Source: Roseivivax lentus (lineage in GTDB: Bacteria; Pseudomonadota; Alphaproteobacteria; Rhodobacterales; Rhodobacteraceae). Taken from it: a stretch of DNA of 64,000 bases. Made by a program: the position numbers and the translations under genes. Each line of letters opens with the position of its first letter. Position 1 is the stretch's first letter. The stretch is taken from contig NZ_FTOQ01000002.1 in the NCBI RefSeq assembly GCF_900156805.1, forward strand, positions 62,001 through 126,000. Reading direction: 5' to 3'. Under the pieces are notes generated by a model that was not told the DNA's origin, did not search any database, and saw nothing but the letters and a program-made list of their open reading frames with translations. Shown in pieces: positions 1 to 64,000 of this stretch.

Positions 1-1
1 G

Positions 2-487
2 GAAAGTCTGCGCGAGACCGTGGTGCAGACCACCTCCATCTTCATCATCGCCGCGGGTGCCAAGATCTTCGTGGCCTTCATCGCGCTCACGGGCGTCGCG
101 GGCGAGATCGTGGGCTTCGTGACCGATGCGAACCTCTCGGTCCTCGTGCTCTTGATTGCCATCGCGATCATCTACCTCGTGCTCGGCATGTTCCTCGACC
201 CGATCGGGATCATGGTGCTGACGCTGCCGCTGATGGTGCCGCTGGTGGAAAGCTATGGCTGGGACCTGATCTGGTTCGGCGTCGTCGTCATCAAGCTGCT
301 GGAGATTGGCCTCATCACGCCGCCGGTGGGTCTCAATGTCTTCGTGATCTCGGGCGTGGTCGGCAAGGAAGTCCCCATCGACCGCATCTTCTCGGGCATC
401 CTGCGCTTCCTGACGGTCGACGTGATCGTGCTGGGCCTCATCATGGCCTTCCCGATATTGTCCCTGCTGATCCCGATGTCGATGTGA
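2..487 (+). CDS. TRAP transporter large permease (DctM family), C-terminal part
   Basis: The reading frame is open from the left edge, so only the last 161 residues are present. It encodes a strongly hydrophobic protein with at least four membrane segments. The segment LDPIGIMVLTLPLMVPL and the later LITPPVGLNVFVISGV are characteristic of the large (DctM-type) membrane subunit of tripartite ATP-independent periplasmic transporters, which use a sodium gradient and a periplasmic binding protein to import organic acids. The stop lies 11 bases before the IclR start and both genes point the same way. By context it probably imports the acid degraded by the beta-oxidation genes downstream; that substrate link is inference. 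Confidence 0.9.
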   Translation, partial: ESLRETVVQTTSIFIIAAGAKIFVAFIALTGVAGEIVGFVTDANLSVLVLLIAIAIIYLVLGMFLDPIGIMVLTLPLMVPLVESYGWDLIWFGVVVIKLLEIGLITPPVGLNVFVISGVVGKEVPIDRIFSGILRFLTVDVIVLGLIMAFPILSLLIPMSM

Positions 488-498
488 GGAGGGAGCCC

Positions 499-1329
499 AT
501 GCGCGACGACAGCGATATCCGCATCCTGCCCAAGGACGAGAACGACCGCCGCTTCGCCACGACGCTGGCACGCGGGCTGGCGGTGCTGCGCGCCTTCCGG
601 CCCTCGGACGACGGGCTTGGCAATGCGGAGATCTCCGAACGCACGGGCATCCCGAAATCCACCGTGTCGCGGCTCACCTTCACGCTGCAATCGCTGGGCT
701 ATCTGAACCACGCTCGCCGGCACGACCGCTACCGTCCCGGCCCGGCGCTTCTGGCGCTCGGCAATGTCGCGGCCTCGTCCATCTCCTTCGTGGAACTTGC
801 AGGCCCGATCATGCAGCGGCTCGCGGACGAGACCGGCACGCTGTCGCTTCTTTTGGTGCGCGACGACACCAAGCTTCTGATCCTGAAGACCTGGCGGCCC
901 ACGGGCGTCTCCTCGCTCTGGCTCGAGACCGGGCACCGGCTGCCCTTCAACGGCACGTCGTCGGGCCATGCGCTGTTGGCGGCGATGACCGAAGAGGTCT
1001 TCGAGAAGACCGTCGCCAACGTCGCGGGCGCGCAGGGCCTCACGCCCGAACGCGCGGCCGAGGTGCGCCGCGAGGCCTGGGGCCAGCTGATCGGGCAGGG
1101 CTTTTCCATCACCGATCCCGACGAATACTACACCCCCAGCATCCACGCCGTCGCGCGCCCCTTCCACTCGCGCGACCTGTCCGAACCCGTGGTCTTCACC
1201 TGCGGCGCGCTGCCCTCGGATCTCAGCGTCGAACGGATGCGCACCGAGGTCGGCCCCAGGCTCAACGCCGCCGTGCAGGAGCTGGAGCGGATCATGGGGC
1301 AGGGCTCCGCCATGACGATGCGGGGCTGA
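499..1329 (+). CDS. IclR-family transcriptional regulator
   Basis: This 276-residue protein has the IclR layout. An N-terminal winged helix-turn-helix (about residues 40-70, with NAEISERTGIPKSTVSRL) is followed by an effector-binding domain with the typical NGTSSGHALLA stretch. I chose the ATG at 499 because an AGGAGGGA ribosome binding site sits just upstream at 487-494; an in-frame GTG at 484 overlaps the previous stop and is less likely. It lies between the TRAP permease and the beta-oxidation genes, so it is the obvious candidate local regulator, sensing a CoA-pathway intermediate or the imported acid. The effector is unknown. Confidence 0.92.
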   Translation: MRDDSDIRILPKDENDRRFATTLARGLAVLRAFRPSDDGLGNAEISERTGIPKSTVSRLTFTLQSLGYLNHARRHDRYRPGPALLALGNVAASSISFVELAGPIMQRLADETGTLSLLLVRDDTKLLILKTWRPTGVSSLWLETGHRLPFNGTSSGHALLAAMTEEVFEKTVANVAGAQGLTPERAAEVRREAWGQLIGQGFSITDPDEYYTPSIHAVARPFHSRDLSEPVVFTCGALPSDLSVERMRTEVGPRLNAAVQELERIMGQGSAMTMRG

Positions 1330-1365
1330 CGAGATGAATTCACCAATCACGCAGAGAGGTGCGGC

Positions 1366-3462
1366 ATGACCGACATGGTCACTTATGAGCTCGAGGACGG
1401 CATCGCCGTCATCACCGTGGCGAACCCGCCGGTCAACGCGCTGGGCCATGCGGTCCGCAAGGGCCTGTGGGACGCGATCGACCGGTTCAACGCCGAGCCC
1501 GAGGCAAAGGCCGCGCTGATCCTCGGCGCGGGCAAGATCTTCCTTGGCGGCGCGGATATCTCCGAATTCGGCAAGCCGCCGAAAGACCCGTGGCTGCCCG
1601 AGGTCTGCAACCATATCGAGGCGGCAACGAAGCCCGTGGTCTGCGCCATCCAGGGCGCGGCGCTGGGCGGCGGGCTCGAAGTGGCGCTGGGCTGTCATTA
1701 CCGCGTCGCGCTCAAGGGCGCGAAGCTGGGCCTGCCGGAGGTCAATCTCGGCATCATCCCCGGCGCGGGCGGCACGCAGCGCACGCCGCGCGTGATCGGT
1801 GTGAAAGCCGCGCTGGAGATCATCCCGGCAGGCGGCACCGTCTCCGCCGAGCGCGCGGTCGAGATGGGCCTCGCCGACCGGCTGGCGACAGGCGATCCGC
1901 GCGCCGCGGGTCTCGCTTTCGCGCAGGAGCTTGTCGCCGAAGGTGCTGCTCCGCGCCCCGTGGGGCAGATGCCGTGCCCCGACCATGACGCCGAGGCGCT
2001 CGCGGAGGCGCGCGCGCTCTGGTCGAAGAAGAACCGCGGCGAGGTGGCGCGTCTGGCGTCTATCGACGCGGTCGAGGCCGCGACGCGCCTCGAGATCATG
2101 CCCGGCCTCGAGGAAGAGCGCCGCATCTTCTCCGAAATGATGGACACGCCCCAGCGAGCAGGTCTCATCCATGCCTTCTTCATCGAGCGCAAGACCGCGA
2201 AAATCCCCGAGATCGCAGGCGTCGATCCGCGCCCCGTCGCAAGGATCGGCGTGATCGGCGGCGGCACGATGGGCGCGGGCATCGCCACCGCGGCCCTGAC
2301 CCGTGGCCTCGACGTGACGCTGATCGAACGCGACGACGCCTCTGCCGACAAGGCCCGTGCGACCATCGCGAAGAACCTCGACGGGGCCGTGAAGCGCGGC
2401 AAGCTGGGTGCGGCGCAGAAGGACGCGATCCTGTCGGACACGTTCCGCACCGCGACCGGCTACGACGCGCTGTCTGACTCCGACCTCGCAATCGAGGCCG
2501 TGTTCGAGGACATGGACGTCAAGAAAGCCGTCTTCGCCGAGCTCGACCGCGTCATGAAGCCGGGTGCGATCCTCGCCACGAACACCTCCTATCTTGACGT
2601 GAACGAGATCGCGGCCAGCACATCGCGCCCCGCGGACGTGATCGGGCTGCATTTCTTCTCGCCCGCCCATGTGATGAAGCTGCTGGAGGTGGTCGTCGCC
2701 GACAAGACCGCGAACGACGTCACTGCCACGGCCTTCGCGCTGGCCAAGACGCTCGGCAAGACCGCCGTGCGGGCAGGCGTCTGCGACGGCTTCATCGGCA
2801 ACCGCATCCTCGCGAAATATCGCGCGGCGGCGGACCGGATGGTCCTGCAGGGCGCGAGCCCCTACCAGGTCGACCGCGCCATCAAGGCCTTCGGCTGGCC
2901 CATGGGCCCCTACGAGATGGGCGACCTCGCGGGCCTCGACATCGGCTACATGACCCGTAAGCGGAAGGCCGCGACCCGCGATCCGCGCGACATCGTGCCG
3001 AGCTGGGCCGATGCGCTCTATGATCTGGGCCGTCTCGGCCAGAAGACGGGCCGCGGCTATTACATCTACGAAGAGGGCACGCGCGGCGGCAAGGAAGACC
3101 CCGAGGTCGAAGAGCTGGTCGCCAAGGCCCGTGCCGAGGCGGGCATCGACCCCCGCGACTTCACCGACGACGAGATCCAGCGCCGTTACATGGCCGCCCT
3201 CGTGAACGAGGCCGCGGACGTGGTCGAGGAAGGCATCGCGCATCGTCCGCTCGATGTGGATGTGACCTTCCTCTACGGCTACGGCTTCCCGCGCTTCCGC
3301 GGCGGCCCGATGCACTGGGCCGACCATGTGGGCCTCGCGGGGCTCCTGTCGGATATCGAGGACTACGCGCAGGAAGACGATTTCTTCTGGCAGCCCTCCG
3401 CGCTCCTCAAGCGCCTCGTCCAAGACAACGCCACTTTTGCCAGCCTGAACGACAAGGGCTGA
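1366..3462 (+). CDS. Bifunctional enoyl-CoA hydratase / 3-hydroxyacyl-CoA dehydrogenase (FadB/FadJ/PimF type)
   Basis: This 698-residue multifunctional beta-oxidation enzyme has three parts. The N-terminal crotonase domain (about 1-190) carries the oxyanion-hole segments KIFLGGADISEF and GAALGGGLEVALGCHYR. A Rossmann NAD-binding domain follows, with GVIGGGTMGAGIA near residue 295. The C-terminal half is the 3-hydroxyacyl-CoA dehydrogenase domain (GLHFFSPAHVMKLLEVV, GFIGNRI). It hydrates enoyl-CoA and oxidises the resulting 3-hydroxyacyl-CoA in the cytoplasm. Length and architecture match PimF and FadN-like proteins. An AGAGAGG ribosome binding site precedes the ATG. It opens an operon with thiolase (12-bp gap) and acyl-CoA dehydrogenases. 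Confidence 0.95.
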   Translation: MTDMVTYELEDGIAVITVANPPVNALGHAVRKGLWDAIDRFNAEPEAKAALILGAGKIFLGGADISEFGKPPKDPWLPEVCNHIEAATKPVVCAIQGAALGGGLEVALGCHYRVALKGAKLGLPEVNLGIIPGAGGTQRTPRVIGVKAALEIIPAGGTVSAERAVEMGLADRLATGDPRAAGLAFAQELVAEGAAPRPVGQMPCPDHDAEALAEARALWSKKNRGEVARLASIDAVEAATRLEIMPGLEEERRIFSEMMDTPQRAGLIHAFFIERKTAKIPEIAGVDPRPVARIGVIGGGTMGAGIATAALTRGLDVTLIERDDASADKARATIAKNLDGAVKRGKLGAAQKDAILSDTFRTATGYDALSDSDLAIEAVFEDMDVKKAVFAELDRVMKPGAILATNTSYLDVNEIAASTSRPADVIGLHFFSPAHVMKLLEVVVADKTANDVTATAFALAKTLGKTAVRAGVCDGFIGNRILAKYRAAADRMVLQGASPYQVDRAIKAFGWPMGPYEMGDLAGLDIGYMTRKRKAATRDPRDIVPSWADALYDLGRLGQKTGRGYYIYEEGTRGGKEDPEVEELVAKARAEAGIDPRDFTDDEIQRRYMAALVNEAADVVEEGIAHRPLDVDVTFLYGYGFPRFRGGPMHWADHVGLAGLLSDIEDYAQEDDFFWQPSALLKRLVQDNATFASLNDKG

Positions 3463-3474
3463 GGGAGGACATCC

Positions 3475-4653
3475 ATGAACGATCCCGTCATCGTCTCCGT
3501 CGCACGCACGCCCATCGGCAAGGCGGCCCGCGGCAGCTTCAACATCACCCACGGCGCGGACCTTTCGGGCCATGCCGCCGAACACGCCGTGGCGCGGGCG
3601 GGCATCGACCCCGCGCTGATCGAGGATTCGATCTGGGGCTGCGGCTATCCGCAGGGCGTCACGGGGCGCAACATCGCCCGGCAGGCGGTCATTCGCGCAG
3701 GCCTCCCGGTCAGCATCGCGGGCACCACCGTGAACCGTTTCTGCGCCTCCGGCCTGCAGGCCATCGCCATGGGCGGGCACATGATCGCCGCCGAGGGCGC
3801 GAAGGCCGTTCTGGTCGGCGGCGTCGAGTCGATCTCGGGCGTGCAGCCGCCTCCCGACGAGGCCCCGAACAAGTGGATCATGGAGCACAAGCCCGACCTC
3901 TACCTGCCGATGATCGACACCGCCGACAACGTCGCCGCGCGCTACGGCATCTCCCGCGCGGCGCAGGACGCGCTGGGCTACCAGTCCCAGATGCGCACCG
4001 CCGAGGCGCAGGAGGCGGGCCGCTTCGACGCCGAGATCGCGCCGATGACAGTCACCATGGCCAAGAAGGACAAGGAGACCGGCGAGGTGACCCACCACGA
4101 GGTCACCATCGCGCAGGACGAGTGCAACCGTCCCTCCACCACGCTCGAGGCGCTTCAGGGGCTGAAGCCCGTGCGCCAGGGCGAGAACAAGTTCGTCACC
4201 GCCGGCAATGCCTCGCAGCTTTCCGACGGCGCGGCGGCGCTGGTGATGATGGACGCGAAAGAGGCCGAACGCGCGGGCGTCGAGCCGCTGGGCCGGTTCC
4301 GGGGCTTCGCCGTCGCGGGCTGCGAGCCCGACGAGATGGGCATCGGCCCGGTCTTCGCCGTGCCGCGCCTTCTGGAACGCGCGGGCCTCACCGTCGACGA
4401 CATCGACCTCTGGGAGCTGAACGAGGCCTTCGCCTCCCAGGCGCTCTACTGCCGCGACACGCTCGGCATCGACAACGACAAGATGAACGTCTCGGGCGGC
4501 TCGATCTCGGTCGGCCATCCCTTCGGCATGACCGGTGCGCGCATGGCGGGTCACCTGATGTTCGAGGGCAAGCGCCGCGGCGCGAAGCTCGGCGTCGTCA
4601 CCATGTGCGTGGGCGGCGGCCAGGGCGCCGCGGGCCTTTTCGAGATTTTCTGA
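3475..4653 (+). CDS. Acetyl-CoA acyltransferase (thiolase, PimB/FadA type)
   Basis: This 392-residue thiolase has all catalytic features. The nucleophile Cys90 lies in NRFCASGLQAIA, His348 in SVGHPFGMTGAR and the second Cys378 in MCVGGGQGAAG. It cleaves 3-ketoacyl-CoA with CoA to give acetyl-CoA and a shortened acyl-CoA. It starts 12 bases after the multifunctional protein with an AGGGAGGA ribosome binding site, so the two are co-transcribed and probably form the terminal three activities of one beta-oxidation spiral. Biosynthetic acetoacetyl-CoA thiolase is an alternative, but the neighbours favour the degradative role. Confidence 0.95.
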   Translation: MNDPVIVSVARTPIGKAARGSFNITHGADLSGHAAEHAVARAGIDPALIEDSIWGCGYPQGVTGRNIARQAVIRAGLPVSIAGTTVNRFCASGLQAIAMGGHMIAAEGAKAVLVGGVESISGVQPPPDEAPNKWIMEHKPDLYLPMIDTADNVAARYGISRAAQDALGYQSQMRTAEAQEAGRFDAEIAPMTVTMAKKDKETGEVTHHEVTIAQDECNRPSTTLEALQGLKPVRQGENKFVTAGNASQLSDGAAALVMMDAKEAERAGVEPLGRFRGFAVAGCEPDEMGIGPVFAVPRLLERAGLTVDDIDLWELNEAFASQALYCRDTLGIDNDKMNVSGGSISVGHPFGMTGARMAGHLMFEGKRRGAKLGVVTMCVGGGQGAAGLFEIF

Positions 4654-4696
4654 GACGCGCGGACGCGCCTCGCAACCCAATGAAGGAGAGACGACA

Positions 4697-5893
4697 ATGG
4701 ATCTCACCTATACCGACGACCAGAAAGCCTTCCGCGACGAGGTTCGCGCCTTTCTGGATGAAAAACTCCCCAAGCGCCTGTCGGACAAGGTCGCGGGCGG
4801 CAAGCGCCTGACCAAGGAAGATTACGAGGACTGGCACGCCATCCTCAACGCGCAGGGCTGGCTTGGCGTGAACTGGCCGAAAGAGCATGGCGGCACCGGC
4901 TGGGACGCCGTGCAGCGGCACATCTTCGAGGAGGAAACCACCCGCGCACACGCCCCCCGCATCGTGCCCTTCGGCCTCAACATGCTGGGGCCGGTGCTGA
5001 TGAAGTTCGGCTCGAAGGAACAGCAGGCGCATTACCTGCCGCGCATCCTGAACGGCGACGATTGGTGGTGCCAGGGCTATTCCGAACCGGGCGCGGGCTC
5101 CGATCTGGCCTCGGTCAAGACCACTGCCGTGCGCGAGGGCGAGCACTACATCGTCAACGGCCAGAAGACCTGGACGACGCTCGGCCAGTACGCGAACATG
5201 ATCTTCTGCCTCGTGCGCACGTCGAAGGACGGCAAGCCGCAGGAGGGCATCTCCTTCCTTCTGATCGACATGGACACGCCCGGCGTCACCGTGCGCCCCA
5301 TCGTGCTGATCGACGGAGAGGCCGAGGTGAACGAGGTCTGGTTCGAGGATGTGAAGGTCCCCGCCGAGAACCTCGTGGGCGAGGAGAACAAGGGCTGGAC
5401 CTATGCCAAGTACCTCCTGACCCATGAGCGCACCAACATCGCGGGTGTCGGCTTCGCCACCTCGGCGCTGGCGAACCTCAAGCGCATCGCGGGGCTCGAG
5501 CAATCGGGCGGCAAGCCGCTCATCCAGAACCCGTTCTTCGCCGCCAAGATGGCGCAGGTGGAGATCGACCTGATGGCGATGGCCACGACGAACCTGCGCA
5601 CCATTGCCGCCGCCGCGGCGGGCAATGCGCCGGGGGCGGAAAGCTCGATGCTGAAGATCAAGGGCACGGTGATCCGCCAGGAGATCAACGCGCTGACCCG
5701 TCAGGCGGTCGGACCCTACGCGATGCCCTTCGTGTCCGAGGCGCTGGACGAGGGGGCCAACGTGGAACCCGTCGGCCCCGGCTACGCGCTGCCCGCCACG
5801 CAGAGCTATTTCAACAACCGCAAGCTCTCGATCTATGGCGGCTCGAACGAGGTGCAGCGGCAGATCATCTCCAAGGCGATCCTGGAGCTGTGA
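4697..5893 (+). CDS. Acyl-CoA dehydrogenase, PimC-like large subunit
   Basis: This 398-residue flavoprotein has the acyl-CoA dehydrogenase fold. The N-terminal helical domain is followed by the FAD/substrate segment YSEPGAGSDLASVKT and a C-terminal domain ending in YGGSNEVQRQIISKAI, the FAD/CoA contact region. It has the long linker typical of the subfamily that includes PimC and steroid-degrading FadE subunits. A second, shorter dehydrogenase is encoded 209 bases downstream. In pimeloyl-CoA and steroid dehydrogenases such pairs form one heteromeric enzyme, so a mixed complex is likely here (inference). The start has GGAGAG eight bases upstream. Confidence 0.93.
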   Translation: MDLTYTDDQKAFRDEVRAFLDEKLPKRLSDKVAGGKRLTKEDYEDWHAILNAQGWLGVNWPKEHGGTGWDAVQRHIFEEETTRAHAPRIVPFGLNMLGPVLMKFGSKEQQAHYLPRILNGDDWWCQGYSEPGAGSDLASVKTTAVREGEHYIVNGQKTWTTLGQYANMIFCLVRTSKDGKPQEGISFLLIDMDTPGVTVRPIVLIDGEAEVNEVWFEDVKVPAENLVGEENKGWTYAKYLLTHERTNIAGVGFATSALANLKRIAGLEQSGGKPLIQNPFFAAKMAQVEIDLMAMATTNLRTIAAAAAGNAPGAESSMLKIKGTVIRQEINALTRQAVGPYAMPFVSEALDEGANVEPVGPGYALPATQSYFNNRKLSIYGGSNEVQRQIISKAILEL

Positions 5894-5931
5894 TCCGGAC
5901 CGCAACACATGACGCGCCCAATCCCGGCACC

Positions 5932-6071
5932 CTGTGCCGGGCAGCGCCTGCCTGCCCCCCGGCAGGCGCCGTTGACCTCTCAGCAAGCGAGACGGTCGGC
6001 ACGCTGCGCGGCGTCACGCCAACTTCATCCATGTCGCAAGCGCCCGCCCAGGCAGGCGCTGCCCGGCACAG
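5932..6071. repeat. Perfect 23-bp inverted repeat between the two acyl-CoA dehydrogenase genes
   Basis: Positions 5932-5954 (beginning CTGTGCCGGGCAGCGC) and 6049-6071 (ending GCGCTGCCCGGCACAG) are exact reverse complements, separated by 94 bases. Inside the left arm, 5944-5952 can instead pair with 5961-5969 (GCGCCTGCC and GGCAGGCGC), giving a compact local hairpin that excludes the long one. The right arm ends 30 bases before the next ATG. The arrangement could be an alternative-fold RNA element tuning expression of the second subunit, a processing site, or a copy of a dispersed repeat family. Only the base pairing is seen; the function is unknown. Confidence 0.85.
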
Positions 6072-6101
6072 TCATCCCACGCGAACAGCGAGGACACACA
6101 C

Positions 6102-7232
6102 ATGAATTTCGACCTCACCGAAGAACGCCAGATGCTGCAGGACGGCCTGCGCCGCTACCTGCGCGAGAACGTCACCCCCGAGGGTCTCAACGAGGCCACC
6201 GACAGCGACACAGGTCATTCCGAGAAAGTCTGGGAAGGCCTCACCGAGATGGGCGTCATCGGCGCGCTTTTCTCCGAAGACGATGGCGGCTTCGGCGGCG
6301 CGGGCTTCGATCTGACCGTGGTCTTCGAGGAAATGGGCCGCGCGGGCGTCTTCGAGCCGCTGCTCGAGACCGGCGTGCTCGCGGGCGGGCTCATCGCCGC
6401 GCTCGGCTCCGACGCCCAGAAGGCCCAGATCGAGGAGATCATCGGCGGCAAGGTCCTGAGCTTTGCCCATTCCGAACCCCGCGCGCGGTATGACCTCAAC
6501 CACGTCGAGACCAAAGCCACCGGGGGCGGCGACGGCTGGACCCTCTCGGGCACCAAGACCGTCGTCGGTCACGCCGCCATCGCCGAGGCCTTCGTCGTCT
6601 CGGCCCGCACCGCGGGCGACGCGGCGGATGAGGACGGCATCTCGCTCTTCATCGTGCCCGCCGATGCGGAGGGTCTCACGATCCGCGACTACCCGCTGAA
6701 CGGCGGCGGTCGCGCGGGCGAGGTCTTCCTCGAGGACGTGACCGTCCCCGCGGACGCGCTTCTTGGCGAGGCGGGCCAGGCCTTTCCCGCGATCGAGAAG
6801 GCCGCCGCACGGGCCACCGCCGCCATTTCCGCCGAGGCGCTGGGCCTGATGGAGACCATCCGCGCGCTGACCGTCGGCTACCTCCAGCAGCGCCGCCAGT
6901 TCGGCCAGCCCATCGGCAAGTTCCAGGCGCTGCAGCACCGCATGGCCGATGTGCTGATCGAGATCGAACAGGCGCGCTCCGCCGTCATCAACCTCGCGGG
7001 GCACCTCGAAAGCCCGCGCGCGGAGCGCGAGCGGCACGTGAGCGCCACCAAGAACCTCATCGGCCGGGCCGGGCGGCTCGTGGCCGAGGAATCGATCCAG
7101 ATGCATGGCGGCATCGGCATGACGCAGGAATATGCACTGGGTCACCTCGCCAAGCGCCTGACCATGGTGGATCACCGCTTCGGCGACTCTGATTTCCACC
7201 TCGAACGCTTCATCCGGCTGAGCGCGGCCTGA
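6102..7232 (+). CDS. Acyl-CoA dehydrogenase, PimD-like small subunit
   Basis: This 376-residue acyl-CoA dehydrogenase family protein starts NFDLTEERQMLQDGLRRYL. Its C-terminal motif MHGGIGMTQEYALGHLAKRL marks the nucleotide and subunit-contact region. The central FAD segment is poorly matched (AHSEPRARYDLNHVETKAT in place of the usual SEPGAGSD). That is a usual feature of the smaller partner in heteromeric acyl-CoA dehydrogenases such as PimCD, where the active site is shared. It follows the long inverted repeat at 5932-6071 and is followed after 3 bases by a thioesterase gene, so it belongs to the same operon. Confidence 0.92.
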   Translation: MNFDLTEERQMLQDGLRRYLRENVTPEGLNEATDSDTGHSEKVWEGLTEMGVIGALFSEDDGGFGGAGFDLTVVFEEMGRAGVFEPLLETGVLAGGLIAALGSDAQKAQIEEIIGGKVLSFAHSEPRARYDLNHVETKATGGGDGWTLSGTKTVVGHAAIAEAFVVSARTAGDAADEDGISLFIVPADAEGLTIRDYPLNGGGRAGEVFLEDVTVPADALLGEAGQAFPAIEKAAARATAAISAEALGLMETIRALTVGYLQQRRQFGQPIGKFQALQHRMADVLIEIEQARSAVINLAGHLESPRAERERHVSATKNLIGRAGRLVAEESIQMHGGIGMTQEYALGHLAKRLTMVDHRFGDSDFHLERFIRLSAA

Positions 7233-7235
7233 GCC

Positions 7236-7661
7236 ATGACGCTCATCCACGGTGAAACCGGCGCGCAGCGCACGCTCGGCTATGTCCTCGATGTGCGCGG
7301 GGGCGATGGCCGCGCGCGCTGCATGCTCGACGTGACCGGGGCCCATGCGAACCGCCACGGCGTGCTGCATGGCGGCATCGCCGGCGTGATCCTCGACAAC
7401 GCGATGGGCGCCACGGCGAGCCTCACGGTGGACGAGACCGGCCGCGCGCCGTTTCTCACCGTCTCGCTGTCGGTGAATTTCGTGGCGGCGGGGCGCGTGG
7501 GCCAGACGCTCACCGCGACTGGGCGGGTCGTGGGCGGCGGGCGGTCGCTGCTCTTCATCGACGGCGAGCTGCGCGACGCGGACGACACGCTCATCGCCAC
7601 CGCGCATGGCGTCTTCAAGCGTGTCCCGCGCGAGAAACTGCCCGAGGGAGGCGACGCATGA
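7236..7661 (+). CDS. PaaI-family hotdog thioesterase
   Basis: This 141-residue hotdog-fold protein has the PaaI-type signature NRHGVLHGGIAGVILDNAMGA, with the conserved His-Gly-Gly turn near residue 45, and a VSLSVNFVAAGRVGQTL strand. It should hydrolyse acyl-CoA thioesters in the cytoplasm, releasing CoA from dead-end intermediates. Its ATG is 3 bases after the previous stop and its last codons overlap the next gene by 4 bases (ATGA), so it is translationally coupled inside the beta-oxidation operon. Confidence 0.9.
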   Translation: MTLIHGETGAQRTLGYVLDVRGGDGRARCMLDVTGAHANRHGVLHGGIAGVILDNAMGATASLTVDETGRAPFLTVSLSVNFVAAGRVGQTLTATGRVVGGGRSLLFIDGELRDADDTLIATAHGVFKRVPREKLPEGGDA

Positions 7662-8446
7662 GCCTGGCCTATCTCGAGGAGCGGGGCGACCGGCTGGTGG
7701 TCGTGAACGACAACGCGGCCAAGCGCAACGCGCTCTCGCCCGATCTCTACGCCACGCTGGCCGAGGCGGCAGCGCGCGCCGAGGATCCGCGTATCACCTC
7801 GGTCACGCTCTGGGGCAAGGGCGGGTTCTTCTGCGCGGGCGGCGATCTGACCATGCTCGCCACACGGCGCGATCTTCCCGAGGACGCGCGCAAAGCGCGG
7901 ATCGAGGAGCTGCACCGTCTCATCCGCGCGATCCGCGCCTCCCCGGTACCCTGGATCGCCGCCGTCGAAGGCGGGGCCGCCGGGGCCGGGGCCTCCTTCG
8001 CCTTCGCCTGCGATTTCGTCCTCGCCGCGCGCGGGGCCAGGTTCACCGCCGCCTATGTCAAGGCGGGCCTCACCCCCGATGGCGGGCTCACATCGACGCT
8101 CTCCGAACGCCTGCCGCGCGCGCTCGTCTCCGAGATGCTGCTTTTGGGCACGCCCGTGCCCGCCGAACGGCTGGCCGAGCTCGGCGCGATCAACGGCCTG
8201 ACCGCCGAGGGCGGCAGCCTTGCCGCCGCGATGGACCTCGCCGACTGCATCGCCGCGGGCCCTGCGGCCACGCAATCCCGCATCAAGCGCCTCATCGCCA
8301 GCACCGATCAGCCCTTCGCCGACCAGCTCGACGCCGAGCGCGACGCCATGGCCGCCGCCGTCGCCGCGCCCGAGGCCGCCGAGGGCATCGGCGCGTTCCT
8401 CGACAAGCGCCGCCCCGATTTCACCAAGCTCGGAGGCCGCGCATGA
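7658..8446 (+). CDS. Enoyl-CoA hydratase/isomerase family protein (PimE/PaaG-like)
   Basis: This 262-residue crotonase has the first oxyanion-hole segment at GGFFCAGGDLTML and the second at GGAAGAGASFAFACDFVLAA. The distal catalytic position lies in AGLTPDGGLTSTL, where an Asp replaces the second Glu of mitochondrial-type hydratases. That pattern is common in PaaG/PimE-type isomerases, so double-bond isomerisation or hydration of branched or carboxylated enoyl-CoA is more likely than classical crotonase. It overlaps both neighbours by ATGA and is clearly part of the operon. Confidence 0.92.
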   Translation: MSLAYLEERGDRLVVVNDNAAKRNALSPDLYATLAEAAARAEDPRITSVTLWGKGGFFCAGGDLTMLATRRDLPEDARKARIEELHRLIRAIRASPVPWIAAVEGGAAGAGASFAFACDFVLAARGARFTAAYVKAGLTPDGGLTSTLSERLPRALVSEMLLLGTPVPAERLAELGAINGLTAEGGSLAAAMDLADCIAAGPAATQSRIKRLIASTDQPFADQLDAERDAMAAAVAAPEAAEGIGAFLDKRRPDFTKLGGRA

Positions 8447-9432
8447 CCCCCGCCGACCGCGCCCTCGCAACGCCGCTCGCCGCGCGCTTCGACCTGAGCC
8501 TGCCGGTTGTCGCGGGCGGGCTCATGTGGCTTGCCGACGCGCAATATTGCGCCGCCGCCGCCCGCGCGGGCGTGCTGCCCTTCATCACCGCCGCGAGCTT
8601 TCCCGAACCGGACGACCTGCGCGCCGAGATCGCCCGCTGCCGCGCACTGGCCCCGGGCCGGCCCTTCGGCGTCAACGTCTCGATGCTGCCGAAACTCGTG
8701 CCCGGCGAGAAGACCGAGGACGTCTTCCGCCTCGTCATCGACGAGGGCATCGACGTGGTCGAGACCGCGGGCCGCAACCCCGAACCCTACCTGCCCCTGC
8801 TGAAAGAGGCGGGCGTCACGGTCATCCACAAGGTCCCCTCCGTCCGCTTTGCCGAGAAGGCCCAAAGCGTGGGCGTCGACGTGGTCTCCATCGTGGGCGC
8901 CGAATGCGGCGGCCATCCGGGCATGGACCTCGTGGGCTCCCTCGTGAACATCGCGCTTGCCGAACGCCGCCTCGACATCCCCTTCCTGATCGGCGGCGGC
9001 ATCGGCGCGGGCAGCCAGATCGTCGCGGCGCTTGCGGGCGGGGCGGCAGGCGTCGTGATCGGCACCCGCTTTCTCGCCGCCCGGGAAGTGCAGGCCCATG
9101 ACGGCTACAAGCAGGCGCTGGTTGCCGCCAGCGAACGCGACACCGCGCTCACCATGGGCAGCGTCCGCAACACGATCCGCACGCTCCGGAACGAGACGAC
9201 CGAGATCGTCGCCGAGATGGAGCGCGCCAATCCCGGGATCGGCATCGAAGAGCTGATGCCCTACGTCTCGGGCAAGATCGGGCGGCAGGCCTACCGGACC
9301 GGCGATGTCTCGCGCGGCATGCTGTCGGCCGGGCAGTCGCTCGGCCTGCTCGACCGCTCCGAACCCTTCACCGACATCGTGGCCCGCCTCGAGGCCGAAG
9401 CGCTGACCGCGCTGGCCCGGCTCAGGCCCTGA
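8443..9432 (+). CDS. Nitronate monooxygenase / 2-nitropropane dioxygenase family FMN protein
   Basis: This 329-residue TIM-barrel flavoprotein has the conserved GAECGGHPGMDLVGS, containing the catalytic-type His, and the FMN phosphate-binding stretch IGGGIGAGSQIVAAL...GVVIGTRFLAA. The ATG at 8443 overlaps the hydratase stop (ATGA), which sets the start. Family members oxidise alkyl nitronates, and the fold is shared with FabK-type enoyl reductases. Presence inside a fatty/dicarboxylic acid operon suggests either 3-nitropropionate detoxification (a propionyl-CoA-like toxin) or an enoyl-thioester reductase role. The sequence alone does not separate these. Confidence 0.9.
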   Translation: MTPADRALATPLAARFDLSLPVVAGGLMWLADAQYCAAAARAGVLPFITAASFPEPDDLRAEIARCRALAPGRPFGVNVSMLPKLVPGEKTEDVFRLVIDEGIDVVETAGRNPEPYLPLLKEAGVTVIHKVPSVRFAEKAQSVGVDVVSIVGAECGGHPGMDLVGSLVNIALAERRLDIPFLIGGGIGAGSQIVAALAGGAAGVVIGTRFLAAREVQAHDGYKQALVAASERDTALTMGSVRNTIRTLRNETTEIVAEMERANPGIGIEELMPYVSGKIGRQAYRTGDVSRGMLSAGQSLGLLDRSEPFTDIVARLEAEALTALARLRP

Positions 9433-9468
9433 TCCATTCATGCGCAACCAAAGGGAGGAGGCGCAGAC

Positions 9469-10989
<1,521 letters not shown>

Positions 10990-11053
10990 GGCCCTGCGAT
11001 CCGAGGCCGGGCGATGCGGGCGTCGGTCAACCCCGCCGCCCGCCTCGCCTGCA

Positions 11054-11224
11054 TCATCGCGGCAGCGCCGCGCAATGCGCCCCGCCCGCCGCCTGTCCGC
11101 TGCCCCAGGCGATGAGCGGCGGCGCGTCGAAACGGTTGAGCCCGCCGCTCTGCACCTGATCGAACAGCAGGAGTCCGAACAGAAGCAGCATGGTCAGCCC
11201 GGCGGTCAGTCTGCGGGTTCTCAT
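11054..11224 (-). CDS. 56-residue single-span membrane peptide coupled to the YeeE/YedE transporter
   Basis: This short open frame reads M-R-T-R-R-L-T-A-G-L followed by a hydrophobic helix (TMLLLFGLLLFDQVQ) and a polar tail ending HCAALPR. Its ATG overlaps the transporter's TGA as ATGA, and GGAGGGG (11230-11236 on the complementary strand) is placed 5 bases before the start. Both argue that it is a real coupled gene and not chance. The positive N-terminus and single helix suggest a membrane-anchored or exported peptide with most of its length in the periplasm. I do not recognise a family; a small accessory subunit of the sulfur transporter is an inference. Confidence 0.7.
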   Translation of the reverse strand: MRTRRLTAGLTMLLLFGLLLFDQVQSGGLNRFDAPPLIAWGSGQAAGGAHCAALPR

Positions 11225-12360
11225 TTGCGCCCCTCCAGCCCGAGCCGCGGACGCAACCAGACACCGACGAAGGCGCCGCCGAAGGCCGCGACGAACCAGG
11301 ACCAGCCATGCAGGCTGCCCGTGGAGATGCCCGAAAAGAACGCGCCCACGTTGCAGCCGAAGGCCAGCCGGGAGGAATAGCCCAGAAGAAAGCCCGCGAT
11401 CACCGTCGCGATCCAGGCGCGCGCGGGCAGATCGGGCAGGCCCTGACCCAGCCCCGACCGCCAGACCGCGACCAGGAAGGCGCCGCCGATGATGCCGAGA
11501 TTGGTCAGCGACGTGACGTCGGTCAGCAGGCTTTCGGTGACGCGCTCGACATTGCCGGGCGTGCTCCAGAACGCCGATGCGGAGAGATCAGCGCCAAAGG
11601 CCGATGCACCCTTCGCCGCCCACAGGCCGAGGCCGTAGACCACGCCCCAGGGCTGCCCCGCGACCAGCAGGTTCAGCACCGCCAGCCCCGCCAGCAGCGC
11701 GGCGGCGATCCACAGCCGGCGCGGGATGGCCCGCGTGCCCGGCGCGGCCATCGCCAGAAGCCCGACCGCCACGGCCGCGAGCAGCCCGAGCGTGATGGCG
11801 AGCCCGGACATCCCCTCGAAGACGATGACCGGCAGCGTGCCGAGATTGGTCCACCACAGCAGGTGATAGGCGCCCGCGAAACTGCCCAATGCGAAGAAGG
11901 GCAGGGCCAGCAGGCTGACCGGGTTGCCCGATCCCGCGTTCACCAGCGTGCCCGAGCCGCAGCCCATCACCACCTGCATCGCCGCGCCGAAGACGAAGGC
12001 GCCCGCGATCATCGCGAAGCCGATCGGGGCATGCGCGCCGATCATCGTGCCGCCCGCGCCGTTCAGCACCGGAAAGGCCACCAGCGCCACGAGCCCGATG
12101 GACAGAAGCTGCGCCAGCGTCCCGCGCGGATCCCGCTTGGTGATGAGCGCGCGCCACGGCCCCGCGAAGCCGAAGCGGAACCCCTCCAGCACGATGCCGA
12201 AGCCGAGCCCGATCAGCAGCAGCAGGCCGAACCGCCCGCCCGCATAGCCCGCGACCAGCAATGTCGCGACCAGCATGGCCGCGACCAGAACGGCCCGGGT
12301 CAGAAAGGACGAAACCGGGGCGGTGGCCGCCCCGGCGCTTGTATCCTGCACGCTCGACAT
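11221..12360 (-). CDS. YeeE/YedE family sulfur-compound transporter
   Basis: This 379-residue polytopic membrane protein has about nine to ten hydrophobic helices. It has the two hallmark cysteine loops of the YeeE/YedE family: QVVMGCGSGTLVNAGSG in the middle and RLAFGCNVGAFFSGISTGS near the C-terminus. In characterised YeeE (TsuA) these cysteines guide thiosulfate through the membrane. It starts 3 bases after a periplasmic rhodanese gene and ends overlapping a small membrane peptide, so the three form one minus-strand operon for uptake of thiosulfate or a related sulfane compound. Confidence 0.9.
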   Translation of the reverse strand: MSSVQDTSAGAATAPVSSFLTRAVLVAAMLVATLLVAGYAGGRFGLLLLIGLGFGIVLEGFRFGFAGPWRALITKRDPRGTLAQLLSIGLVALVAFPVLNGAGGTMIGAHAPIGFAMIAGAFVFGAAMQVVMGCGSGTLVNAGSGNPVSLLALPFFALGSFAGAYHLLWWTNLGTLPVIVFEGMSGLAITLGLLAAVAVGLLAMAAPGTRAIPRRLWIAAALLAGLAVLNLLVAGQPWGVVYGLGLWAAKGASAFGADLSASAFWSTPGNVERVTESLLTDVTSLTNLGIIGGAFLVAVWRSGLGQGLPDLPARAWIATVIAGFLLGYSSRLAFGCNVGAFFSGISTGSLHGWSWFVAAFGGAFVGVWLRPRLGLEGRK

Positions 12361-12363
12361 GGA

Positions 12364-13296
12364 TCAGAACACGTTCTTGATCTGGATCCACAGATAGCGC
12401 AGCGGCCCGGGCACGTTGGCCATCTCGTAGCCCGCATTCGACCAGCCGACCATGCTCTCGGGGAAGAGCTTCACGTTCTCGATCCCCGCCAGTTCCGAAA
12501 GCGCGAACCAGTTGGTCGCCGCCCAGTGGCCGGTATTGCAGAACGAGATCAGGTTCTCCGAACCGGTCAGGCCGTTCTCCTCCGCCAGCGATTGCGCGGC
12601 GCTCGCGTCGATGATGGTCGGGCCGTTGCCGAACCAGCTGTCATGCACGAAATACTGCGACTGGGGCAGGGTGCCCGGCTGTGCGGCGGCGGGATGCGCC
12701 TGCTCGCCGTTCCAGAAGCTTTCGGGCCGCGCATCGAGCAAAAGCGTGTCGCTCTCGCCGGAAATCGCCGCCTGCACGTCCTCGACGCTCGCCGTCCAGC
12801 TGTCGTCCCAGCGCACGGTGATGTCCGAGGCCTCGGGCGTCACCGCGTCCTTCGACAGCGCGTAGCCCGCTTCGGTCCAGGCGTTGATGCCGCCGTTCAG
12901 GATCGCGATTTCCTCGAAGCCCGAGGATTTCAGCGTCCAGTAGACCCGCGCCGCGGCGCCGAAATCGGTGACGTTGGCACCCTGGTAGGTCACCACCACC
13001 GGCCGGTCCGTCTCGAGCCCGAGGCTGCGGAACGTCTCGGTCAGGGCATCGGCGGGCACCATCTGGCCCGGATTGTCCTCGGGGCCGCGGAACAAGCCGT
13101 AAGGCGCGTTCACGGCGCCCGCGATATGGCCGCCGCCATAACCCTTGTCGTCGCCGGCGCGGATATCGAGCACCTGCAACTCCGGATCGGACAGTTCGGC
13201 CTGCAGATCGGCGGCCGAGATGAGCGGGCCCTCGATCGCGGCGAAGGCGGGCCAGGCCGCGAGGCTGAGCGCGATTGCGGAAAGTGTCGTCTTCAT
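12364..13296 (-). CDS. Periplasmic two-domain rhodanese / thiosulfate sulfurtransferase
   Basis: The 310-residue product begins with a signal peptide (MKTTLSAIALSLAAWPAFA) followed by two rhodanese domains. The C-terminal domain keeps the active-site loop FCNTGHWAATNW with Cys253. The first domain lacks a cysteine at the equivalent loop (VVTYQGANVTDFG), as in SseA-type enzymes. It should transfer sulfane sulfur in the periplasm, for example from thiosulfate. I chose the ATG at 13296 because it begins the signal peptide and has GAGGTCA upstream; the frame stays open further upstream without a good start. It leads the operon with the YeeE/YedE transporter. Confidence 0.9.
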   Translation of the reverse strand: MKTTLSAIALSLAAWPAFAAIEGPLISAADLQAELSDPELQVLDIRAGDDKGYGGGHIAGAVNAPYGLFRGPEDNPGQMVPADALTETFRSLGLETDRPVVVTYQGANVTDFGAAARVYWTLKSSGFEEIAILNGGINAWTEAGYALSKDAVTPEASDITVRWDDSWTASVEDVQAAISGESDTLLLDARPESFWNGEQAHPAAAQPGTLPQSQYFVHDSWFGNGPTIIDASAAQSLAEENGLTGSENLISFCNTGHWAATNWFALSELAGIENVKLFPESMVGWSNAGYEMANVPGPLRYLWIQIKNVF

Positions 13297-13663
13297 CGGT
13301 GTGACCTCATGGTTGAGCGTGGGGCGCCGCAAACCGCGCGCGCTTTGCCGTGGAGGTGGCGCGTTCGGGGCCCTTGGGCAAGGGCCGATCCGCATCGCGC
13401 CGCACTGCCCGATAATCGGGCATTTGTCCGACGGGGGAGGGGGCGGAACAACGTTCCGATCGCCGCCGCCGGACCGAAAAACCGTTTTTAAATGACCAAT
13501 CATTCAATACCACACTTCCTTTTTCGGATCCCGACACCATTTCGTGCTGAAAATCTGCGCCCCGGCGGGGGCCAGCCGGTCCGGTCCGCGGCTTCGGGTT
13601 GAGCATCGGTGAAAAACCCCGCACAAGTGGGCGCACCACGATCGGGACCAGTGGGGGGATCAC
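13297..13663. other. Divergent intergenic region, rhodanese operon / mrp operon
   Basis: These 367 bases separate two divergent operons and must hold both promoters. I see no convincing open frame and no clear -35/-10 pair. The part around 13480-13520 is unusually A/T-rich for this genome and contains the palindrome described at 13491-13504. Confidence 0.6.
13491..13504. promoter_or_regulatory. Candidate operator palindrome AATGA-CCAA-TCATT
   Basis: AATGA and TCATT are exact inverted 5-mers separated by CCAA, inside an A/T-rich stretch (TTTTTAAATGACCAATCATT) about 200 bases upstream of the rhodanese start. The form is like TetR- or ArsR-family operators. No regulator gene is adjacent, so the assignment is only structural. 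Confidence 0.35.
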
Positions 13664-16522
13664 GTGTCGCTCTTTGTCATCGTTGCGCTACCATTTCTCG
13701 GGGCCCTGTTGCCGGGCCTCATGTACGGGGCCGGACGCAAGGCCTGCGCGGGAGTTACGCTCGCGGTCACGCTGACCGCGCTGGTGGGGCTTCTGTCCCG
13801 GCTCCCGGAGATGTGGCGCGGCGAGACGCTGTATGCACGGGTCGAATGGCTGCCCGCCCTCGGCCTCAATGTCGAGCTCTGGCTCGATCCGCTGGGCTTC
13901 TTTTTCGCGCTGCTGATCCTCGGCATCGGCGCGCTGATCATCATGTACGGTCGGCATTACCTGTCGCGCGACGACCATATGGGCGAGTTCTTCACCTACC
14001 TGCTGCTGTTCCAGGGCGCGATGGTGGGCATCGTGCTGTCCGACAACATCCTGCTCCTGCTCATCTTCTGGGAGCTGACCTCGCTCTCGTCCTTCCTGCT
14101 GATCGGCTATTGGAAACACCTGCCCGAAGGCCGCCAGGGCGCGCGCATGGCGCTGACCGTGACCGGCATGGGCGGGCTCGCGATGATCGGTGGCGCGCTC
14201 ATCCTCGGCGATATCGCGGGCAGCTACCGGATCTCGGACATCCTGCAGGCGCGCGAGGCGATCCAGGCCAGCCCGCTCTACACGCCCGCGCTGATCCTGA
14301 TCCTTCTGGGCTGCTTCACCAAATCCGCGCAATTCCCGTTCCATTTCTGGCTGCCGCACGCCATGGCCGCGCCGACGCCGGTCTCGGCCTACCTGCACTC
14401 GGCGACCATGGTGAAGGCGGGCATCTTCCTGATGGCGCGGCTCTGGCCGGCGCTCTCGGGCACGCCCGAATGGTTTTACCTCGTCACCGGGGCGGGGCTC
14501 ATCACCATGGTGCTCGGCGCGGTGATCGCGCTCTTCAAACATGACCTGAAGGCGCTTCTGGCCTTCTCGACCGTGTCGCATCTGGGGCTCATTACGATGC
14601 TTCTGGGCACCGGCACCGCCTTCGGCGTGCTGACGGCGGTCTTTCACATTCTCAACCACGCGACCTTCAAGGCCGCGCTCTTCATGTCGGCGGGCATCGT
14701 CGACCATGAGGCGCATACCCGCGACATCCGGCGGCTGGGCGGGCTGCGCCACCTGATGCCGGTGACCGCGACCATCGCGATCATCGCGGCGCTGTCGATG
14801 GCGGGCATTCCGCTGATGAACGGCTTCATCTCGAAGGAGATGATGCTGAAGGAGGCGCTCTCGACCGAGCTTTACGGACCCTATTGGCTGGTGCCCGCGC
14901 TCGCGACCTTCGGCGCGCTCTTCTCGGCGGCCTATTCCTTCCGCTTCATCGGGCATACCTTCCTCGGGCCCAAGCGCGACGATTACCCGGCGCATCCGCA
15001 CGATCCCAATCCCGGAATGTGGCTGCCGCCCGCCTTCCTCGCGGCTTTGGTGATCGGCATCGGCATCCTGCCTTTCGCGGTGGAGCCCTTCGTGAAATTC
15101 GTCACCGGCGCGGTGCTCGGCAATGTGGCCGAGGTGCCCACCTATCACCTCGCGATCTGGCACGGCGTGAACGTGCCGCTGATGATGTCGGCGGTCGCGG
15201 TGGTGGGCGGTCTGATCCTGCTGGCGCTGCACCGGCCCTTCCAGGCGGGCTGGGACGCCGCCCCCCGCCCCGAGGCCAAGACCATCTTCGAGGCTGTGAT
15301 CGCCGGGGCGCTCAGCCTTGCGCGCGTCCTCACGGGCGCCTTCCACGACGGCGCCTTCACCCGCTACGCGGCGATCCTCGCGCTGACCATCGTCGCGGCG
15401 GCGGGCCATGCCTGGATGACCGGGCAGACGGCGCAGCCCATGGCGATGGGCGAATGGCCGGGCTTCGCGCCGAGCGCGGGCTGGGTCATGCTGGTCGCGG
15501 CGGCCGGTGCGCTGGTCATGTTCCACCACAACCGCCTGATCGCGCTGATCCTGATGGGGATCGTCGGCACGATGGTGTCGGTGGGCTTTGCCTTCTTCTC
15601 GGCGCCCGATCTCGCCATGACACAGATCTCGGTCGAGGTGGTGACGATCATCCTGATGCTGCTCGCGCTGAATTTCCTGCCCGATTTCACGCCGAAGGAA
15701 AGCACCGCGATGCAGCGGGTCTTCGATGGCGGCGTCGCGGTCCTGGGCGGGCTTGGCGCGGGCCTTCTGGCCTACCACCTGCTCACCGGCTCGGCCATCG
15801 CGCCGCCGATTTCGGGCTATCACCTCGAGAATTCCTATCTCGGCGGCGGCGGCACCAACGTCGTCAACGTGATCCTGGTGGATTTCCGGGGCTTCGACAC
15901 CTTCGGCGAGATCATCGTCCTCGGCATCGCAGCGCTGGTGATCTACGCGCTGACCGAGACGCTGCTCTTCGGTCCGGTGCGCGCCCGGCTGCTCAACCGC
16001 ACGCCCGACAAGCCGCTTTCCGGCGACCGGCACCCGCTGATGATGGTGGTGATGACCCGGGTCATCATGCCGCTCGCGCTGATGGTCGGCATCTACATCT
16101 TCCTGCGTGGCCATAACGAGCCCGGCGGCGGTTTCATCGCGGGCCTCGTCGTCGCCGTTGCGGTGGTGATGCAATACATGGCGTCGGGCTTTGCCTGGGC
16201 CTCGGCGCGCCAGCGCTATCCCTATCACGGCATCATCGGGTCGGGCGTTCTGGTCGCGGGCCTGACCGGAATCGGCGCCTGGTTCACCGGCACGGAGTTC
16301 CTGACATCCAGCTTCGGCTACGTGAAGCTGCCCGGGCTCGAGGCCTTCGAGGTGGCCTCGGCGCTCTTCTTCGATGTGGGCGTGTTCCTCGCCGTCGTCG
16401 GCGCGGTGATGCTGTCGCTCGAAAGTTTCTCGAGGCTCGCGCGGCGGGCCGACATGCCGGATTCGGAGTATCCCATGGATATCGACCCGTCCCGCGACAC
16501 CCGGACCGAGGGAGGCGCCTGA
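13664..16522 (+). CDS. mrpA: Mrp-type Na+(K+)/H+ antiporter subunit A, fused with subunit B
   Basis: This 952-residue polytopic protein has three parts. The first about 500 residues are NuoL/MrpA-like (LLIFWELTSLSSFLLIGYW, HSATMVKAGIFLMARLWPAL, LLAFSTVSHLGLI). A middle MrpA-specific part (about 600-760) contains FFSAPDLAMTQISVEVVTIILM. The C-terminal domain (about 790-930), with VIMPLALMVGIYIFLRGHNEPGGGFIAGL, is normally the separate subunit B. This A/B fusion is usual in alphaproteobacteria (PhaA type). The start codon is GTG. It opens a tightly packed operon A(B)CDEFG whose products form one inner-membrane complex exporting Na+ or K+ in exchange for protons, for pH and salt homeostasis. Confidence 0.95.
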   Translation: MSLFVIVALPFLGALLPGLMYGAGRKACAGVTLAVTLTALVGLLSRLPEMWRGETLYARVEWLPALGLNVELWLDPLGFFFALLILGIGALIIMYGRHYLSRDDHMGEFFTYLLLFQGAMVGIVLSDNILLLLIFWELTSLSSFLLIGYWKHLPEGRQGARMALTVTGMGGLAMIGGALILGDIAGSYRISDILQAREAIQASPLYTPALILILLGCFTKSAQFPFHFWLPHAMAAPTPVSAYLHSATMVKAGIFLMARLWPALSGTPEWFYLVTGAGLITMVLGAVIALFKHDLKALLAFSTVSHLGLITMLLGTGTAFGVLTAVFHILNHATFKAALFMSAGIVDHEAHTRDIRRLGGLRHLMPVTATIAIIAALSMAGIPLMNGFISKEMMLKEALSTELYGPYWLVPALATFGALFSAAYSFRFIGHTFLGPKRDDYPAHPHDPNPGMWLPPAFLAALVIGIGILPFAVEPFVKFVTGAVLGNVAEVPTYHLAIWHGVNVPLMMSAVAVVGGLILLALHRPFQAGWDAAPRPEAKTIFEAVIAGALSLARVLTGAFHDGAFTRYAAILALTIVAAAGHAWMTGQTAQPMAMGEWPGFAPSAGWVMLVAAAGALVMFHHNRLIALILMGIVGTMVSVGFAFFSAPDLAMTQISVEVVTIILMLLALNFLPDFTPKESTAMQRVFDGGVAVLGGLGAGLLAYHLLTGSAIAPPISGYHLENSYLGGGGTNVVNVILVDFRGFDTFGEIIVLGIAALVIYALTETLLFGPVRARLLNRTPDKPLSGDRHPLMMVVMTRVIMPLALMVGIYIFLRGHNEPGGGFIAGLVVAVAVVMQYMASGFAWASARQRYPYHGIIGSGVLVAGLTGIGAWFTGTEFLTSSFGYVKLPGLEAFEVASALFFDVGVFLAVVGAVMLSLESFSRLARRADMPDSEYPMDIDPSRDTRTEGGA

Positions 16523-16523
16523 C

Positions 16524-16892
16524 ATGGAAATGCTTGTCGCCAGTGCCATCGGCATCCTGACCGCCGCGGGCCTCTTTCTCGTGATGCGGCTCAGGACCTT
16601 CCCGGTCATCCTCGGGATCGGGCTCTTGACCTATGCGGTCAACGTCTTCCTTTTTGCCAGCGGCCGCCTGACCCTCGGCGCGGCCCCGATCCTGCGCGAC
16701 GGGATCGACACCTATGCCGATCCGCTGCCGCAGGCGCTTGTGCTGACGGCGATCGTGATCTCCTTCGGCATGACCGCCGTGGTCGTGGTGATCGCCCTCG
16801 GCGCCTATCTCAGCGGCGATGACGACCGGGTGAACGACACGCTGCCGGATGCGCAGCCCGCGCCCCGCGCGGACGGGGAGGCGCAGAAATGA
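16524..16892 (+). CDS. mrpC: Mrp antiporter subunit C (NuoK-like)
   Basis: This small 122-residue membrane protein has three hydrophobic helices and the NuoK-like start LVASAIGILTAAGLFLVMR, followed by PQALVLTAIVISFGMTAVVVVIALGAY, typical of MrpC. It begins 1 base after the subunit A stop and overlaps the subunit D start by 4 bases. It is an essential small subunit of the antiporter. Confidence 0.93.
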   Translation: MEMLVASAIGILTAAGLFLVMRLRTFPVILGIGLLTYAVNVFLFASGRLTLGAAPILRDGIDTYADPLPQALVLTAIVISFGMTAVVVVIALGAYLSGDDDRVNDTLPDAQPAPRADGEAQK

Positions 16893-18586
16893 CCCACTGG
16901 ATCGTCCTGCCCATCATCATCCCGGCGATGCTTGCCTCCTTCGTGATCCTCGCGGCGCGCTATCACCGCGACATCCAGCGCGTGGCCTCGGTCGCGGGCA
17001 CGCTGGCGAGCCTCGCGGTCTCCATCGGGCTCTTCTGGCAGGCCTTCGACGGCACGCTCTCGATCTACCAGCTCGGCAACTGGGCCGCGCCCTTCGGCAT
17101 CGTGCTGGTGGCCGACCGGCTCGCCACGACGATGCTGGTGCTGACCGGCATACTGGCCGTGGCGGTGCTGCTCTATGCCATCGGCACCGATTGGGACAAA
17201 CGCGGGCGGCATTTCCACGCGCTTTTCCAGTTCCAGATCATGGGCATCAACGGCGCGTTCCTGACGGGCGACCTCTTCAACCTCTTCGTCTTCTTCGAGG
17301 TGCTGCTCATCGCCTCCTACGGCCTGATGATCCATGGCGGCGGGGCCAAGCGGCTGAAGGCGGGCACGCAATACGTGCTCTACAACCTCTTGGGCTCGAC
17401 GCTGTTCCTCTTCGCGCTGGGCGCGCTCTATGCCCAGACCGGGACGCTCAACATGGCCGATCTCGCGGCCCGCGTGGCGATGATCCCGGCCGAGGACAGC
17501 GCCGGCATCCGCGTCGCCGCGGTGCTTCTGATCCTCGTCTTCGCGATCAAGGCCGCCATCGCGCCGGTGCATTTCTGGCTGCCCTCCTCCTATGCCGAGG
17601 CGCCAGGCCCGGTGGCAGCACTCTTCGCGATCATGACCAAGGTGGGCGCCTATTCGATCCTGCGCAGCTACACGCTGATCTTCCCGCCGGACCTGGAACT
17701 GACGGCGGGGCTGCACGGCTGGTGGCTCCTGCCGGTGGGCATGATCGGCCTTGCCATCGGCATGATCGGCGTGCTCGGCGCTTGGCGCATGGACCGGCTC
17801 GTGGCCTTCTCGGTCATCGGCTCGATGGGCATGGTCACGATCGGCATTTCGGTCTTCACCGAGGCGGGGATCAGCGCGGGGCTCTACTACATCGTGCATT
17901 CGACGCTGGCCACGGCGGCGCTCTTCCTGATCGTCGATCTGGTGCTCAGCCATCGCGGCGGCGCGGGGCTGCGGCTTTACGCGTCGATGCCGCTGCCCGG
18001 AAACGCGATGATCGCCGGGCTGTTCTTCGTGGCGGCCATTTCGATGACCGGTCTGCCGCCGCTCTCGGGGTTCCTCGGCAAGCTGCTGATCCTCGATGCG
18101 ACCTATGACAGCCCGCTCGTGGTCTGGGCCTGGGCGATCATCCTCGGCTCCTCGCTCATCGCCGTGGTGGGCTTTGCCCGCGCGGGCAGCATCGTCTTCT
18201 GGAAAAGCCGCCAGATCGCGGCGGATCACGACGATCCGCGCACCGAGATGGACAATGTCGAGACCAAGCCCGCGCCCGTCCCGCAAAGCCTGCCGGTCCT
18301 GCCGGTGGTGGCCATCGGCGGGCTGGTTGCGCTGATCGTGGCGCATACCGCTTTCGCTGGGCCGATCACCGCGCATTTCCGCGCGACCTCGGCGCAGCTT
18401 TTCGACCAGGAGCCCTACATTTCCGTGGTCCTCGGCACCGAGGGCAAGGAGATCAAGGAAGGCGGCAACGCGCTCGGCTACAAGAAGGACAAGGGCGGCA
18501 AGTCGGAGGAAGGCTACGGCGCCACCGATGAGGCCACCGAAGACGCCACCGGCGCCGCGACGTCCGGCACAGGGGAGGGACACTGA
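16889..18586 (+). CDS. mrpD: Mrp antiporter subunit D (NuoM/N-like)
   Basis: This 565-residue proton-translocating subunit is homologous to complex I NuoM/NuoN. It has LFNLFVFFEVLLIASYGLMI with a membrane Glu, FAIKAAIAPVHFWLPSSYAEAPGPVAALF with a Lys/His channel, and ISMTGLPPLSGFLGKLLIL. A hydrophilic tail of about 60 residues (rich in Lys, Gly, Glu, Thr) extends beyond the usual length and is probably disordered. It overlaps mrpC by ATGA and is followed after 2 bases by mrpE. Confidence 0.95.
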   Translation: MTHWIVLPIIIPAMLASFVILAARYHRDIQRVASVAGTLASLAVSIGLFWQAFDGTLSIYQLGNWAAPFGIVLVADRLATTMLVLTGILAVAVLLYAIGTDWDKRGRHFHALFQFQIMGINGAFLTGDLFNLFVFFEVLLIASYGLMIHGGGAKRLKAGTQYVLYNLLGSTLFLFALGALYAQTGTLNMADLAARVAMIPAEDSAGIRVAAVLLILVFAIKAAIAPVHFWLPSSYAEAPGPVAALFAIMTKVGAYSILRSYTLIFPPDLELTAGLHGWWLLPVGMIGLAIGMIGVLGAWRMDRLVAFSVIGSMGMVTIGISVFTEAGISAGLYYIVHSTLATAALFLIVDLVLSHRGGAGLRLYASMPLPGNAMIAGLFFVAAISMTGLPPLSGFLGKLLILDATYDSPLVVWAWAIILGSSLIAVVGFARAGSIVFWKSRQIAADHDDPRTEMDNVETKPAPVPQSLPVLPVVAIGGLVALIVAHTAFAGPITAHFRATSAQLFDQEPYISVVLGTEGKEIKEGGNALGYKKDKGGKSEEGYGATDEATEDATGAATSGTGEGH

Positions 18587-18588
18587 TC

Positions 18589-19113
18589 ATGGCGACATCC
18601 GACGATACCGACCGCCCGAGCCTCCTGCGCCGGCTGTTCCCGCATCCGCTCCTGACGATCCTCCTGGTGATCGTCTGGCTGGTGATCGCCAATTCCTTCA
18701 CCCTGAACAGCCTCGTGCTGGGCACGATCCTCGGAATCCTGATCCCGTTCTTCACCTATCCCTACTGGCCGAACGTGCCGACCGGGTTCCGGGCGGGCAA
18801 GATGATCGCCTATATCGGCCTCGTGATCTGGGACATCATCGTGGCCAATATTGCCGTGGCCTGGATCGTGATGACCAAGCGCAATGCCGACATGCGCTCC
18901 ACCTGGGTGACGATCCCGCTCGATTTGCGCAAGCCCGAGGCGATCACCGTCCTGGCCGGGACGATCACGCTGACGCCGGGCACGGTGTCGGCCGATCTCT
19001 CGGACGAGGGCCACAGCCTTCTGGTCCATGCCCTCGACGCCGAAAGCCCCGAAGCCGTGCGCTACGAGATCAAGGAGCGTTACGAACGCCGACTGAAGGA
19101 GATTTTCGAATGA
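18589..19113 (+). CDS. mrpE: Mrp antiporter subunit E
   Basis: This 174-residue protein has a hydrophobic N-terminal half (PLLTILLVIVWLVIANSF, GTILGILIPFFTYPYW) and a cytoplasmic domain with STWVTIPLDLRKPEAITVLAGTITLTPGTVSADLS, the recognisable MrpE core. It starts ATG at 18589, 2 bases after mrpD, with AGGGGAGGGA upstream, and its stop overlaps the mrpF start. Confidence 0.93.
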   Translation: MATSDDTDRPSLLRRLFPHPLLTILLVIVWLVIANSFTLNSLVLGTILGILIPFFTYPYWPNVPTGFRAGKMIAYIGLVIWDIIVANIAVAWIVMTKRNADMRSTWVTIPLDLRKPEAITVLAGTITLTPGTVSADLSDEGHSLLVHALDAESPEAVRYEIKERYERRLKEIFE

Positions 19114-19397
19114 TCCTGCCCACCGGTCTTTTCGAATGGAGCCTTCTGATCGCGATCCTGTCGGTCTCGGTCAGCCAGGTCATGGCGATGGTCCGCCTTG
19201 TGATCGGCCCCGGCAACGGCGACCGCATCCTCGCGCTCGACACGATGGTCATCAACGCCATCGGCCTCATCGTGCTTCTGGGCATCGCGCAGGGCTCCGA
19301 GGTCTATTTCGAGGCGGCGCTGATCTTCGCCATGCTGGGCTTCGTGTCGACCGTCGCCTATGCGCGGTTCATCCTGCGGGGGGATATCATCGAATGA
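19110..19397 (+). CDS. mrpF: Mrp antiporter subunit F
   Basis: This 95-residue protein has three membrane helices. The motif RLVIGPGNGDRILALDTMVINAIGLIVLLGI contains the Asp residues conserved in MrpF (bile-acid/sodium-like MnhF family). The ATG at 19110 overlaps the mrpE stop (ATGA); the frame stays open upstream, but earlier starts would give a spurious extension. Confidence 0.93.
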   Translation: MILPTGLFEWSLLIAILSVSVSQVMAMVRLVIGPGNGDRILALDTMVINAIGLIVLLGIAQGSEVYFEAALIFAMLGFVSTVAYARFILRGDIIE

Positions 19398-19756
19398 GCA
19401 CGGTTCTGGAAATCCTCACCGCCGTCACGCTGATCATCGGCGCGATCTTCACCCTTGTGGGCTCCTACGGGCTTCTGAAGCTCGACGATCCGATGAAGCG
19501 GCTGCACGCGCCCACCAAGGCCGGCACGCTGGGCGTCGGCGCGCTCATCACCGCGTCGATCCTGCATTCCTTCGCCACCGGCGGCAATTCGGTCCACGAG
19601 GTGCTGATCGTGGCCTTCCTGTTCGTGACCGCACCGATCTCGGCGCATTTCATCTCTAAGGTGAACATCCACCGCAAGCGCTGCGAGACGCCGCCGCCGC
19701 CGCCCGAGGACACGTCCTGGGCGACGCTCGGGCCCAGCGACGGTCCCGCAAGCTAG
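19394..19756 (+). CDS. mrpG: Mrp antiporter subunit G
   Basis: This 120-residue protein of the MrpG/PhaG family has three helices with GSYGLLKLDDPMKRLHAPTKAGTLGVGALI and a Pro-rich cytoplasmic C-terminus (ETPPPPPEDTSW). The ATG at 19394 overlaps mrpF by 4 bases. It is the last gene of the antiporter operon; the next gene is preceded by its own A/T-rich region. Confidence 0.93.
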   Translation: MSTVLEILTAVTLIIGAIFTLVGSYGLLKLDDPMKRLHAPTKAGTLGVGALITASILHSFATGGNSVHEVLIVAFLFVTAPISAHFISKVNIHRKRCETPPPPPEDTSWATLGPSDGPAS

Positions 19757-19836
19757 GCCAAGCCCGGTTGTGGCCCCCGGGCCATGACCGCACGATTGTG
19801 CAATTCCCCGCTTGGCGGAGGGGCCATGCTCGCCTA

Positions 19837-19857
19837 ATACTTGCAAAAAACAAGTAT
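19837..19857. promoter_or_regulatory. 7-bp stem hairpin/palindrome upstream of the LpxR-like gene
   Basis: ATACTTG (19837-19843) and CAAGTAT (19851-19857) are perfect inverted repeats around a loop of CAAAAAA, 22 bases before the start of the next gene. The position fits an operator or a 5' UTR hairpin. It is not followed by a T-run in the mrp direction, so a terminator is less likely. Confidence 0.35.
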
Positions 19858-19879
19858 ATACCTCGAGCGAGCAGGTTCG

Positions 19880-20827
19880 ATGACATCACCAAACCTCTTC
19901 CACGCGGCGTGTCGCGCTGTGGCGGCCTTTGCGGTTCTTTTCGGCGCAACCCTTCTGCCGGATGCCGGCGCGGCGCAGGACCGCACGCAGATCGGCTATG
20001 GCCGCCTGATCGTGAACGATTCCGCCGGAGAGCTGAAGGACCGCTGGCAGACCGGCAACGTCGTCTCCAGTCGCGTCTGGGGCTATGGCTGGGACGGGCA
20101 GGCGCCCGCGCGGCCCGGCGATCTGCTGGAACTGCGCTTCAACGGGCAGATCATCGCCCCGGCGAACCTGCGCGACTTCAACCCCGACGACCGGCTCTAT
20201 GCGGGCAGCCTGTCGCTGGGGCTGCACACCCATTTCACCCGGGGCGGCACGGAAGTCGCGCTCGGGGGCGATCTGGTGATGACCGGACCGCAGACCCGCC
20301 TCGACGATTTCCAGGACATGCTGCACGACCTTCTGAACATCGTGCGCCCGGGTGACGACGTGACCGACGAACAGGTCGAGGACGGGTTCCACCCCACGCT
20401 CGTGGCCGAGGCCGGTCGGCAGATCGCCTTCGGCGCCTCCGGCAACCTGCGCCCCTTCACCGAACTGCGCTGGGGGGCCGAGACTCTGGCGCGCGTCGGC
20501 GTCGACGTGACCTTCGGACAATTCGGCGTCGGCGAGCTTCTGGCGCGCGATCCGGTGACCGGCACGCGCTACCAGGTGGTCACCAAGGACCCGGTGGGCA
20601 CCAGCCTCTATCTCGGCGCGGACGTGGCGCAGGTCGCCAGCAGTGTCTACCTGCCCGACGATCGCGGCCCCGACCTCGAGGAGACCCGCACCCGCCTGCG
20701 CGCCGGTCTCAACTGGCAGGGCGAGGCCTGGGGCGTGCAATACGGCGTGACCTATCTGAGCGAGGAATTCGAGGGCCAGCCCGAAGGCCAGTTCCTTGGA
20801 TCGGCGCGGATCAAGTACAATTTCTGA
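19880..20827 (+). CDS. LpxR-family outer-membrane lipid A deacylase-like protein (DUF2219)
   Basis: This 315-residue protein has a signal peptide (AVAAFAVLFGATLLPDAGA) and a beta-barrel pattern ending in the terminal Phe (ARIKYNF). Near the mature N-terminus, GRLIVNDSAGELKDRWQTGN matches the Asn-Asp-Ser and Asp/Thr-Gly layout of LpxR, whose equivalents coordinate calcium and the catalytic site. LpxR removes the 3'-acyloxyacyl chain of lipid A in the outer membrane. I chose the ATG at 19880 because it gives the signal peptide directly; a TTG at 19841 is in frame but lies in the hairpin. Activity is family inference. Confidence 0.8.
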   Translation: MTSPNLFHAACRAVAAFAVLFGATLLPDAGAAQDRTQIGYGRLIVNDSAGELKDRWQTGNVVSSRVWGYGWDGQAPARPGDLLELRFNGQIIAPANLRDFNPDDRLYAGSLSLGLHTHFTRGGTEVALGGDLVMTGPQTRLDDFQDMLHDLLNIVRPGDDVTDEQVEDGFHPTLVAEAGRQIAFGASGNLRPFTELRWGAETLARVGVDVTFGQFGVGELLARDPVTGTRYQVVTKDPVGTSLYLGADVAQVASSVYLPDDRGPDLEETRTRLRAGLNWQGEAWGVQYGVTYLSEEFEGQPEGQFLGSARIKYNF

Positions 20828-20873
20828 TTGTGAAAGTCAGATTTTCCCTGCGAAAATGTTGCAAAACCACAAC

Positions 20874-20886
20874 TGACCTGGGGTCA
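20874..20886. promoter_or_regulatory. Candidate operator TGACC-TGG-GGTCA upstream of the Hint gene
   Basis: TGACC and GGTCA form a perfect inverted repeat with a 3-base centre, about 100 bases before the Hint-domain gene. The surrounding 160-base intergenic region is A/T-rich and is the likely promoter region of that gene. Confidence 0.3.
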
Positions 20887-20987
20887 ACAACGCCCCGATT
20901 CCCGGTCTGACTGCATTTTTTCTATTCCGATCAAGAGCTTTCTGGTAGTTCTTAACGCAATAAAAAAACAGAGGCAGACATACAGGC

Positions 20988-22052
20988 ATGGGAACGGGCT
21001 ATCGTGGCACGTTCGTCATCTCCTGGTCGCAAACGGGTATCGATGGGTTGCAGGCGGCACCGCTCGCTTCGCTGACCATCGGGGCGGCATGGTCCTGGCA
21101 CGGCGAGGCAGTTCGGGTGGATGGTCCGAACTCTCTCCTGATGTTGGATCGGGCGGATGACGACGCATTTCTCCGCAAGCGCGCGGCGCGCATGGTGCGC
21201 AAGTTCGTGGGCGCGGCGCTGATCGGCGCCAGGGATCCTTTCGAGGTCGAGGTCGATCACCCGATCACCGACCAGAGCTTCGTCGTCACCGACGGCGTCA
21301 AGAGCTTCACCGTCACCGTCATCCACATGGGCTCCGACAGCCCGCCGCTGTTGATGTTCGTGGACGATGTGCCGCCGCGCGACACCGATCTCTGGCTGGT
21401 CCATCACAACGTGGACCTGACCGTGACCGATCCGCAATCGCGGCTGGGCTCGGGCGTGATCTGCTTCACCAAGGGCACCCGCATCCGCGTGGCCCATGGC
21501 AGCGTCGCCGTCGAGGACCTGCGCGAAGGCGACATGGTCCAGACCAAGGATAACGGACTGCAGGAGATCTGCTGGATCGGTAGTCGCCGGATGACCGGTG
21601 CGCGGCTTTTCGCGCTGCCGGCACTCCGGCCGGTGCGGATCCGCGCAGGGGCCTTCGGGGTCGAACGCCCGGACGAGGAATTGCTCGTCTCGCCCCAGCA
21701 CCGCATCCTCTTCCGCGGCGGCGCCGCGCGGTCGCTCTTCAACACCGAGGAGGTGCTCGTCTCGGCCTGCGATCTGGTCAATGACCGCTCGATCATCGCC
21801 GACGGGCAGGTCAAGGAGGTGACCTATATCCACCTGATGTTGCCGCGCCACGAGGTGCTCTTCGCCAACGGCGTCGAATCCGAGAGTTTCCACCCCGGCG
21901 AGACGCAGCTCGACACGCTCGATCCCGAAGACCGCGCGCGGCTCCGCAAGCTGGTGCCCTATGTGGAAACGAACCCGATGGGATACGGGGCCACCGCGCG
22001 GCGCAATCTCACCGCCTCCGAGGCGGCGATCCTCCTGCACGACGCGGCCTGA
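20988..22052 (+). CDS. Hint (hedgehog/intein) domain protein
   Basis: The 354-residue protein has an N-terminal domain of about 150 residues of unknown family. It is followed by a Hint domain that begins at Cys159 (VICFTKGTRIRVAHG, then VAVEDLREGDMVQTKDNGLQEICWIGSR). The domain contains LLVSPQHRILFRGG and ends HEVLFANGVESESFHPGE. This layout is frequent in Rhodobacterales. Hint domains self-cleave at the Cys, and here this would separate the N-terminal module. There is no N-terminal signal peptide and no glycine-rich RTX repeat, so the export route is not visible. The domain is clear; the biological role is unknown. Confidence 0.88.
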   Translation: MGTGYRGTFVISWSQTGIDGLQAAPLASLTIGAAWSWHGEAVRVDGPNSLLMLDRADDDAFLRKRAARMVRKFVGAALIGARDPFEVEVDHPITDQSFVVTDGVKSFTVTVIHMGSDSPPLLMFVDDVPPRDTDLWLVHHNVDLTVTDPQSRLGSGVICFTKGTRIRVAHGSVAVEDLREGDMVQTKDNGLQEICWIGSRRMTGARLFALPALRPVRIRAGAFGVERPDEELLVSPQHRILFRGGAARSLFNTEEVLVSACDLVNDRSIIADGQVKEVTYIHLMLPRHEVLFANGVESESFHPGETQLDTLDPEDRARLRKLVPYVETNPMGYGATARRNLTASEAAILLHDAA

Positions 22053-22135
22053 TCGGGGCCTGATCGCGTCCCGGTCTCAGCCCGATCGCGGCCCGCGCCG
22101 CTTTCGGCCCGGCGCGCCCCGAGCCCGCCGCGCGG

Positions 22136-22642
22136 TCAGTCGCGCAGCTCGTCCCGTCCTACACCCCACAGCGCGGATTTCGGCGCCCAGCCGGAATGTC
22201 CCCCGGCCTCGATTTCGCACCAGTCGGGCAGGCATTTGCCAAGCGCCGCGATCACTCCCAGCCCGAACTCCGCCACCCCCGGCGCGTCCGGCACCGGGCG
22301 GGCCAGCACGACCAGCCGGTCCTTCTCGACGATGACCGTGCGCGATCCCGACAACAGCGCGTAATGCAGCCAGCCGCCCGCCCCGTCGCGGTCCCGCACG
22401 CGGCGCCAATGGCCATATTCCGCGGTGATCTCGAGCGGCATGTCGCGGCGCACATAGACCCAGTCGATCCGGTGCGACAGCGACGGTCCCCGCCGCACGT
22501 TGCCCTCCGCCGCCTTCATCGACACGAAGCGCGGCAGTGGCAGGTTCGTTACCGGGCCGCGCCCGTCCGAGGCGGCATCGGCGGCGATCGGCGCGCCGCC
22601 CACCACAAGCGCCAGAGCCAAGGCCTTCAAGGATCTCAACAT
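22136..22642 (-). CDS. Exported SH3-domain protein
   Basis: The 168-residue product starts with a signal peptide (MLRSLKALALALVVGGAPIAADA). Two bacterial SH3-like modules follow: EGNVRRGPSLSHRIDWVYVRRDMPLEI...HWRRVRDRDGAGGWLHYALLSG and, more degenerate, ARPVPDAPGVAEFGLGVIA...CEIEAGGHSGWAPKSALWGV. Such proteins are periplasmic and bind peptidoglycan or proteins. I use the Met at 22642 because it starts the signal peptide. It is divergent from the 2-hydroxyacid dehydrogenase gene, with a 100-base shared promoter region. Confidence 0.85.
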   Translation of the reverse strand: MLRSLKALALALVVGGAPIAADAASDGRGPVTNLPLPRFVSMKAAEGNVRRGPSLSHRIDWVYVRRDMPLEITAEYGHWRRVRDRDGAGGWLHYALLSGSRTVIVEKDRLVVLARPVPDAPGVAEFGLGVIAALGKCLPDWCEIEAGGHSGWAPKSALWGVGRDELRD

Positions 22643-22743
22643 GATGTCTGCCTGCATTTTTTCGGCGGGGTTCTTGTGCCCCGTCCGGAGTTACGACACT
22701 CTGCCCCGAAACGCCGATCTTTGGAAGAACCGGGAGGCCGAGC

Positions 22744-23730
22744 ATGCCGTCAAAACGTCTGAGTGTTGTCGTCACGCGACGTTTGCCGGACTCTGTCGAG
22801 ACGCGCCTGTCGGAGCTTTTCGACGTCCGCCTGCGCGACGACGACACCCCCATGAGCCGGGCCGATCTCGCCGCCGCGATGCAGGAGGCGGACGTGCTCG
22901 TGCCCACCGTCACCGACCGGCTCGATGCCGGTCTGATCGGGCAGGCGGGGCCGAACCTCAAGCTCATCGCGAATTACGGCGCGGGCGTCGATCACATCGA
23001 CGTCGACACCGCCCGGTCGCGCGGCATCCTCGTCTCGAACACGCCCGGCGTCGTGACCGACGACACCGCCGACATGACCATGGCGCTGATGCTCGCCGTG
23101 ACGCGCCGCATGCCCGAGGGCTTCGCGACGATGCAATCGGGCGCCTGGCAGGGCTGGGCGCCGACGGCGTTCCTGGGCGGTCGCTTGGGCGGCCGCCGTC
23201 TCGGCATTCTCGGCATGGGCCGGATCGGGCAGGCGGTCGCCAAGCGCGCGCGGGCCTTCGGCATGCAGGTCCATTACCACAACCGCCGCCGCCTGCGCCC
23301 CGAAACCGAGGCCGCGCTCGAGGCCACCTACTGGGACAGCCTCGACCAGATGGCCGCGCGCATGGACGTGCTGTCGATCAACTGCCCGCACACGCCCTCG
23401 ACCTTCCATCTGATGAATGCCCGGCGGCTGAAGCTGATGAAGCCCGACGCGGTGATCGTGAACACCTCGCGCGGCGAGGTCGTGGACGAGAACGCGCTGG
23501 CGCGCATGCTGCGCGCGGGCGAACTCGCCGGGGCGGGGCTCGACGTCTACGAGCACGGCACCGACATCAACCCCGAACTGCGCGATCTGCCCAACGTGGT
23601 GCTCCTGCCCCATATGGGCTCGGCCACCCGCGAGGGCCGCGAGGAGATGGGCGAGAAGGTCATCATCAACGTCAAGACCTTCGCCGACGGGCACCGCCCG
23701 CCCGATCAGGTCGTGCCGGCGATGCTCTGA
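22744..23730 (+). CDS. D-2-hydroxyacid dehydrogenase (glyoxylate/hydroxypyruvate reductase type)
   Basis: This 328-residue NAD(P)-dependent enzyme has the substrate segment NYGAGVDHIDVDTARSRGI. The Rossmann motif is LGILGMGRIGQAVAKRARAFG. Catalytic residues lie in NTSRGEVVDENALA (Arg), DVYEHGTDINPEL (Glu) and LPHMGSAT (His). It would interconvert glyoxylate/glycolate or hydroxypyruvate/glycerate in the cytoplasm. The exact 2-hydroxyacid cannot be fixed from the sequence. It is a single gene followed by intergenic DNA and a terminator. Confidence 0.92.
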   Translation: MPSKRLSVVVTRRLPDSVETRLSELFDVRLRDDDTPMSRADLAAAMQEADVLVPTVTDRLDAGLIGQAGPNLKLIANYGAGVDHIDVDTARSRGILVSNTPGVVTDDTADMTMALMLAVTRRMPEGFATMQSGAWQGWAPTAFLGGRLGGRRLGILGMGRIGQAVAKRARAFGMQVHYHNRRRLRPETEAALEATYWDSLDQMAARMDVLSINCPHTPSTFHLMNARRLKLMKPDAVIVNTSRGEVVDENALARMLRAGELAGAGLDVYEHGTDINPELRDLPNVVLLPHMGSATREGREEMGEKVIINVKTFADGHRPPDQVVPAML

Positions 23731-23818
23731 TCCCTGTGCAGGGCAAAGCGGCAGCGAACCCCCGCGCACAGCCCCGCGCACGCCCCGGCATCCAAATCTA
23801 AACGCCTGTTAATAAAAG

Positions 23819-23848
23819 AAAAAACCTTTCGCATGCAAAAGGTTTTTT
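23819..23848. terminator. Bidirectional intrinsic terminator
   Basis: An 11-bp perfect stem (AAAAAACCTTT at 23819-23829, AAAGGTTTTTT at 23838-23848) with an 8-base loop ends in a T-run on either strand. It lies about 90 bases after the hydroxyacid dehydrogenase stop and before the gamma-glutamyltransferase gene. Confidence 0.85.
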
Positions 23849-23915
23849 CCGCGCGGGCACGGGCAGGGGCCATGCTACGCTAGGCTGCATTCGATTCTGC
23901 GAAAGGACCTTTCCC

Positions 23916-25706
23916 ATGTTGCGTTCCTCTCTTTGTCTCGCCGCGTTGTTCCTGCCCGCCACCGTTTTTGCCCAGCAGGCCGCCGATGCCGTCACCACCG
24001 AGGCCGCCACGACCACCGATGCCGCGGGCTTCGCCGCGATCTCGCCCGCGGTCGCCGCGGCTCTCGATGCCAAGGCCGCCGGACAGCCCGTCGCGGCGCA
24101 GGACTGGATGATCGCCGCCGCCAATCCCCATGCGGTCGCGGCGGGCGCCGATGTGCTGGCCGCAGGCGGCACCGCCGCCGATGCGATGATCGCCGCACAG
24201 GTCGTCCTCGGGCTGGTCGAGCCGCAAAGCTCCGGCCTCGGAGGGGGTGCCTTCCTTGTCTGGCACGATGGCGCCTCGGGCGAGATCACCACGCTCGATG
24301 GCCGCGAGACCGCGCCGCTCGCCGCCACCCCGACGCTGTTCCAGGACGAGACGGGCGAGCCGTTGGAGTTCTTCGATGCGGTGGTCGGCGGCAAGTCGGT
24401 CGGGGTGCCGGGCACGCCCGCGCTGCTGAAGGCCGCGCATGACCGCTGGGGGCAGGCCGAATGGGCCGGGCTTTTCACGCGCGGGATCGAACTGGCCGAG
24501 GGCGGCTTCCCGGTCTCGCCGCGCCTCGCGCAGCTCGTGGAAGGCGATGCCGAGCGGCTGTCGCGCTTCGAGGCGACGGCGGCCTATTTCCTGCCCGGCG
24601 GCACCGCCATTGCGGCGGGCGACACGCTGGTGAACCTCGATTACGCCGCCGTGCTGCGCCGTCTCGCCGAAGAAGGCCCGGACGCCTTTTATACCGGCGC
24701 CATCGCCGAGGATATCGTCGCGACCGTGCAATCGGTGGAGGGCAATGCCGGCGTGATGGAGACGCTCGACCTCGCACTCTACCGCGTGAAGGAACGGCCC
24801 GCCGTCTGCGCGCCCTTTCGCGGTGCCGAGGTCTGCGGCATGGGCCCGCCCTCGTCCGGCGCGCTGACCGTGGGGCAGATCCTCGGCATGCTCGACACGC
24901 TCGAGCCCGGCGAGCCCATGGCGGCCGAGACCTGGCGGCAGATCGGCGATGCCTCGCGCTTGGCCTTCGCCGACCGGGGCCGCTACATGGCCGACAGCGA
25001 CTTCGTGCCCATGCCCACCGCGGGGCTTGTGGATCCCGCCTATCTCGCCGAGCGTGCGGCGCTTCTCGCGGGTGACGACGCGCTGCCGGAGGTGGCGCCG
25101 GGCAATCCGCAATGGGACCACGCCCAGCTCTGGGCGGATGACGAGAGCCTCGAGTTTCCCTCGACCTCGCATATCTCCATCGTCGACGGGATGGGCAACG
25201 CGTTGTCGATGACCACCACGATCGAGAACGGCTTCGGTTCGCGGCTGATGACCAACGGCTTCCTGCTGAACAACGAGCTCACGGATTTCTCCTTCCGCAG
25301 CCATGCCGACGGTGTGCCCATCGCCAACCGCGTGGAGCCCGGCAAGCGTCCGCGCTCGTCCATGGCCCCGACCATCGTGCGCCGCGACGGCGCGCCGATC
25401 CTTGTCGTGGGCTCGCCGGGCGGCAGCCGGATCATCGGCTACGTGGCGCAGACCGTGCTCGCGCATCTCGACTGGGGGATGGACGTACAGGCGGCGGCGG
25501 CCATGCCCCATGGGGTGAACCGCTTCGGCGCCTTCGATCTGGAGGAGGGCACGGCCATGGCCGACCTGCAGCCCGCGCTCGAGGCGATGGGCTACGAGGT
25601 CAACATCCGCGACCTGACCTCGGGCATCCACGCGATCTCGGTCGGGCCGGACGGGCTTCTGGGCGGCGCCGATCCCCGCCGCGAAGGCATCGCGCTCGGG
25701 CAGTGA
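23916..25706 (+). CDS. ggt: Gamma-glutamyltransferase
   Basis: This 596-residue exported enzyme has a signal peptide (MLRSSLCLAALFLPATVFA). The N-terminal large-subunit region contains ANPHAVAAGADVLAAGGTAADAMIAAQ and GLGGGAFLVWHD. The autocatalytic cleavage site lies in FPSTSHISIVDGMGNAL, with Thr417 as nucleophile, and substrate-binding segments follow in the small subunit (RPRSSMAPTIV, GSPGGSRIIGYV). It cleaves glutathione and other gamma-glutamyl peptides in the periplasm. The gene stands alone between a terminator and a convergent gene. Confidence 0.93.
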   Translation: MLRSSLCLAALFLPATVFAQQAADAVTTEAATTTDAAGFAAISPAVAAALDAKAAGQPVAAQDWMIAAANPHAVAAGADVLAAGGTAADAMIAAQVVLGLVEPQSSGLGGGAFLVWHDGASGEITTLDGRETAPLAATPTLFQDETGEPLEFFDAVVGGKSVGVPGTPALLKAAHDRWGQAEWAGLFTRGIELAEGGFPVSPRLAQLVEGDAERLSRFEATAAYFLPGGTAIAAGDTLVNLDYAAVLRRLAEEGPDAFYTGAIAEDIVATVQSVEGNAGVMETLDLALYRVKERPAVCAPFRGAEVCGMGPPSSGALTVGQILGMLDTLEPGEPMAAETWRQIGDASRLAFADRGRYMADSDFVPMPTAGLVDPAYLAERAALLAGDDALPEVAPGNPQWDHAQLWADDESLEFPSTSHISIVDGMGNALSMTTTIENGFGSRLMTNGFLLNNELTDFSFRSHADGVPIANRVEPGKRPRSSMAPTIVRRDGAPILVVGSPGGSRIIGYVAQTVLAHLDWGMDVQAAAAMPHGVNRFGAFDLEEGTAMADLQPALEAMGYEVNIRDLTSGIHAISVGPDGLLGGADPRREGIALGQ

Positions 25707-25805
25707 GGCCCGCGCGGCCTTGTCGAGCCGCGCCCAACCGCGCGCCGCGGCCCCGGCGGTCACGCCGTCAGCGGCTTTCGGAGCGGAGGGCGCGGCCATG
25801 CCCGG

Positions 25806-27143
25806 TCACCGCGCCATGAGGTATTCGGCCACCGCCTGGTAGGCGGGCAGCGAGGTCGGGTCGATGAAGCCGTTCTGCGCGCGGGGGAACGAGGCCAGCC
25901 GGACCAGAACCATCTCGGCGGTCGGGTCGACATAGATCGTCTGACCATGCACGCCGCGCGCCGCATAGGCCCCGTGATCGTTGTGGAACACCCACCATTG
26001 GCTCGTGTAGCTGCCGTTCGGGATCGTCGGGAAACCCGCGAATTTCGACGGGTCGCCGCCGGCGGCGATGGTCTCGACCACCTCGGCTGGGAAGAGCCGC
26101 TGGCCGTTGATCTCGCCCCGGTCGAGCATCACCTGCCCGAGCCGCCCGAGATCGCGCAGGCCCGCCGTCACGCCGCCCCCGGCAAAGGGCACACCCTTGC
26201 CGTCGACGGTCTGATAGGCGTCCTGTTCGGCCCCCATGCGGGTCCAGAGGCGGTCGGAGGCAAGATCGGTCACGGCCTCGCCGGTCACGCGGCTGATGAT
26301 CCAGCCGAGCATGTCCGAATTGATCGTCTTGTAATGGAAGGCCTCGCCGTGTTCGCCGTCTGGCGGCACCTGCTGAAGGTACTCCCAATAGCCGTCCGGG
26401 CCCGAATAATCCGCCGCCTTGGGCAGCGGGCTTGCCGCACGCGAATAGAGCCAGATATCGGCATTCGGGTCGGAATAATCCTCGGAATACTGCACGCCCG
26501 TGGTCATATCCATCACCTGCCGCACCGTCGCGGTGGCGAAGGCACTGTCGCCGATCTCCGGGATCACGTCGCGCACCAACGCGGTGTCGTCGAGCACGCC
26601 CTCGGCCACGAGGATTTCGCCCAGGAGACCCGTGATCGATTTCGTCATCGACATGATGGCATGCTTGCCGCCTTCCTCGAGACAGCCGAAATAGCGCTCA
26701 TACACGACCTGTCCCTTGTGCAGGATCAGCATGCCGTCGGTGTAATTGGCGTAGAGGCTCTCTTCCCAGGTCATCGCCTCGCTGGCGTTCAGCGGCGTGA
26801 AGGTCAGCGCGTCGATCTCGCGGGCCAGTGCCGCGAATTCCGCCGGCGACGGGTAGGGCAGCGGCACCGGCGCGCCGAGGCCGCGGCTGATTTCCTCGGT
26901 GGGCAGGAATTCGCGCAGGTGACAGACCGACCAGCGCAGCTTCGGGAAGCTGAAATAATTGCTGTCGGGCTGGGTGATGAGCTTGTCGGGCGGCGGCGGA
27001 AAGCCCTGCATCCAGCCCATGACCTTCGGGTCCGACTCCCGCGCCGAGAGGGGTTCCGATTGCGCCGAAAGCTGCGTTGCCGTGCCGAGGGCGAGCATGG
27101 CGGCGAGGGCGATTGCGATCACATCAGAAGTTGACGACGACAT
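25806..27143 (-). CDS. Exported class C beta-lactamase-like serine hydrolase
   Basis: The 445-residue product begins with a signal peptide (IAIALAAMLALGTATQLSA). It has the serine beta-lactamase/DD-peptidase fold. The nucleophile motif is MSMTKS (Ser165, Lys168), the Tyr-type second motif lies around LYSRAASPLPKAADYSGPDGYWEY, and a C-terminal HGQTIYVDP replaces the KTG box. This pattern is typical of the EstB/6-aminohexanoate-dimer hydrolase group, which are esterases or amidases and not antibiotic resistance enzymes. Its start lies 20 bases inside the end of the upstream outer-membrane barrel gene, so the two are translationally coupled. Confidence 0.88.
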   Translation of the reverse strand: MSSSTSDVIAIALAAMLALGTATQLSAQSEPLSARESDPKVMGWMQGFPPPPDKLITQPDSNYFSFPKLRWSVCHLREFLPTEEISRGLGAPVPLPYPSPAEFAALAREIDALTFTPLNASEAMTWEESLYANYTDGMLILHKGQVVYERYFGCLEEGGKHAIMSMTKSITGLLGEILVAEGVLDDTALVRDVIPEIGDSAFATATVRQVMDMTTGVQYSEDYSDPNADIWLYSRAASPLPKAADYSGPDGYWEYLQQVPPDGEHGEAFHYKTINSDMLGWIISRVTGEAVTDLASDRLWTRMGAEQDAYQTVDGKGVPFAGGGVTAGLRDLGRLGQVMLDRGEINGQRLFPAEVVETIAAGGDPSKFAGFPTIPNGSYTSQWWVFHNDHGAYAARGVHGQTIYVDPTAEMVLVRLASFPRAQNGFIDPTSLPAYQAVAEYLMAR

Positions 27144-28638
27144 TGAGGAATCCTCCGGTCCAAGGCTCTGCGCTCGTGCCGATCACGTTGTCGATCGCCT
27201 CTCCGGGAAAGGAGGCGGAGACGCCGGCGGTGAGAAATGTGTTGCGGTTGATGATGCGGCTGTATTCGAGGAACAGATCGTCGGCGAGATGGGCATCGGT
27301 GACCCCCGAGACGACGTTCCCGTTCAGATCGACCCGGGTCGCCTGCCCGAACTGAACCGGGCTGTTCAATTCGTTCGCGCGGATATGCGCATAGCGCAGC
27401 GTCCAGGTCTCCTGCCGCGTGGGCTGCACCCGCAGCGTCAGCGTCAGCGCGTTCACGTTGGAATTGATGAAGGTCGAGGCGGATTTCGACCCCGTCGCCC
27501 AGGCGCTGGGACTGCCCTGGTAATAAAGCGGATCGAACCGTTCGAGCGTGCTCGTGTCCGGGTCGTCGCCGGAAAAGGTCTGGTAGCCCAGGGTCAGGTT
27601 CGGCGACCACGGCCTGCCGGCAAAGGTGTAGCCGGCGGTCACGCGCCCGGCCCAGGCCTCGAGGTCGATCCGGTCGTTCCACTGATAGGCAAGCTCTCCG
27701 GTGAACGCCCAGTTCTCGAGCGCCCCGACAAACGGGTTCGTCTTCGTGTAGACGCCGAGCGTGCGCGTGCCCTCGCGCGCGCCGGGCGTCACCGTGGGCG
27801 CGCCGACACCGCCCGGCGCCGCCTGCGGATAAGGCGAGTCGGAGTGCAGCACATCCACGTAGGTCGCGCCGACATAGCCGCCGCGCGGGTCGTCGACGCG
27901 CAGATCGAAGCCCGCCAGTTCGTTGTGCCCGTCCGTGGAGGGCAGTTCGTTCGGATCGAGGAAGAAGGCCGTCCCGGTGACGTTCCCCGAGGACAGGCGC
28001 GCGATCGCGGCCCGTTCCCACGCCTTGCGCGGCCCGAATTTCAGCGCGCCACGCTCGAACCCGCTGGTCGCCCCGTTGGCGATCAGCATGCCGGTGCCGA
28101 GGGTCAGTTCACGCGCCCCGAGGGAGAGATCATAGGACAATCCCCGGCCCAGATCGCCGCGAAGGGCCAGATAGGCTTCCTCCAGCGTCTCCGCGCCGGT
28201 ATCGCCGGTGTCGAAGGCATCCGTGCCCCAGGTGTAGGAGGCCACGGCCGAAAGCTTGCCGTAGACCTGCGCGCCGCCGTCGAGCCGGTATTCAAAGCTG
28301 AGGCCGGGCTTGATGTAGCCCTCGAGCCAGTGCGTATCGGGATCGAAACCGCTGCCCGGCGCGGTGGTCTCCGCGAGGTCCCAGAAAAGGTTGCTTTCGC
28401 TGACCGCGTTCAGACCGAACTGAAGATGGCTGCGTAGCGTGAGCGCCCCGGCCTCATGCAGAAGCATCGGGTCGCGGTCCTGCGCCTGCGCCGTCTGGGC
28501 CGCGAGTGAGACGGCCAGCGCCGCCACGGCCAGGACAGCGCCGCGCGCGTTCGGACATCCGCCCCGCAGGGCCGCCTTGGCGCGGCGGCACAGACCGGAA
28601 CGGGCGCGGTGCGCCGTGGAGGCGGGTTCAAAAGACAT
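27124..28638 (-). CDS. Alginate-export-family outer-membrane beta-barrel protein
   Basis: This 504-residue protein has a late signal sequence (AVLAVAALAVSLAAQTAQAQ at about 34-53). A series of amphipathic strands follows, with LGARELTLGTGMLIANG, and the C-terminus NVVVNF ends in Phe as in outer-membrane porins. The R-x-L-x-x-G-x-G-M-L-I arrangement resembles the AlgE-like alginate export domain family, here more likely a substrate-specific channel. The extended N-terminus before the hydrophobic core is unusual; no better start with a ribosome binding site was found. It overlaps the downstream serine hydrolase by 20 bases, suggesting that the pair imports and hydrolyses, or exports, a common substrate. 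Confidence 0.78.
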   Translation of the reverse strand: MSFEPASTAHRARSGLCRRAKAALRGGCPNARGAVLAVAALAVSLAAQTAQAQDRDPMLLHEAGALTLRSHLQFGLNAVSESNLFWDLAETTAPGSGFDPDTHWLEGYIKPGLSFEYRLDGGAQVYGKLSAVASYTWGTDAFDTGDTGAETLEEAYLALRGDLGRGLSYDLSLGARELTLGTGMLIANGATSGFERGALKFGPRKAWERAAIARLSSGNVTGTAFFLDPNELPSTDGHNELAGFDLRVDDPRGGYVGATYVDVLHSDSPYPQAAPGGVGAPTVTPGAREGTRTLGVYTKTNPFVGALENWAFTGELAYQWNDRIDLEAWAGRVTAGYTFAGRPWSPNLTLGYQTFSGDDPDTSTLERFDPLYYQGSPSAWATGSKSASTFINSNVNALTLTLRVQPTRQETWTLRYAHIRANELNSPVQFGQATRVDLNGNVVSGVTDAHLADDLFLEYSRIINRNTFLTAGVSASFPGEAIDNVIGTSAEPWTGGFLNVVVNF

Positions 28639-28997
28639 GACACCATTAGCAACAATATTTCACGGACAGTCTGAAAAGGTTCGGCGCGCATCTCAAGGCT
28701 TTTCGGCCCGAAGCGGGGGCGCCGGCGGGCAGGTGACAAAACGCGGGCAGAAGCGATGGCGGGCCGCGCCCGGGCACGGGGCAGGCGGTGGCAGCCGTGC
28801 GGGCATGCGCGACGGATCCTTCGGTGCAGGATCGTGATCCTGCCGCCTTCGGGCGTTCGGATGCGTTGTCGAACCGGAGGGCAGGTCCCGCGCCGCATCA
28901 GAGACCCCGGCCAGACCCAGGCGCGGTTTTGTGCTATGCTCGTCCCATGAAGCGTGAGCAGCGCCTCGCGCTTCGCTCTTCCGGGAGGGATCATGAC
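28639..28997. other. Divergent intergenic region with an 18-bp palindrome
   Basis: These 359 bases separate the barrel/hydrolase operon from the methyltransferase gene. I see no convincing gene. Positions 28826-28843 form a perfect palindrome (GCAGGATC-GT-GATCCTGC), a candidate operator or hairpin. Confidence 0.5.
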
Positions 28998-29801
28998 ATG
29001 CCACCTCACGCGGGTTTCGATGCCTGGAGCGCCGGCCAAAGCTACGATCACTACATGGGCCGGTGGAGCCGGATGGTCGCGACCAGGTTCCTCGACTGGC
29101 TCGATCCGCCCCGATCGGCCGACTGGCTGGAGATCGGCTGCGGAACCGGTGCCCTGACCGCGGCGATCCTGCAGGGCCGCGATCCCAACGCCATCCTCGC
29201 CACCGACCCGTCGGAGGATTTCATCACCCATGCCCGCGCGGCCATCGCGGACCCTCGGGCCCGGTTCGAGACGGCCACCGCACAGAAGCTGCCTGCGGAG
29301 AACGAAAGCGTCGATATCGTCACGTCGGCGCTGGTTCTGAACTTCGTGCCGGACCGCCGTGCAGGCCTTGTGGAGATGCAGCGCGTGCTGCGACCCGGGG
29401 GCGTCCTGTCCTTCTACGTCTGGGATTATCCCGGTGGCGGCATAGGCTTCATCGACGCGTTCTGGAAAGCGGCGGCCTCGCTCGATGCGGACGCGGCCGA
29501 GCTGGATGAAGGCCGGCGCTTTCCCTTCTGCACGGCAGAAGGGCTGGGCGATTTGTGCGCGGAGGCCGGTCTTTCCGATGCCGAGATTTCCCCGATCGAG
29601 ATCGTCACCGAGTTTCCCGACTTCGAGGCGTTCTGGCACCCGTTCACCCTGGGGGCCGGCCCGGCGCCCGGCTACTGCATGAGCCTGCCGGACGACCATC
29701 GTGACGGCCTGAAGGCGCACCTCGCGGAGGATCTGGATCGAGGCGGCCCGGTGCGGCTGACCGCGCGAGCATGGGCGGTGAAGGCCGCCAGGGGAGATTA
29801 G
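28998..29801 (+). CDS. Class I SAM-dependent methyltransferase
   Basis: This 267-residue protein has the SAM-binding motif I WLEIGCGTGALTAAIL, followed by ATDPSEDFITHAR, the motif IV region SVDIVTSALVLNFVPD and LRPGGVLSFYVWDYPGG, as in UbiE/methyltransferase-11 enzymes. I place the start at 28998 because GGGAGGGA lies 7 bases upstream; an in-frame ATG at 28947 would add 17 residues with no such site. The substrate is unknown. A cupin gene follows after 4 bases, so the two are co-transcribed. Confidence 0.88.
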   Translation: MPPHAGFDAWSAGQSYDHYMGRWSRMVATRFLDWLDPPRSADWLEIGCGTGALTAAILQGRDPNAILATDPSEDFITHARAAIADPRARFETATAQKLPAENESVDIVTSALVLNFVPDRRAGLVEMQRVLRPGGVLSFYVWDYPGGGIGFIDAFWKAAASLDADAAELDEGRRFPFCTAEGLGDLCAEAGLSDAEISPIEIVTEFPDFEAFWHPFTLGAGPAPGYCMSLPDDHRDGLKAHLAEDLDRGGPVRLTARAWAVKAARGD

Positions 29802-29805
29802 GGCG

Positions 29806-30330
29806 ATGCCGCTTTCCGGTACCGTGAGCCATCTTTCGGCGGCAGCGATCCGGTCGATGGAAGAGGGACGTATCCGGCATCCGCTGAACCCGGCGTCGGA
29901 CGTGTTCCTCAAACGCCTCGCCCCGGTTTTCGGGCTGCAGCGCCTGGCCTTGTATATCGCGCGCATCCCACCGGGGCAGGAGAGCTTTCTGTATCATCGC
30001 CATGAGCGGGACGAGGAGTTTCTCGTGATCCTGTCGGGGCGCGGTCTGGCCCAGATCGGCGAGGATGAGATCGAGGTCGGGCCGGGGGACATCATGGCCT
30101 TTCCCGCGCCGCACGGTCCGCCGCACCACCTGACGAACCCGTTCCGCGACGATCTCGTCTACCTGATGGGCGGCGAAAGCTCCGGCTTCGATATCGCGCA
30201 TTATCCGAGGATCGGTAAGCAGCTGGTCTTTTCGAGGTCGGAGATCCGCCTGGTGGACGTCAAGAGCAGCCCGGAGCTGAGCTTCGACGACTGGCAGAGG
30301 CCCATGCCTGAGGAGGACGAGGGCCTCTGA
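29806..30330 (+). CDS. Cupin-domain protein
   Basis: This 174-residue single-domain cupin carries metal-ligand motif 1 SFLYHRHERDEEFLVILSGRG and motif 2 GDIMAFPAPHGPPHHLTNP, with the His-x-His...Glu and His ligands present. It is followed by a short C-terminal extension. It is likely a metal-binding isomerase/dioxygenase-like or sugar-binding protein. It lies 4 bases after the methyltransferase gene, and the function of the pair is not evident. Confidence 0.85.
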   Translation: MPLSGTVSHLSAAAIRSMEEGRIRHPLNPASDVFLKRLAPVFGLQRLALYIARIPPGQESFLYHRHERDEEFLVILSGRGLAQIGEDEIEVGPGDIMAFPAPHGPPHHLTNPFRDDLVYLMGGESSGFDIAHYPRIGKQLVFSRSEIRLVDVKSSPELSFDDWQRPMPEEDEGL

Positions 30331-30504
30331 GTGACGCGGGGAGGGCGGCGGCTTCGGGCGGGTGACTTCGGGAAGAACGGAGGCGCGTTGATGCTTTGCG
30401 CGGGCAGGTGTCGCGTCTCGCCAGCCCGTGCTGCGCGCCCCAGATGCCGGAGGCGCGAGGAAAAGCGCCCCCGCGCCTCGCGGTCCGGCGTGCAGGATCG
30501 CGGA

Positions 30505-30525
30505 GTGACGGATCTTCGCCGTCAC
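30505..30525. terminator. Possible leuA 3' hairpin
   Basis: GTGACGG and CCGTCAC form a 7-bp stem with a 7-base loop, 11 bases beyond the leuA stop on the complementary strand. No T-run follows, so this is only a weak terminator candidate. Confidence 0.3.
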
Positions 30526-30535
30526 CCCGTATCGC

Positions 30536-32110
30536 TCAGCTCACATCCTTGTAGCTGATTTCCTTGGCATCCGATCCCGGCCCCGCCTTGTCGCGGCGCA
30601 CGAGGAGCCGGTTCAGCGCGTTCACATAGGCCTTGGCGGAAGCGACAACCGTGTCGGTATCCGCCGACTGGCCCGTCGCGATCATTCCGTCCTCTTCCAG
30701 ACGCACGGACACCGTGGCCTGCGCATCGGTGCCTTCGGTCACGGCGTTCACCTGGTAGAGCTGCAGCCGCGCGGTGTTGGGGTGCAGTTCGCGCACCGCC
30801 TTGAAGGTCGCATCGACCGGCCCGTCGCCCTGGCAGGTGGCCGACACTTCGCGGCCGTCGATCTCCATCTCGAGCTCCGCCGTCGCGGGCCCACCCGTGC
30901 CGCATTGCACCGACAGGTTCACGATGACGAGCCGGTCCTGCTGGCCGTCCGCCGCCGTGGCGGTCACGAGCGCGAGGATGTCCTCGTCGTAGACCTCCTT
31001 CTTGCGGTCGGCGAGATCCTTGAAGCGCACGAAGACGTCCTTGAGCTGGTTGTCGCCAAGCTCCACGCCCAGTTGCCGCAGCTTGTCGCGCAAGGCCGCG
31101 CGGCCCGAATGCTTGCCCATGACGAGGTTGGTGGCCGCAAGGCCCACATCCTCGGGGCGCATGATCTCGAAGGTCTCGGCGTTCTTCAGCATGCCGTCCT
31201 GATGGATGCCGCTCTCATGCGCGAAGGCGTTCTTGCCGACGATGGCCTTGTTGTATTGCACCGGGAAGCCCGACACGGTCGCGACGCGGCGCGAGATATG
31301 CATGATCTTCTTCGTATCGATCCCGGTCTCATAAGGCATGATGTCGGAGCGGGTCTTGAGCGCCATCACCACCTCTTCGAGCGCGGTGTTGCCCGCTCGC
31401 TCGCCGAGCCCGTTGATGGTGCATTCGATCTGCCGCGCGCCGCCCTCGACCGCGGCCAGCGCGTTGGCCGTCGCCATGCCCAGATCGTTGTGACAATGGG
31501 TGGCGAAGATCACCTCGTCGGCGCCGGGCACGTCGGCGATGAGCCGCCGGATCAGATCGGCGCTTTCGCGCGGCGCGGTATAACCCACCGTGTCGGGGAT
31601 GTTGATCGTGGTGGCGCCCGCCTTGATCGCGATCTCGACGACCCGGGCGAGGTAATCCCACTCGGTCCGCGTGGCGTCCATCGGCGACCATTGCACGTTG
31701 TCGCAGAGGTTGCGGGCATGGGTCACCGTCTCGTGGATGCGGTCGGCCATCTCGTCCTGCGTCAGGTTCGGGATGGCGCGGTGCAGCGGCGAGGTGCCGA
31801 TGAAGGTGTGGATGCGGGGCCGCTCCGCATGGCGCACGGCGTCCCAGCAGCGGTCGATATCGGGCAGCTGCGCGCGCGCGAGGCCGCAGATCACCGCCTG
31901 CTTGGAGCGCTTGGCGATCTCGGAGACGGCGCGAAAATCGCCTTCGGAGGCGATGGGGAAGCCCGCCTCGATGATGTCGACGCCCATGTCGTCGAGCAGC
32001 TCCGCGATCTCGAGCTTCTCGGCATGGGTCATGGTCGCGCCGGGGGATTGCTCGCCGTCGCGGAGCGTGGTGTCGAAGATCCACACGCGGTCTTTATCGG
32101 TCGGGGTCAT
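30536..32110 (-). CDS. leuA: 2-isopropylmalate synthase
   Basis: This 524-residue enzyme catalyses the first committed step of leucine synthesis, condensing acetyl-CoA with 2-ketoisovalerate. The N-terminal TIM barrel starts with DTTLRDGEQSPGATM (metal and substrate residues) and carries the metal-binding HCHNDLGMATANALAAVEGGA. The C-terminal regulatory domain (about 390-510) is present, so leucine feedback is expected. It is preceded by a leucine-rich leader peptide gene at 32197-32286, indicating a second, transcriptional layer of leucine control. Confidence 0.95.
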   Translation of the reverse strand: MTPTDKDRVWIFDTTLRDGEQSPGATMTHAEKLEIAELLDDMGVDIIEAGFPIASEGDFRAVSEIAKRSKQAVICGLARAQLPDIDRCWDAVRHAERPRIHTFIGTSPLHRAIPNLTQDEMADRIHETVTHARNLCDNVQWSPMDATRTEWDYLARVVEIAIKAGATTINIPDTVGYTAPRESADLIRRLIADVPGADEVIFATHCHNDLGMATANALAAVEGGARQIECTINGLGERAGNTALEEVVMALKTRSDIMPYETGIDTKKIMHISRRVATVSGFPVQYNKAIVGKNAFAHESGIHQDGMLKNAETFEIMRPEDVGLAATNLVMGKHSGRAALRDKLRQLGVELGDNQLKDVFVRFKDLADRKKEVYDEDILALVTATAADGQQDRLVIVNLSVQCGTGGPATAELEMEIDGREVSATCQGDGPVDATFKAVRELHPNTARLQLYQVNAVTEGTDAQATVSVRLEEDGMIATGQSADTDTVVASAKAYVNALNRLLVRRDKAGPGSDAKEISYKDVS

Positions 32111-32165
32111 GGGATGTCTTTCGGATTGTGTCTGCTTGGGGCTTGGTCGGCGCGGGTCCCTATCT

Positions 32166-32203
32166 CCTCTGAGCGGTCGCGCCGGTCAAGGCACGCTCAG
32201 AGG
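32166..32203 (-). promoter_or_regulatory. Hairpin over the leader peptide stop codon, attenuator candidate
   Basis: CCTCTGAGCG (complement of 32194-32203) and CGCTCAGAGG (complement of 32166-32175) form a perfect 10-bp stem with an 18-base loop. The leader peptide TGA is inside the first arm, so a ribosome finishing the leader would open the stem, and one stalled at the leucine codons would affect it differently. No T-run follows the stem, so it is not a textbook terminator; Rho-dependent or processing control is possible. Confidence 0.6.
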
Positions 32204-32286
32204 CGGGTAAGCAGAAGGAGCAGGCCGAGCGACGCCGCCGCCCGGACGGGCGCGGTCGCGGAGAGGGTGTGGGTCGGCGTGCTCAT
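32197..32286 (-). CDS. Leucine-rich leader peptide of leuA (LeuL-like)
   Basis: This 29-codon open frame ends 86 bases before leuA and terminates in LGLLLLLTRL, so seven of the last ten codons are Leu (CTC, CTG and CTT). This is the classic design of ribosome-mediated attenuation leaders, and the amino acid matches the product of the pathway. A -10-like TATACC lies at 32295-32300 on the complementary strand, which would start the transcript at or within a few bases of the ATG (leaderless). There is no Shine-Dalgarno sequence. Peptide-coding use is inferred from composition, position and the hairpin; it has not been compared across species. Confidence 0.7.
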   Translation of the reverse strand: MSTPTHTLSATAPVRAAASLGLLLLLTRL

Positions 32287-32463
32287 GGGGCGAGGGTATA
32301 GGCGGGTTGGGGGCGAAAGGGAAGGGGGGATGTTGGGGGGCTTCTCTACCGCCTCGGCTATCGGGCCAGAGCCGACCTTCGTGCCAAGCTCGATAGATGG
32401 CCGGTCCCAGTCCGAAGCGGACACGCCCATCGTTGCGTCTCGCCGATTCTGGCTTTGTAACTT

Positions 32464-33537
32464 CTACTTTGGAGGCGAGTTATAGCGCTTTCTTAGTTCC
32501 TCGGTCCAAGTGTTCCATAGGTCGCATTTGGACAAAATTAGGAATCTTGCTACTTGCTGAACGTTATAGACCTCATAGGGCCCGAGACGGTTGGTCTCTG
32601 AAGAAAATGCGTGGGCAGTCATTTTGCTGCGTAAGAACTCGCAAAAATTGATCGCGTCCGGCACTGAAAGCTGACGATCTCGAACCTCAACTCCATCCGA
32701 ATGCTCCGAAAGCTGGTTGAGCATTTCATATATCGGCACTTCGGATTGATTACCACGGGTCACCCAATCAATCATTCTTTCCTGATCAACACCAGAATTT
32801 TGTAAACGAGCCTTTAAAGGCTCCAGAACCTTCGGGTTCCATAAAAAAGTCTTTTTTCCAATAGATCGCGGCACCTCCCGACTTGCTTTCACGCCGAGAT
32901 CAAGTTCTTCGGTGGCTGAATATGCAAGATTTATTGCCACAGACGTTCGCACATGCGAGGCGAAATCGCTGGTGTGTTTTTCAAACATCTGCCCATAACG
33001 AGGATGCATTGACCAAGGCGTTACACACTCGGTTTCGTAGCTCTTTGCCAACTTGTGAATGGCATATATAAGCTTCTTATCCTGCCAAGCTGCAGCAGCT
33101 ATGGCGACAGCGACCGGTAGCGTCTGACGGTAGGTAAACCATTGAAAGAAGCCATCGCGTCGAAAAACGTTCTCAAACGTTATTTGCCTATCTGCTTCTT
33201 TGTCAGAAAGCTCGAACCCGCAAGTGGGCGGGTTCTCGTTAAAGGGAAAACCCTCAAGAACGATATTCTCTGCGCAGACGAGTTGAATGATGTTGTCAAC
33301 TTCGGTTTGCTCTGCCTCCAACAGAAGTAACCTCCCAGGTTCTTGCCCTTTGTGGTGGACGCCAATATCCTTCAACGAACTGGCTTGGGATAATTCGGAT
33401 AGACCTCTTTCTGAGAAGGCATATCGCATCGATGGGTCGGAAATATCTTTTGAGCGCCAATTCGCAGCAGCGCAAACAGAATGAATCAAATCGATTTCGT
33501 CAGGTCTAAAGACAAGAAAGCTACAAAAAACTGGCAT
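32464..33537 (-). CDS. Orphan protein in a low-GC insert
   Basis: I do not recognise this protein. The start at 33537 (MPVFCSFLVFRPDEIDLIHS) gives 357 residues; the frame is open to 33666 but the upstream part looks non-coding. It has no signal peptide and no clear transmembrane segment, and is probably cytoplasmic and largely alpha-helical, with patches such as PVAVAIAAAAWQDKKLIYAIHKLAKSYE. The segment EFLRSKMTAHAF contains an R-x5-H spacing seen in HEPN RNases, but this is weak evidence. The gene and its flanks (about 32440-33700) are visibly A/T-richer with different codon use from every neighbour, which points to recent transfer. Confidence 0.65.
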   Translation of the reverse strand: MPVFCSFLVFRPDEIDLIHSVCAAANWRSKDISDPSMRYAFSERGLSELSQASSLKDIGVHHKGQEPGRLLLLEAEQTEVDNIIQLVCAENIVLEGFPFNENPPTCGFELSDKEADRQITFENVFRRDGFFQWFTYRQTLPVAVAIAAAAWQDKKLIYAIHKLAKSYETECVTPWSMHPRYGQMFEKHTSDFASHVRTSVAINLAYSATEELDLGVKASREVPRSIGKKTFLWNPKVLEPLKARLQNSGVDQERMIDWVTRGNQSEVPIYEMLNQLSEHSDGVEVRDRQLSVPDAINFCEFLRSKMTAHAFSSETNRLGPYEVYNVQQVARFLILSKCDLWNTWTEELRKRYNSPPK

Positions 33538-33858
33538 AATCCGCTTTCGACAAGGTAGCATAACGGTAACCATTTGGAGCCAGTTGTGTAAAGCGCGTCT
33601 CTTGCCCTTTGGGCCGTTCGTCCAAAGCGCAGCGAAAGACCGCTTCCCGCTCATCACGCTTGCCAACTGCCTCAGTCTTGGCTTATGCGAAGGCCATGAC
33701 GACCCAACACGACACCCGACGAGGCCACTAAGCCTCCGCCCGCCGCTCCGCGCCCCACGCGCAGCGGCCCGTGTATCCGTCCGTCATACCCTCACCACAA
33801 CTTGACTTGGCCCGGTGCCCTTGGCACCTCTTGGCCTTCCGTTCTCAAGGAGACGACC
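33538..33858. other. Region between the low-GC orphan and argD
   Basis: These 321 bases contain the likely promoter regions of the divergent orphan gene and argD. Composition returns to high GC near 33700, which marks the right edge of the insert. No open frame or repeat is convincing. A TTGACT sequence near 33803 could be a -35 element for argD, but I find no good -10. Confidence 0.4.
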
Positions 33859-35040
33859 ATGATCCCGTCCGTCCTTCCGACCTATAATCGCGCGCCGCTC
33901 ACCTTCGTGAAGGGCGAGGGCAGCTGGCTGATCGAGGCGGACGGGCGACGCTTTCTCGATCTCGGCGCGGGCATCGCGGTCAATGCGCTGGGCCATGCCC
34001 ATCCCGCGCTCGTGGCCGCGCTGACCGAGCAGGCGCATACGCTCTGGCACGTCTCGAACCTCTACCGGATCCCCCAGCAGCAGGCGCTCGCCGATGCGCT
34101 GGTGGCGGCGACCTTCGCGGATACCGTCTTCTTCACCAATTCCGGCACGGAAAGCTGCGAACTCGCGGTGAAGATGGCGCGGAAATACTGGTTCGATAAG
34201 GGAGAGACCGAGAGGACCGAGATCGTGACCTTCTCGGGCTCGTTCCACGGGCGCTCCTCGGCGGGCATCGCCGCGGCGGGCTCGGAGAAGATGACAAAGG
34301 GGTTCGGGCCGCTCCTGCCGGGCTTCACTCACCTGGAATTCGGCGATCACGACGCGCTGCGCGACGCCGTCACCGACAAGATCGCCGCCGTGCTTGTGGA
34401 GCCGATCCAGGGCGAGGGCGGCATCCGGCCGGTGCCCGATCATTGCCTGAAGGGCCTGCGGGAGCTTTGCGACGCGACCGGGGCGCTTCTGATCTTCGAC
34501 GAGGTGCAATGCGGTATGGGCCGCACGGGCAAGCTCTTCGCGCATGAATGGGCGGGCATCACGCCCGACATCATGATGATCGCCAAGGGCATCGGCGGGG
34601 GCTTTCCGCTGGGCGCGGTGCTGGCCACGGAAAAGGCCGCGTCGGGCATGGGCGCGGGCACCCATGGTTCGACCTATGGCGGCAACCCGCTGGCCTGCGC
34701 GGTGGGGCTCAAGGTGATGGAGATCGTCGCCGACCCGGCCTTCCTCGACGATGTGAACCGCCGCGCGGCGCTGCTGCGCCAGCGGCTCGAGGGGCTCGTT
34801 GCCGCGCATCCGGAGGTGTTCGAGAGCGTGCGCGGTGCGGGGCTGATGCTCGGGCTGAAATGCCGCGCGCCGAATGCCGATCTGGTGAAGGCCGGGATCG
34901 CCGAGGGCGTGCTGACCGTGCCCGCCGCTGACAACGTGGTGCGCCTGTTGCCGCCGCTCACGCTCTCCGAGGACGAGATCGGCGAGGCGGTCACGCGCCT
35001 CGACCGCGCCGCCGCGGCGCTCGAGACCGCGCCCGCCTGA
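33859..35040 (+). CDS. argD: Acetylornithine aminotransferase
   Basis: This 393-residue class III PLP aminotransferase has the PLP-phosphate region [39 protein letters not shown] carries the cofactor Asp, and the Schiff-base lysine lies in [18 protein letters not shown]. It makes acetylornithine in arginine synthesis and probably also acts on succinyldiaminopimelate. The ATG at 33859 has AAGGAGA upstream. It is followed by argF after 61 bases, an arrangement common in this family. Confidence 0.95.
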
Positions 35041-35101
35041 CCCTGATATCTTCCGGCCCGCCCGCGCGCCGCGCCCGGCCCCTTGTGAAAAGTCCAAGCC
35101 A

Positions 35102-36028
35102 ATGAACCATTTCCTCGATATCCATAAGACCGACCCCACCGCCCTGCGGGGCATGATCGACGCCGCGCGGGCGATCAAGACGGCGCGAAACGGCGCGCCC
35201 AAGGCCACGCCCGATGCCGAGCAGCCGCTGGCCGGGCACATGGTGGCGTTGATCTTCGAAAAGCCCTCGACCCGGACGCGGGTGTCCTTCGACGTGGGCG
35301 TGCGCCAGATGGGCGGCGAGACCATGGTGCTGTCGGGCGGCGATCTGCAGCTCGGCCATGGCGAGACCATCGCGGACACCGCCCGCGTGCTGTCGCGCTT
35401 CGTCGACCTGATCATGATCCGGACCTTCGACGAGAGCGTGCTGACCGAGATGGCGGAGTTCGCCTCCGTGCCGGTGATCAACGGGCTCACCGACCGCACC
35501 CATCCCTGCCAGATCATGGCCGACGTGCTGACCTTCGAGGAGCATCGCGGGCCGATTGCGGGCAAGAAGGTGGTCTGGTCGGGCGACGGCAACAATGTCT
35601 GCGCGTCCTGGCTGCATGCCGCGGCGCAATTCGGCTTCGACTTCACCTTCACCGGGCCGGTGCAGCTCGATCCCGAGATGGAGTTCGTGGGGCTTGCGCG
35701 GAACAAGGGCGCGACCATCACCATCGAGCGCGACCCGGTTAAGGCCGTGGCGGGCGCGGATCTGGTGATCACCGACACCTGGGTGTCGATGCATGACGCG
35801 CAGTCGGCCCGTGAGCGGCGGCACAACATGCTGCGCCCCTACCAGGTCAACCGCGACCTGATGGCGGCAGCCAAGCCCGACGCGCTCTTCATGCATTGCC
35901 TGCCCGCGCATCGCGAGGAAGAGGTGACCTCCGAGGTCATGGACGGGCCGAACTCGGTGATCTGGGACGAGGCGGAGAACCGGCTGCACGCGCAGAAGGC
36001 CATCATGCGGTGGTGCCTCGGGGCGTGA
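35102..36028 (+). CDS. argF: Ornithine carbamoyltransferase
   Basis: This 308-residue enzyme has the carbamoyl-phosphate loop [20 protein letters not shown], a second binding segment [15 protein letters not shown] and the ornithine-site motif [12 protein letters not shown]. It forms citrulline from ornithine in the cytoplasm. It lies in an argD-argF pair and is followed by an A/T-rich hairpin before hrpB. Confidence 0.96.
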
Positions 36029-36035
36029 GCGGGGG

Positions 36036-36057
36036 CAGGATTTTAGATAAAATCCTG
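36036..36057. terminator. A/T-rich 10-bp hairpin after argF
   Basis: CAGGATTTTA (36036-36045) and TAAAATCCTG (36048-36057) are perfect inverted repeats around GA, 8 bases past the argF stop and 5 bases before the hrpB GTG. It is exceptionally A/T-rich for this genome. It could end argF transcripts or act as a 5' element of hrpB. Confidence 0.55.
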
Positions 36058-36062
36058 GGCCC

Positions 36063-38507
36063 GTGGCGGCCGTGACGCGCCTGCCCATCGAAGACGCGAT
36101 CGGCGATCTGGTCGCGGCGTTGCGCGCAGGCGGCCGCGCCGTGCTGCAGGCCCCGCCGGGGGCCGGCAAGACCACGCGGGTGCCGCTGGCAATGCTGGAG
36201 GCAGGGCTCACGGAGGGCACCATCCTGATGCTGGAGCCGCGCCGCCTGGCCGCGCGGGCCGCCGCCGAACGCATGGCCGAGACGCTGGGCGAGGCGGTGG
36301 GGGCCACGGTGGGTTACCGTATCCGCGGCGAGGCCAAGGTGGGCCGCGCGACGCGGATCGAGGTGGTCACCGAGGGCATCCTCACGCGGCGGCTGCAATC
36401 GGACCCGGAGCTGTCGGGCGTCGGCGCGGTGATCTTCGACGAGTTCCACGAACGCTCGCTCAACACCGATCTGGGGCTCGCGCTGTGCCTCGAAGTGGCG
36501 GGCGCGCTGCGCGACGACCTGATCCTGTTGCCGATGTCCGCGACGCTCGATGCGGCGCCGGTGGCGGCGCTGATGGGGGCGCCGGTCGTGACCTCCGAGG
36601 GGCGCAGCTTTCCGGTCGAGACGCGCTGGCGCGCGGCCCCTCTGCCCAAGGGGCAGCGGCGGGAGGACGCGGTGGTCGAGACGGTGCTGGAGGCCCTGGA
36701 CGAGACCGAGGGCGGCATGCTGGTCTTCCTGCCGGGCGAGGGGGAGATCCGCCGGGTCGAGGCGCGGCTCAGGGACCGGGTGCCCGCGGGCTGCGTGATC
36801 CGGCCGCTCTTCGGCGCGATGGAATTCTCGGCGCAGCGCGCGGCCATCGCGCCCGACATCGCGGCGCGCAAGATAGTGCTCGCCACCGCCATCGCGGAAA
36901 CCTCGCTGACCATCGAGGATGTGCGCGTCGTCGTGGATGCGGGCCTCGCGCGGCGCGCGCGCTTCGATCCGGGGTCAGGCATGTCGCGGCTGGTCACCGA
37001 GCCGGTGTCGAAGGCCGAAGCCGCGCAGCGGGCGGGCCGCGCGGGCCGGGTCGCGCCGGGGGTGGCCCACCGGCTCTGGACCAGGGGCGAGGAGGGGGCG
37101 CTGCCGGCCTTTCCGCCGGCGGAGATCGAGGTTGCGGATCTCGCGGGGCTCGCGCTGGAACTGGCGGTCTGGGGGGCGGGTCCCGAGGCGCTGCCCTTCC
37201 TGACGGCGCCCGGGGCCGGGCCCTATGCCGAGGCGCAGGCGCTGTTGCGCGCGCTGGGCGCGCTCGATGCGGACCATCGGGTGACCGCGCATGGCCGGCA
37301 GATGGCGGCGATGCCGCTGCATCCGCGGCTGGCGCATATGCTGGCGCGGGCGGGGGCCGGCTCGGCGCCCCTGGCGGCGCTTCTCGCCGAGCGCGATCCG
37401 TTGCGCGGCGCGCCGGTCGACCTGACGCTGAGGCTCGAGGCGCTGCGCGATGCGCAGGGCTTTGCTGCGCGCCGGGGGCTCGTGCCCCATCGCGGCACGC
37501 TCGAGCGGGTGCGCGCCGAGGCCCGGCGCCTGGCGCGCGGCGCGCCCGGGGATCGCGGCCTGAATGCCGCGCAGATGGCGGCGCTGGCCTATCCCGACCG
37601 GGTCGGGCTGCGCCGCAAGGGCGATGCGGCGCGCTACGTGCTGTCGGGCGGCAAGGGCGCCGTCATGGCCGATGACGACCCGCTCGCGGGGGCGCGGCTG
37701 ATCGTGGTCACCGATCTCGACGGCAATCCGCGCGAGGCGCGGATCCGCCAGGCGATCCGGATCGAGGAGGCCGAGCTGCGCGCGATCTTCGCAGATGAGA
37801 TCGGCTGGATCGAGACCTGCCATTGGTCCAAACGCGAGGGCCGCGTCGTCGCGCGGCGGCAGGAGCGGCTGGGGGCCATCGCGCTGGACGACCGGGTCTG
37901 GACCGACGCGCCCGCCGAGGCGGTGGCGCGGGCGATGCTGGAGGGCGTGCGGCATCTGGGATTGCGGCTGTCGGGCAAGGCCGCGCGGTTCGCCGCGCGG
38001 GTGGAGATCGCGCGGGCGGGCGGCGCGGATCTTCCGGCGATGGACAGCGAGGCGCTGCTCGAGAGCCTCGAGGATTGGCTGCTGCCGTTTCTCGGCGGCG
38101 TCACCGGCGCGGAGGACTGGAAGCGGTACGACCTGCTGCCCGCGCTCGAGGCGCGGCTCGATTACGGGCAGCGCCAGGCGCTCGACCGGGCGGTGCCGGG
38201 AGCCTTCACCACGCCGCTCGGGCGGCGCATCCCGATCGATTATTCCGGCGAGGCGCCGGAGATCGCGCTGCGGCTACAGGAGATGTTCGGCCAGGTCGAG
38301 CATCCGAAGGTCGGCGGGCAGCCGCTGCGCGTCACGCTCCTGTCGCCGGCGGGCCGGCCGGTGCAGACCACGATGGACCTGCCGGGCTTCTGGAACAGCT
38401 CCTATGCCGATGTGCGCAAGGACATGCGCGGGCGGTATCCCAAGCATCCCTGGCCCGAGGATCCGCGGCAGGCCGACCCGACGCTCCGGGCCAAGCGGCG
38501 GGAATGA
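36063..38507 (+). CDS. hrpB: ATP-dependent helicase HrpB
   Basis: This 814-residue DExH-box helicase has Walker A QAPPGAGKTTRVPLA, motif II IFDEFHERSL and motif III LPMSATLDAAPV. Motif VI-type residues lie in RAGRAGRVAPGVAHRLW, followed by the HrpB-specific C-terminal domain to the end. Length is close to the usual 810-820 residues. HrpB helicases are thought to act on RNA, but their cellular role is poorly defined. The start is GTG at 36063; GTG at 36072 is an alternative. Confidence 0.93.
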   Translation: MAAVTRLPIEDAIGDLVAALRAGGRAVLQAPPGAGKTTRVPLAMLEAGLTEGTILMLEPRRLAARAAAERMAETLGEAVGATVGYRIRGEAKVGRATRIEVVTEGILTRRLQSDPELSGVGAVIFDEFHERSLNTDLGLALCLEVAGALRDDLILLPMSATLDAAPVAALMGAPVVTSEGRSFPVETRWRAAPLPKGQRREDAVVETVLEALDETEGGMLVFLPGEGEIRRVEARLRDRVPAGCVIRPLFGAMEFSAQRAAIAPDIAARKIVLATAIAETSLTIEDVRVVVDAGLARRARFDPGSGMSRLVTEPVSKAEAAQRAGRAGRVAPGVAHRLWTRGEEGALPAFPPAEIEVADLAGLALELAVWGAGPEALPFLTAPGAGPYAEAQALLRALGALDADHRVTAHGRQMAAMPLHPRLAHMLARAGAGSAPLAALLAERDPLRGAPVDLTLRLEALRDAQGFAARRGLVPHRGTLERVRAEARRLARGAPGDRGLNAAQMAALAYPDRVGLRRKGDAARYVLSGGKGAVMADDDPLAGARLIVVTDLDGNPREARIRQAIRIEEAELRAIFADEIGWIETCHWSKREGRVVARRQERLGAIALDDRVWTDAPAEAVARAMLEGVRHLGLRLSGKAARFAARVEIARAGGADLPAMDSEALLESLEDWLLPFLGGVTGAEDWKRYDLLPALEARLDYGQRQALDRAVPGAFTTPLGRRIPIDYSGEAPEIALRLQEMFGQVEHPKVGGQPLRVTLLSPAGRPVQTTMDLPGFWNSSYADVRKDMRGRYPKHPWPEDPRQADPTLRAKRRE

Positions 38508-38525
38508 GGGCGCGTCCCGCGCCCT

Positions 38526-38569
38526 GCGAGAGACGCTGTCTCTCGCGCTCTCTGGAGGTATTTCCGGTC
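38526..38569. repeat. Dispersed gene-end element, copy 1 (hairpin plus GGAGGTATTTCCGGTC)
   Basis: A 9-bp stem (GCGAGAGAC / GTCTCTCGC, 38526-38546, 3-base loop) runs into CTCTCGCGCTCTCTGGAGG...GGTC. Positions 38540-38569 match the reverse complement of 53578-53607 at 29 of 30 positions. Both copies lie directly after a gene end, so a terminator-associated repeat is likely. This copy follows hrpB. Confidence 0.7.
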
Positions 38570-38692
38570 CGGTCGTGACAGGGGCGGGGCGCGCCTGCCG
38601 GGCCCGGGCCGCGAGGCTGGACACCGGGCCGGGTGCGGGCCAGAACGGGGCGGGCCGGAACGAGGCCGGCCCAGGGGACAAGCGAGACGGGT

Positions 38693-39703
38693 ATGGAGAT
38701 CGATGCAATGCAGGCGGGCATCCTCAGGGGCGAGCGGCGCGCGCTGGCCCGGGCGATCACGCTGGTGGAAAGCGGGCGGGCGGATCACCGGGGCGACGCG
38801 ATCGCGCTTCTGCAGGGGCTGAAGGATGCGGATCACGGACGCGAGGCGCTGCGGATCGGCCTTTCGGGCACGCCCGGGGTGGGCAAGTCCACCTTCATCG
38901 AGGCCTTCGGGATGATGCTGACGGGCCGGGGGCTCAAGGTGGCGGTGCTGGCGGTCGATCCCTCCTCGGCGCGGTCGGGGGGCTCGATCCTCGGCGACAA
39001 GACGCGGATGGAGCGGCTGGCGCGGGACCCGCGCGCCTTCATCCGGCCCTCGCCCAGCCAGTCGCATCTGGGCGGGGTCGCCCGGCGCACCCGCGAGGCG
39101 ATCGAGCTTTGCGAGGCGGCGGATTTCGACGTCATCCTGATCGAGACGGTGGGCGTCGGGCAGTCCGAGACCGTGGTGGCCGAGCTGTCGGATCTCTTCG
39201 TGCTGCTGCTGGCGCCGGCGGGCGGGGACGAGCTGCAGGGCGTCAAGCGCGGCATCATGGAGATGGCCGACATCATCCTGATCAACAAGGCCGATGGCGA
39301 TCTGAAGGCCACCGCGACGCGGACCTGCGCGGATTACGCGGGCGCGCTGCGGCTCTTGCGCAAGCGGCCGCAGGACCCCGAGGGGTTTCCCAAGGCGCTG
39401 ACCGTCTCGGCGATCGAGGAAGCGGGGCTCGCCCAGGCCTGGGACGAGATGCAGGCGCTGGCCGAATGGCGGCGCGAGACCGGGCACTGGGCGGCGCGGC
39501 GCGCGCACCAGGCGCGCTACTGGTTCGAGGCGGAAGTGCGCGAGGCGCTGCTCTCGACGCTGAAGCGCGAGCCGGTCAAGGGCGCCATGGCGCGGCTTGC
39601 GGGTGCCGTGGAGGCCGGAGACCTGACCGCCGCGGCGGCCGCCGAGGAGCTTCTGACCACTTATCTGCAGCGCCCGCCGCAATCGGGCACGGGCGGGACT
39701 TGA
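38693..39703 (+). CDS. meaB: Methylmalonyl-CoA mutase-associated GTPase MeaB
   Basis: This 336-residue G3E-family P-loop GTPase has Walker A LSGTPGVGKSTFIEAFG, the segment AVDPSSARSGGSILGDKTRM, Walker B VILIETVGVGQSE and the guanine motif INKADGD. It protects and reactivates B12-dependent methylmalonyl-CoA mutase during propionyl-CoA use. The mutase is not in this window, but propionyl-CoA synthetase is encoded about 14 kb away. I chose the ATG at 38693 as giving the usual length; upstream codons look like the G-rich intergenic region. Confidence 0.93.
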   Translation: MEIDAMQAGILRGERRALARAITLVESGRADHRGDAIALLQGLKDADHGREALRIGLSGTPGVGKSTFIEAFGMMLTGRGLKVAVLAVDPSSARSGGSILGDKTRMERLARDPRAFIRPSPSQSHLGGVARRTREAIELCEAADFDVILIETVGVGQSETVVAELSDLFVLLLAPAGGDELQGVKRGIMEMADIILINKADGDLKATATRTCADYAGALRLLRKRPQDPEGFPKALTVSAIEEAGLAQAWDEMQALAEWRRETGHWAARRAHQARYWFEAEVREALLSTLKREPVKGAMARLAGAVEAGDLTAAAAAEELLTTYLQRPPQSGTGGT

Positions 39704-39728
39704 CGCCATGGGCGCGCTTGCCTAGAGA
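39700..39728 (+). promoter_or_regulatory. Sigma-70-type promoter of rpmB
   Basis: TTGACG (39700-39705) and TAGAGA (39723-39728) are separated by exactly 17 bases, about 110 bases upstream of the rpmB start. The -35 overlaps the meaB stop codon. This is the clearest promoter-like pair in the window. Confidence 0.6.
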
Positions 39729-39835
39729 AGCGCGACGAGATTCCGGGCGCGGCCCCCAAGCGGCGCCCTTTCCCCATTTGGCGGCGGTCTCCGGAATATC
39801 CGGCCCATCGCCCTGACATTGACGAGGATGAACCC

Positions 39836-40135
39836 ATGTCGCGCGTGTGCGAACTGACCGGTAAGGGCCCGATGGTTGGCAACAATGTCAGCCACGCCAA
39901 CAACAAGACCAAGCGGCGTTACCTGCCGAACCTGAACAACGTGACGCTGCAGTCCGAAGCGCTGGGCCGCGGCATCAAGCTGCGCATCTGTTCCGCGGCG
40001 CTGCGCACGGTGGATCACCGTGGCGGGCTCGACAAGTTTCTCGAGAAGGCCAAGGACACCGACCTGTCGGCCTCGGCGCTGAAGATCAAGAAAGAGATCG
40101 CCAAGCTGCAGACGGCACAGGCCGCGGAGGCCTGA
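39836..40135 (+). CDS. rpmB: 50S ribosomal protein L28
   Basis: This 99-residue ribosomal protein starts [28 protein letters not shown], the universal L28 N-terminus, and has the family's [22 protein letters not shown] core. It has its own promoter upstream and an intrinsic terminator downstream, so it is probably monocistronic. Confidence 0.98.
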
Positions 40136-40174
40136 TCCGGCCCTGCCGATCCGTCCTTCGGCGAATCGTTTGAA

Positions 40175-40204
40175 CAGCCCCGCGCCTCAGGCCGGGGCTG
40201 TTTT
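40175..40204. terminator. Intrinsic terminator after rpmB
   Basis: CAGCCCCG and CGGGGCTG form an 8-bp stem with a 10-base loop, followed by TTTT, 40 bases past the rpmB stop. It may also serve the convergent membrane-protein gene. Confidence 0.8.
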
Positions 40205-40218
40205 CCATCGCGCGCCGG

Positions 40219-40995
40219 TCATTCGGGACGGATCGCGCGGCGATAGAGGTGCCAGCTCGCATGGCCGAGGATCGGCAGCACCACGAGGAGCCCCAGGAAG
40301 AAGGGCACGAGCGCCAGGAAGGTGAGCCCCGCGATCAGCAGCGCCCAGCCCAGCATGACGGCGGGATTGGCGCGCACGGCGCCCACGCTCAGCCGCATGG
40401 CGGTGACGAAATCCACCTCCCGGTCGAGCAGCAGCGGCAGGCTGATCGCCGTCAGCGCGAAGAGCAGGAAGGCGAAGGCCGCGCCGAAGCCCAGCTCCGC
40501 CAGGATCATGGTCAGGCCCTTGCCGTTGAGATAGGTCGCCAGGTCGTCCGGCGGCCCCGTCAGCGCCGAGGGGCCCATGATGAGCGCGAAGAGCATATGC
40601 GCGAAGAACGACCAGAACAGGAAATAGATCACGATCACAGCCCCGGCCCAGGGGATCTGCCGGGTCCGTTCGTTCCAGATCACGCCGAGCACACCGGGGA
40701 AGCTGAGGGGCTCGCCGCACTCCAGCCGGCGGCTGACCTCGTAGAGGCCGACCGCGAGGAAGGGCGCGATCAGCGGAAAGCCCAGCGACAGGGTCAGCGT
40801 CCAGGTGAAGAGCCCCGCGCCGAGTTGCGCGAGGACCAGCCCCGCAAGCACGTAGACACCCGCGAAGAACAGTCCGTAGACCGGCGCGCGGCGGAAATCG
40901 TGCCAGCCGCAGCGCAGGACCGCGCCCAGATCCGCGAAGGACAGGGCGGCGATGCCAAGCCGCGGCGCGGCGGTCGGATCGGATGTGCTGCTCAC
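40219..40995 (-). CDS. DUF2189-like inner-membrane protein
   Basis: This 258-residue protein has about six hydrophobic segments, among them GLFFAGVYVLAGLVLAQLGAG, GFPLIAPFLAVGLYEVSRRLE and FFLGLLVVLPILGHASWHLYR. The closing ILGHASWHLYRR resembles the DUF2189 family of uncharacterised inner-membrane proteins. I chose the GTG at 40995 because CAGGAGA lies 5 bases before it; the longer frame upstream would add a basic stretch with no membrane or signal character. The function is unknown. Confidence 0.82.
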   Translation of the reverse strand: MSSTSDPTAAPRLGIAALSFADLGAVLRCGWHDFRRAPVYGLFFAGVYVLAGLVLAQLGAGLFTWTLTLSLGFPLIAPFLAVGLYEVSRRLECGEPLSFPGVLGVIWNERTRQIPWAGAVIVIYFLFWSFFAHMLFALIMGPSALTGPPDDLATYLNGKGLTMILAELGFGAAFAFLLFALTAISLPLLLDREVDFVTAMRLSVGAVRANPAVMLGWALLIAGLTFLALVPFFLGLLVVLPILGHASWHLYRRAIRPE

Positions 40996-41166
40996 GGGGT
41001 CTCCTGTCGCGCTGTCGCCTGTCGAACCATGTCCGAGGCAGAATGCAGACGCCTTGCTCTGGATCAATCCCGGTCCGGCGGGCGCGTGCTTTCTTCGCGC
41101 CCGAAAAGGGGGGGTGAGCGTGCGTGTCGCCTTGCGCCCCGCAGTCAAAGAAGGCATCTGCACCGC

Positions 41167-41625
41167 ATGAAAACAACCGTTCTAATCCCCGCCCTGTTGG
41201 CCGCGCTGATCGGCCTGTCGGCTTCTGGTGCCGCCGCCGAGATCGTCGTGCGCGACGCCTATATGCGCAGCACGGCCCCGGACGCCCCCACGGGCGCGGC
41301 CTTCATGGCGATCGAGAATACCGGCGATGCGCCGGTGCGTCTGGTCGCCGCCGAGAGCGACATCGCCGCCCGGATCGAGCTGCACGAGCATCGCGAGGAC
41401 GAGAACGGCATGATGATGATGCGCGAGATCGAAGGCGGGATCGAGATCCCGCCCGGGGCCGTCCATAGCCTGCAGCGCGGCGGCGATCACGTGATGATCA
41501 TGGGGCTCACTGTGCCGCTGGTGCAGGGCGAGACCCAGCCTCTGGCGTTGCGTTTCGAGGACGGGACCGTGCTCGACCTCGACGTGGTGGTCGACCGCGA
41601 GCGCGCGCCGGAGATGGCGCATTAG
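41167..41625 (+). CDS. Periplasmic copper chaperone PCu(A)C
   Basis: The 152-residue product has a signal peptide (PALLAALIGLSASGAAA). A cupredoxin-like domain follows with the copper-ligand motif of the PCu(A)C family: His-Glu-His...Met-Met-Met (ELHEHREDENGMMMM) followed by GGDHVMIMGL. Such proteins deliver Cu(I) to the Cu(A) site of cytochrome oxidase. Its last 4 bases overlap the convergent sirtuin gene. Confidence 0.9.
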   Translation: MKTTVLIPALLAALIGLSASGAAAEIVVRDAYMRSTAPDAPTGAAFMAIENTGDAPVRLVAAESDIAARIELHEHREDENGMMMMREIEGGIEIPPGAVHSLQRGGDHVMIMGLTVPLVQGETQPLALRFEDGTVLDLDVVVDRERAPEMAH

Positions 41626-42326
41626 TCCGGAGCGGACCCGAGGAGGCCGTCGACCCAGGCCGGGACGGCCGCGCTGGCCGCGCCGGTCAGGGTGCGGTCG
41701 AAAAGGCCAGAAGCCGCGGTTTCCTCGAGATTGATCTCGAGGGTCTCAATCCCGGCCATCCGCGCCTCTTCGACGAAGCCCGCCGCCGGGTAGACATTGC
41801 CCGAGGTGCCGATGGCGACGAAGAGATCGGCCATGCCGAGATGCGCCGCGATGGCATCCATGTGATAGGGCATCTCGCCGAACCAGACGATATCGGGTCG
41901 CGCCGTGGGCCGGGCGCAGGCGGGGCAGGCCGCGCCCACGGCCATTTCGCGCGGAGCGTCCCAGCGATGCGCGCAGGCCGCACAGAGGGCACGGGAAAGC
42001 TCTCCGTGCATGTGGATGACCGTGGCGCCCGCCGCTTCTTGCAGCCCGTCCACGTTCTGCGTCACGATCACCACCTCGCCCGCATGGTCGCGCTGCAGCC
42101 GCGCGAGCGCGGCATGGGCGGCGTTGGGTCGGGCATCGGCGGCCTGCGCGCGGCGGGCATTGTAGAAGCCGTGCACGCGGGCGGGATCGCGGGCGAAGGC
42201 CTCGGGCGTGGCCACGTCCTCGATCCGGTGCCTGGTCCAGATCCCGTCCTTGTCGCGGAAGGTGCCGAGCCCGCTTTCGGCGGAGATCCCCGCCCCGGTC
42301 AGGATCACGATTTTCTCTGGGCGCAT
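41622..42326 (-). CDS. cobB: NAD-dependent protein deacylase (CobB-type sirtuin)
   Basis: This 234-residue sirtuin has the NAD motif LTGAGISAESGLGTFRDKDGIW, the catalytic His in MHGELS, and TQNVDGLQEAAG. Four zinc cysteines occur as CAAC and CPAC. Tyr55 and Arg58 (FYNARR) form the Y-x-x-R signature of class III (SIRT5-like) enzymes that remove succinyl or malonyl as well as acetyl groups. The start at 42326 has GAGACAAGC upstream. It is divergent from the phosphatase gene. Confidence 0.92.
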   Translation of the reverse strand: MRPEKIVILTGAGISAESGLGTFRDKDGIWTRHRIEDVATPEAFARDPARVHGFYNARRAQAADARPNAAHAALARLQRDHAGEVVIVTQNVDGLQEAAGATVIHMHGELSRALCAACAHRWDAPREMAVGAACPACARPTARPDIVWFGEMPYHMDAIAAHLGMADLFVAIGTSGNVYPAAGFVEEARMAGIETLEINLEETAASGLFDRTLTGAASAAVPAWVDGLLGSAPD

Positions 42327-42382
42327 GCTTGTCTCCCCGGGCGGTCTGGCTACCCTCCACGGCACCTGTCGCCGGAGCCGCC

Positions 42383-42841
42383 ATGACCACATCCATCCTT
42401 TTCGTCTGTCTCGGGAATATCTGCCGCTCGCCCTCGGCGGAAGGGGTCGTGCGCGCGAAGGCCGCCCGGCGGGGCCTCGATCTGCGGCTCGATTCCGCCG
42501 GAACGGGCGACTGGCATGTGGGCAAGCCGCCCTATCCGCCGATGATCGCGGCGGCCGGGGCGCGGGGCTACGACCTGACGGATCTGCGCGCGCGGCAGGT
42601 GAACCGGGCGGATTTCGACCGGTTCGATCTGATCGTCGCGATGGATGGCGAGAACCTGTCGGACCTGCGCGCGATGCGGCCCGAAAGTGGTGCCGAGGTG
42701 ATGCTTTTCACCGATGCGCTGGAGGAGCCCGGCACCGACCACGTGCCCGATCCCTATTACACGCGCGATTTCGAGGGGGCGCTCGACCTCGTAGAGCGGG
42801 CGGCGGAGGCGCTGCTGGACCGGATCGCGGGGCGCGCCTAG
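42383..42841 (+). CDS. Low-molecular-weight protein-tyrosine phosphatase
   Basis: This 152-residue enzyme has the P-loop VCLGNICRSPSAEG (Cys9 nucleophile, Arg15) near the N-terminus and the general-acid Asp in VPDPYYTRDFEGA. It dephosphorylates Tyr residues in the cytoplasm, and its targets are unknown. The ATG at 42383 is placed so that the P-loop is in the usual position. It overlaps the end of the convergent lipoprotein gene by 4 bases. Confidence 0.94.
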   Translation: MTTSILFVCLGNICRSPSAEGVVRAKAARRGLDLRLDSAGTGDWHVGKPPYPPMIAAAGARGYDLTDLRARQVNRADFDRFDLIVAMDGENLSDLRAMRPESGAEVMLFTDALEEPGTDHVPDPYYTRDFEGALDLVERAAEALLDRIAGRA

Positions 42842-43176
42842 AGCCGCACCATGATCGCGATTGTGACGGCCTCAATCCATTGGGCGCTGCCGGGATCGGG
42901 CAGGGCGGCGATGTCGCCCAGGGTCGCGGCGCGGTCCTCTGGCGGGACGGGGGCTGTTTGCCAGAGCCGTGCTTGGATTTCCAGGTCGGTCAGGAGGGCG
43001 GGGCCGGCCTCGGTGACGGCGGATTTGACCGCGGCGCGGCGGGCGTTGTAGGCGGCGTTGCCAATGCCGGTTGTGACCGCTGAGACGGGTAGAAGCATCG
43101 GGTTGCCGAGGTGGTTGGGTTCGCTGCTGCAGGCGGAGAGGGCGCACAGGGCGGCGGCGCTGAGATGCTTTGACAT
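42838..43176 (-). CDS. Small lipoprotein of unknown function
   Basis: The 112-residue product begins MSKHLSAAALCALSAC, a lipoprotein signal with lipobox LSAC (Cys at 16). After a short linker come helical stretches including AVTTGIGNAAYNARRAAVKSAV and TDLEIQARLWQ. I do not recognise a named family. The start at 43176 has GGAAGG upstream. It lies convergent to the phosphatase gene. Confidence 0.7.
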   Translation of the reverse strand: MSKHLSAAALCALSACSSEPNHLGNPMLLPVSAVTTGIGNAAYNARRAAVKSAVTEAGPALLTDLEIQARLWQTAPVPPEDRAATLGDIAALPDPGSAQWIEAVTIAIMVRL

Positions 43177-43395
43177 GAGAGCCTTCCGCGAGGGTGATTT
43201 GGGGAGGCTACCACACGGCCTTGCCGCATCCCATTGCGTGTGAGCGGGTTCTCCGAAGCGCGGACAAGGCAGTTTGCTGCTGTCGCGCTCCCGCACCTGC
43301 CCGCGGACAGGCGCGTCCGGCGTTTTCGTATGTGGCAGGCTTGGGCGGGATCAGCGGTGCGTGATGCGCCCTACTCCGACCGGGTGGGCACGCGC

Positions 43396-43459
43396 GTTTT
43401 CACTGAAAACACGCTGCCGCCCACGCGCACTGAAAATGGGTTCAAGAATCCATTTTCAG
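43396..43459. terminator. Two adjacent GAAAA-type hairpins at the lepA end
   Basis: CTGAAAATGG (43430-43439) and CCATTTTCAG (43450-43459) form a perfect 10-bp stem whose loop contains the lepA stop codon. A second hairpin, GTTTTC-ACT-GAAAAC (43396-43410), lies 20 bases further along the lepA transcript. The two share the TTTTCA/TGAAAA core and probably end the lepA transcript. Confidence 0.6.
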
Positions 43460-45247
43460 CGCGGAAATAAACGCTTCCTGCGGGATCTCCACCTTGCCGA
43501 ACTGGCGCATCTTCTTCTTGCCGGCCTTCTGCTTTTCCAGAAGCTTCTTTTTCCGGGTCGCGTCGCCGCCATAGCACTTCGCGGTCACGTCCTTGCGCAT
43601 GGCCGAGAGCGTCTCGCGGGCGATGACCTTGCCGCCGATGGCCGCCTGGATCGGGATCTTGAACATGTGGCGCGGGATCAGCTCTTTCAGCTTCTCGCAC
43701 ATGGCGCGGCCCCGCATCTCGGCGCGGTCGCGGTGGACCATCATCGCCAGCGCGTCGACCGGTTCGTCGTTCACCAGGATCGACATCTTCACGAGGTTGT
43801 CCTCGCGGTAGCCGATCATCTCGTAATCGAAGCTCGCGTAACCCTTTGTTACCGATTTCAGGCGATCGTAGAAATCGAAAACCACTTCATTGAGAGGGAG
43901 GTCGTACACCGTCATCGCCCGCCCGCCCACATAGGTGAGGTCAAGCTGGATGCCGCGCCGCTCCTGGCAGAGCTTCAGCACGTCGCCGAGATATTCGTCG
44001 GGCACCATCACCGTCGCCTTGATCCGCGGCTCCTCGATATGGCTGACATAGGTCATGTCGGGCATGTCGGCGGGGTTGTGCAGATCGACCCGCTCGCCGT
44101 CCTTGCGGAACAGGTGATAGATCACCGAGGGCGCGGTGGTGATGAGCTCGATATCGTATTCGCGTTCCAGCCGGTCGCGGATCACCTCGAGGTGCAGAAG
44201 CCCGAGGAAACCGCAGCGGAACCCGAAGCCGAGCGCGGCGGAGGTTTCCATCTCGTAGGTAAAGGAGGCATCGTTCAGCGCGAGCTTCTCGATGGCGTCG
44301 CGCATATCCTCGAAATCGTTCGCATCGACCGGGAAGAGCCCACAGAACACCACCGGGACGGATGGCTTGAAGCCCGGCAGCGGTGTCTCGCAGGGGCGTT
44401 TTTCGTGGGTGATCGTGTCGCCGACGCGGGTGTCGCGGACCTGCTTGATCGACGCGTTCAAATAGCCGATCTCGCCGGCCCCGAGGCTTTTCACATGGGT
44501 CATGGCGGGGCGGTAGACGCCCACGTCGTCGACGTCATAGGTGCCGCCCGTCTTCATCATGCGGATGCGGTCGCCCTTCTTGAGCGTGCCGTCGATGATC
44601 CGCACGATACAGATGACGCCGAGATACTGGTCGTATTTCGAATCGACCAGCATGGCCTTCAGCGGCTTGTCCGGATCGCCCTCGGGTGGGGGCGGCAGGC
44701 GGTTGACGATGGCCTCGAGCACGTCGGGGATGCCGACGCCGGTCTTGGCCGAGATGAGGCACGCCTCGGAGGCGTCGATGCCGATCACGTCCTCGATCTG
44801 CTCGCGCACCCGGTCGGGCTCGGCGGCGGGCAGGTCGACCTTGTTCAGGACGGGCACGATCTCGTGGTCGGCCTCGATCGCGGTGTAGACATTGGCCAGC
44901 GTCTGCGCCTCGACGCCCTGCGTCGCGTCCACCACCAGAAGCGAGCCCTCGACCGCCTGCATCGAGCGGGACACCTCGTAGCCGAAATCCACATGGCCCG
45001 GCGTGTCGATGAGGTTCAGCACGTAGGTGTGGCCGTCCTTGGCGGGATAGTCGATGCGGACGGTGTTGGCCTTGATGGTGATGCCGCGCTCGCGCTCGAT
45101 ATCCATCGCGTCGAGCATCTGCTCCTTCATGTCCCGTTCGGCCACCGTTCCGGTGAGCTGGATCAGCCGGTCGGCCAGGGTGGATTTCCCGTGGTCGATA
45201 TGGGCGACGATGGAGAAATTGCGGATGCGGGACAGGGGTGTGCTCAT
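43442..45247 (-). CDS. lepA: Elongation factor 4 (back-translocase LepA)
   Basis: This 601-residue translational GTPase has G1 [17 protein letters not shown]3 [12 protein letters not shown] and G4 [15 protein letters not shown]-like domains III/V follow, together with the LepA-specific C-terminal domain ([32 protein letters not shown]). It acts on ribosomes stalled under ionic stress. Its length is normal. A pair of hairpins surrounds the stop codon. Confidence 0.97.
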
Positions 45248-45347
45248 GACCTCGCGATATGACGCGGAGGCGGTGTCTGGTCAAGGTGGGTTGATGGCGC
45301 GGGGCGGTCCGGTAGGGTGGTGTGCGGGATAAGTGGCAGGCGGTGCG

Positions 45348-46661
45348 ATGGCGGTAGAGCGGTTGGAGGACCTCCGGGCTTGGCTTGAGACGCAGCCGCG
45401 TGCCGTGTCGGAGCTGATTGCGTGCCGCGCGGCGTTGCGGGTCTGGCCGCTTGTCTTCGGGGCGAAATTGACAGATCGCTTCGATGGACGAGCGCGCCGG
45501 ACTCTTTCTTTCTTGACAGCAAGATGTATTCTGACTTCGGGGGTAGCGGCCATGTTGCCAACCCCCGAAGTCAGAGCCGCCGCCGCCGCCCCCGCCGCCG
45601 CCGCCGCCCCCGCCGCCGACGCCGCCCGCGCCGTCGCCTTCCGCGCCGTCGCCGCCCGCGCGGCTTCCGACGCCGCCAACTCTGCCCAAGCCCGCGCCGC
45701 CCGCGTCGCCGCCGACGCCGCCGACTTCGCCGCCGCCGACGCCGCCCGCGCCGCCGCCGCCGCCCGCGCCGCCGTACTTGCCGATACAAAGCTGTCCGAA
45801 GCAGACCTCTGGTCCAGCCGGCTCTGGCATGACAAGGCGCCTCCCGATTGGGCGGAGTTGGATGCGCTGGATGGACCGGATGCCGTCCTGGCCGACCCCG
45901 CCTTCGACGTCTGGCGCCGGTGGTACTTGGCGGCGCTGCAGGGAACCCCGCTTCCCATTGCGCTTCAGGAAAAGGTCGCACTGATCCCGAACAATGTGTG
46001 GGGCGCGGGCCCAGAGGTTGTTGCGGAACGTATCAACGAGATCGAGGAAGATTTACGCGAAGACACGCCGCGGGACTGGCCCGACCATGTGCCGAAACTG
46101 GAAACACGAAAGCTCGTGCAGCATATCCACACGCTTTTGGACAATCGGTTCCTCAGCGAGGGCGTGGCGCTCTCTGCTGCACATGGGTTGGAAAACGCCA
46201 TCGCTCAGTTCTGCCGGAATGCCCCGGCGAACGAGCTGCCCGAGGAGATGCTACCGCTTCGGCGGGTGCCGGATATTCTTATCCGTCTTGCATCCCAGAT
46301 TCAGATCGCCGCCCAACGCAGTGAAGCGTTACAAAGCAAGGACCAGCGGCTCCGCGACAAGGATATCGAAATCGCGAAATTGTCGGCGACGATTGTTGAA
46401 CTGAATTCAACTATTGCGACGCTGGAAGGCAACCTCGCCAATGCGCAGGCCGAAGGGCTCGACCGTAATTTCCGCAAGGGTTTCGCGGAAAGCCTCGGCA
46501 AGCTGGGGCATCCCGCGACGCTTGGAGGGCTCGCGCTCAGTGTTGCCTATTTCTTCGGCGTCCCGGCCAGCGACGTGACCTTCCAGAACCTGCGGGACTA
46601 CCTGCGTGGGGTCGAAGAGGCCGAGCCTTTGCCGGATCTGCCGGGTACGTTCGATGTCTGA
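45348..46661 (+). CDS. Alanine-rich repeat protein of unknown function
   Basis: This 437-residue protein is composed of an N-terminal module ([33 protein letters not shown]) and an Ala-rich low-complexity helix of about 70 residues, made of near-repeats such as [15 protein letters not shown] Trp-rich module follows ([16 protein letters not shown], then [21 protein letters not shown]). Next comes a coiled coil at about residues 300-370 ([19 protein letters not shown]) and a short hydrophobic end ([16 protein letters not shown]). I recall uncharacterised alphaproteobacterial proteins of this build but no function. The start could also be GTG at 45333. The end overlaps the acylphosphatase start by 8 bases. 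Confidence 0.8.
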
Positions 46662-46935
46662 GACACCCACCACCCGCCGTTTCACCATCGAGGGCCGCGT
46701 GCAGGGCGTGGGGTTCCGGGCCTGGACGCAGGGACGGGCGGAGGCCTTGGGGCTGCGCGGCTGGGTGCGCAATCTGCCCGATGGCCGCGTCGAGGCGGTG
46801 CTGGGCGGGGCCGAGGACGCAGTGGACGCGATGGCGCGCGCGCTCGGGCAGGGGCCCGTCGCCGCAGCCGTGACGGGCGTGACGGTCGCGCCTGCGGAGG
46901 AGGTGCTGCCCCGGGGCGTCGAGATCCGGCGCTGA
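46654..46935 (+). CDS. acyP: Acylphosphatase
   Basis: This 93-residue enzyme has the full acylphosphatase signature. The phosphate-binding loop is [11 protein letters not shown] with its Arg, and the catalytic Asn lies in [17 protein letters not shown]. It hydrolyses carboxyl-phosphate bonds in the cytoplasm. The ATG at 46654 lies inside the end of the alanine-rich gene (8-base overlap). Confidence 0.93.
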
Positions 46936-47076
46936 GGCGCGGCGGTCCATGGGGCGGTGAACGCCGACGGGGATGGGGCGTCCAACGGATCGGTGAATGG
47001 ACACCCGCCCCCCGATCGGGCATGATCTGCCCCAATCAAAAGGCCGGGAAAATCCGGCGGCAGAACGAGCAGAGAC

Positions 47077-47430
47077 ATGACCGGCAGCACAAAATCCCTC
47101 GGCTGTGCCCTCGTGGTCGGCCTGACCCTCGCCGGATGCGGCGGCGGTCCCTCCTCCTCGGCGAATGTCACGCGCTTCGCGACGGGGCCCATATATTCGG
47201 CCTGCATGGCCTCGGACCGCAAGGCGCGCAGCCGCGCGCTCTGCGGCTGCGTGCAGGCCTCGGCGGATGCGACCCTGTCGGGCGGCGACCAGCGGCGGGC
47301 CTCGCGCTTTTTCCGCGACCCGCAGGAAGCGCATGACGTGAAATATTCCAAGACCCCGCGCGACGACGCGTTCTGGGAGCGTTACGAGACCTTCGTGGAC
47401 CGGTCCGAGCGGTATTGCCAGGGGCTTTGA
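47077..47430 (+). CDS. Small lipoprotein, uncharacterised alphaproteobacterial family
   Basis: This 117-residue lipoprotein has a lipobox LAGC (GCALVVGLTLAGCGGG). It has a conserved-looking core with paired cysteines (YSACMASDRKARSRALCGCVQ), DATLSGGDQRRASRFFRDPQ and an FWERYETFVDRSERYC end. Four cysteines after the lipidated one may form disulfides in the periplasm. Relatives in this family are sometimes labelled as arginine transporters, but nothing here supports transport. The function is unknown. Confidence 0.8.
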   Translation: MTGSTKSLGCALVVGLTLAGCGGGPSSSANVTRFATGPIYSACMASDRKARSRALCGCVQASADATLSGGDQRRASRFFRDPQEAHDVKYSKTPRDDAFWERYETFVDRSERYCQGL

Positions 47431-47480
47431 CTTGGCTCTGACTGGGCGCCGACCGGGCTCCGGCTGGGCCCTGACGGGGC

Positions 47481-48245
47481 TCAGGCCTCGGCGGTCAGGA
47501 AGGCGCGCAGGGTCGCCTCGAAGGCCTCGGGCTTTTCGGCGTGCAGCCAATGGCCGGCATCGGCGATCCGGGCGAAGCGCGCGCGCGGGAACAGGTCGCG
47601 GATCGGCCCGCGCATCTCGGGCGTGACATAGTCGCTCTTGCCGCCCGACAGGAACAGCGCCGGGCCCTCGAAGCGCCCTTCGGGCGCGGGCCAGCCGAGG
47701 ATCTTCGGCATTTCCGCGCCGAGCACGTCGAGATTGAGCAGCCAGCGCTTTTCCTTGAGGTCGAGGGACTGGGTGAAGAAGCCCTGCAGCACCGGGTCGT
47801 CGACATGGGCGGCCAGCTGTGCCGCGGCGTCCGAGCGTTTCGATACCGCGTCGAGATCGACCGATTTCATCGCGTCGATATAGCCCGACTGGTGATCGTG
47901 ATCGTAGGCCACCGGCGCCATGTCCGCGGAGACGAGCCGCCGGACCATGTCGGGGCGGGTGAGCGACAGCATCATCGCGGCCTTGCCGCCCATCGAATGC
48001 CCGACCACGTCGGCGGGCCGGTCCAGCTCCTCGATCACATGGGCGAGGTCGGCGGCCATGTCCTCGTAGCCGTGGCTGTCGGCCCAGAGCGAGGCGCCGT
48101 GATTGCGCTGGTCGACCGCCACCACGTGCCGGATATCCGAGAGCGCGCGGGCGATGCGGGTCCAGTTCTTCGCCTGGCCGTAGAGGCCATGAACGATGAC
48201 GAGCGGGGGCAGGTCGGAATCGCCGTGACGGATCGTGTTCAGCAT
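47481..48245 (-). CDS. Alpha/beta hydrolase (YbfF-like esterase)
   Basis: The 254-residue protein has the alpha/beta hydrolase fold. The oxyanion region is VIVHGLYGQAKNW, the nucleophile Ser lies in VVGHSMGGKAAMM, an acidic residue in GGKSDYVTP and the catalytic His in DAGHWLHAEKP. It matches the YbfF group of esterases acting on short acyl-CoA or acyl esters. The frame remains open far upstream, but the ATG at 48245 begins the recognisable fold. Three tandem 26-bp repeats lie just upstream. Confidence 0.9.
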   Translation of the reverse strand: MLNTIRHGDSDLPPLVIVHGLYGQAKNWTRIARALSDIRHVVAVDQRNHGASLWADSHGYEDMAADLAHVIEELDRPADVVGHSMGGKAAMMLSLTRPDMVRRLVSADMAPVAYDHDHQSGYIDAMKSVDLDAVSKRSDAAAQLAAHVDDPVLQGFFTQSLDLKEKRWLLNLDVLGAEMPKILGWPAPEGRFEGPALFLSGGKSDYVTPEMRGPIRDLFPRARFARIADAGHWLHAEKPEAFEATLRAFLTAEA

Positions 48246-48276
48246 GCGCTCAGGAATAACGCCGGCGGGCGCGGCT

Positions 48277-48354
48277 CGCCAGCGGCTTTTCCCCCGACCG
48301 CGCGCCAGCGGCTTTTCCCGCGACCGCACGCCAGCGGCTTTTCCTCGGCTGCGG
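48277..48354. repeat. Three tandem copies of a 26-bp repeat
   Basis: Copies begin at 48277, 48303 and 48329, each with CGCCAGCGGCTTTTCC. Copies 1 and 2 differ at only two positions over 26 bases; copy 3 keeps the first 16 bases and diverges after. They fill the divergent region between the hydrolase and the small membrane-protein gene. They may be repeated operator sites or a variable-number tandem repeat. Confidence 0.85.
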
Positions 48355-48374
48355 GGCAGGCTAGATCGTCGCGC

Positions 48375-48749
48375 ATGGCCATGGATCCGACCCTCATTCG
48401 CGATATCGGGCGCATCGAGGTGCTGCTCGCCGAGAAGTTCGGCGCCGCCTCGGGGCGTCTCGACCGCCGTGCGAGGAAGGCGGGGCGGAATCTGCCGCGC
48501 TGGGTGCGCCGCGATCTCGACCGGCTGGCGGCGGTGCAGACCATGGCGGGTCACCCGAAGCTCGGCCGGATGGTCGATACGCGCAAGAGCCTGAAGGCCG
48601 CCGCGCGGACGCGCGACTGGCTCGACGCGGTCGACGTCGCCGACCGGCGCCGCGGCCGGCTTCTGGGGATGCTGGGCGCGCTGTCCTTCAACCTGATCCT
48701 GGCCTTCGTGCTGCTGATCGTGGTGCTGCGCTGGCGCGGTCTGGTCTGA
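48375..48749 (+). CDS. Small protein with a C-terminal membrane anchor
   Basis: This 124-residue protein has a basic, helical N-terminal region (GRLDRRARKAGRNLPRWVRRDLDRLAAVQTM) and one C-terminal helix (LGALSFNLILAFVLLIVVLRW), so it is probably a tail-anchored inner-membrane protein. I do not recognise a family. The ATG at 48375 or 48381 (MAMD) could be used. It stands alone, divergent from the alpha/beta hydrolase. Confidence 0.72.
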   Translation: MAMDPTLIRDIGRIEVLLAEKFGAASGRLDRRARKAGRNLPRWVRRDLDRLAAVQTMAGHPKLGRMVDTRKSLKAAARTRDWLDAVDVADRRRGRLLGMLGALSFNLILAFVLLIVVLRWRGLV

Positions 48750-48766
48750 GGCGGCGGCCCGGACGC

Positions 48767-49171
48767 TCAGCCTCGCGGCCCGTTGTAATCCGCATCCGAG
48801 ACCGGCTCCGCCCAATCGGCGGTCTTGCCGTCCTGCGCCTCGCCCAGGGCGAGGTGGGTCATCGCCACATCCGGTGCCGCGCCGTGCCAGTGCCGTTCGC
48901 CTTCGTGGAAATAGGCGGTGTCGCCCGGGCGCAGTTCCCGGACCGGGCCGCCTTCGGATTGCGCGAGGCACAGGCCCTCGGTCACGAAGATCGTCTGGCC
49001 GTAGGGATGGGTGTGCCAATTGGTGCGCGCGCCGGGCTCGAAGGTGACGACGAAGCCGCGATGGCGCGCCGGGGCGTCCGGGGCCGCGATGATGTCCATT
49101 CGGACATGCCCGGTGAAATACTCGGCGGGGGCGATCTTCGTGGGGCGGGTTCCGGCGCGGGTGATGTCCAT
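48767..49171 (-). CDS. Cupin-domain protein (mandelonitrile-lyase/QdoI-like)
   Basis: This 134-residue single cupin has motif 1 TNWHTHPYGQTIFVTEG (two His and Glu-type ligand) and motif 2 GDTAYFHEGERHWHGAAP (His). It binds a divalent metal. The overall layout matches small cupins near carboxymuconolactone decarboxylases and (R)-hydroxynitrile lyases. The start at 49171 has AAGGACA upstream. No pathway is suggested by the neighbours. Confidence 0.87.
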   Translation of the reverse strand: MDITRAGTRPTKIAPAEYFTGHVRMDIIAAPDAPARHRGFVVTFEPGARTNWHTHPYGQTIFVTEGLCLAQSEGGPVRELRPGDTAYFHEGERHWHGAAPDVAMTHLALGEAQDGKTADWAEPVSDADYNGPRG

Positions 49172-49426
49172 GATCTGTCCTTGCGTGATGCGGGGATCAG
49201 GATGGCAGATTGCGCGCCGGGGTAAAGAGGCCCGGCCGGCGGGGCGGGCGGGCGGTGCGGGATCGCGTATTTGGAAAGAGGCAAGACAGGGTGCGGTTTG
49301 CGCGCCGGGCCGGGTGGCGCGCAGGGGAGCAGGCGGGCCGCGCGTGACTTGCGGGCGACTGTCCACGAGAAAAAAGGCGGCCCCCGCAGAGGCCGCCCCG
49401 TTTCGTCGTCGGAATACCCGTCCGGA

Positions 49427-50722
49427 TCAGAGGTCGGGATAGATCGGGAAGCGCGCGCAGAGCGCCTCGACCTCGGCTTTCACCTTGGCTTCGACCGCGG
49501 CATTGCCGTCCTCGCCATGGGCGGCGAGCCCGTCCACCACCTCGATGATCCAGTCGGCGATCTGGCGGAACTCGTCCTCGTCGAAGCCGCGCGTGGTGCC
49601 CGCGGGGCTGCCGAGGCGGATGCCCGAGGTGACCATCGGCTTTTCGGGATCGAAGGGCACGCCGTTCTTGTTGCAGGTGATGTGGGCGCGGCCGAGCGCC
49701 TTTTCGGTCGCGTTGCCCTTCACGCCCTTGGGGCGCAGGTCCACCAGCACGACATGGGTGTCGGTGCCGTGAGTGACAGTGTCGAGCCCGCCCTTGATAA
49801 GCTGGTCCGACAGCGCCTGGGCGTTCTTGATGACCTGCTCCTGGTAGGTCTTGAAGCCGGGCTCCAGCGCCTCGCCGAAGGCCACGGCCTTGGCGGCGAT
49901 CACGTGCATCAGCGGCCCGCCCTGGATGCCGGGGAAGATCGCGGAGTTGAACTTCTTCGCCAGCGCCTCGTCATCGGTGAGGATCATGCCGCCGCGGGGG
50001 CCGCGCAGGGTCTTGTGCGTGGTGGTCGTGGCCACGTGCGCATGCGGGAAGGGCGAGGGGTAAAGGCCGGTGGCCACGAGGCCCGCGAAATGCGCCATGT
50101 CGACGAGGAGGTAAGCACCGACCGTATCGGCGATCTCGCGCATCCTGGCGAAGTCGATCTGGCGCGGGATGGCCGAGCCGCCGGCGATGATCATCTTCGG
50201 CTTGTGCTCGGCGGTGAGCGCCGCGATCTCGTCGTAATCGATGAGGTTGTCCTGCTTGCGCACGCCGTATTGCACCGCGTTGAACCACTTGCCCGACTGG
50301 TTGGGCTTGGCGCCATGCGTGAGGTGCCCGCCCGCATCGAGGCTCATGCCGAGGATCGTGTCGCCGGGCTGCAGAAGCGCGGTGAACACGCCCTGGTTGG
50401 CCTGCGAGCCCGAATTGGGCTGCACGTTGGCGAAGCCGCAGCCGAAGAGCTTGCAGGCGCGTTCGATGGCGAGGTTCTCGGCCACGTCGACCCAGTCGCA
50501 GCCGCCGTAATAGCGCCGGCCCGGATAGCCTTCGGCGTATTTGTTGGTCATCACCGAGCCCTGCGCCTCCATCACCGCGCGGGAGACGATGTTTTCCGAG
50601 GCGATGAGTTCGATCTCGTCGCGCTGTCGGCCGAGTTCGCCTTTCATGGCGGCGGCGATCTCGGGATCGCGGGAGGTGAGGCTCTCGGTGAAGAAACCGT
50701 TGTCACGATGGGGCGCGTTCAT
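49427..50722 (-). CDS. glyA: Serine hydroxymethyltransferase
   Basis: This 431-residue PLP enzyme has the cofactor lysine in [30 protein letters not shown] and [13 protein letters not shown] segments of the active site. It converts serine and tetrahydrofolate to glycine and methylene-tetrahydrofolate in the cytoplasm. The ATG at 50722 has AAGGACA 8 bases upstream. It is divergent from nadK. Confidence 0.97.
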
Positions 50723-50779
50723 GGGACATGTCCTTTCGCAGCGGGGCCGCGCGGAAAGCGGCGACCTGAAATCACCGCC

Positions 50780-50807
50780 CATCTACAGGCAAATGCGCCC
50801 GGCTCAA
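50780..50807 (-). promoter_or_regulatory. Possible glyA promoter
   Basis: On the minus strand, TTGAGC (50807-50802) and TAGATG (50785-50780) are 16 bases apart, about 60 bases upstream of glyA. The match is moderate. Confidence 0.35.
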
Positions 50808-50911
50808 AGCCCGGATGCGGCAGTTTGAGACAATATGACGTCGCCCGCTGGCGCTCGGGCGGTGCATGTGCTTGGCTCGCGTTAAGAAACGGCAGGACAG
50901 GACGGGGTCGC

Positions 50912-51673
50912 ATGGGGCTCAGGATCGCTTTCGCGGCATCGAACGCGCCCATCGCGCAATCGGCCAAGGCGGCGCTGTCGCGGCGCTACGGCGATCATGC
51001 GGAGGCGCAGGCCGACGTGATCGTGGCGCTGGGCGGCGACGGTTTCATGCTGCAGACGCTGCACCGCACACAGGGGCTGCCGGCGCCGGTCTACGGCATG
51101 AACCGCGGCACCGTGGGCTTCCTGATGAACGAATATTCCGAACACGGGCTCGCCGAACGGCTGGAGGCCGCCGAGGAGGCGACGATCAATCCGCTGGCGA
51201 TGACGGCCACGCGCGTCGACGGCACCGTGCACGAGGCGCTGGCGATCAACGAGGTGTCGCTGTTGCGGCAGGGGCCGCAGGCGGCGCGGCTGCGGATCTC
51301 GGTCGACGGGCGGCTGCGCATGGCCGAGCTTGTCTGCGACGGCGCGCTGGTGGCCACACCCGCGGGCTCGACCGCCTACAATTATTCCGCCCATGGCCCG
51401 ATCCTGCCCATCGGCTCGGACGTGCTTGCGCTGACGGCGATGGCGGCCTTCCGGCCGCGGCGCTGGCGCGGCGCGCTTCTGCCCAAGACCGCGCATGTGT
51501 GTTTCGAGGTGCTCGACGCGGACAAGCGCCCGGTGATGGCCGAGGCCGACAGCCGCGCGGTCCGCGACGTGGTGCAGGTCGATATCCGCTCCGCCCCGGA
51601 GATCGCCCACCGGGTGCTGTTCGACCCGGGCCACGGCCTCGAAGAACGGCTGATCCGCGAACAATTCGTCTGA
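50912..51673 (+). CDS. nadK: NAD kinase
   Basis: This 253-residue enzyme phosphorylates NAD to NADP. It has the GGDG loop ([16 protein letters not shown]), [10 protein letters not shown] and the conserved [24 protein letters not shown]. The ATG at 50912 gives the usual length of short alphaproteobacterial NadK; a longer open frame runs upstream across glyA but is antisense to it. A hairpin follows the stop. Confidence 0.95.
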
Positions 51674-52015
51674 GACGGAAGGCCGGGGCCTGATCCGACG
51701 GGGCAAGCTGCGGGGCGCAGCTTGCGCATGGCGGGCCCGCTGATCCGTGCCGGACCCGCGCGCGGGCAAGAGGGCTGTCTGCCCTCTCTTGCGGGCGCGG
51801 CCCGGCAATTCACACCCAAGGCGACCTATCCCAAAGGTGACGCGGGCGCGTGGCGCGCGCCCCGGCGGGCATCGGCGCATCGGCGCGGGGTCGGGAAATC
51901 CCGCCTATGGCAAATGCCGTGCCTGGTGTATCCTGACGCCGCTTTTGAGTGAGCGGCCAGGGTTTTTCAGGCCGCGTTATTTTGAACGATCCATTTGACC
52001 ACAGGAGGCTTTGCC
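51674..52015. other. Intergenic region with two hairpins, nadK / haem peroxidase
   Basis: These 342 bases contain a 10-bp stem at 51703-51725 (GCAAGCTGCG and CGCAGCTTGC) and a second interrupted hairpin around 51766-51792 (GCAAGAGGGC against GCCCTCTCTTGC, with a 2-base bulge). The right part is the 5' region of the peroxidase gene, with AGGAGG at 52003-52008. No gene is seen. Confidence 0.6.
51703..51725. terminator. Hairpin after nadK
   Basis: A perfect 10-bp stem with a 3-base loop lies 30 bases past the nadK stop. There is no T-run, so it would need Rho or act as a 3' stabiliser. Confidence 0.5.
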
Positions 52016-53524
52016 ATGGCGCACGGCTCAACGCATTTCGATATTCTCGCCCCGAAATCAAAGTTCTATCACGGCCCGTTCGGGCGCATCTGCGGCGACC
52101 TGCCGGCGTGGGAGAGCCCGTTCTCGGACCAGGAGCTGTTCGCGATCGCCAACGAGAAGATGGTGGAACGCCCGGGCCGCACCCCCGGCGACCTCGCCGG
52201 CGATCCCGGCGCCATCTCCGACATGGAGGCGGAGTTCAACTCGGATATCCCGGCGGGCTACACCTATTTCGGGCAATTCGTCGATCACGACATCACCTTC
52301 GATCCCGCCTCGTCGCTGATGCGGGCGAACGATCCCAACGGGCTGTTGAATTTCCGCACGCCGCGGCTCGACCTCGACAATCTCTACGGGGCGGGGCCGG
52401 ACGATCAGCCCTATCTCTACGATCCCGCGGACGGCGCGAAGATGGCCATCGGCGAGGTCACGGGCGCGCCCGGTCTGCCGGACCTGCCGCGCTTCCAGGG
52501 CCGGGCGCTGATCGGCGACATGCGCAACGACGAGAACGCCATGGTGAGCCAGCTGCAGCTGGCCTTCCTCCTAGCGCATAACACGCTGGTGGACCGCGCG
52601 CGCGCCGCCGATCCCGGCGCCGACCGCAAGGTCATCTTCGAGCGCGCCCGGCGGACGCTGCGCTGGCTCTACCAGCACATCGTCTGGTTCGACTTCCTGC
52701 CGCGCGTGCTGCTCGGCGATATCGTGAAATGCGCGCTGACCTGCGAGACCGTCTGCGGCGGGCGGCATGTCTGGCAGTGCGGGCTCGACGATCTCTATTC
52801 GTGGAAGAACCAGCCCTTCATGCCGGTGGAATTCTCGGTCGCGGCCTACCGCTTCGGCCATTCCATGGTGCGCAACGCCTACCAGACCAACAATCCCGCC
52901 CGCGGCTTCGGCGAGCACGCGGCGATCTTCGACAATTCCGGCGCGGCCAATCCCGACGATCTGCGCGGCTTCCGGCCGGTCACGCCGGAAAACTCGATCC
53001 AGTGGGACTGGTTCCTGCCGATGCAGAGTTCGGGCGGGCCCTTCCCGCAGATGGCGCGCAAGATCGACACCAAGCTCGCCAACGCGCTGGCCTTCCTGCA
53101 TGAAGGACCGGCGGGCGACGCGATGAACGTGCTGGCCTTCCGCAACCTCAAGCGCGGCATCGCCTTCGGGCTGCCCTCGGGCACGGATGTGGCCCAGAAG
53201 TTCTGCGTGAAGCCTGTGGAGCTGACCGCGGACGAGCCCGATTCGCTTTGGTACTACATCCTGCGCGAGGCCGAGATCGCCGGCGGCAACGGGCTCGGGC
53301 GCACCGGCTCGATCATCGTGGCGGCGGTCTTCGCGGGGCTTCTGAAGGGCGATCCCTGCTCGTGGTTCACGCTTGATCCCTGCTGGACGCCGAAGGACGA
53401 TCCGCTTCTGCGCGACGGCGAGGACAACGTGGACGATCCCGCCTGGACGCTGGCCTCGATCATCCGGCTCGCGGGGCTGAAGCCCGACGGCATCGGCTTC
53501 GAGGCGCAGGGCGCGGGTCCGTAA
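52016..53524 (+). CDS. Animal-type haem peroxidase family protein
   Basis: The 502-residue protein belongs to the peroxidase-cyclooxygenase (animal haem peroxidase) superfamily. The distal site reads YFGQFVDHDITFDPAS, with Gln87, Asp90 (covalent-haem type) and His91. The proximal His282 lies in AAYRFGHSMVRNAY. The catalytic Arg is expected near residue 190-220 or in the segment preceding the proximal His; I cannot fix it. There is no signal peptide or RTX repeat, unlike many secreted bacterial relatives. The ATG at 52016 has AGGAGG upstream. It likely oxidises halides or organics with peroxide. Confidence 0.88.
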   Translation: MAHGSTHFDILAPKSKFYHGPFGRICGDLPAWESPFSDQELFAIANEKMVERPGRTPGDLAGDPGAISDMEAEFNSDIPAGYTYFGQFVDHDITFDPASSLMRANDPNGLLNFRTPRLDLDNLYGAGPDDQPYLYDPADGAKMAIGEVTGAPGLPDLPRFQGRALIGDMRNDENAMVSQLQLAFLLAHNTLVDRARAADPGADRKVIFERARRTLRWLYQHIVWFDFLPRVLLGDIVKCALTCETVCGGRHVWQCGLDDLYSWKNQPFMPVEFSVAAYRFGHSMVRNAYQTNNPARGFGEHAAIFDNSGAANPDDLRGFRPVTPENSIQWDWFLPMQSSGGPFPQMARKIDTKLANALAFLHEGPAGDAMNVLAFRNLKRGIAFGLPSGTDVAQKFCVKPVELTADEPDSLWYYILREAEIAGGNGLGRTGSIIVAAVFAGLLKGDPCSWFTLDPCWTPKDDPLLRDGEDNVDDPAWTLASIIRLAGLKPDGIGFEAQGAGP

Positions 53525-53577
53525 GGCAAAGGCGCGCCCCGGGCAGCGTCACGCGCAACGGGGCGCCCTCACGATCG

Positions 53578-53607
53578 GACCGGAAATACCTCCGGAGAGC
53601 GCGAGAG
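53578..53607. repeat. Dispersed gene-end element, copy 2
   Basis: GACCGGAAATACCTCCGGAG and the following 10 bases match the reverse complement of 38540-38569 at 29 of 30 positions. It is immediately followed by the hairpins at 53601-53655. Like the other copy it lies directly after a gene end, here that of the haem peroxidase. Confidence 0.7.
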
Positions 53608-53655
53608 GCTGGCCTCTCGCCGCGCCCCGCGGGCCTCGATGGCCCGCGGGGCGCG
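53601..53655. terminator. Double hairpin between convergent genes
   Basis: GCGAGAGGC and GCCTCTCGC (53601-53609 and 53612-53620) form one stem. A second, 15-bp perfect stem runs from 53621-53635 to 53641-53655 around a TCGAT loop. It lies between the peroxidase and prpE, which converge, so it probably ends both transcripts. Confidence 0.75.
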
Positions 53656-53662
53656 CATCTGT

Positions 53663-55555
53663 TCAGCCCTTGGGATAGCCCAGCGTCTTCAGCGCATCGC
53701 GCATCTCGTCCACGATGGCCGGGTCGTCGATCGTCGCGGGCATGCGGAATGCCTCGCCATCGGCGATATTGGCCATGGTGCGGCGCAGGATCTTGCCCGA
53801 GCGGGTCTTGGGCAGGCGGTCGACCACCTTGCAGAGCTTGAAGGCCGCCACCGGGCCGATCTGGTCGCGCACGCGCTTGACGCATTCGGCCTCGATCTCG
53901 GCCTCGGGGCGGTTCACGCCCTTGGTGAGGCAGACGAAGCCCATGGGCAACTGGCCCTTGAAATCGTCCGCCACGCCGATCACCGCGCATTCGGCGACAT
54001 CGGGATGGCCCGCCAGCACCTCTTCCATGGCGCCGGTCGAGAGGCGATGGCCCGCCACGTTGATGACGTCATCGGTGCGCGCCATGATGTAGAGATAGCC
54101 GTCCTCGTCCACCCGGCCCGCATCGCCGGTCTCGTAATAGCCCGGGAAATGCGACAGGTAGCTCTTGCGGAAGCGCTCCGGCGCGTTCCAGAGCGTCGGC
54201 AGCGTGCCCGGTGGCAGCGGCAGGCGGATGGCGATGGCGCCAAGCTCGCCGGGGGCGACGGGATGGCCGCCCTCGTCCAGCACCTGCACGTCGTAGCCTG
54301 GCATCGGCACCGAGGGGCTGCCGATCTTCACCGGCATCTCCTCGATCCCGGCGGGCATTCCGGCGATGGTCCAGCCGGTCTCGGTCTGCCACCAATGGTC
54401 GTAGATCGGCTTGCCGGTCACTTTCTGCGCCCATTCGATCGTGTCGGGATCGGCGCGTTCGCCCGCGAGGTAGATCGCGCGCAGCCCCGAGATGTCGTGG
54501 CCCGCCATCATCTCGGCCTTCGGGTCCTCGCGTTTCACCGCGCGGAAGGCGGTGGGGGCGGTGAAGAAGCTTTTCACGTCATGCTCCGCGATCACCCGCC
54601 AGAAGGTCGAGGCGTCGGGCGTGCCCACGGGCTTGCCCTCGAAGAGCACGGTGGTGTTCCCGGCGATGAGCGGGGCGTAGACGATGTAGGAATGGCCCAC
54701 GACCCAACCCACGTCCGAGGCGGCCCAGAAGACCTCTCCGGGGTCGACGTTGTAGATGTTCTTCATCGTCCATTGCAGTGCCACGAGATGCCCGCCGGTC
54801 GGGCGCACCACGCCCTTGGGCGCGCCGGTCGTGCCGGAGGTGTAGAGGATGTAGACCGGGTGATCGCCGCGGACGGGCACGCAGGGCGCGGCCTCGGCGC
54901 CCTCGACGAAGGCGGTCCAGTCGTGATCGCGGCCCTCGGTCAGCTCGGCCGCGAGTTCCGGGCGCTGGAACACGACGGTGAAGTCGGGCTTGTGGGTGGC
55001 GAGGTCGATGGCGCCGTCGAGCAGCGGCTTGTAGGCCACGGTCCGGCCCGGCTCGATCCCGCAGGAGGCGGCGATCACCGCCTTGGGCTTCGCGTCGTCG
55101 ATCCGCACGGCAAGCTCGTTCGAGGCGAAGCCGCCGAAGACCACCGAATGGATCGCGCCGAGGCGCGCGCAGGCCAGCATCGCCACCGCGGTTTCCGGGA
55201 TCATCGGCATGTAGATGATGACGCGGTCGCCCTTCTCGATGCCGCGGGCGGCGAGCGCACCGGCGAAATGCGCCACCTGGTCCTGCAATTCGGCATAGGT
55301 GATACGGCGCTTGGTGCCGGTGACCGGGCTGTCGTAGATGATCGCGGCCTGCGCGCCGCGGCCCGCCTCCACGTGACGGTCGACGGCGTTGTAGCAGGTG
55401 TTCACCTGCGCGTCGGCGAACCATTCGTAGATGTGATCGCCCCGGTCGAAGAGGGCCTGCTTCGGCGCCTCGACCCAGTCGATCGCGCGGGCCTGCTCCA
55501 GCCAGAAGCCTTCGGGGTCATTCTTCCAGGCCTGGTAAACCTCTGCATACGACAT
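53663..55555 (-). CDS. prpE: Propionyl-CoA synthetase
   Basis: This 630-residue adenylate-forming enzyme has SVVFGGFASNELAVRIDDAKPK, the ATP loop ILYTSGTTGAPKGVVR and WWQTETGWTIAG. A hinge GDAGRVDEDGYLYIMARTDDVINVAGHRLSTG precedes the C-terminal KTRSGKILRRTM with the catalytic, acetylatable Lys. Its length matches PrpE and not Acs. It activates propionate in the cytoplasm. MSYAEVYQ at 55555 follows GAGGAGG at good spacing. A cluster of TTTGCAAA-type boxes lies upstream, which fits propionyl-CoA-responsive control. Confidence 0.95.
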   Translation of the reverse strand: MSYAEVYQAWKNDPEGFWLEQARAIDWVEAPKQALFDRGDHIYEWFADAQVNTCYNAVDRHVEAGRGAQAAIIYDSPVTGTKRRITYAELQDQVAHFAGALAARGIEKGDRVIIYMPMIPETAVAMLACARLGAIHSVVFGGFASNELAVRIDDAKPKAVIAASCGIEPGRTVAYKPLLDGAIDLATHKPDFTVVFQRPELAAELTEGRDHDWTAFVEGAEAAPCVPVRGDHPVYILYTSGTTGAPKGVVRPTGGHLVALQWTMKNIYNVDPGEVFWAASDVGWVVGHSYIVYAPLIAGNTTVLFEGKPVGTPDASTFWRVIAEHDVKSFFTAPTAFRAVKREDPKAEMMAGHDISGLRAIYLAGERADPDTIEWAQKVTGKPIYDHWWQTETGWTIAGMPAGIEEMPVKIGSPSVPMPGYDVQVLDEGGHPVAPGELGAIAIRLPLPPGTLPTLWNAPERFRKSYLSHFPGYYETGDAGRVDEDGYLYIMARTDDVINVAGHRLSTGAMEEVLAGHPDVAECAVIGVADDFKGQLPMGFVCLTKGVNRPEAEIEAECVKRVRDQIGPVAAFKLCKVVDRLPKTRSGKILRRTMANIADGEAFRMPATIDDPAIVDEMRDALKTLGYPKG

Positions 55556-55655
55556 GCCATTCCTCCTCACCTCTGTCCTTGCGATCCGTGTTAGGGCCGC
55601 GCGGGCCCGTCTGGCAAGCGCGGAGCGGGCATGGCCCGCCGAAGACGGGCGAGAA

Positions 55656-55760
55656 TTTGCAGAAACCCGATGTTAGCGCCTGCAAAGTTTTGCAAAGTCA
55701 TACGCAATGCAGCGTTATCGTGTAAATATCCGCAGGATTTGCAAATCATGCCTTTGCAGG
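55656..55760 (-). promoter_or_regulatory. Cluster of five TTTGCAAA-type boxes upstream of prpE
   Basis: Exact TTTGCAAA occurs at 55689-55696 and 55738-55745. Near copies are TTTGCAGA (55656-55663), CCTGCAAA (55679-55686) and TTTGCAGG (55753-55760). They form two pairs, each an exact copy plus a TTTGCAGG-type copy: spaced 2 bases apart on the minus strand and 7 bases apart on the plus strand. From memory, the short-chain acyl-CoA regulator PccR of Rhodobacter binds a TTTGCAAA direct repeat at propionyl-CoA genes; RamB relatives use the same core. The boxes sit 100-205 bases before prpE. Confidence 0.7.
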
Positions 55761-55768
55761 CCGGGGAA

Positions 55769-56422
55769 TCATGCGGGCGCGAAGCGGTAGCCGAACCGGT
55801 CGATATCCTGCGCGCAGAGCGTGGCGACCCGCGCCTGCGTGGCCGCGTCGTAATAGGATCGCCAATCCGCCTCCCGCTCCGAACGGTTGGCATGCGGCAG
55901 ATCGAGCGTGAAGCCCAGCAGCGCCTCGAAGCGCGCAAGATCGGCGCCGAGATGTTCGAGCCTGAGAAACAGCGGGCGCGCCTCGGCGCCGTTCGACCAG
56001 CTCACGTAGGAGCCGTAGGGCGCGCGGGCGATCGCGGCGGCATTCGCCGGATCGGCGAGGAAGCCCGCGAAATCGCAGCGTCGGGCCAGCGCGATGGCGG
56101 GGTGGTCGAAATCCTGCGCGCGGGCCCAGTGGTAATAGCTGACCATCCGGTCCCAGGGATTGCGCACCAGCGTGACCACCTGCAGGCGCGCCAGCGTCGC
56201 CTCGGGCAGCGCGCCCTCGATATCGGCGAGGGTGGAATGCTTCCAAAGCCGTCCGCGCGCGTTGAGCGCCTTCAGCCGCCCGCGCCGGGCCTGCGCTTTC
56301 GGGGTGTCGCCGATCAGGATGTCGTCGCGATGCGCCCGCGCCTCCAGCGCCAGCGCCAGCGAGGTGCCGCCGGTCTTGGGAATATGCACGAAGATGTAGC
56401 CGCGCCCGGGCGAGATGATCAT
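55769..56422 (-). CDS. Sulfotransferase family protein
   Basis: This 217-residue protein has the PAPS 5'-phosphosulfate loop IFVHIPKTGGTSLALALEA at the N-terminus and the 3'-phosphate motif VTLVRNPWDRMVSYYHWA, as in the carbohydrate (type 2) sulfotransferase family. It should transfer sulfate from PAPS to a glycan or another acceptor. No glycan genes are adjacent, so the acceptor is unknown. The start at 56422 places the PAPS loop just after the N-terminus. Confidence 0.85.
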   Translation of the reverse strand: MIISPGRGYIFVHIPKTGGTSLALALEARAHRDDILIGDTPKAQARRGRLKALNARGRLWKHSTLADIEGALPEATLARLQVVTLVRNPWDRMVSYYHWARAQDFDHPAIALARRCDFAGFLADPANAAAIARAPYGSYVSWSNGAEARPLFLRLEHLGADLARFEALLGFTLDLPHANRSEREADWRSYYDAATQARVATLCAQDIDRFGYRFAPA

Positions 56423-56601
56423 GTGCGCGAGAATAGGCACGCCGCAGGGCTGCGCAATAGCGTCGGGCGCGGTGCCGATGGCCGTTTGATTGACATCAAG
56501 GCCAGCTTGAGCGCGCGGACATACCCTTTCGCAACGCATCACCTGCCTTGCCCGGATGGCGCCGTGCGGAGCCGCCTCCCAATTCGCAAAGGATTTGTCT
56601 C

Positions 56602-57399
56602 ATGTCTCGCATCGTCTCTCGTCTGCGCCGTTACGTGCCGCGTCGCATCCTCGCCCTGTGCCTCTGTGCTGTGAGCCTTGCCCTCGCGCCGGTCGCGGCG
56701 GCGGCGGAAACCAAGGTCGGCAGCAACGTGGATAATCGCGTTATCTTGGGCATCGCCGCGAAAGCCGACGCGCTGCAGCCCTTCCTGCCCGAGGGCTGGA
56801 CGCCCATGGCCTTCCCGGGCGGTCCGTTTTCCGGAGCGAACGTGTTGTTCGTCGCCATCGACCGGTTGGTACAGCTGGATGGCGAGGGCGCGCCTTTCGG
56901 TCCTGCAAATACGCGGCACATCGCCGTGGCCGGGCTTGGTCAGGCGGGCGGCGAAGGGGCGCCGCGGCTGCATGTCTACCGGGTCTATTCCTCCGATCCC
57001 TCGCCGAACCCGTATGGCAACTCGCTCGGCGCCGACATCACGCGGGTCTACACCGAGGAAGGTCCCGCGAATGAGGGCCGCAGCCGCAGCGAACGCTGGC
57101 GGGTGAGCCCCGAGGGCGGCGGCACGCTTGCGATCGATCTCAGCTTCACCACCGGCATGCGCGGCAAGTCGGCGGGCGAGTCGCAGACCTATTCGAACAC
57201 CGATCCCGATTTTTTCCGCATCTACCGGTATGACCAGGTCACACAAGTCCTGATGAGCGAAGGGCTCGGTATACCGCTGTCCGGCAGCCTCTCGGTGACA
57301 AGCGACGTTCCGGAGCTGTCCGACATCTTCGACGGCAGCGAGGCTGTGGTCGGAGTGATCGACGTGCCGGTCTATGTCCGCGACGTTTTCCTGCCCTGA
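56602..57399 (+). CDS. Exported protein, possibly acetoacetate-decarboxylase-like fold
   Basis: The 265-residue product has a signal peptide (RRILALCLCAVSLALAPVAAAA). The mature part starts TKVGSNVDNRVILGIAAKADALQPFLPEGWTPMAFPGG, a pattern reminiscent of acetoacetate decarboxylase-like or DUF2071-type proteins. I see no catalytic Lys motif that I can assign. It is expected in the periplasm. It is divergent from the sulfotransferase, and no function is clear. Confidence 0.72.
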   Translation: MSRIVSRLRRYVPRRILALCLCAVSLALAPVAAAAETKVGSNVDNRVILGIAAKADALQPFLPEGWTPMAFPGGPFSGANVLFVAIDRLVQLDGEGAPFGPANTRHIAVAGLGQAGGEGAPRLHVYRVYSSDPSPNPYGNSLGADITRVYTEEGPANEGRSRSERWRVSPEGGGTLAIDLSFTTGMRGKSAGESQTYSNTDPDFFRIYRYDQVTQVLMSEGLGIPLSGSLSVTSDVPELSDIFDGSEAVVGVIDVPVYVRDVFLP

Positions 57400-57480
57400 C
57401 ACATCCGGCGCGGCGCGGGGATTGTTTTGCCGGGCCGCACGCGGTCTATACTCTTCGAGACATAAGAAGAGGATAGCATC

Positions 57481-59106
57481 ATGGGATGGTTGCCGGATGA
57501 GACGGGTCTCGACAAATGCGCGGCCAATTACACGCCGCTGACGCCGCTGTCCTTCCTGCGCCGCGCGGCGGATGTCTTCGCCGATCACCCGGCGGTGGTC
57601 TACAAGACCCATCGCAAGAGCTATGCCGAATATGCCGAACGGGTCAGCCGGCTCGCCTCGGCGCTGGCGGGCCGCGGCATCGTGCCGGGCGACGTGGTCG
57701 CCACGCTGCTGCCCAACATCCCCGCCCATGCGGAGGCGCATTTCGGCGTGCCCGCGACGGGCGCGATCCTGAACGCGATCAACACCCGGCTCGACGTCGA
57801 CACGGTGGCCTACATCTTCGGCCATGGCGGGGCCAAGCTGGCGCTGGTCGACAGCGACTTCATCCCGCTTGCCGAGGCCGCCAAGGCCACGATGGCGGGC
57901 GACGGCCCCGAGATCGTGGAGGTGGTCGACACGGTCGCCGGGCGCAGCGCCTCGGGCCGCTACACCACCTACGAGGATTTCCTCGAGGGCGGCGATCCGG
58001 CCTTCGCCTGGATCATGCCCGAAGACGAGTGGGAAAGCATCGCGCTGAACTACACCTCCGGCACGACCGGGCGGCCCAAGGGCGTCGTCTACCATCACCG
58101 CGGCGCCTATCTGAACGCGATGGGGCAGGTGCTGTCCTGGCGCATGGTGCTCTACCCCATCTACCTGACCATCGTGCCGCTGTTTCACTGCAATGGCTGG
58201 TGCCACACCTGGATGATGCCGGCGGTGGGCGGCACCGTGGCCTGCTGCCGCGACATCGCCGCGGGTCCCATCTTCGAGACCATCGCGGAGGAGGGCGTGA
58301 CCCATTTCGGCGGCGCGCCCATCGTGCTGAACACGCTCATCAACGCGCCCGCCGCCGAGAAGCGCACGTTCCCCCAGATCGTCGAGGTCTTCACCGCAGG
58401 CGCCCCGCCGGCACCCTCGACGCTGGCGAAGATCGAACCGATGGGCTTCAACGTCACCCATGTCTACGGGCTCACCGAAACCTACGGGCCTGGCACGGAA
58501 TGCACATGGCAGGCCAAATGGGACTCGGCGCAAGGCGACAAGCGCGCCTCGATCAAGGCGCGGCAGGGCGTGGCGATGCCGTTTCTGGAGGATGTCACGG
58601 TGACCGACGAGGCGATGCGGCCGATCCCCCGGGACGGCGAGACCAAGGGCGAGATCATGTTCCAGGGCAACGGCGTGATGAAGGGCTATTACAAGGACCC
58701 TGAGAAGACCGCCGAAAGCTTCGCCGGTGGCTATTACCATTCGGGCGACATCGCGATCCGCGAAGCGGACGGCTATATCCGCATCGCCGACCGCGCCAAG
58801 GACATCATCATCTCGGGCGGCGAGAACATCTCGTCGGTGGAGGTGGAAAGCGTTCTGATGGGCCATGACGCAGTGTCGCTTTGCGCCGTGGTGGCCAAGC
58901 CCGACGAGAAATGGGGCGAGGTGCCCTGCGCCTTCGTGGAGCTGAAGGACGGCGCCGAGGCCAGCGCCGAGGAGCTGATCGCCTTCGCGCGGCAGACGCT
59001 TGCGGGCTTCAAGACGCCGAAGGCGGTGGTCTTCACCGAATTGCCCAAGACCTCCACCGGCAAGATCCAGAAATTCGAGCTGCGCGAACGGGCCAAGAGC
59101 TTGTGA
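57481..59106 (+). CDS. Acyl-CoA synthetase (DmdB/medium-chain FadD-like)
   Basis: This 541-residue adenylate-forming ligase has the ATP loop NYTSGTTGRPKGVVYHHRGA, IVPLFHCNGWCHTWMMP, YGLTETYGPGTECTW, SGDIAIREADGYIRIADRAKDIIISGGENIS and the C-terminal KTSTGKIQKFELRE Lys. The FHCNGWCHTW segment, with its His and Trp, and the length of about 540 residues resemble 3-methylmercaptopropionyl-CoA ligase DmdB of roseobacters as well as other short/medium-chain ligases. Therefore either DMSP demethylation or short-chain acid activation is possible. AAGAGGA precedes the ATG. Confidence 0.88.
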   Translation: MGWLPDETGLDKCAANYTPLTPLSFLRRAADVFADHPAVVYKTHRKSYAEYAERVSRLASALAGRGIVPGDVVATLLPNIPAHAEAHFGVPATGAILNAINTRLDVDTVAYIFGHGGAKLALVDSDFIPLAEAAKATMAGDGPEIVEVVDTVAGRSASGRYTTYEDFLEGGDPAFAWIMPEDEWESIALNYTSGTTGRPKGVVYHHRGAYLNAMGQVLSWRMVLYPIYLTIVPLFHCNGWCHTWMMPAVGGTVACCRDIAAGPIFETIAEEGVTHFGGAPIVLNTLINAPAAEKRTFPQIVEVFTAGAPPAPSTLAKIEPMGFNVTHVYGLTETYGPGTECTWQAKWDSAQGDKRASIKARQGVAMPFLEDVTVTDEAMRPIPRDGETKGEIMFQGNGVMKGYYKDPEKTAESFAGGYYHSGDIAIREADGYIRIADRAKDIIISGGENISSVEVESVLMGHDAVSLCAVVAKPDEKWGEVPCAFVELKDGAEASAEELIAFARQTLAGFKTPKAVVFTELPKTSTGKIQKFELRERAKSL

Positions 59107-59197
59107 TCGCGAGGCTCTGGCCGGGTGGCGGGCACGGGCTATCTCCCGGTGATCCCCGGCGGCGATGCCCGCCGGACCCCACCCAAGGAGACGGATC

Positions 59198-59350
59198 ATG
59201 AGTGCCGAGACCACGTCCCCGCGCGAGCCGCGTGAGCCCACGAACGAGCGCGACGAGAAGATCGCCGATCTTCGCGGTCGCACGACCACGACGCGCGACC
59301 TGTCCGAACATCGCCGTCACGCCTGGCTCTACGAGGATTTGCTGAACTGA
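59198..59350 (+). CDS. Small acidic/basic protein, 50 residues
   Basis: The peptide SAETTSPREPREPTNERDEK... ending HRRHAWLYEDLLN is highly charged with no hydrophobic segment. AAGGAGAC (59185-59192) stands at ideal spacing before the ATG, which supports translation. No family is recognised. It lies 91 bases after the ligase and may be co-transcribed. Confidence 0.6.
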   Translation: MSAETTSPREPREPTNERDEKIADLRGRTTTTRDLSEHRRHAWLYEDLLN

Positions 59351-59431
59351 CGCACTGGGCGACATTGCGAAGCGCGCGCAGCGCGTGATAGCGTTCCGTG
59401 ACCGTTTGAGGCAGAGCAGCCCGGGCTTCGC

Positions 59432-60460
59432 ATGACAGCGCTTTCGCAATATCAACGCCTTGAGGCGTCGGGCCTTTGGCGCGCCGACGCCCAGGCGCAG
59501 CGCCGAGAGGTCGTCGTGTCGCTGGGCGATGCGAGCCTGACCATCACCGACCTGAAGGACCAGCCGGTGGCGCATTGGTCGCTGGCCGCCGTGCGCCGCG
59601 CGACGCCCAAAGGCGACATGCCCACCATCTACCATCCCGACGGAGATCCCGGCGAGACGCTGGAGCTTGACGCCTCGGGCGCCGAGATGATCGCCGCCAT
59701 CGACAAGGTCCTGCGCGCGATCGAGCGCAGCCGCCCGAGCCCGGGCAAACTGCGGCTCTGGATCGGCGGCGGCATCGCGGCCTGCGTGGTGACGGCGGCC
59801 ATCGTCTGGCTGCCGGGCGCGCTTCTGGATTATTCCTCGGACGTGGTTCCGCCGGTCAAACGCGACGAGATCGGCACCGCCCTGCTGGACCGGATCCAGC
59901 GGGTCGCGGGCCAGCCCTGCGCCGCGCCCGAGGCCGAGGAGGCGCTGCGCGCCTTGGGGCGCCGGGTGCTGGGCGACGGGCGGGGCGGCGATCTGGTGGT
60001 GCTGCGCGGGGGCATCGCCCAGACCGCGCATCTGCCCGGCGGCCTGATCCTGGTGAACCACACGCTGGTCGAGGACCCCGACGACCCGGACGTGACCGCG
60101 GGCTTCGTGCTGGCCGAGGCGGTGCGCGCGGAGCGCTCCGATCCGCTGGTGGACCTGCTGGAGACGGCGGGCCTGTTCGCGACGCTGAAGCTGCTGACCA
60201 CCGGGGAGCTTCCGCCTGCCGCGCTCGATGCCTATGCGGAGGATTTGCTGTCGAACGCGCGTCCGCCGGTCGATCCGGCCCGGCTGCTGCCCGCCTTCGC
60301 GGCGGCGGAGCTGCGGTCCTCGCCCTATGCCTATGCGCTCGACATGACGGGCGAGACGACGCTGGCGCTGATCGAGGCCGATCCGCGCGGCGCCGATGGC
60401 AGCCGTCTCGTGCTGACCGATGCGGAATGGGTGCGCCTGCAGGGCATCTGCACGCGCTGA
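59432..60460 (+). CDS. Membrane protein resembling an M48 protease that lacks the HExxH motif
   Basis: This 342-residue protein has a cytoplasmic-type N-terminal domain, one clear membrane helix (RLWIGGGIAACVVTAAIVWLPGALL, about residues 109-132) and a C-terminal domain. The C-terminal part GGIAQTAHLPGGLILVNHTLVEDPDDPDVTAGFVLAEAVRAERSDPLVDLLE follows the sequence order of M48 peptidases (strand, helix before the metal site). However, the zinc-binding HExxH helix is replaced by LAEAVRAE, so zinc-dependent proteolysis is not expected. I infer a pseudo-protease; remote homology is unverified. Confidence 0.62.
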   Translation: MTALSQYQRLEASGLWRADAQAQRREVVVSLGDASLTITDLKDQPVAHWSLAAVRRATPKGDMPTIYHPDGDPGETLELDASGAEMIAAIDKVLRAIERSRPSPGKLRLWIGGGIAACVVTAAIVWLPGALLDYSSDVVPPVKRDEIGTALLDRIQRVAGQPCAAPEAEEALRALGRRVLGDGRGGDLVVLRGGIAQTAHLPGGLILVNHTLVEDPDDPDVTAGFVLAEAVRAERSDPLVDLLETAGLFATLKLLTTGELPPAALDAYAEDLLSNARPPVDPARLLPAFAAAELRSSPYAYALDMTGETTLALIEADPRGADGSRLVLTDAEWVRLQGICTR

Positions 60461-60505
60461 GGCGCGATGCGGGACCGGCGCCGGGGCGATCCGACCCGGT
60501 GCGGC

Positions 60506-61486
60506 CTAGTCGGCGATCTTCATCACCACGATGGCGGGCTTGATGCTGTGGCGCTTCGCATTGGCCACGAGGCGGCGCGGCACGGTGTTGGTCCAGATGT
60601 CCTGCGTCGCGTTGAAGCCGCTCATGGTCTGGAAGGCGCGCAGCGGGTTCAGCCGGTCATCCGACCAGGCCCGCTCATAGCCGCGCGGGACCACGGTTTC
60701 CTGTTCCACCGACAGGGTCGCGTAGACCTGATCCGGCACCATGTAATGCTCGCCCCGCTCGGGCGCGAAGCGCAGGTTGCTGTCGTCGTAGCCGCGCCGG
60801 ATATAGACGTTCTTGCCCTCGACCGGCTTCTCGCCGCGGCGGATCACGGTGACGTGGTTCGATTGCTGCGGGCCGCAGCGCACGGTCAGGCCCTGGTTGT
60901 TGCCGATATATTGCCGCGAGATCGCCGAGGCGCCGGGGCAGCCGCCCTGCTGGGGGGCCGTGGCGGCCGGGGCAGGCGCGGGCGCGGCCTGGCGCACGAC
61001 GCGCTGCGGGGCAGGGGCCGGCGCGGGGGCAGGCTGCGGCGGGGGGGCCGTGCGCACCACACGCGGGGCGGGCTTGACCACCTGCGGCTGTGGCGCGGGG
61101 GCCGTCCGGGCCGCCTGCTGCGGGGCCGGGGCGGGTTGCGGCGGTGGTGCGCTGCGCACGGGCGCGGCTTGCGCGGGTTCGAGGGTGATGCGCTCGGCGC
61201 TGTCGGGGATGGTCGCGGCGGTGCGGGTATTGCTGGCGCCGAAGGTGGGCGTCTGGCCGCAGATGTGATCGCGCGCGCGGTTCACCCGCGGTATCCAGCT
61301 CGTCGCGCCGTCGATGCCCGCGCGGATATAGACGCAGCCGCGGCTGTCCACGTATTGCCGCCCGTCATAGGAGGCGGGCGGGAATTCCTGCGGCACATCG
61401 GTCGCGCCCTGCTGTGCCTGAACGTGGCCTGCGAAACCAAAGGCGCCCGCCAGATAGAGCAGCGCCACGAAACGAGTTATCTTCAT
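60506..61486 (-). CDS. Exported protein with a Pro/Ala-rich linker, SPOR-like C-terminus
   Basis: The 326-residue product starts with a signal peptide (MKITRFVALLYLAGAFGFAGHVQA). An N-terminal Cys-containing module comes first (YVDSRGCVYIRAGIDGATSWIPRVNRARDHICGQ), common in this family. A long Pro/Ala/Gln-rich linker (about residues 105-190) follows, then a C-terminal domain. The C-terminal part has paired Cys (GGCPGASAISRQYIG, GLTVRCGPQ) and may bind peptidoglycan like SPOR proteins, but I cannot confirm that. It is predicted periplasmic. Confidence 0.75.
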   Translation of the reverse strand: MKITRFVALLYLAGAFGFAGHVQAQQGATDVPQEFPPASYDGRQYVDSRGCVYIRAGIDGATSWIPRVNRARDHICGQTPTFGASNTRTAATIPDSAERITLEPAQAAPVRSAPPPQPAPAPQQAARTAPAPQPQVVKPAPRVVRTAPPPQPAPAPAPAPQRVVRQAAPAPAPAATAPQQGGCPGASAISRQYIGNNQGLTVRCGPQQSNHVTVIRRGEKPVEGKNVYIRRGYDDSNLRFAPERGEHYMVPDQVYATLSVEQETVVPRGYERAWSDDRLNPLRAFQTMSGFNATQDIWTNTVPRRLVANAKRHSIKPAIVVMKIAD

Positions 61487-61554
61487 ACCAAAGCCCCCAC
61501 GGCATTTGGTCAACGATGCCGCAACAAATTGCGTCTGTAAAGCAATGTTGTGGC

Positions 61555-62196
61555 TTATTTAGTTCCGAACATGCGGTCGCCCGCATCGCCGAGGCCGGGC
61601 ACGATATAGCCTTTCTCGTTCAGCCGCTCGTCCAGCGCGGCGGTCACCACGGGCACGTCCGGATGCGCCTCGGCCATGCGCCGGACACCTTCGGGCGCCG
61701 CCAGAAGGCAGAGGAAGCGGACATTGGTGGCGCCCGCCTTCTTCAGCATGTCGATCGCCGCCACCGAGCTGTTGCCGGTCGCCAGCATCGGATCGACGGC
61801 GATGGTCATGCGGTCGGCCAGCCCCTCGGGGACCTTGAAGTAGTATTCCACGGGCTCCAGCGTCTCCTCGTCGCGATACAGCCCGACGAAGCCGACCCGC
61901 GCCGAGGGCACAAGCTCGAGCACACCGTCGAGCAGGCCGTTGCCCGCCCGCAGGATCGAGATCAGCGCCAGTTTCTTGCCGGCGAGCACCGGCGCGTCCA
62001 TCTGCTGGATCGGGGTCTCGATGCGCTTCGTGGTCATCGGCAGATCGGCGGTGATCTCGTAGGCCAGAAGCTGCGAAATTTCGCGCAGGAGCTGCCGGAA
62101 CACGGCGGTGGAGGTGTCCTTCTCGCGCATCAGCGTGAGCTTGTGCTGCACCAGCGGGTGTTCGACGATACGGAGCGTCGCGGGCATCTCGGTCAT
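61555..62196 (-). CDS. upp: Uracil phosphoribosyltransferase
   Basis: This 213-residue enzyme converts uracil and PRPP to UMP. It has the PRPP-binding motif [19 protein letters not shown] and the uracil-binding end [18 protein letters not shown]. The N-terminus ([20 protein letters not shown]) is typical. Its ATG overlaps the adenosine deaminase stop by 4 bases, so it is translated from the same minus-strand operon. Confidence 0.96.
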
Positions 62197-63218
62197 GGGG
62201 CCTCCAGGCGGTCTGCGATTTTCTTTTTCGTGTCGGCATCGCAGAAGGCATGGGCCAGCGCGGTGCGGTTGAGGGCGCCGAATTCCTCCTCGTCCCAGTC
62301 GAAGGTCCGGGCGAGGTTGAGGTATTCGTCGCGCATGGTGGTGTGAAAGAAGGGCGGATCGTCGCTCGAGACAGTGATGGGCACCCCGGCGCGGCGCAGC
62401 CTTTCGATGGGATGCGCGCCGAGCCTTTCATAGACGCCGAGCGCCACGTTCGAGCCTGGACAAAGCTCGAGGCAGATGCCCGCCTCGGCGAGCCGGTCCA
62501 CGAGGGCCGGGTCCTCGGCGGCGCGCACGCCGTGGCCGATGCGGTGAACCCCGAGATCGTCCAGCGCCGATCTGACCTCGGAGGGGCCGCGCCATTCGCC
62601 CGCATGCACTGTCAGTCGCAACCCGGCTTCGCGCGCCATGTCGAAACTGTAGGCGAAATCCTTGAGCGCGCCCGCGTTCTCGTCCCCGCCCATGCCGTAG
62701 CCGGTGATGAAATCGCCCGCGGTCTCGGCGGCGCAGCGGCTGGCCAGCCTGGCCTTGTCGGGGCCGAAATGGCGCACGCAGGTGACGACGCCGCGCAGGG
62801 TCACGCCCATGTCGCGCTCGGCCCGTTCGGCGGCGTCGCGGATCGCGTGCAGGTATTCGTGCCACGCGCCGAGATCGCCGCCGCCGCAGAAATCGGGCGA
62901 CAGGAACGACTCGACATAGACGACGCCGTTCCTCGCACATTCCTCCAGAAGGGCGGTGGTCAGGCGGGCGTAATCCTCGGGGCTTTGCAGGACCGAGGTC
63001 GCGGCCTCGTAGGTCCGCAGGAACCGTTCGAACCCGGCGAAGGCGTAGCCGCCGCGTGCGTCGAACACGCCCGAGAGGTTGACGGATTTCTCCTGCGCGA
63101 GGCCGCGGATGAAGGCGGGCGGGGCCGCGCCCTCGTGGTGCAGGTGCAGCTCGACCTTGGGCATGTCCGCGATCGCGGCGAGGCTTTCTTCGGTGTGGGG
63201 CATGTCTTGGTGCCTCAT
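62193..63218 (-). CDS. add: Adenosine deaminase
   Basis: The 341-residue metal-dependent hydrolase has the zinc ligand motif VELHLHHEG at the N-terminus, the catalytic [14 protein letters not shown] with His and Glu, and the distal [12 protein letters not shown]. It deaminates adenosine to inosine; a related adenine deaminase activity is possible. The start at 63218 overlaps the deoB stop (ATGA), which favours it over the internal Met at 63203. Confidence 0.92.
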
Positions 63219-64000
63219 GGGCGGGACCTTCCGGGGCCTGAGGAGGGAATGCCGAGGTGATCCGCGATCATGGCAGCGACATCGGCGAAGGCGATCTGGC
63301 CGAGCGTGCCCGCGCCGCGCCCGGCCATCAGCACCGGCACCCGTTCGCGGGTGTGATCGGTGCCGATCCAGGTCGGATCGTTGCCGTGATCGGCGGTCAG
63401 GCAGATGAGGTCGCCGTCACGCAGCTTCGGCAGCAGCCGCCCGATCCCGGCATCGAACCATTCGAGCGCGCGGGCATAGCCCGACACGTCGCGGCGATGG
63501 CCCCAGAGGCTGTCGAACTCGACGAAATTGGCGAAGGTCAGGCTGCCCTCGGGCTGGCTGTCGATGGCGTCCGAGAGATGCGCCATCAGCGTGGCGTCGT
63601 CGCCCTTGCGAACCTCGTCGATGCCGGTCATCGACAGGATGTCGCCGATCTTGCCGATGGCCAGAACATGCCGGCCCGCCGCTTGCGCCCAATCGGTCAG
63701 GATGGGCTGCGGCGGGGCGATGGCGTAGTCGCGCCGGTTGGGCGTGCGGCGGAAGGCGCCGGGGCTGCCGAGGAAGGGCCGCGCGATCACCCGTCCGACG
63801 CGCATCTCGTGCAGCATGGGCGCCAGGCCTTCGCACAGCGCCAGCAGCCGGTCCAGGCCGAAGACCTCCTCATGCGCGGCGATCTGGAAGACGCTGTCGG
63901 CGGAGGTGTAGCAGATCGGCCAGCCGGTCTTCAGGTGCTCGGCGCCGAAACGGTCGAGCATGACCGTGCCCGATCCGTGGCAATTGCCGAGGATCCCGTC
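63215..64000 (-). CDS. deoB: Phosphopentomutase, C-terminal part
   Basis: The gene runs off the right edge; the frame is open to position 64000 and the first residues read DGILGNCHGSGTVMLDRFG. The 261 residues seen contain the alkaline-phosphatase-superfamily metal motifs CYTSADSVFQIAAHEE and LTADHGNDPTWIGTDHTRERVPVL, as in DeoB. It interconverts ribose 1- and 5-phosphate (and the deoxy forms). It forms an operon with add and upp for nucleoside salvage. Confidence 0.95.
   Translation of the reverse strand, partial: DGILGNCHGSGTVMLDRFGAEHLKTGWPICYTSADSVFQIAAHEEVFGLDRLLALCEGLAPMLHEMRVGRVIARPFLGSPGAFRRTPNRRDYAIAPPQPILTDWAQAAGRHVLAIGKIGDILSMTGIDEVRKGDDATLMAHLSDAIDSQPEGSLTFANFVEFDSLWGHRRDVSGYARALEWFDAGIGRLLPKLRDGDLICLTADHGNDPTWIGTDHTRERVPVLMAGRGAGTLGQIAFADVAAMIADHLGIPSSGPGRSRP

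Follow-up and report, generated by a model that had tools for sequence, protein, structure and literature searches.

A conserved leucine leader element upstream of leuA in Rhodobacteraceae and other Alphaproteobacteria, probably acting by translational attenuation

The leuA leader locus

The window analysed here is a stretch of 64,000 nucleotides from Roseivivax lentus, and it carries leuA on its minus strand. The gene encodes a bona fide LeuA: the product matches the NCBIfam models NF002087 with 845.6 bits (cutoff 729) and TIGR00973 with 665.6 bits (cutoff 598.7), and contains the HMGL-like and LeuA_dimer domains of Pfam. It is preceded by a short leucine-rich open reading frame (ORF) and by a series of RNA segments with pairing potential, arranged as follows from 5′ to 3′.

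32295..32300, minus strand: -10-like hexamer TATACC, read from the sequence, ending 8 nt 5′ of the leader ATG
32197..32286, minus strand: leader ORF of 29 codons plus TGA, translated as MSTPTHTLSATAPVRAAASLGLLLLLTRL, with the ATG at 32286-32284 and the TGA at 32199-32197
32209..32215, minus strand: 5′ arm of the base stem, UCUGCUU, within the run of leucine codons (pairing in the MFE fold; helix covariation)
32194..32203, minus strand: 5′ arm of stem S1, CCUCUGAGCG, including the stop UGA (32199-32197) (stem scoring and covariation)
32178..32184, minus strand: 5′ arm of S2 (pseudoknot), CGGCGCG, in the S1 loop (coordinates read from the sequence; family-wide covariation)
32166..32175, minus strand: 3′ arm of S1, CGCUCAGAGG (stem scoring and covariation)
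32148..32154, minus strand: 3′ arm of S2 (pseudoknot), CGCGCCG (coordinates read from the sequence; family-wide covariation)
32131..32137, minus strand: 3′ arm of the base stem, AAGCAGA, ending 20 nt 5′ of the leuA ATG (covariation; MFE fold)
30536..32110, minus strand: leuA, 2-isopropylmalate synthase, 524 aa (NCBIfam and Pfam matches)

The leader ends in LGLLLLLTRL, in which seven of the final ten codons specify leucine, and its stop lies 86 nt from the leuA ATG (32110). The frame itself stays open upstream, up to 77 codons when counted from 32430. S1 is formed by ten perfect pairs (32203-32194 with 32175-32166), the TGA being inside its 5′ arm. Apart from the longer open frame, these features had been described in an earlier note on this DNA, together with a TATACC that would place the RNA start at about the ATG, and all of them are present. 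Scans of the interval 31800-32600 gave no sigma-70 promoter by consensus and no terminator, and an intrinsic terminator in the window is therefore rejected. The whole window has no Rfam match at the gathering score, and 32080-32360 has none up to E 5. The folding energy of the leader (z of -2.35 and -1.94; of 200 shuffles each, 4 and 8 fold equally well) is by itself weak evidence for an element; the MFE fold of the window consists of S1, extended inward, and the base stem.

Immediately upstream of the leader, the GC content falls to about 0.47-0.51, from about 0.64-0.71 in the surrounding DNA, and this AT-rich patch contains an ORF of 400 aa on the minus strand (32464-33666). Up to E 0.1 the ORF matches nothing in Pfam or PADLOC, and it was possibly acquired.

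Distribution of the element

A search for LeuA in 61 genomes yielded at least 30 loci. A leader with its stop codon inside a stem precedes leuA in 29 of those 30, the stem being short or imperfect in L025-L027, while at the thirtieth (L011) the element of the genome sits further upstream. The covariance model R1 was built from 29 Rhodobacteraceae loci, the window sequence being among its rows. Of 295 family genomes, 286 give one match each with it (E 0.001 or better); in the 4.4-Mb genome of the window, itself represented in the model, it gives one strong match, at 8.9e-16. The second model, R2, was built from 29 rows all taken from outside the family, and its best match in the same genome is again the window element (E 1.2e-8). 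The single strong match of R1 and the choice made by R2 argue that the window element is not due to chance. The genome is judged to hold no second copy, the next matches reaching only 1.33 with R1 and 7.46 with R2. Among the nine family genomes missed by R1, laxer filters give weak matches in two (G150, 0.0084; G179, 0.72), and in G150 a leader-like ORF lies 118 nt 5′ of the LeuA motif.

At broader taxonomic scales, R1 matches 121 of 121 genomes of the order sample, all 121 being members of the family, and 7 of 289 in the class sample, where the three matches outside the family all lie directly before leuA. With R2, 88 of the 289 class genomes match (E 0.01 or better), a count that includes 28 model rows from sampled genomes, which match by construction, and four family genomes. 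In the phylum sample, 50 of 299 genomes match R2, all 50 in the class of the window, the share of other classes among the 299 being unspecified. Carriers include Paracoccus denitrificans, P. pantotrophus and Phaeobacter inhibens, and Methylobacterium bullatum in the Hyphomicrobiales.

The element was also recovered without recourse to the models. Upstream regions of 65 non-family leuA genes were fetched blind to the motif, and 22 contain a leucine-rich leader with S1 over its stop at a score of at least 20, as against 7 of 3250 shuffled sequences. When the leader is picked by its 5′ side only, one is found at 39 of 66 non-family loci, and S1 beats downstream shuffles (p<0.05) in 31 of these 39; the non-family class set comprises 65 of the 66 genomes with LeuA (G407 left out) plus L078. 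The family set started from 111 identifiers, of which 92 were kept. Those removed are five loci without a leader within 460 nt (four genomes among them have an intervening cupin gene), eight with leuA outside the fetched stretch, seven of which were refetched longer and read separately, and six identical ones. Two pairs of loci come from the same genome (L066 = L121; L011 = L187). L025 was excluded from the S1 table, from the swap tests of S1, S2 and the base stem and from the T-run counts, and was included in the locus-by-locus test of the base stem.

The link with leuA is close. Downstream of 64 distinct R2 matches (of 90), a LeuA N-terminus occurs in the fetched stretch in 63 cases; the stretch fetched downstream of L341 (R2 E 0.006) is without one. 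Across the 66 loci examined in this way, among which L348 is an R1 match and L342 repeats L308, 65 have the LeuA motif, and at 58 of these the element precedes it by 81-319 nt. In three of the 63 cases (L333, L334 and L343), the leader precedes the other LeuA subfamily, and the two tested, both fragments, match NCBIfam NF002991 with 684.7 bits (L343) and 673.1 bits (L334), for a cutoff of 455. Occurrence of the leader before a second subfamily suggests that it follows function rather than gene descent.

It is almost certain, whatever its mechanism, that a conserved leucine leader element of leuA exists. The conservation of ORF and stem in relatives, which the earlier note had proposed to check, is borne out in the family genomes by R1, and the counts in family and class do not support its view that such an element would be unusual.

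Leader peptide and RNA pairings

Across the family, leaders are 26-30 codons long at 70 of the 92 loci, and at 73 the best -10-like hexamer, which reads TATAGT in 38, stops 7-8 nt short of the leader ATG. Leader starts were assigned to the in-frame start with the best nearby -10-like hexamer, so that both figures lean accordingly; despite this bias, they favour the 29-codon start in the window. The leader transcript is probably leaderless, as had been suggested earlier, the indication being the spacing of the hexamer.

Leucine accounts for 517 of the 920 residues in the final ten codons of the 92 family leaders, and 91 of the 92 have four to seven leucines there, at least three in the last nine having been required for acceptance. 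The endings are mostly SRL, TRL, IRL or TLR, and the remaining peptide is variable. Outside the family, 37 of 39 leaders have proline as the last residue before the stop and many read L-x-L-(I/S/T/R)-x-P, a C-rich last codon having been selected for. TnaC is known as a nascent peptide that stalls the ribosome at a stop codon, and in a comparable control the leader C-terminus would arrest translation at its stop, the ligand being leucine or charged tRNA. The terminal proline of non-family leaders would suit such a peptide, but it can be attributed to the CCCC arm of S1, and the endings and variability of the family peptides argue against stalling by a defined nascent chain, which makes this explanation very improbable.

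Several minor features of the leaders can be added. Among the 517 leucine codons in the last ten positions of family leaders, 185 are CTT and 46 CTA; the 38 leucine codons of the window leuA include two CTT and no CTA. The hexamer CATATC, often encoding His-Ile, occurs at about +15 to +20 of the leader at 43 of 92 family loci, and the window reads CACACC (32266-32271) where family loci often have it. Many non-family leaders (for example L127, L155 and L165) end in L-R-L-x-x-P, with the RNA core CUNCGACUUA and fewer leucine codons.

S1, its stop codon included, covaries. In swap tests, the downstream halves of loci chosen by their 5′ side only were exchanged, and the own halves pair better both outside the family (n=39; 24.1 versus 19.6 swapped; 0/1000) and within it (n=91; 27.0 versus 25.5 swapped; 0/1000). 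As these tests ignore shared ancestry, their zeros overstate significance, here as for S2 and the base stem. In alignment A2, which omits the dubious L149 (1 of 30), 97.2% of S1 cells are paired and 19 cells carry two-sided changes (0/500 shuffles); its rows were selected for S1, which inflates the paired percentages in A2 as in the S1 counts of the class. Compensatory changes in the stem, a check likewise proposed earlier, are thus found inside and outside the family.

The stop codon itself takes part in this covariation. The 39 non-family leaders end in TGA (32), TAG (6) or TAA (1), and the partner triplets follow: TGA mostly faces TCA, TAG mostly TTA, and TAA likewise TTA. In the family, leaders were accepted only with the stop context TGAGC, so that invariance at this point is partly by construction. 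The occurrence of all three stop codons with compensated partners, together with the leucine richness, argues that the reading frame matters. This bears on the proposal made by Seliverstov et al. for an actinobacterial element, according to which a regulatory protein would bind the structure and the leader ORF would be incidental. The compact conserved structure would fit such binding, and passages of PMC1262725 name a candidate with a helicase domain, but neither the compensated stops nor the four to seven leucines in nearly every family leader would be expected from an incidental ORF, and a binding site of this kind is hardly probable as the explanation.

A second helix, S2, joins the S1 loop to the RNA just 3′ of S1. 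In the family, pairs such as GGCGCG:CGCGCC, UGGGUGC:GCACCCG, UUGGUGC:GCACCAA and UCCGGGC:GCCCGGA are found, own halves score 20.6 versus 18.0 swapped (sd 0.28; 0/2000, shared ancestry ignored), and 51 of 91 loci are individually significant at p 0.05. The window has 7 bp. Among non-family Alphaproteobacteria, the same swap gives 752/2000 and leaves S2 unsupported, so that the pseudoknot is rejected as a class-wide feature. A hairpin within the S1 loop does better than S2 there, with 13 of 39 loci at 0.05; it beats shuffles at that level at none of 91 family loci and is rejected as a feature of the family. By these comparisons, the predicted H-type pseudoknot is a trait of the family, and S1 and the base stem range wider.

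The base stem pairs the leucine codons with the region preceding leuA. It was assessed by taking the longest Watson-Crick match between the leucine-codon core (12 nt) and up to 60 nt before leuA. Own combinations give 5.81 versus 4.72 in the family (n=90; 0/2000) and 5.0 versus 4.53 outside it (n=44; 0/2000), shared ancestry being ignored in both. Co-varying pairs include UCCUUAGC:GCUAAGGA, UCUUAGC:GCUAAGA, UCCUAA:UUAGGA, UUCUUACG:CGUAAGAA and, in the window, UCUGCUU:AAGCAGA. Locus by locus, the match is mostly not significant (<0.05 in 15 of 91 family and 9 of 44 non-family loci). It reaches at least 6 bp at 50 of 90 family loci, 24 of which show a Shine-Dalgarno-like motif, and at 14 of 44 non-family loci, three with such a motif. 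The window stem of 7 bp appears in the MFE fold, and its 3′ arm, 20 nt from the ATG, is without a Shine-Dalgarno motif. In three congeners (L006-L008) the match falls short of 5 bp, and in two of these 230 and 254 nt separate the stop from leuA.

A cupin gene lies between the leader and leuA at ten family loci (L064, L066, L187, L271-L277), which represent six genera, one genus contributing five of them. The cupin has 119 aa including the stop at nine of the ten loci, and the one tested matches PF07883. In stretches of equal length, the complement of the leucine run averages 7.0 before the cupin gene (a later start having been used in L277) versus 3.9 before leuA, as illustrated by the pair UCCUAAUC:GAUUAGGA, 8 nt before a cupin ATG. 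The cupin gene seems to have taken over the base-stem partner of the leader. The complement stays with the first translated gene, as control of initiation predicts. A role of the cupin in leucine synthesis is possible.

Mechanism and relation to known leaders

Judged from these patterns, the element is probably a cis-acting, leucine-sensing leader of leuA that works by leucine-dependent translational attenuation. When leucine is plentiful, the ribosome would read the leader to its stop and then depart, after which S1 and S2 would draw both ends of the element together. The leucine codons could then pair with the initiation region, and leuA would be poorly translated. Under a shortage of charged Leu-tRNA, a ribosome stalled on the leucine codons would keep the base stem from forming, and leuA would be translated. 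In such a scheme, a leaderless start and stalling on the leucine codons are presumed, masking of the start site would be the switch, and control would be exerted on translation initiation. Loss of mRNA via Rho or RNase would be secondary, as a possible effect downstream of blocked translation.

The earlier note had seen here a control of leuA by translation of the leader, on the model of trpL. The leucine leader peptide stands, but the base stem and the pseudoknot, neither of which that note had reported, point together with the ten cupin loci to control of translation initiation and not to transcription attenuation of the trpL type. Nor does the Rho-type or processing switch then invoked find support as a requirement. 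The missing T-run that had led to it is confirmed in the window: at least five T in the eight bases directly after S1 occur at one of 91 family and seven of 46 non-family loci, and directly after S2 at one of 91 and two of 46. A T-rich stretch anywhere between the stop and the LeuA motif occurs at 20 of 92 family loci.

Under transcription attenuation, completed translation of the leader would prevent S1, the S2 arms would pair with each other as an ordinary hairpin, and transcription would end before leuA, through Rho or at a hairpin lacking a U-run; stalling would allow S1 and read-on. The arms of S1 and S2 can indeed be read as regions 2:3 and 3:4 of a classical attenuator, the stop codon lies within S1 in a trpL-like layout, and the seven non-family loci with T-rich stretches directly after S1 would agree with termination. 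Against this stand the near absence of T-runs directly after S1 and S2 in the family, the lack of a terminator in the window and the lack of support for S2 outside the family, where S1 and the base stem persist; the tracking of the first gene's start by the complement of the leucine run would moreover be left unexplained. Transcription attenuation is consequently considered unlikely, and translational attenuation remains the preferred account. Should this account hold, a leader lacking both an intrinsic terminator and an Rfam match would govern the committed step of leucine synthesis across much of the class. The tying of stop codon, leucine codons and start region by pairing would also be an instructive overlap of coding and structural constraints.

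Among known systems, the anatomy is closest to that of an element of Actinobacteria. Passages of PMC1262725 describe an actinobacterial LEU element with a leader containing a leucine run, a pseudoknot, a base stem between the leucine codons and the Shine-Dalgarno box of leuA, an alternative hairpin and no obvious terminator. The present element is probably its alphaproteobacterial counterpart, to judge from the features compared. Both have a leucine-run leader ORF upstream of leuA, in the window as in the family, and a pseudoknot 3′ of the leucine run, which here concerns Rhodobacteraceae and is unsupported in other Alphaproteobacteria. A base stem of the leucine run with the Shine-Dalgarno segment is a possible further likeness: the pairing covaries and goes with the first gene, but the 3′ arm lacks a Shine-Dalgarno motif in the window, as do about half of the longer family stems. 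An obvious intrinsic terminator is missing from the window, and T-runs are missing from nearly all family loci (one of 91 after S1 and after S2). The two differ in that Actinobacteria are another phylum, that the alphaproteobacterial elements of the class mostly precede a different LeuA subfamily, that the stop codon lies inside the 5′ arm of S1 here and just after it there, and that the S1 and S2 sequences are not the same.

A retest on 63 anchored of 81 actinobacterial loci gives 20.0 versus 18.1 swapped for S2 (0/1000) and 6.08 versus 5.69 swapped for the base stem (1/1000). At the 27 of these 81 loci that were tried with the models, R1 matches the leader in 23 (E 1e-4 to 0.45, 11 of them at 0.01 or better) and R2 in 11 (E 0.0056 to 0.61). 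A broader reading, according to which one class of translational attenuators is common to Alphaproteobacteria and Actinobacteria and follows LeuA function over two subfamilies, the leucine codons serving both as sensor and as the strand that covers the start of the next gene, is tentative, with the balance slightly against it. Where leucine codons double as a pairing strand, changing them would alter sensing and start-site access together. This double role could reconcile the Streptomyces data: passages of PMC1262725 report leuA leader mutations as inconsistent with classical attenuation, and a binding protein was proposed there. If translational attenuation is the right account of the present element, the working of the actinobacterial LEU element becomes directly testable in easily handled laboratory species of Paracoccus, Rhodobacter and Ruegeria, because compensating mutations in the base stem and S1 need not touch the peptide.

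Other leaders share parts of this design. The leuA leader of S. lividans is described in portions of PMC8079986 as a leucine-run peptide of 15 aa on a leaderless transcript without a typical Rho-independent terminator, and portions of PMC4046766 place a leucine-run leader upstream of leuA in C. glutamicum; both resemble the present case in having such a leader before leuA and differ in belonging to Actinobacteria. In Sinorhizobium meliloti, trpL is a leaderless attenuator whose small ORF starts at the AUG, encodes 14 aa and yields an attenuator sRNA (sections of PMC10117765). It is, like the window leader, an alphaproteobacterial leader ORF, and is distinguished by tryptophan, by its 14 codons for amino acids and by the attenuator sRNA. 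Like the element, classical transcription attenuators have a leader enriched in codons for the amino acid that the pathway makes, and their terminator hairpin and U-run are missing in the window. E. coli leuL (L362) likewise encodes leucines before leuA, but it is followed by a GC-rich hairpin and a T-run, and up to E 10 it goes unmatched by both R1 and R2. Among the matches listed, titles and abstract openings of the literature contain none on an alphaproteobacterial element, a prior prediction in Vitreschak 2004 or Lopatovskaya 2010 being possible, and the element is not mentioned in the portions of PMC4833913 and PMC10272879 consulted.

Control leuA loci from Gemmatirosa, Deinococcus, Bacteroides, E. 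coli and Niallia have matches, if any, at E 0.4 or above with R1 and at 0.1 or above with R2. The best R1 match among them, at E 0.41, falls on the leucine-run leader of a classical-looking attenuator in Deinococcus, which indicates that a leucine run alone can score a little and that convergence with the actinobacterial elements is possible. In this strain, Deinococcus sp. NW-56, a short leucine-run ORF, MFSGLLLLPVPPVE, lies upstream of leuA (L360, 560-800) and is followed by a hairpin and a T-run, so that the leader is apparently a classical attenuator.
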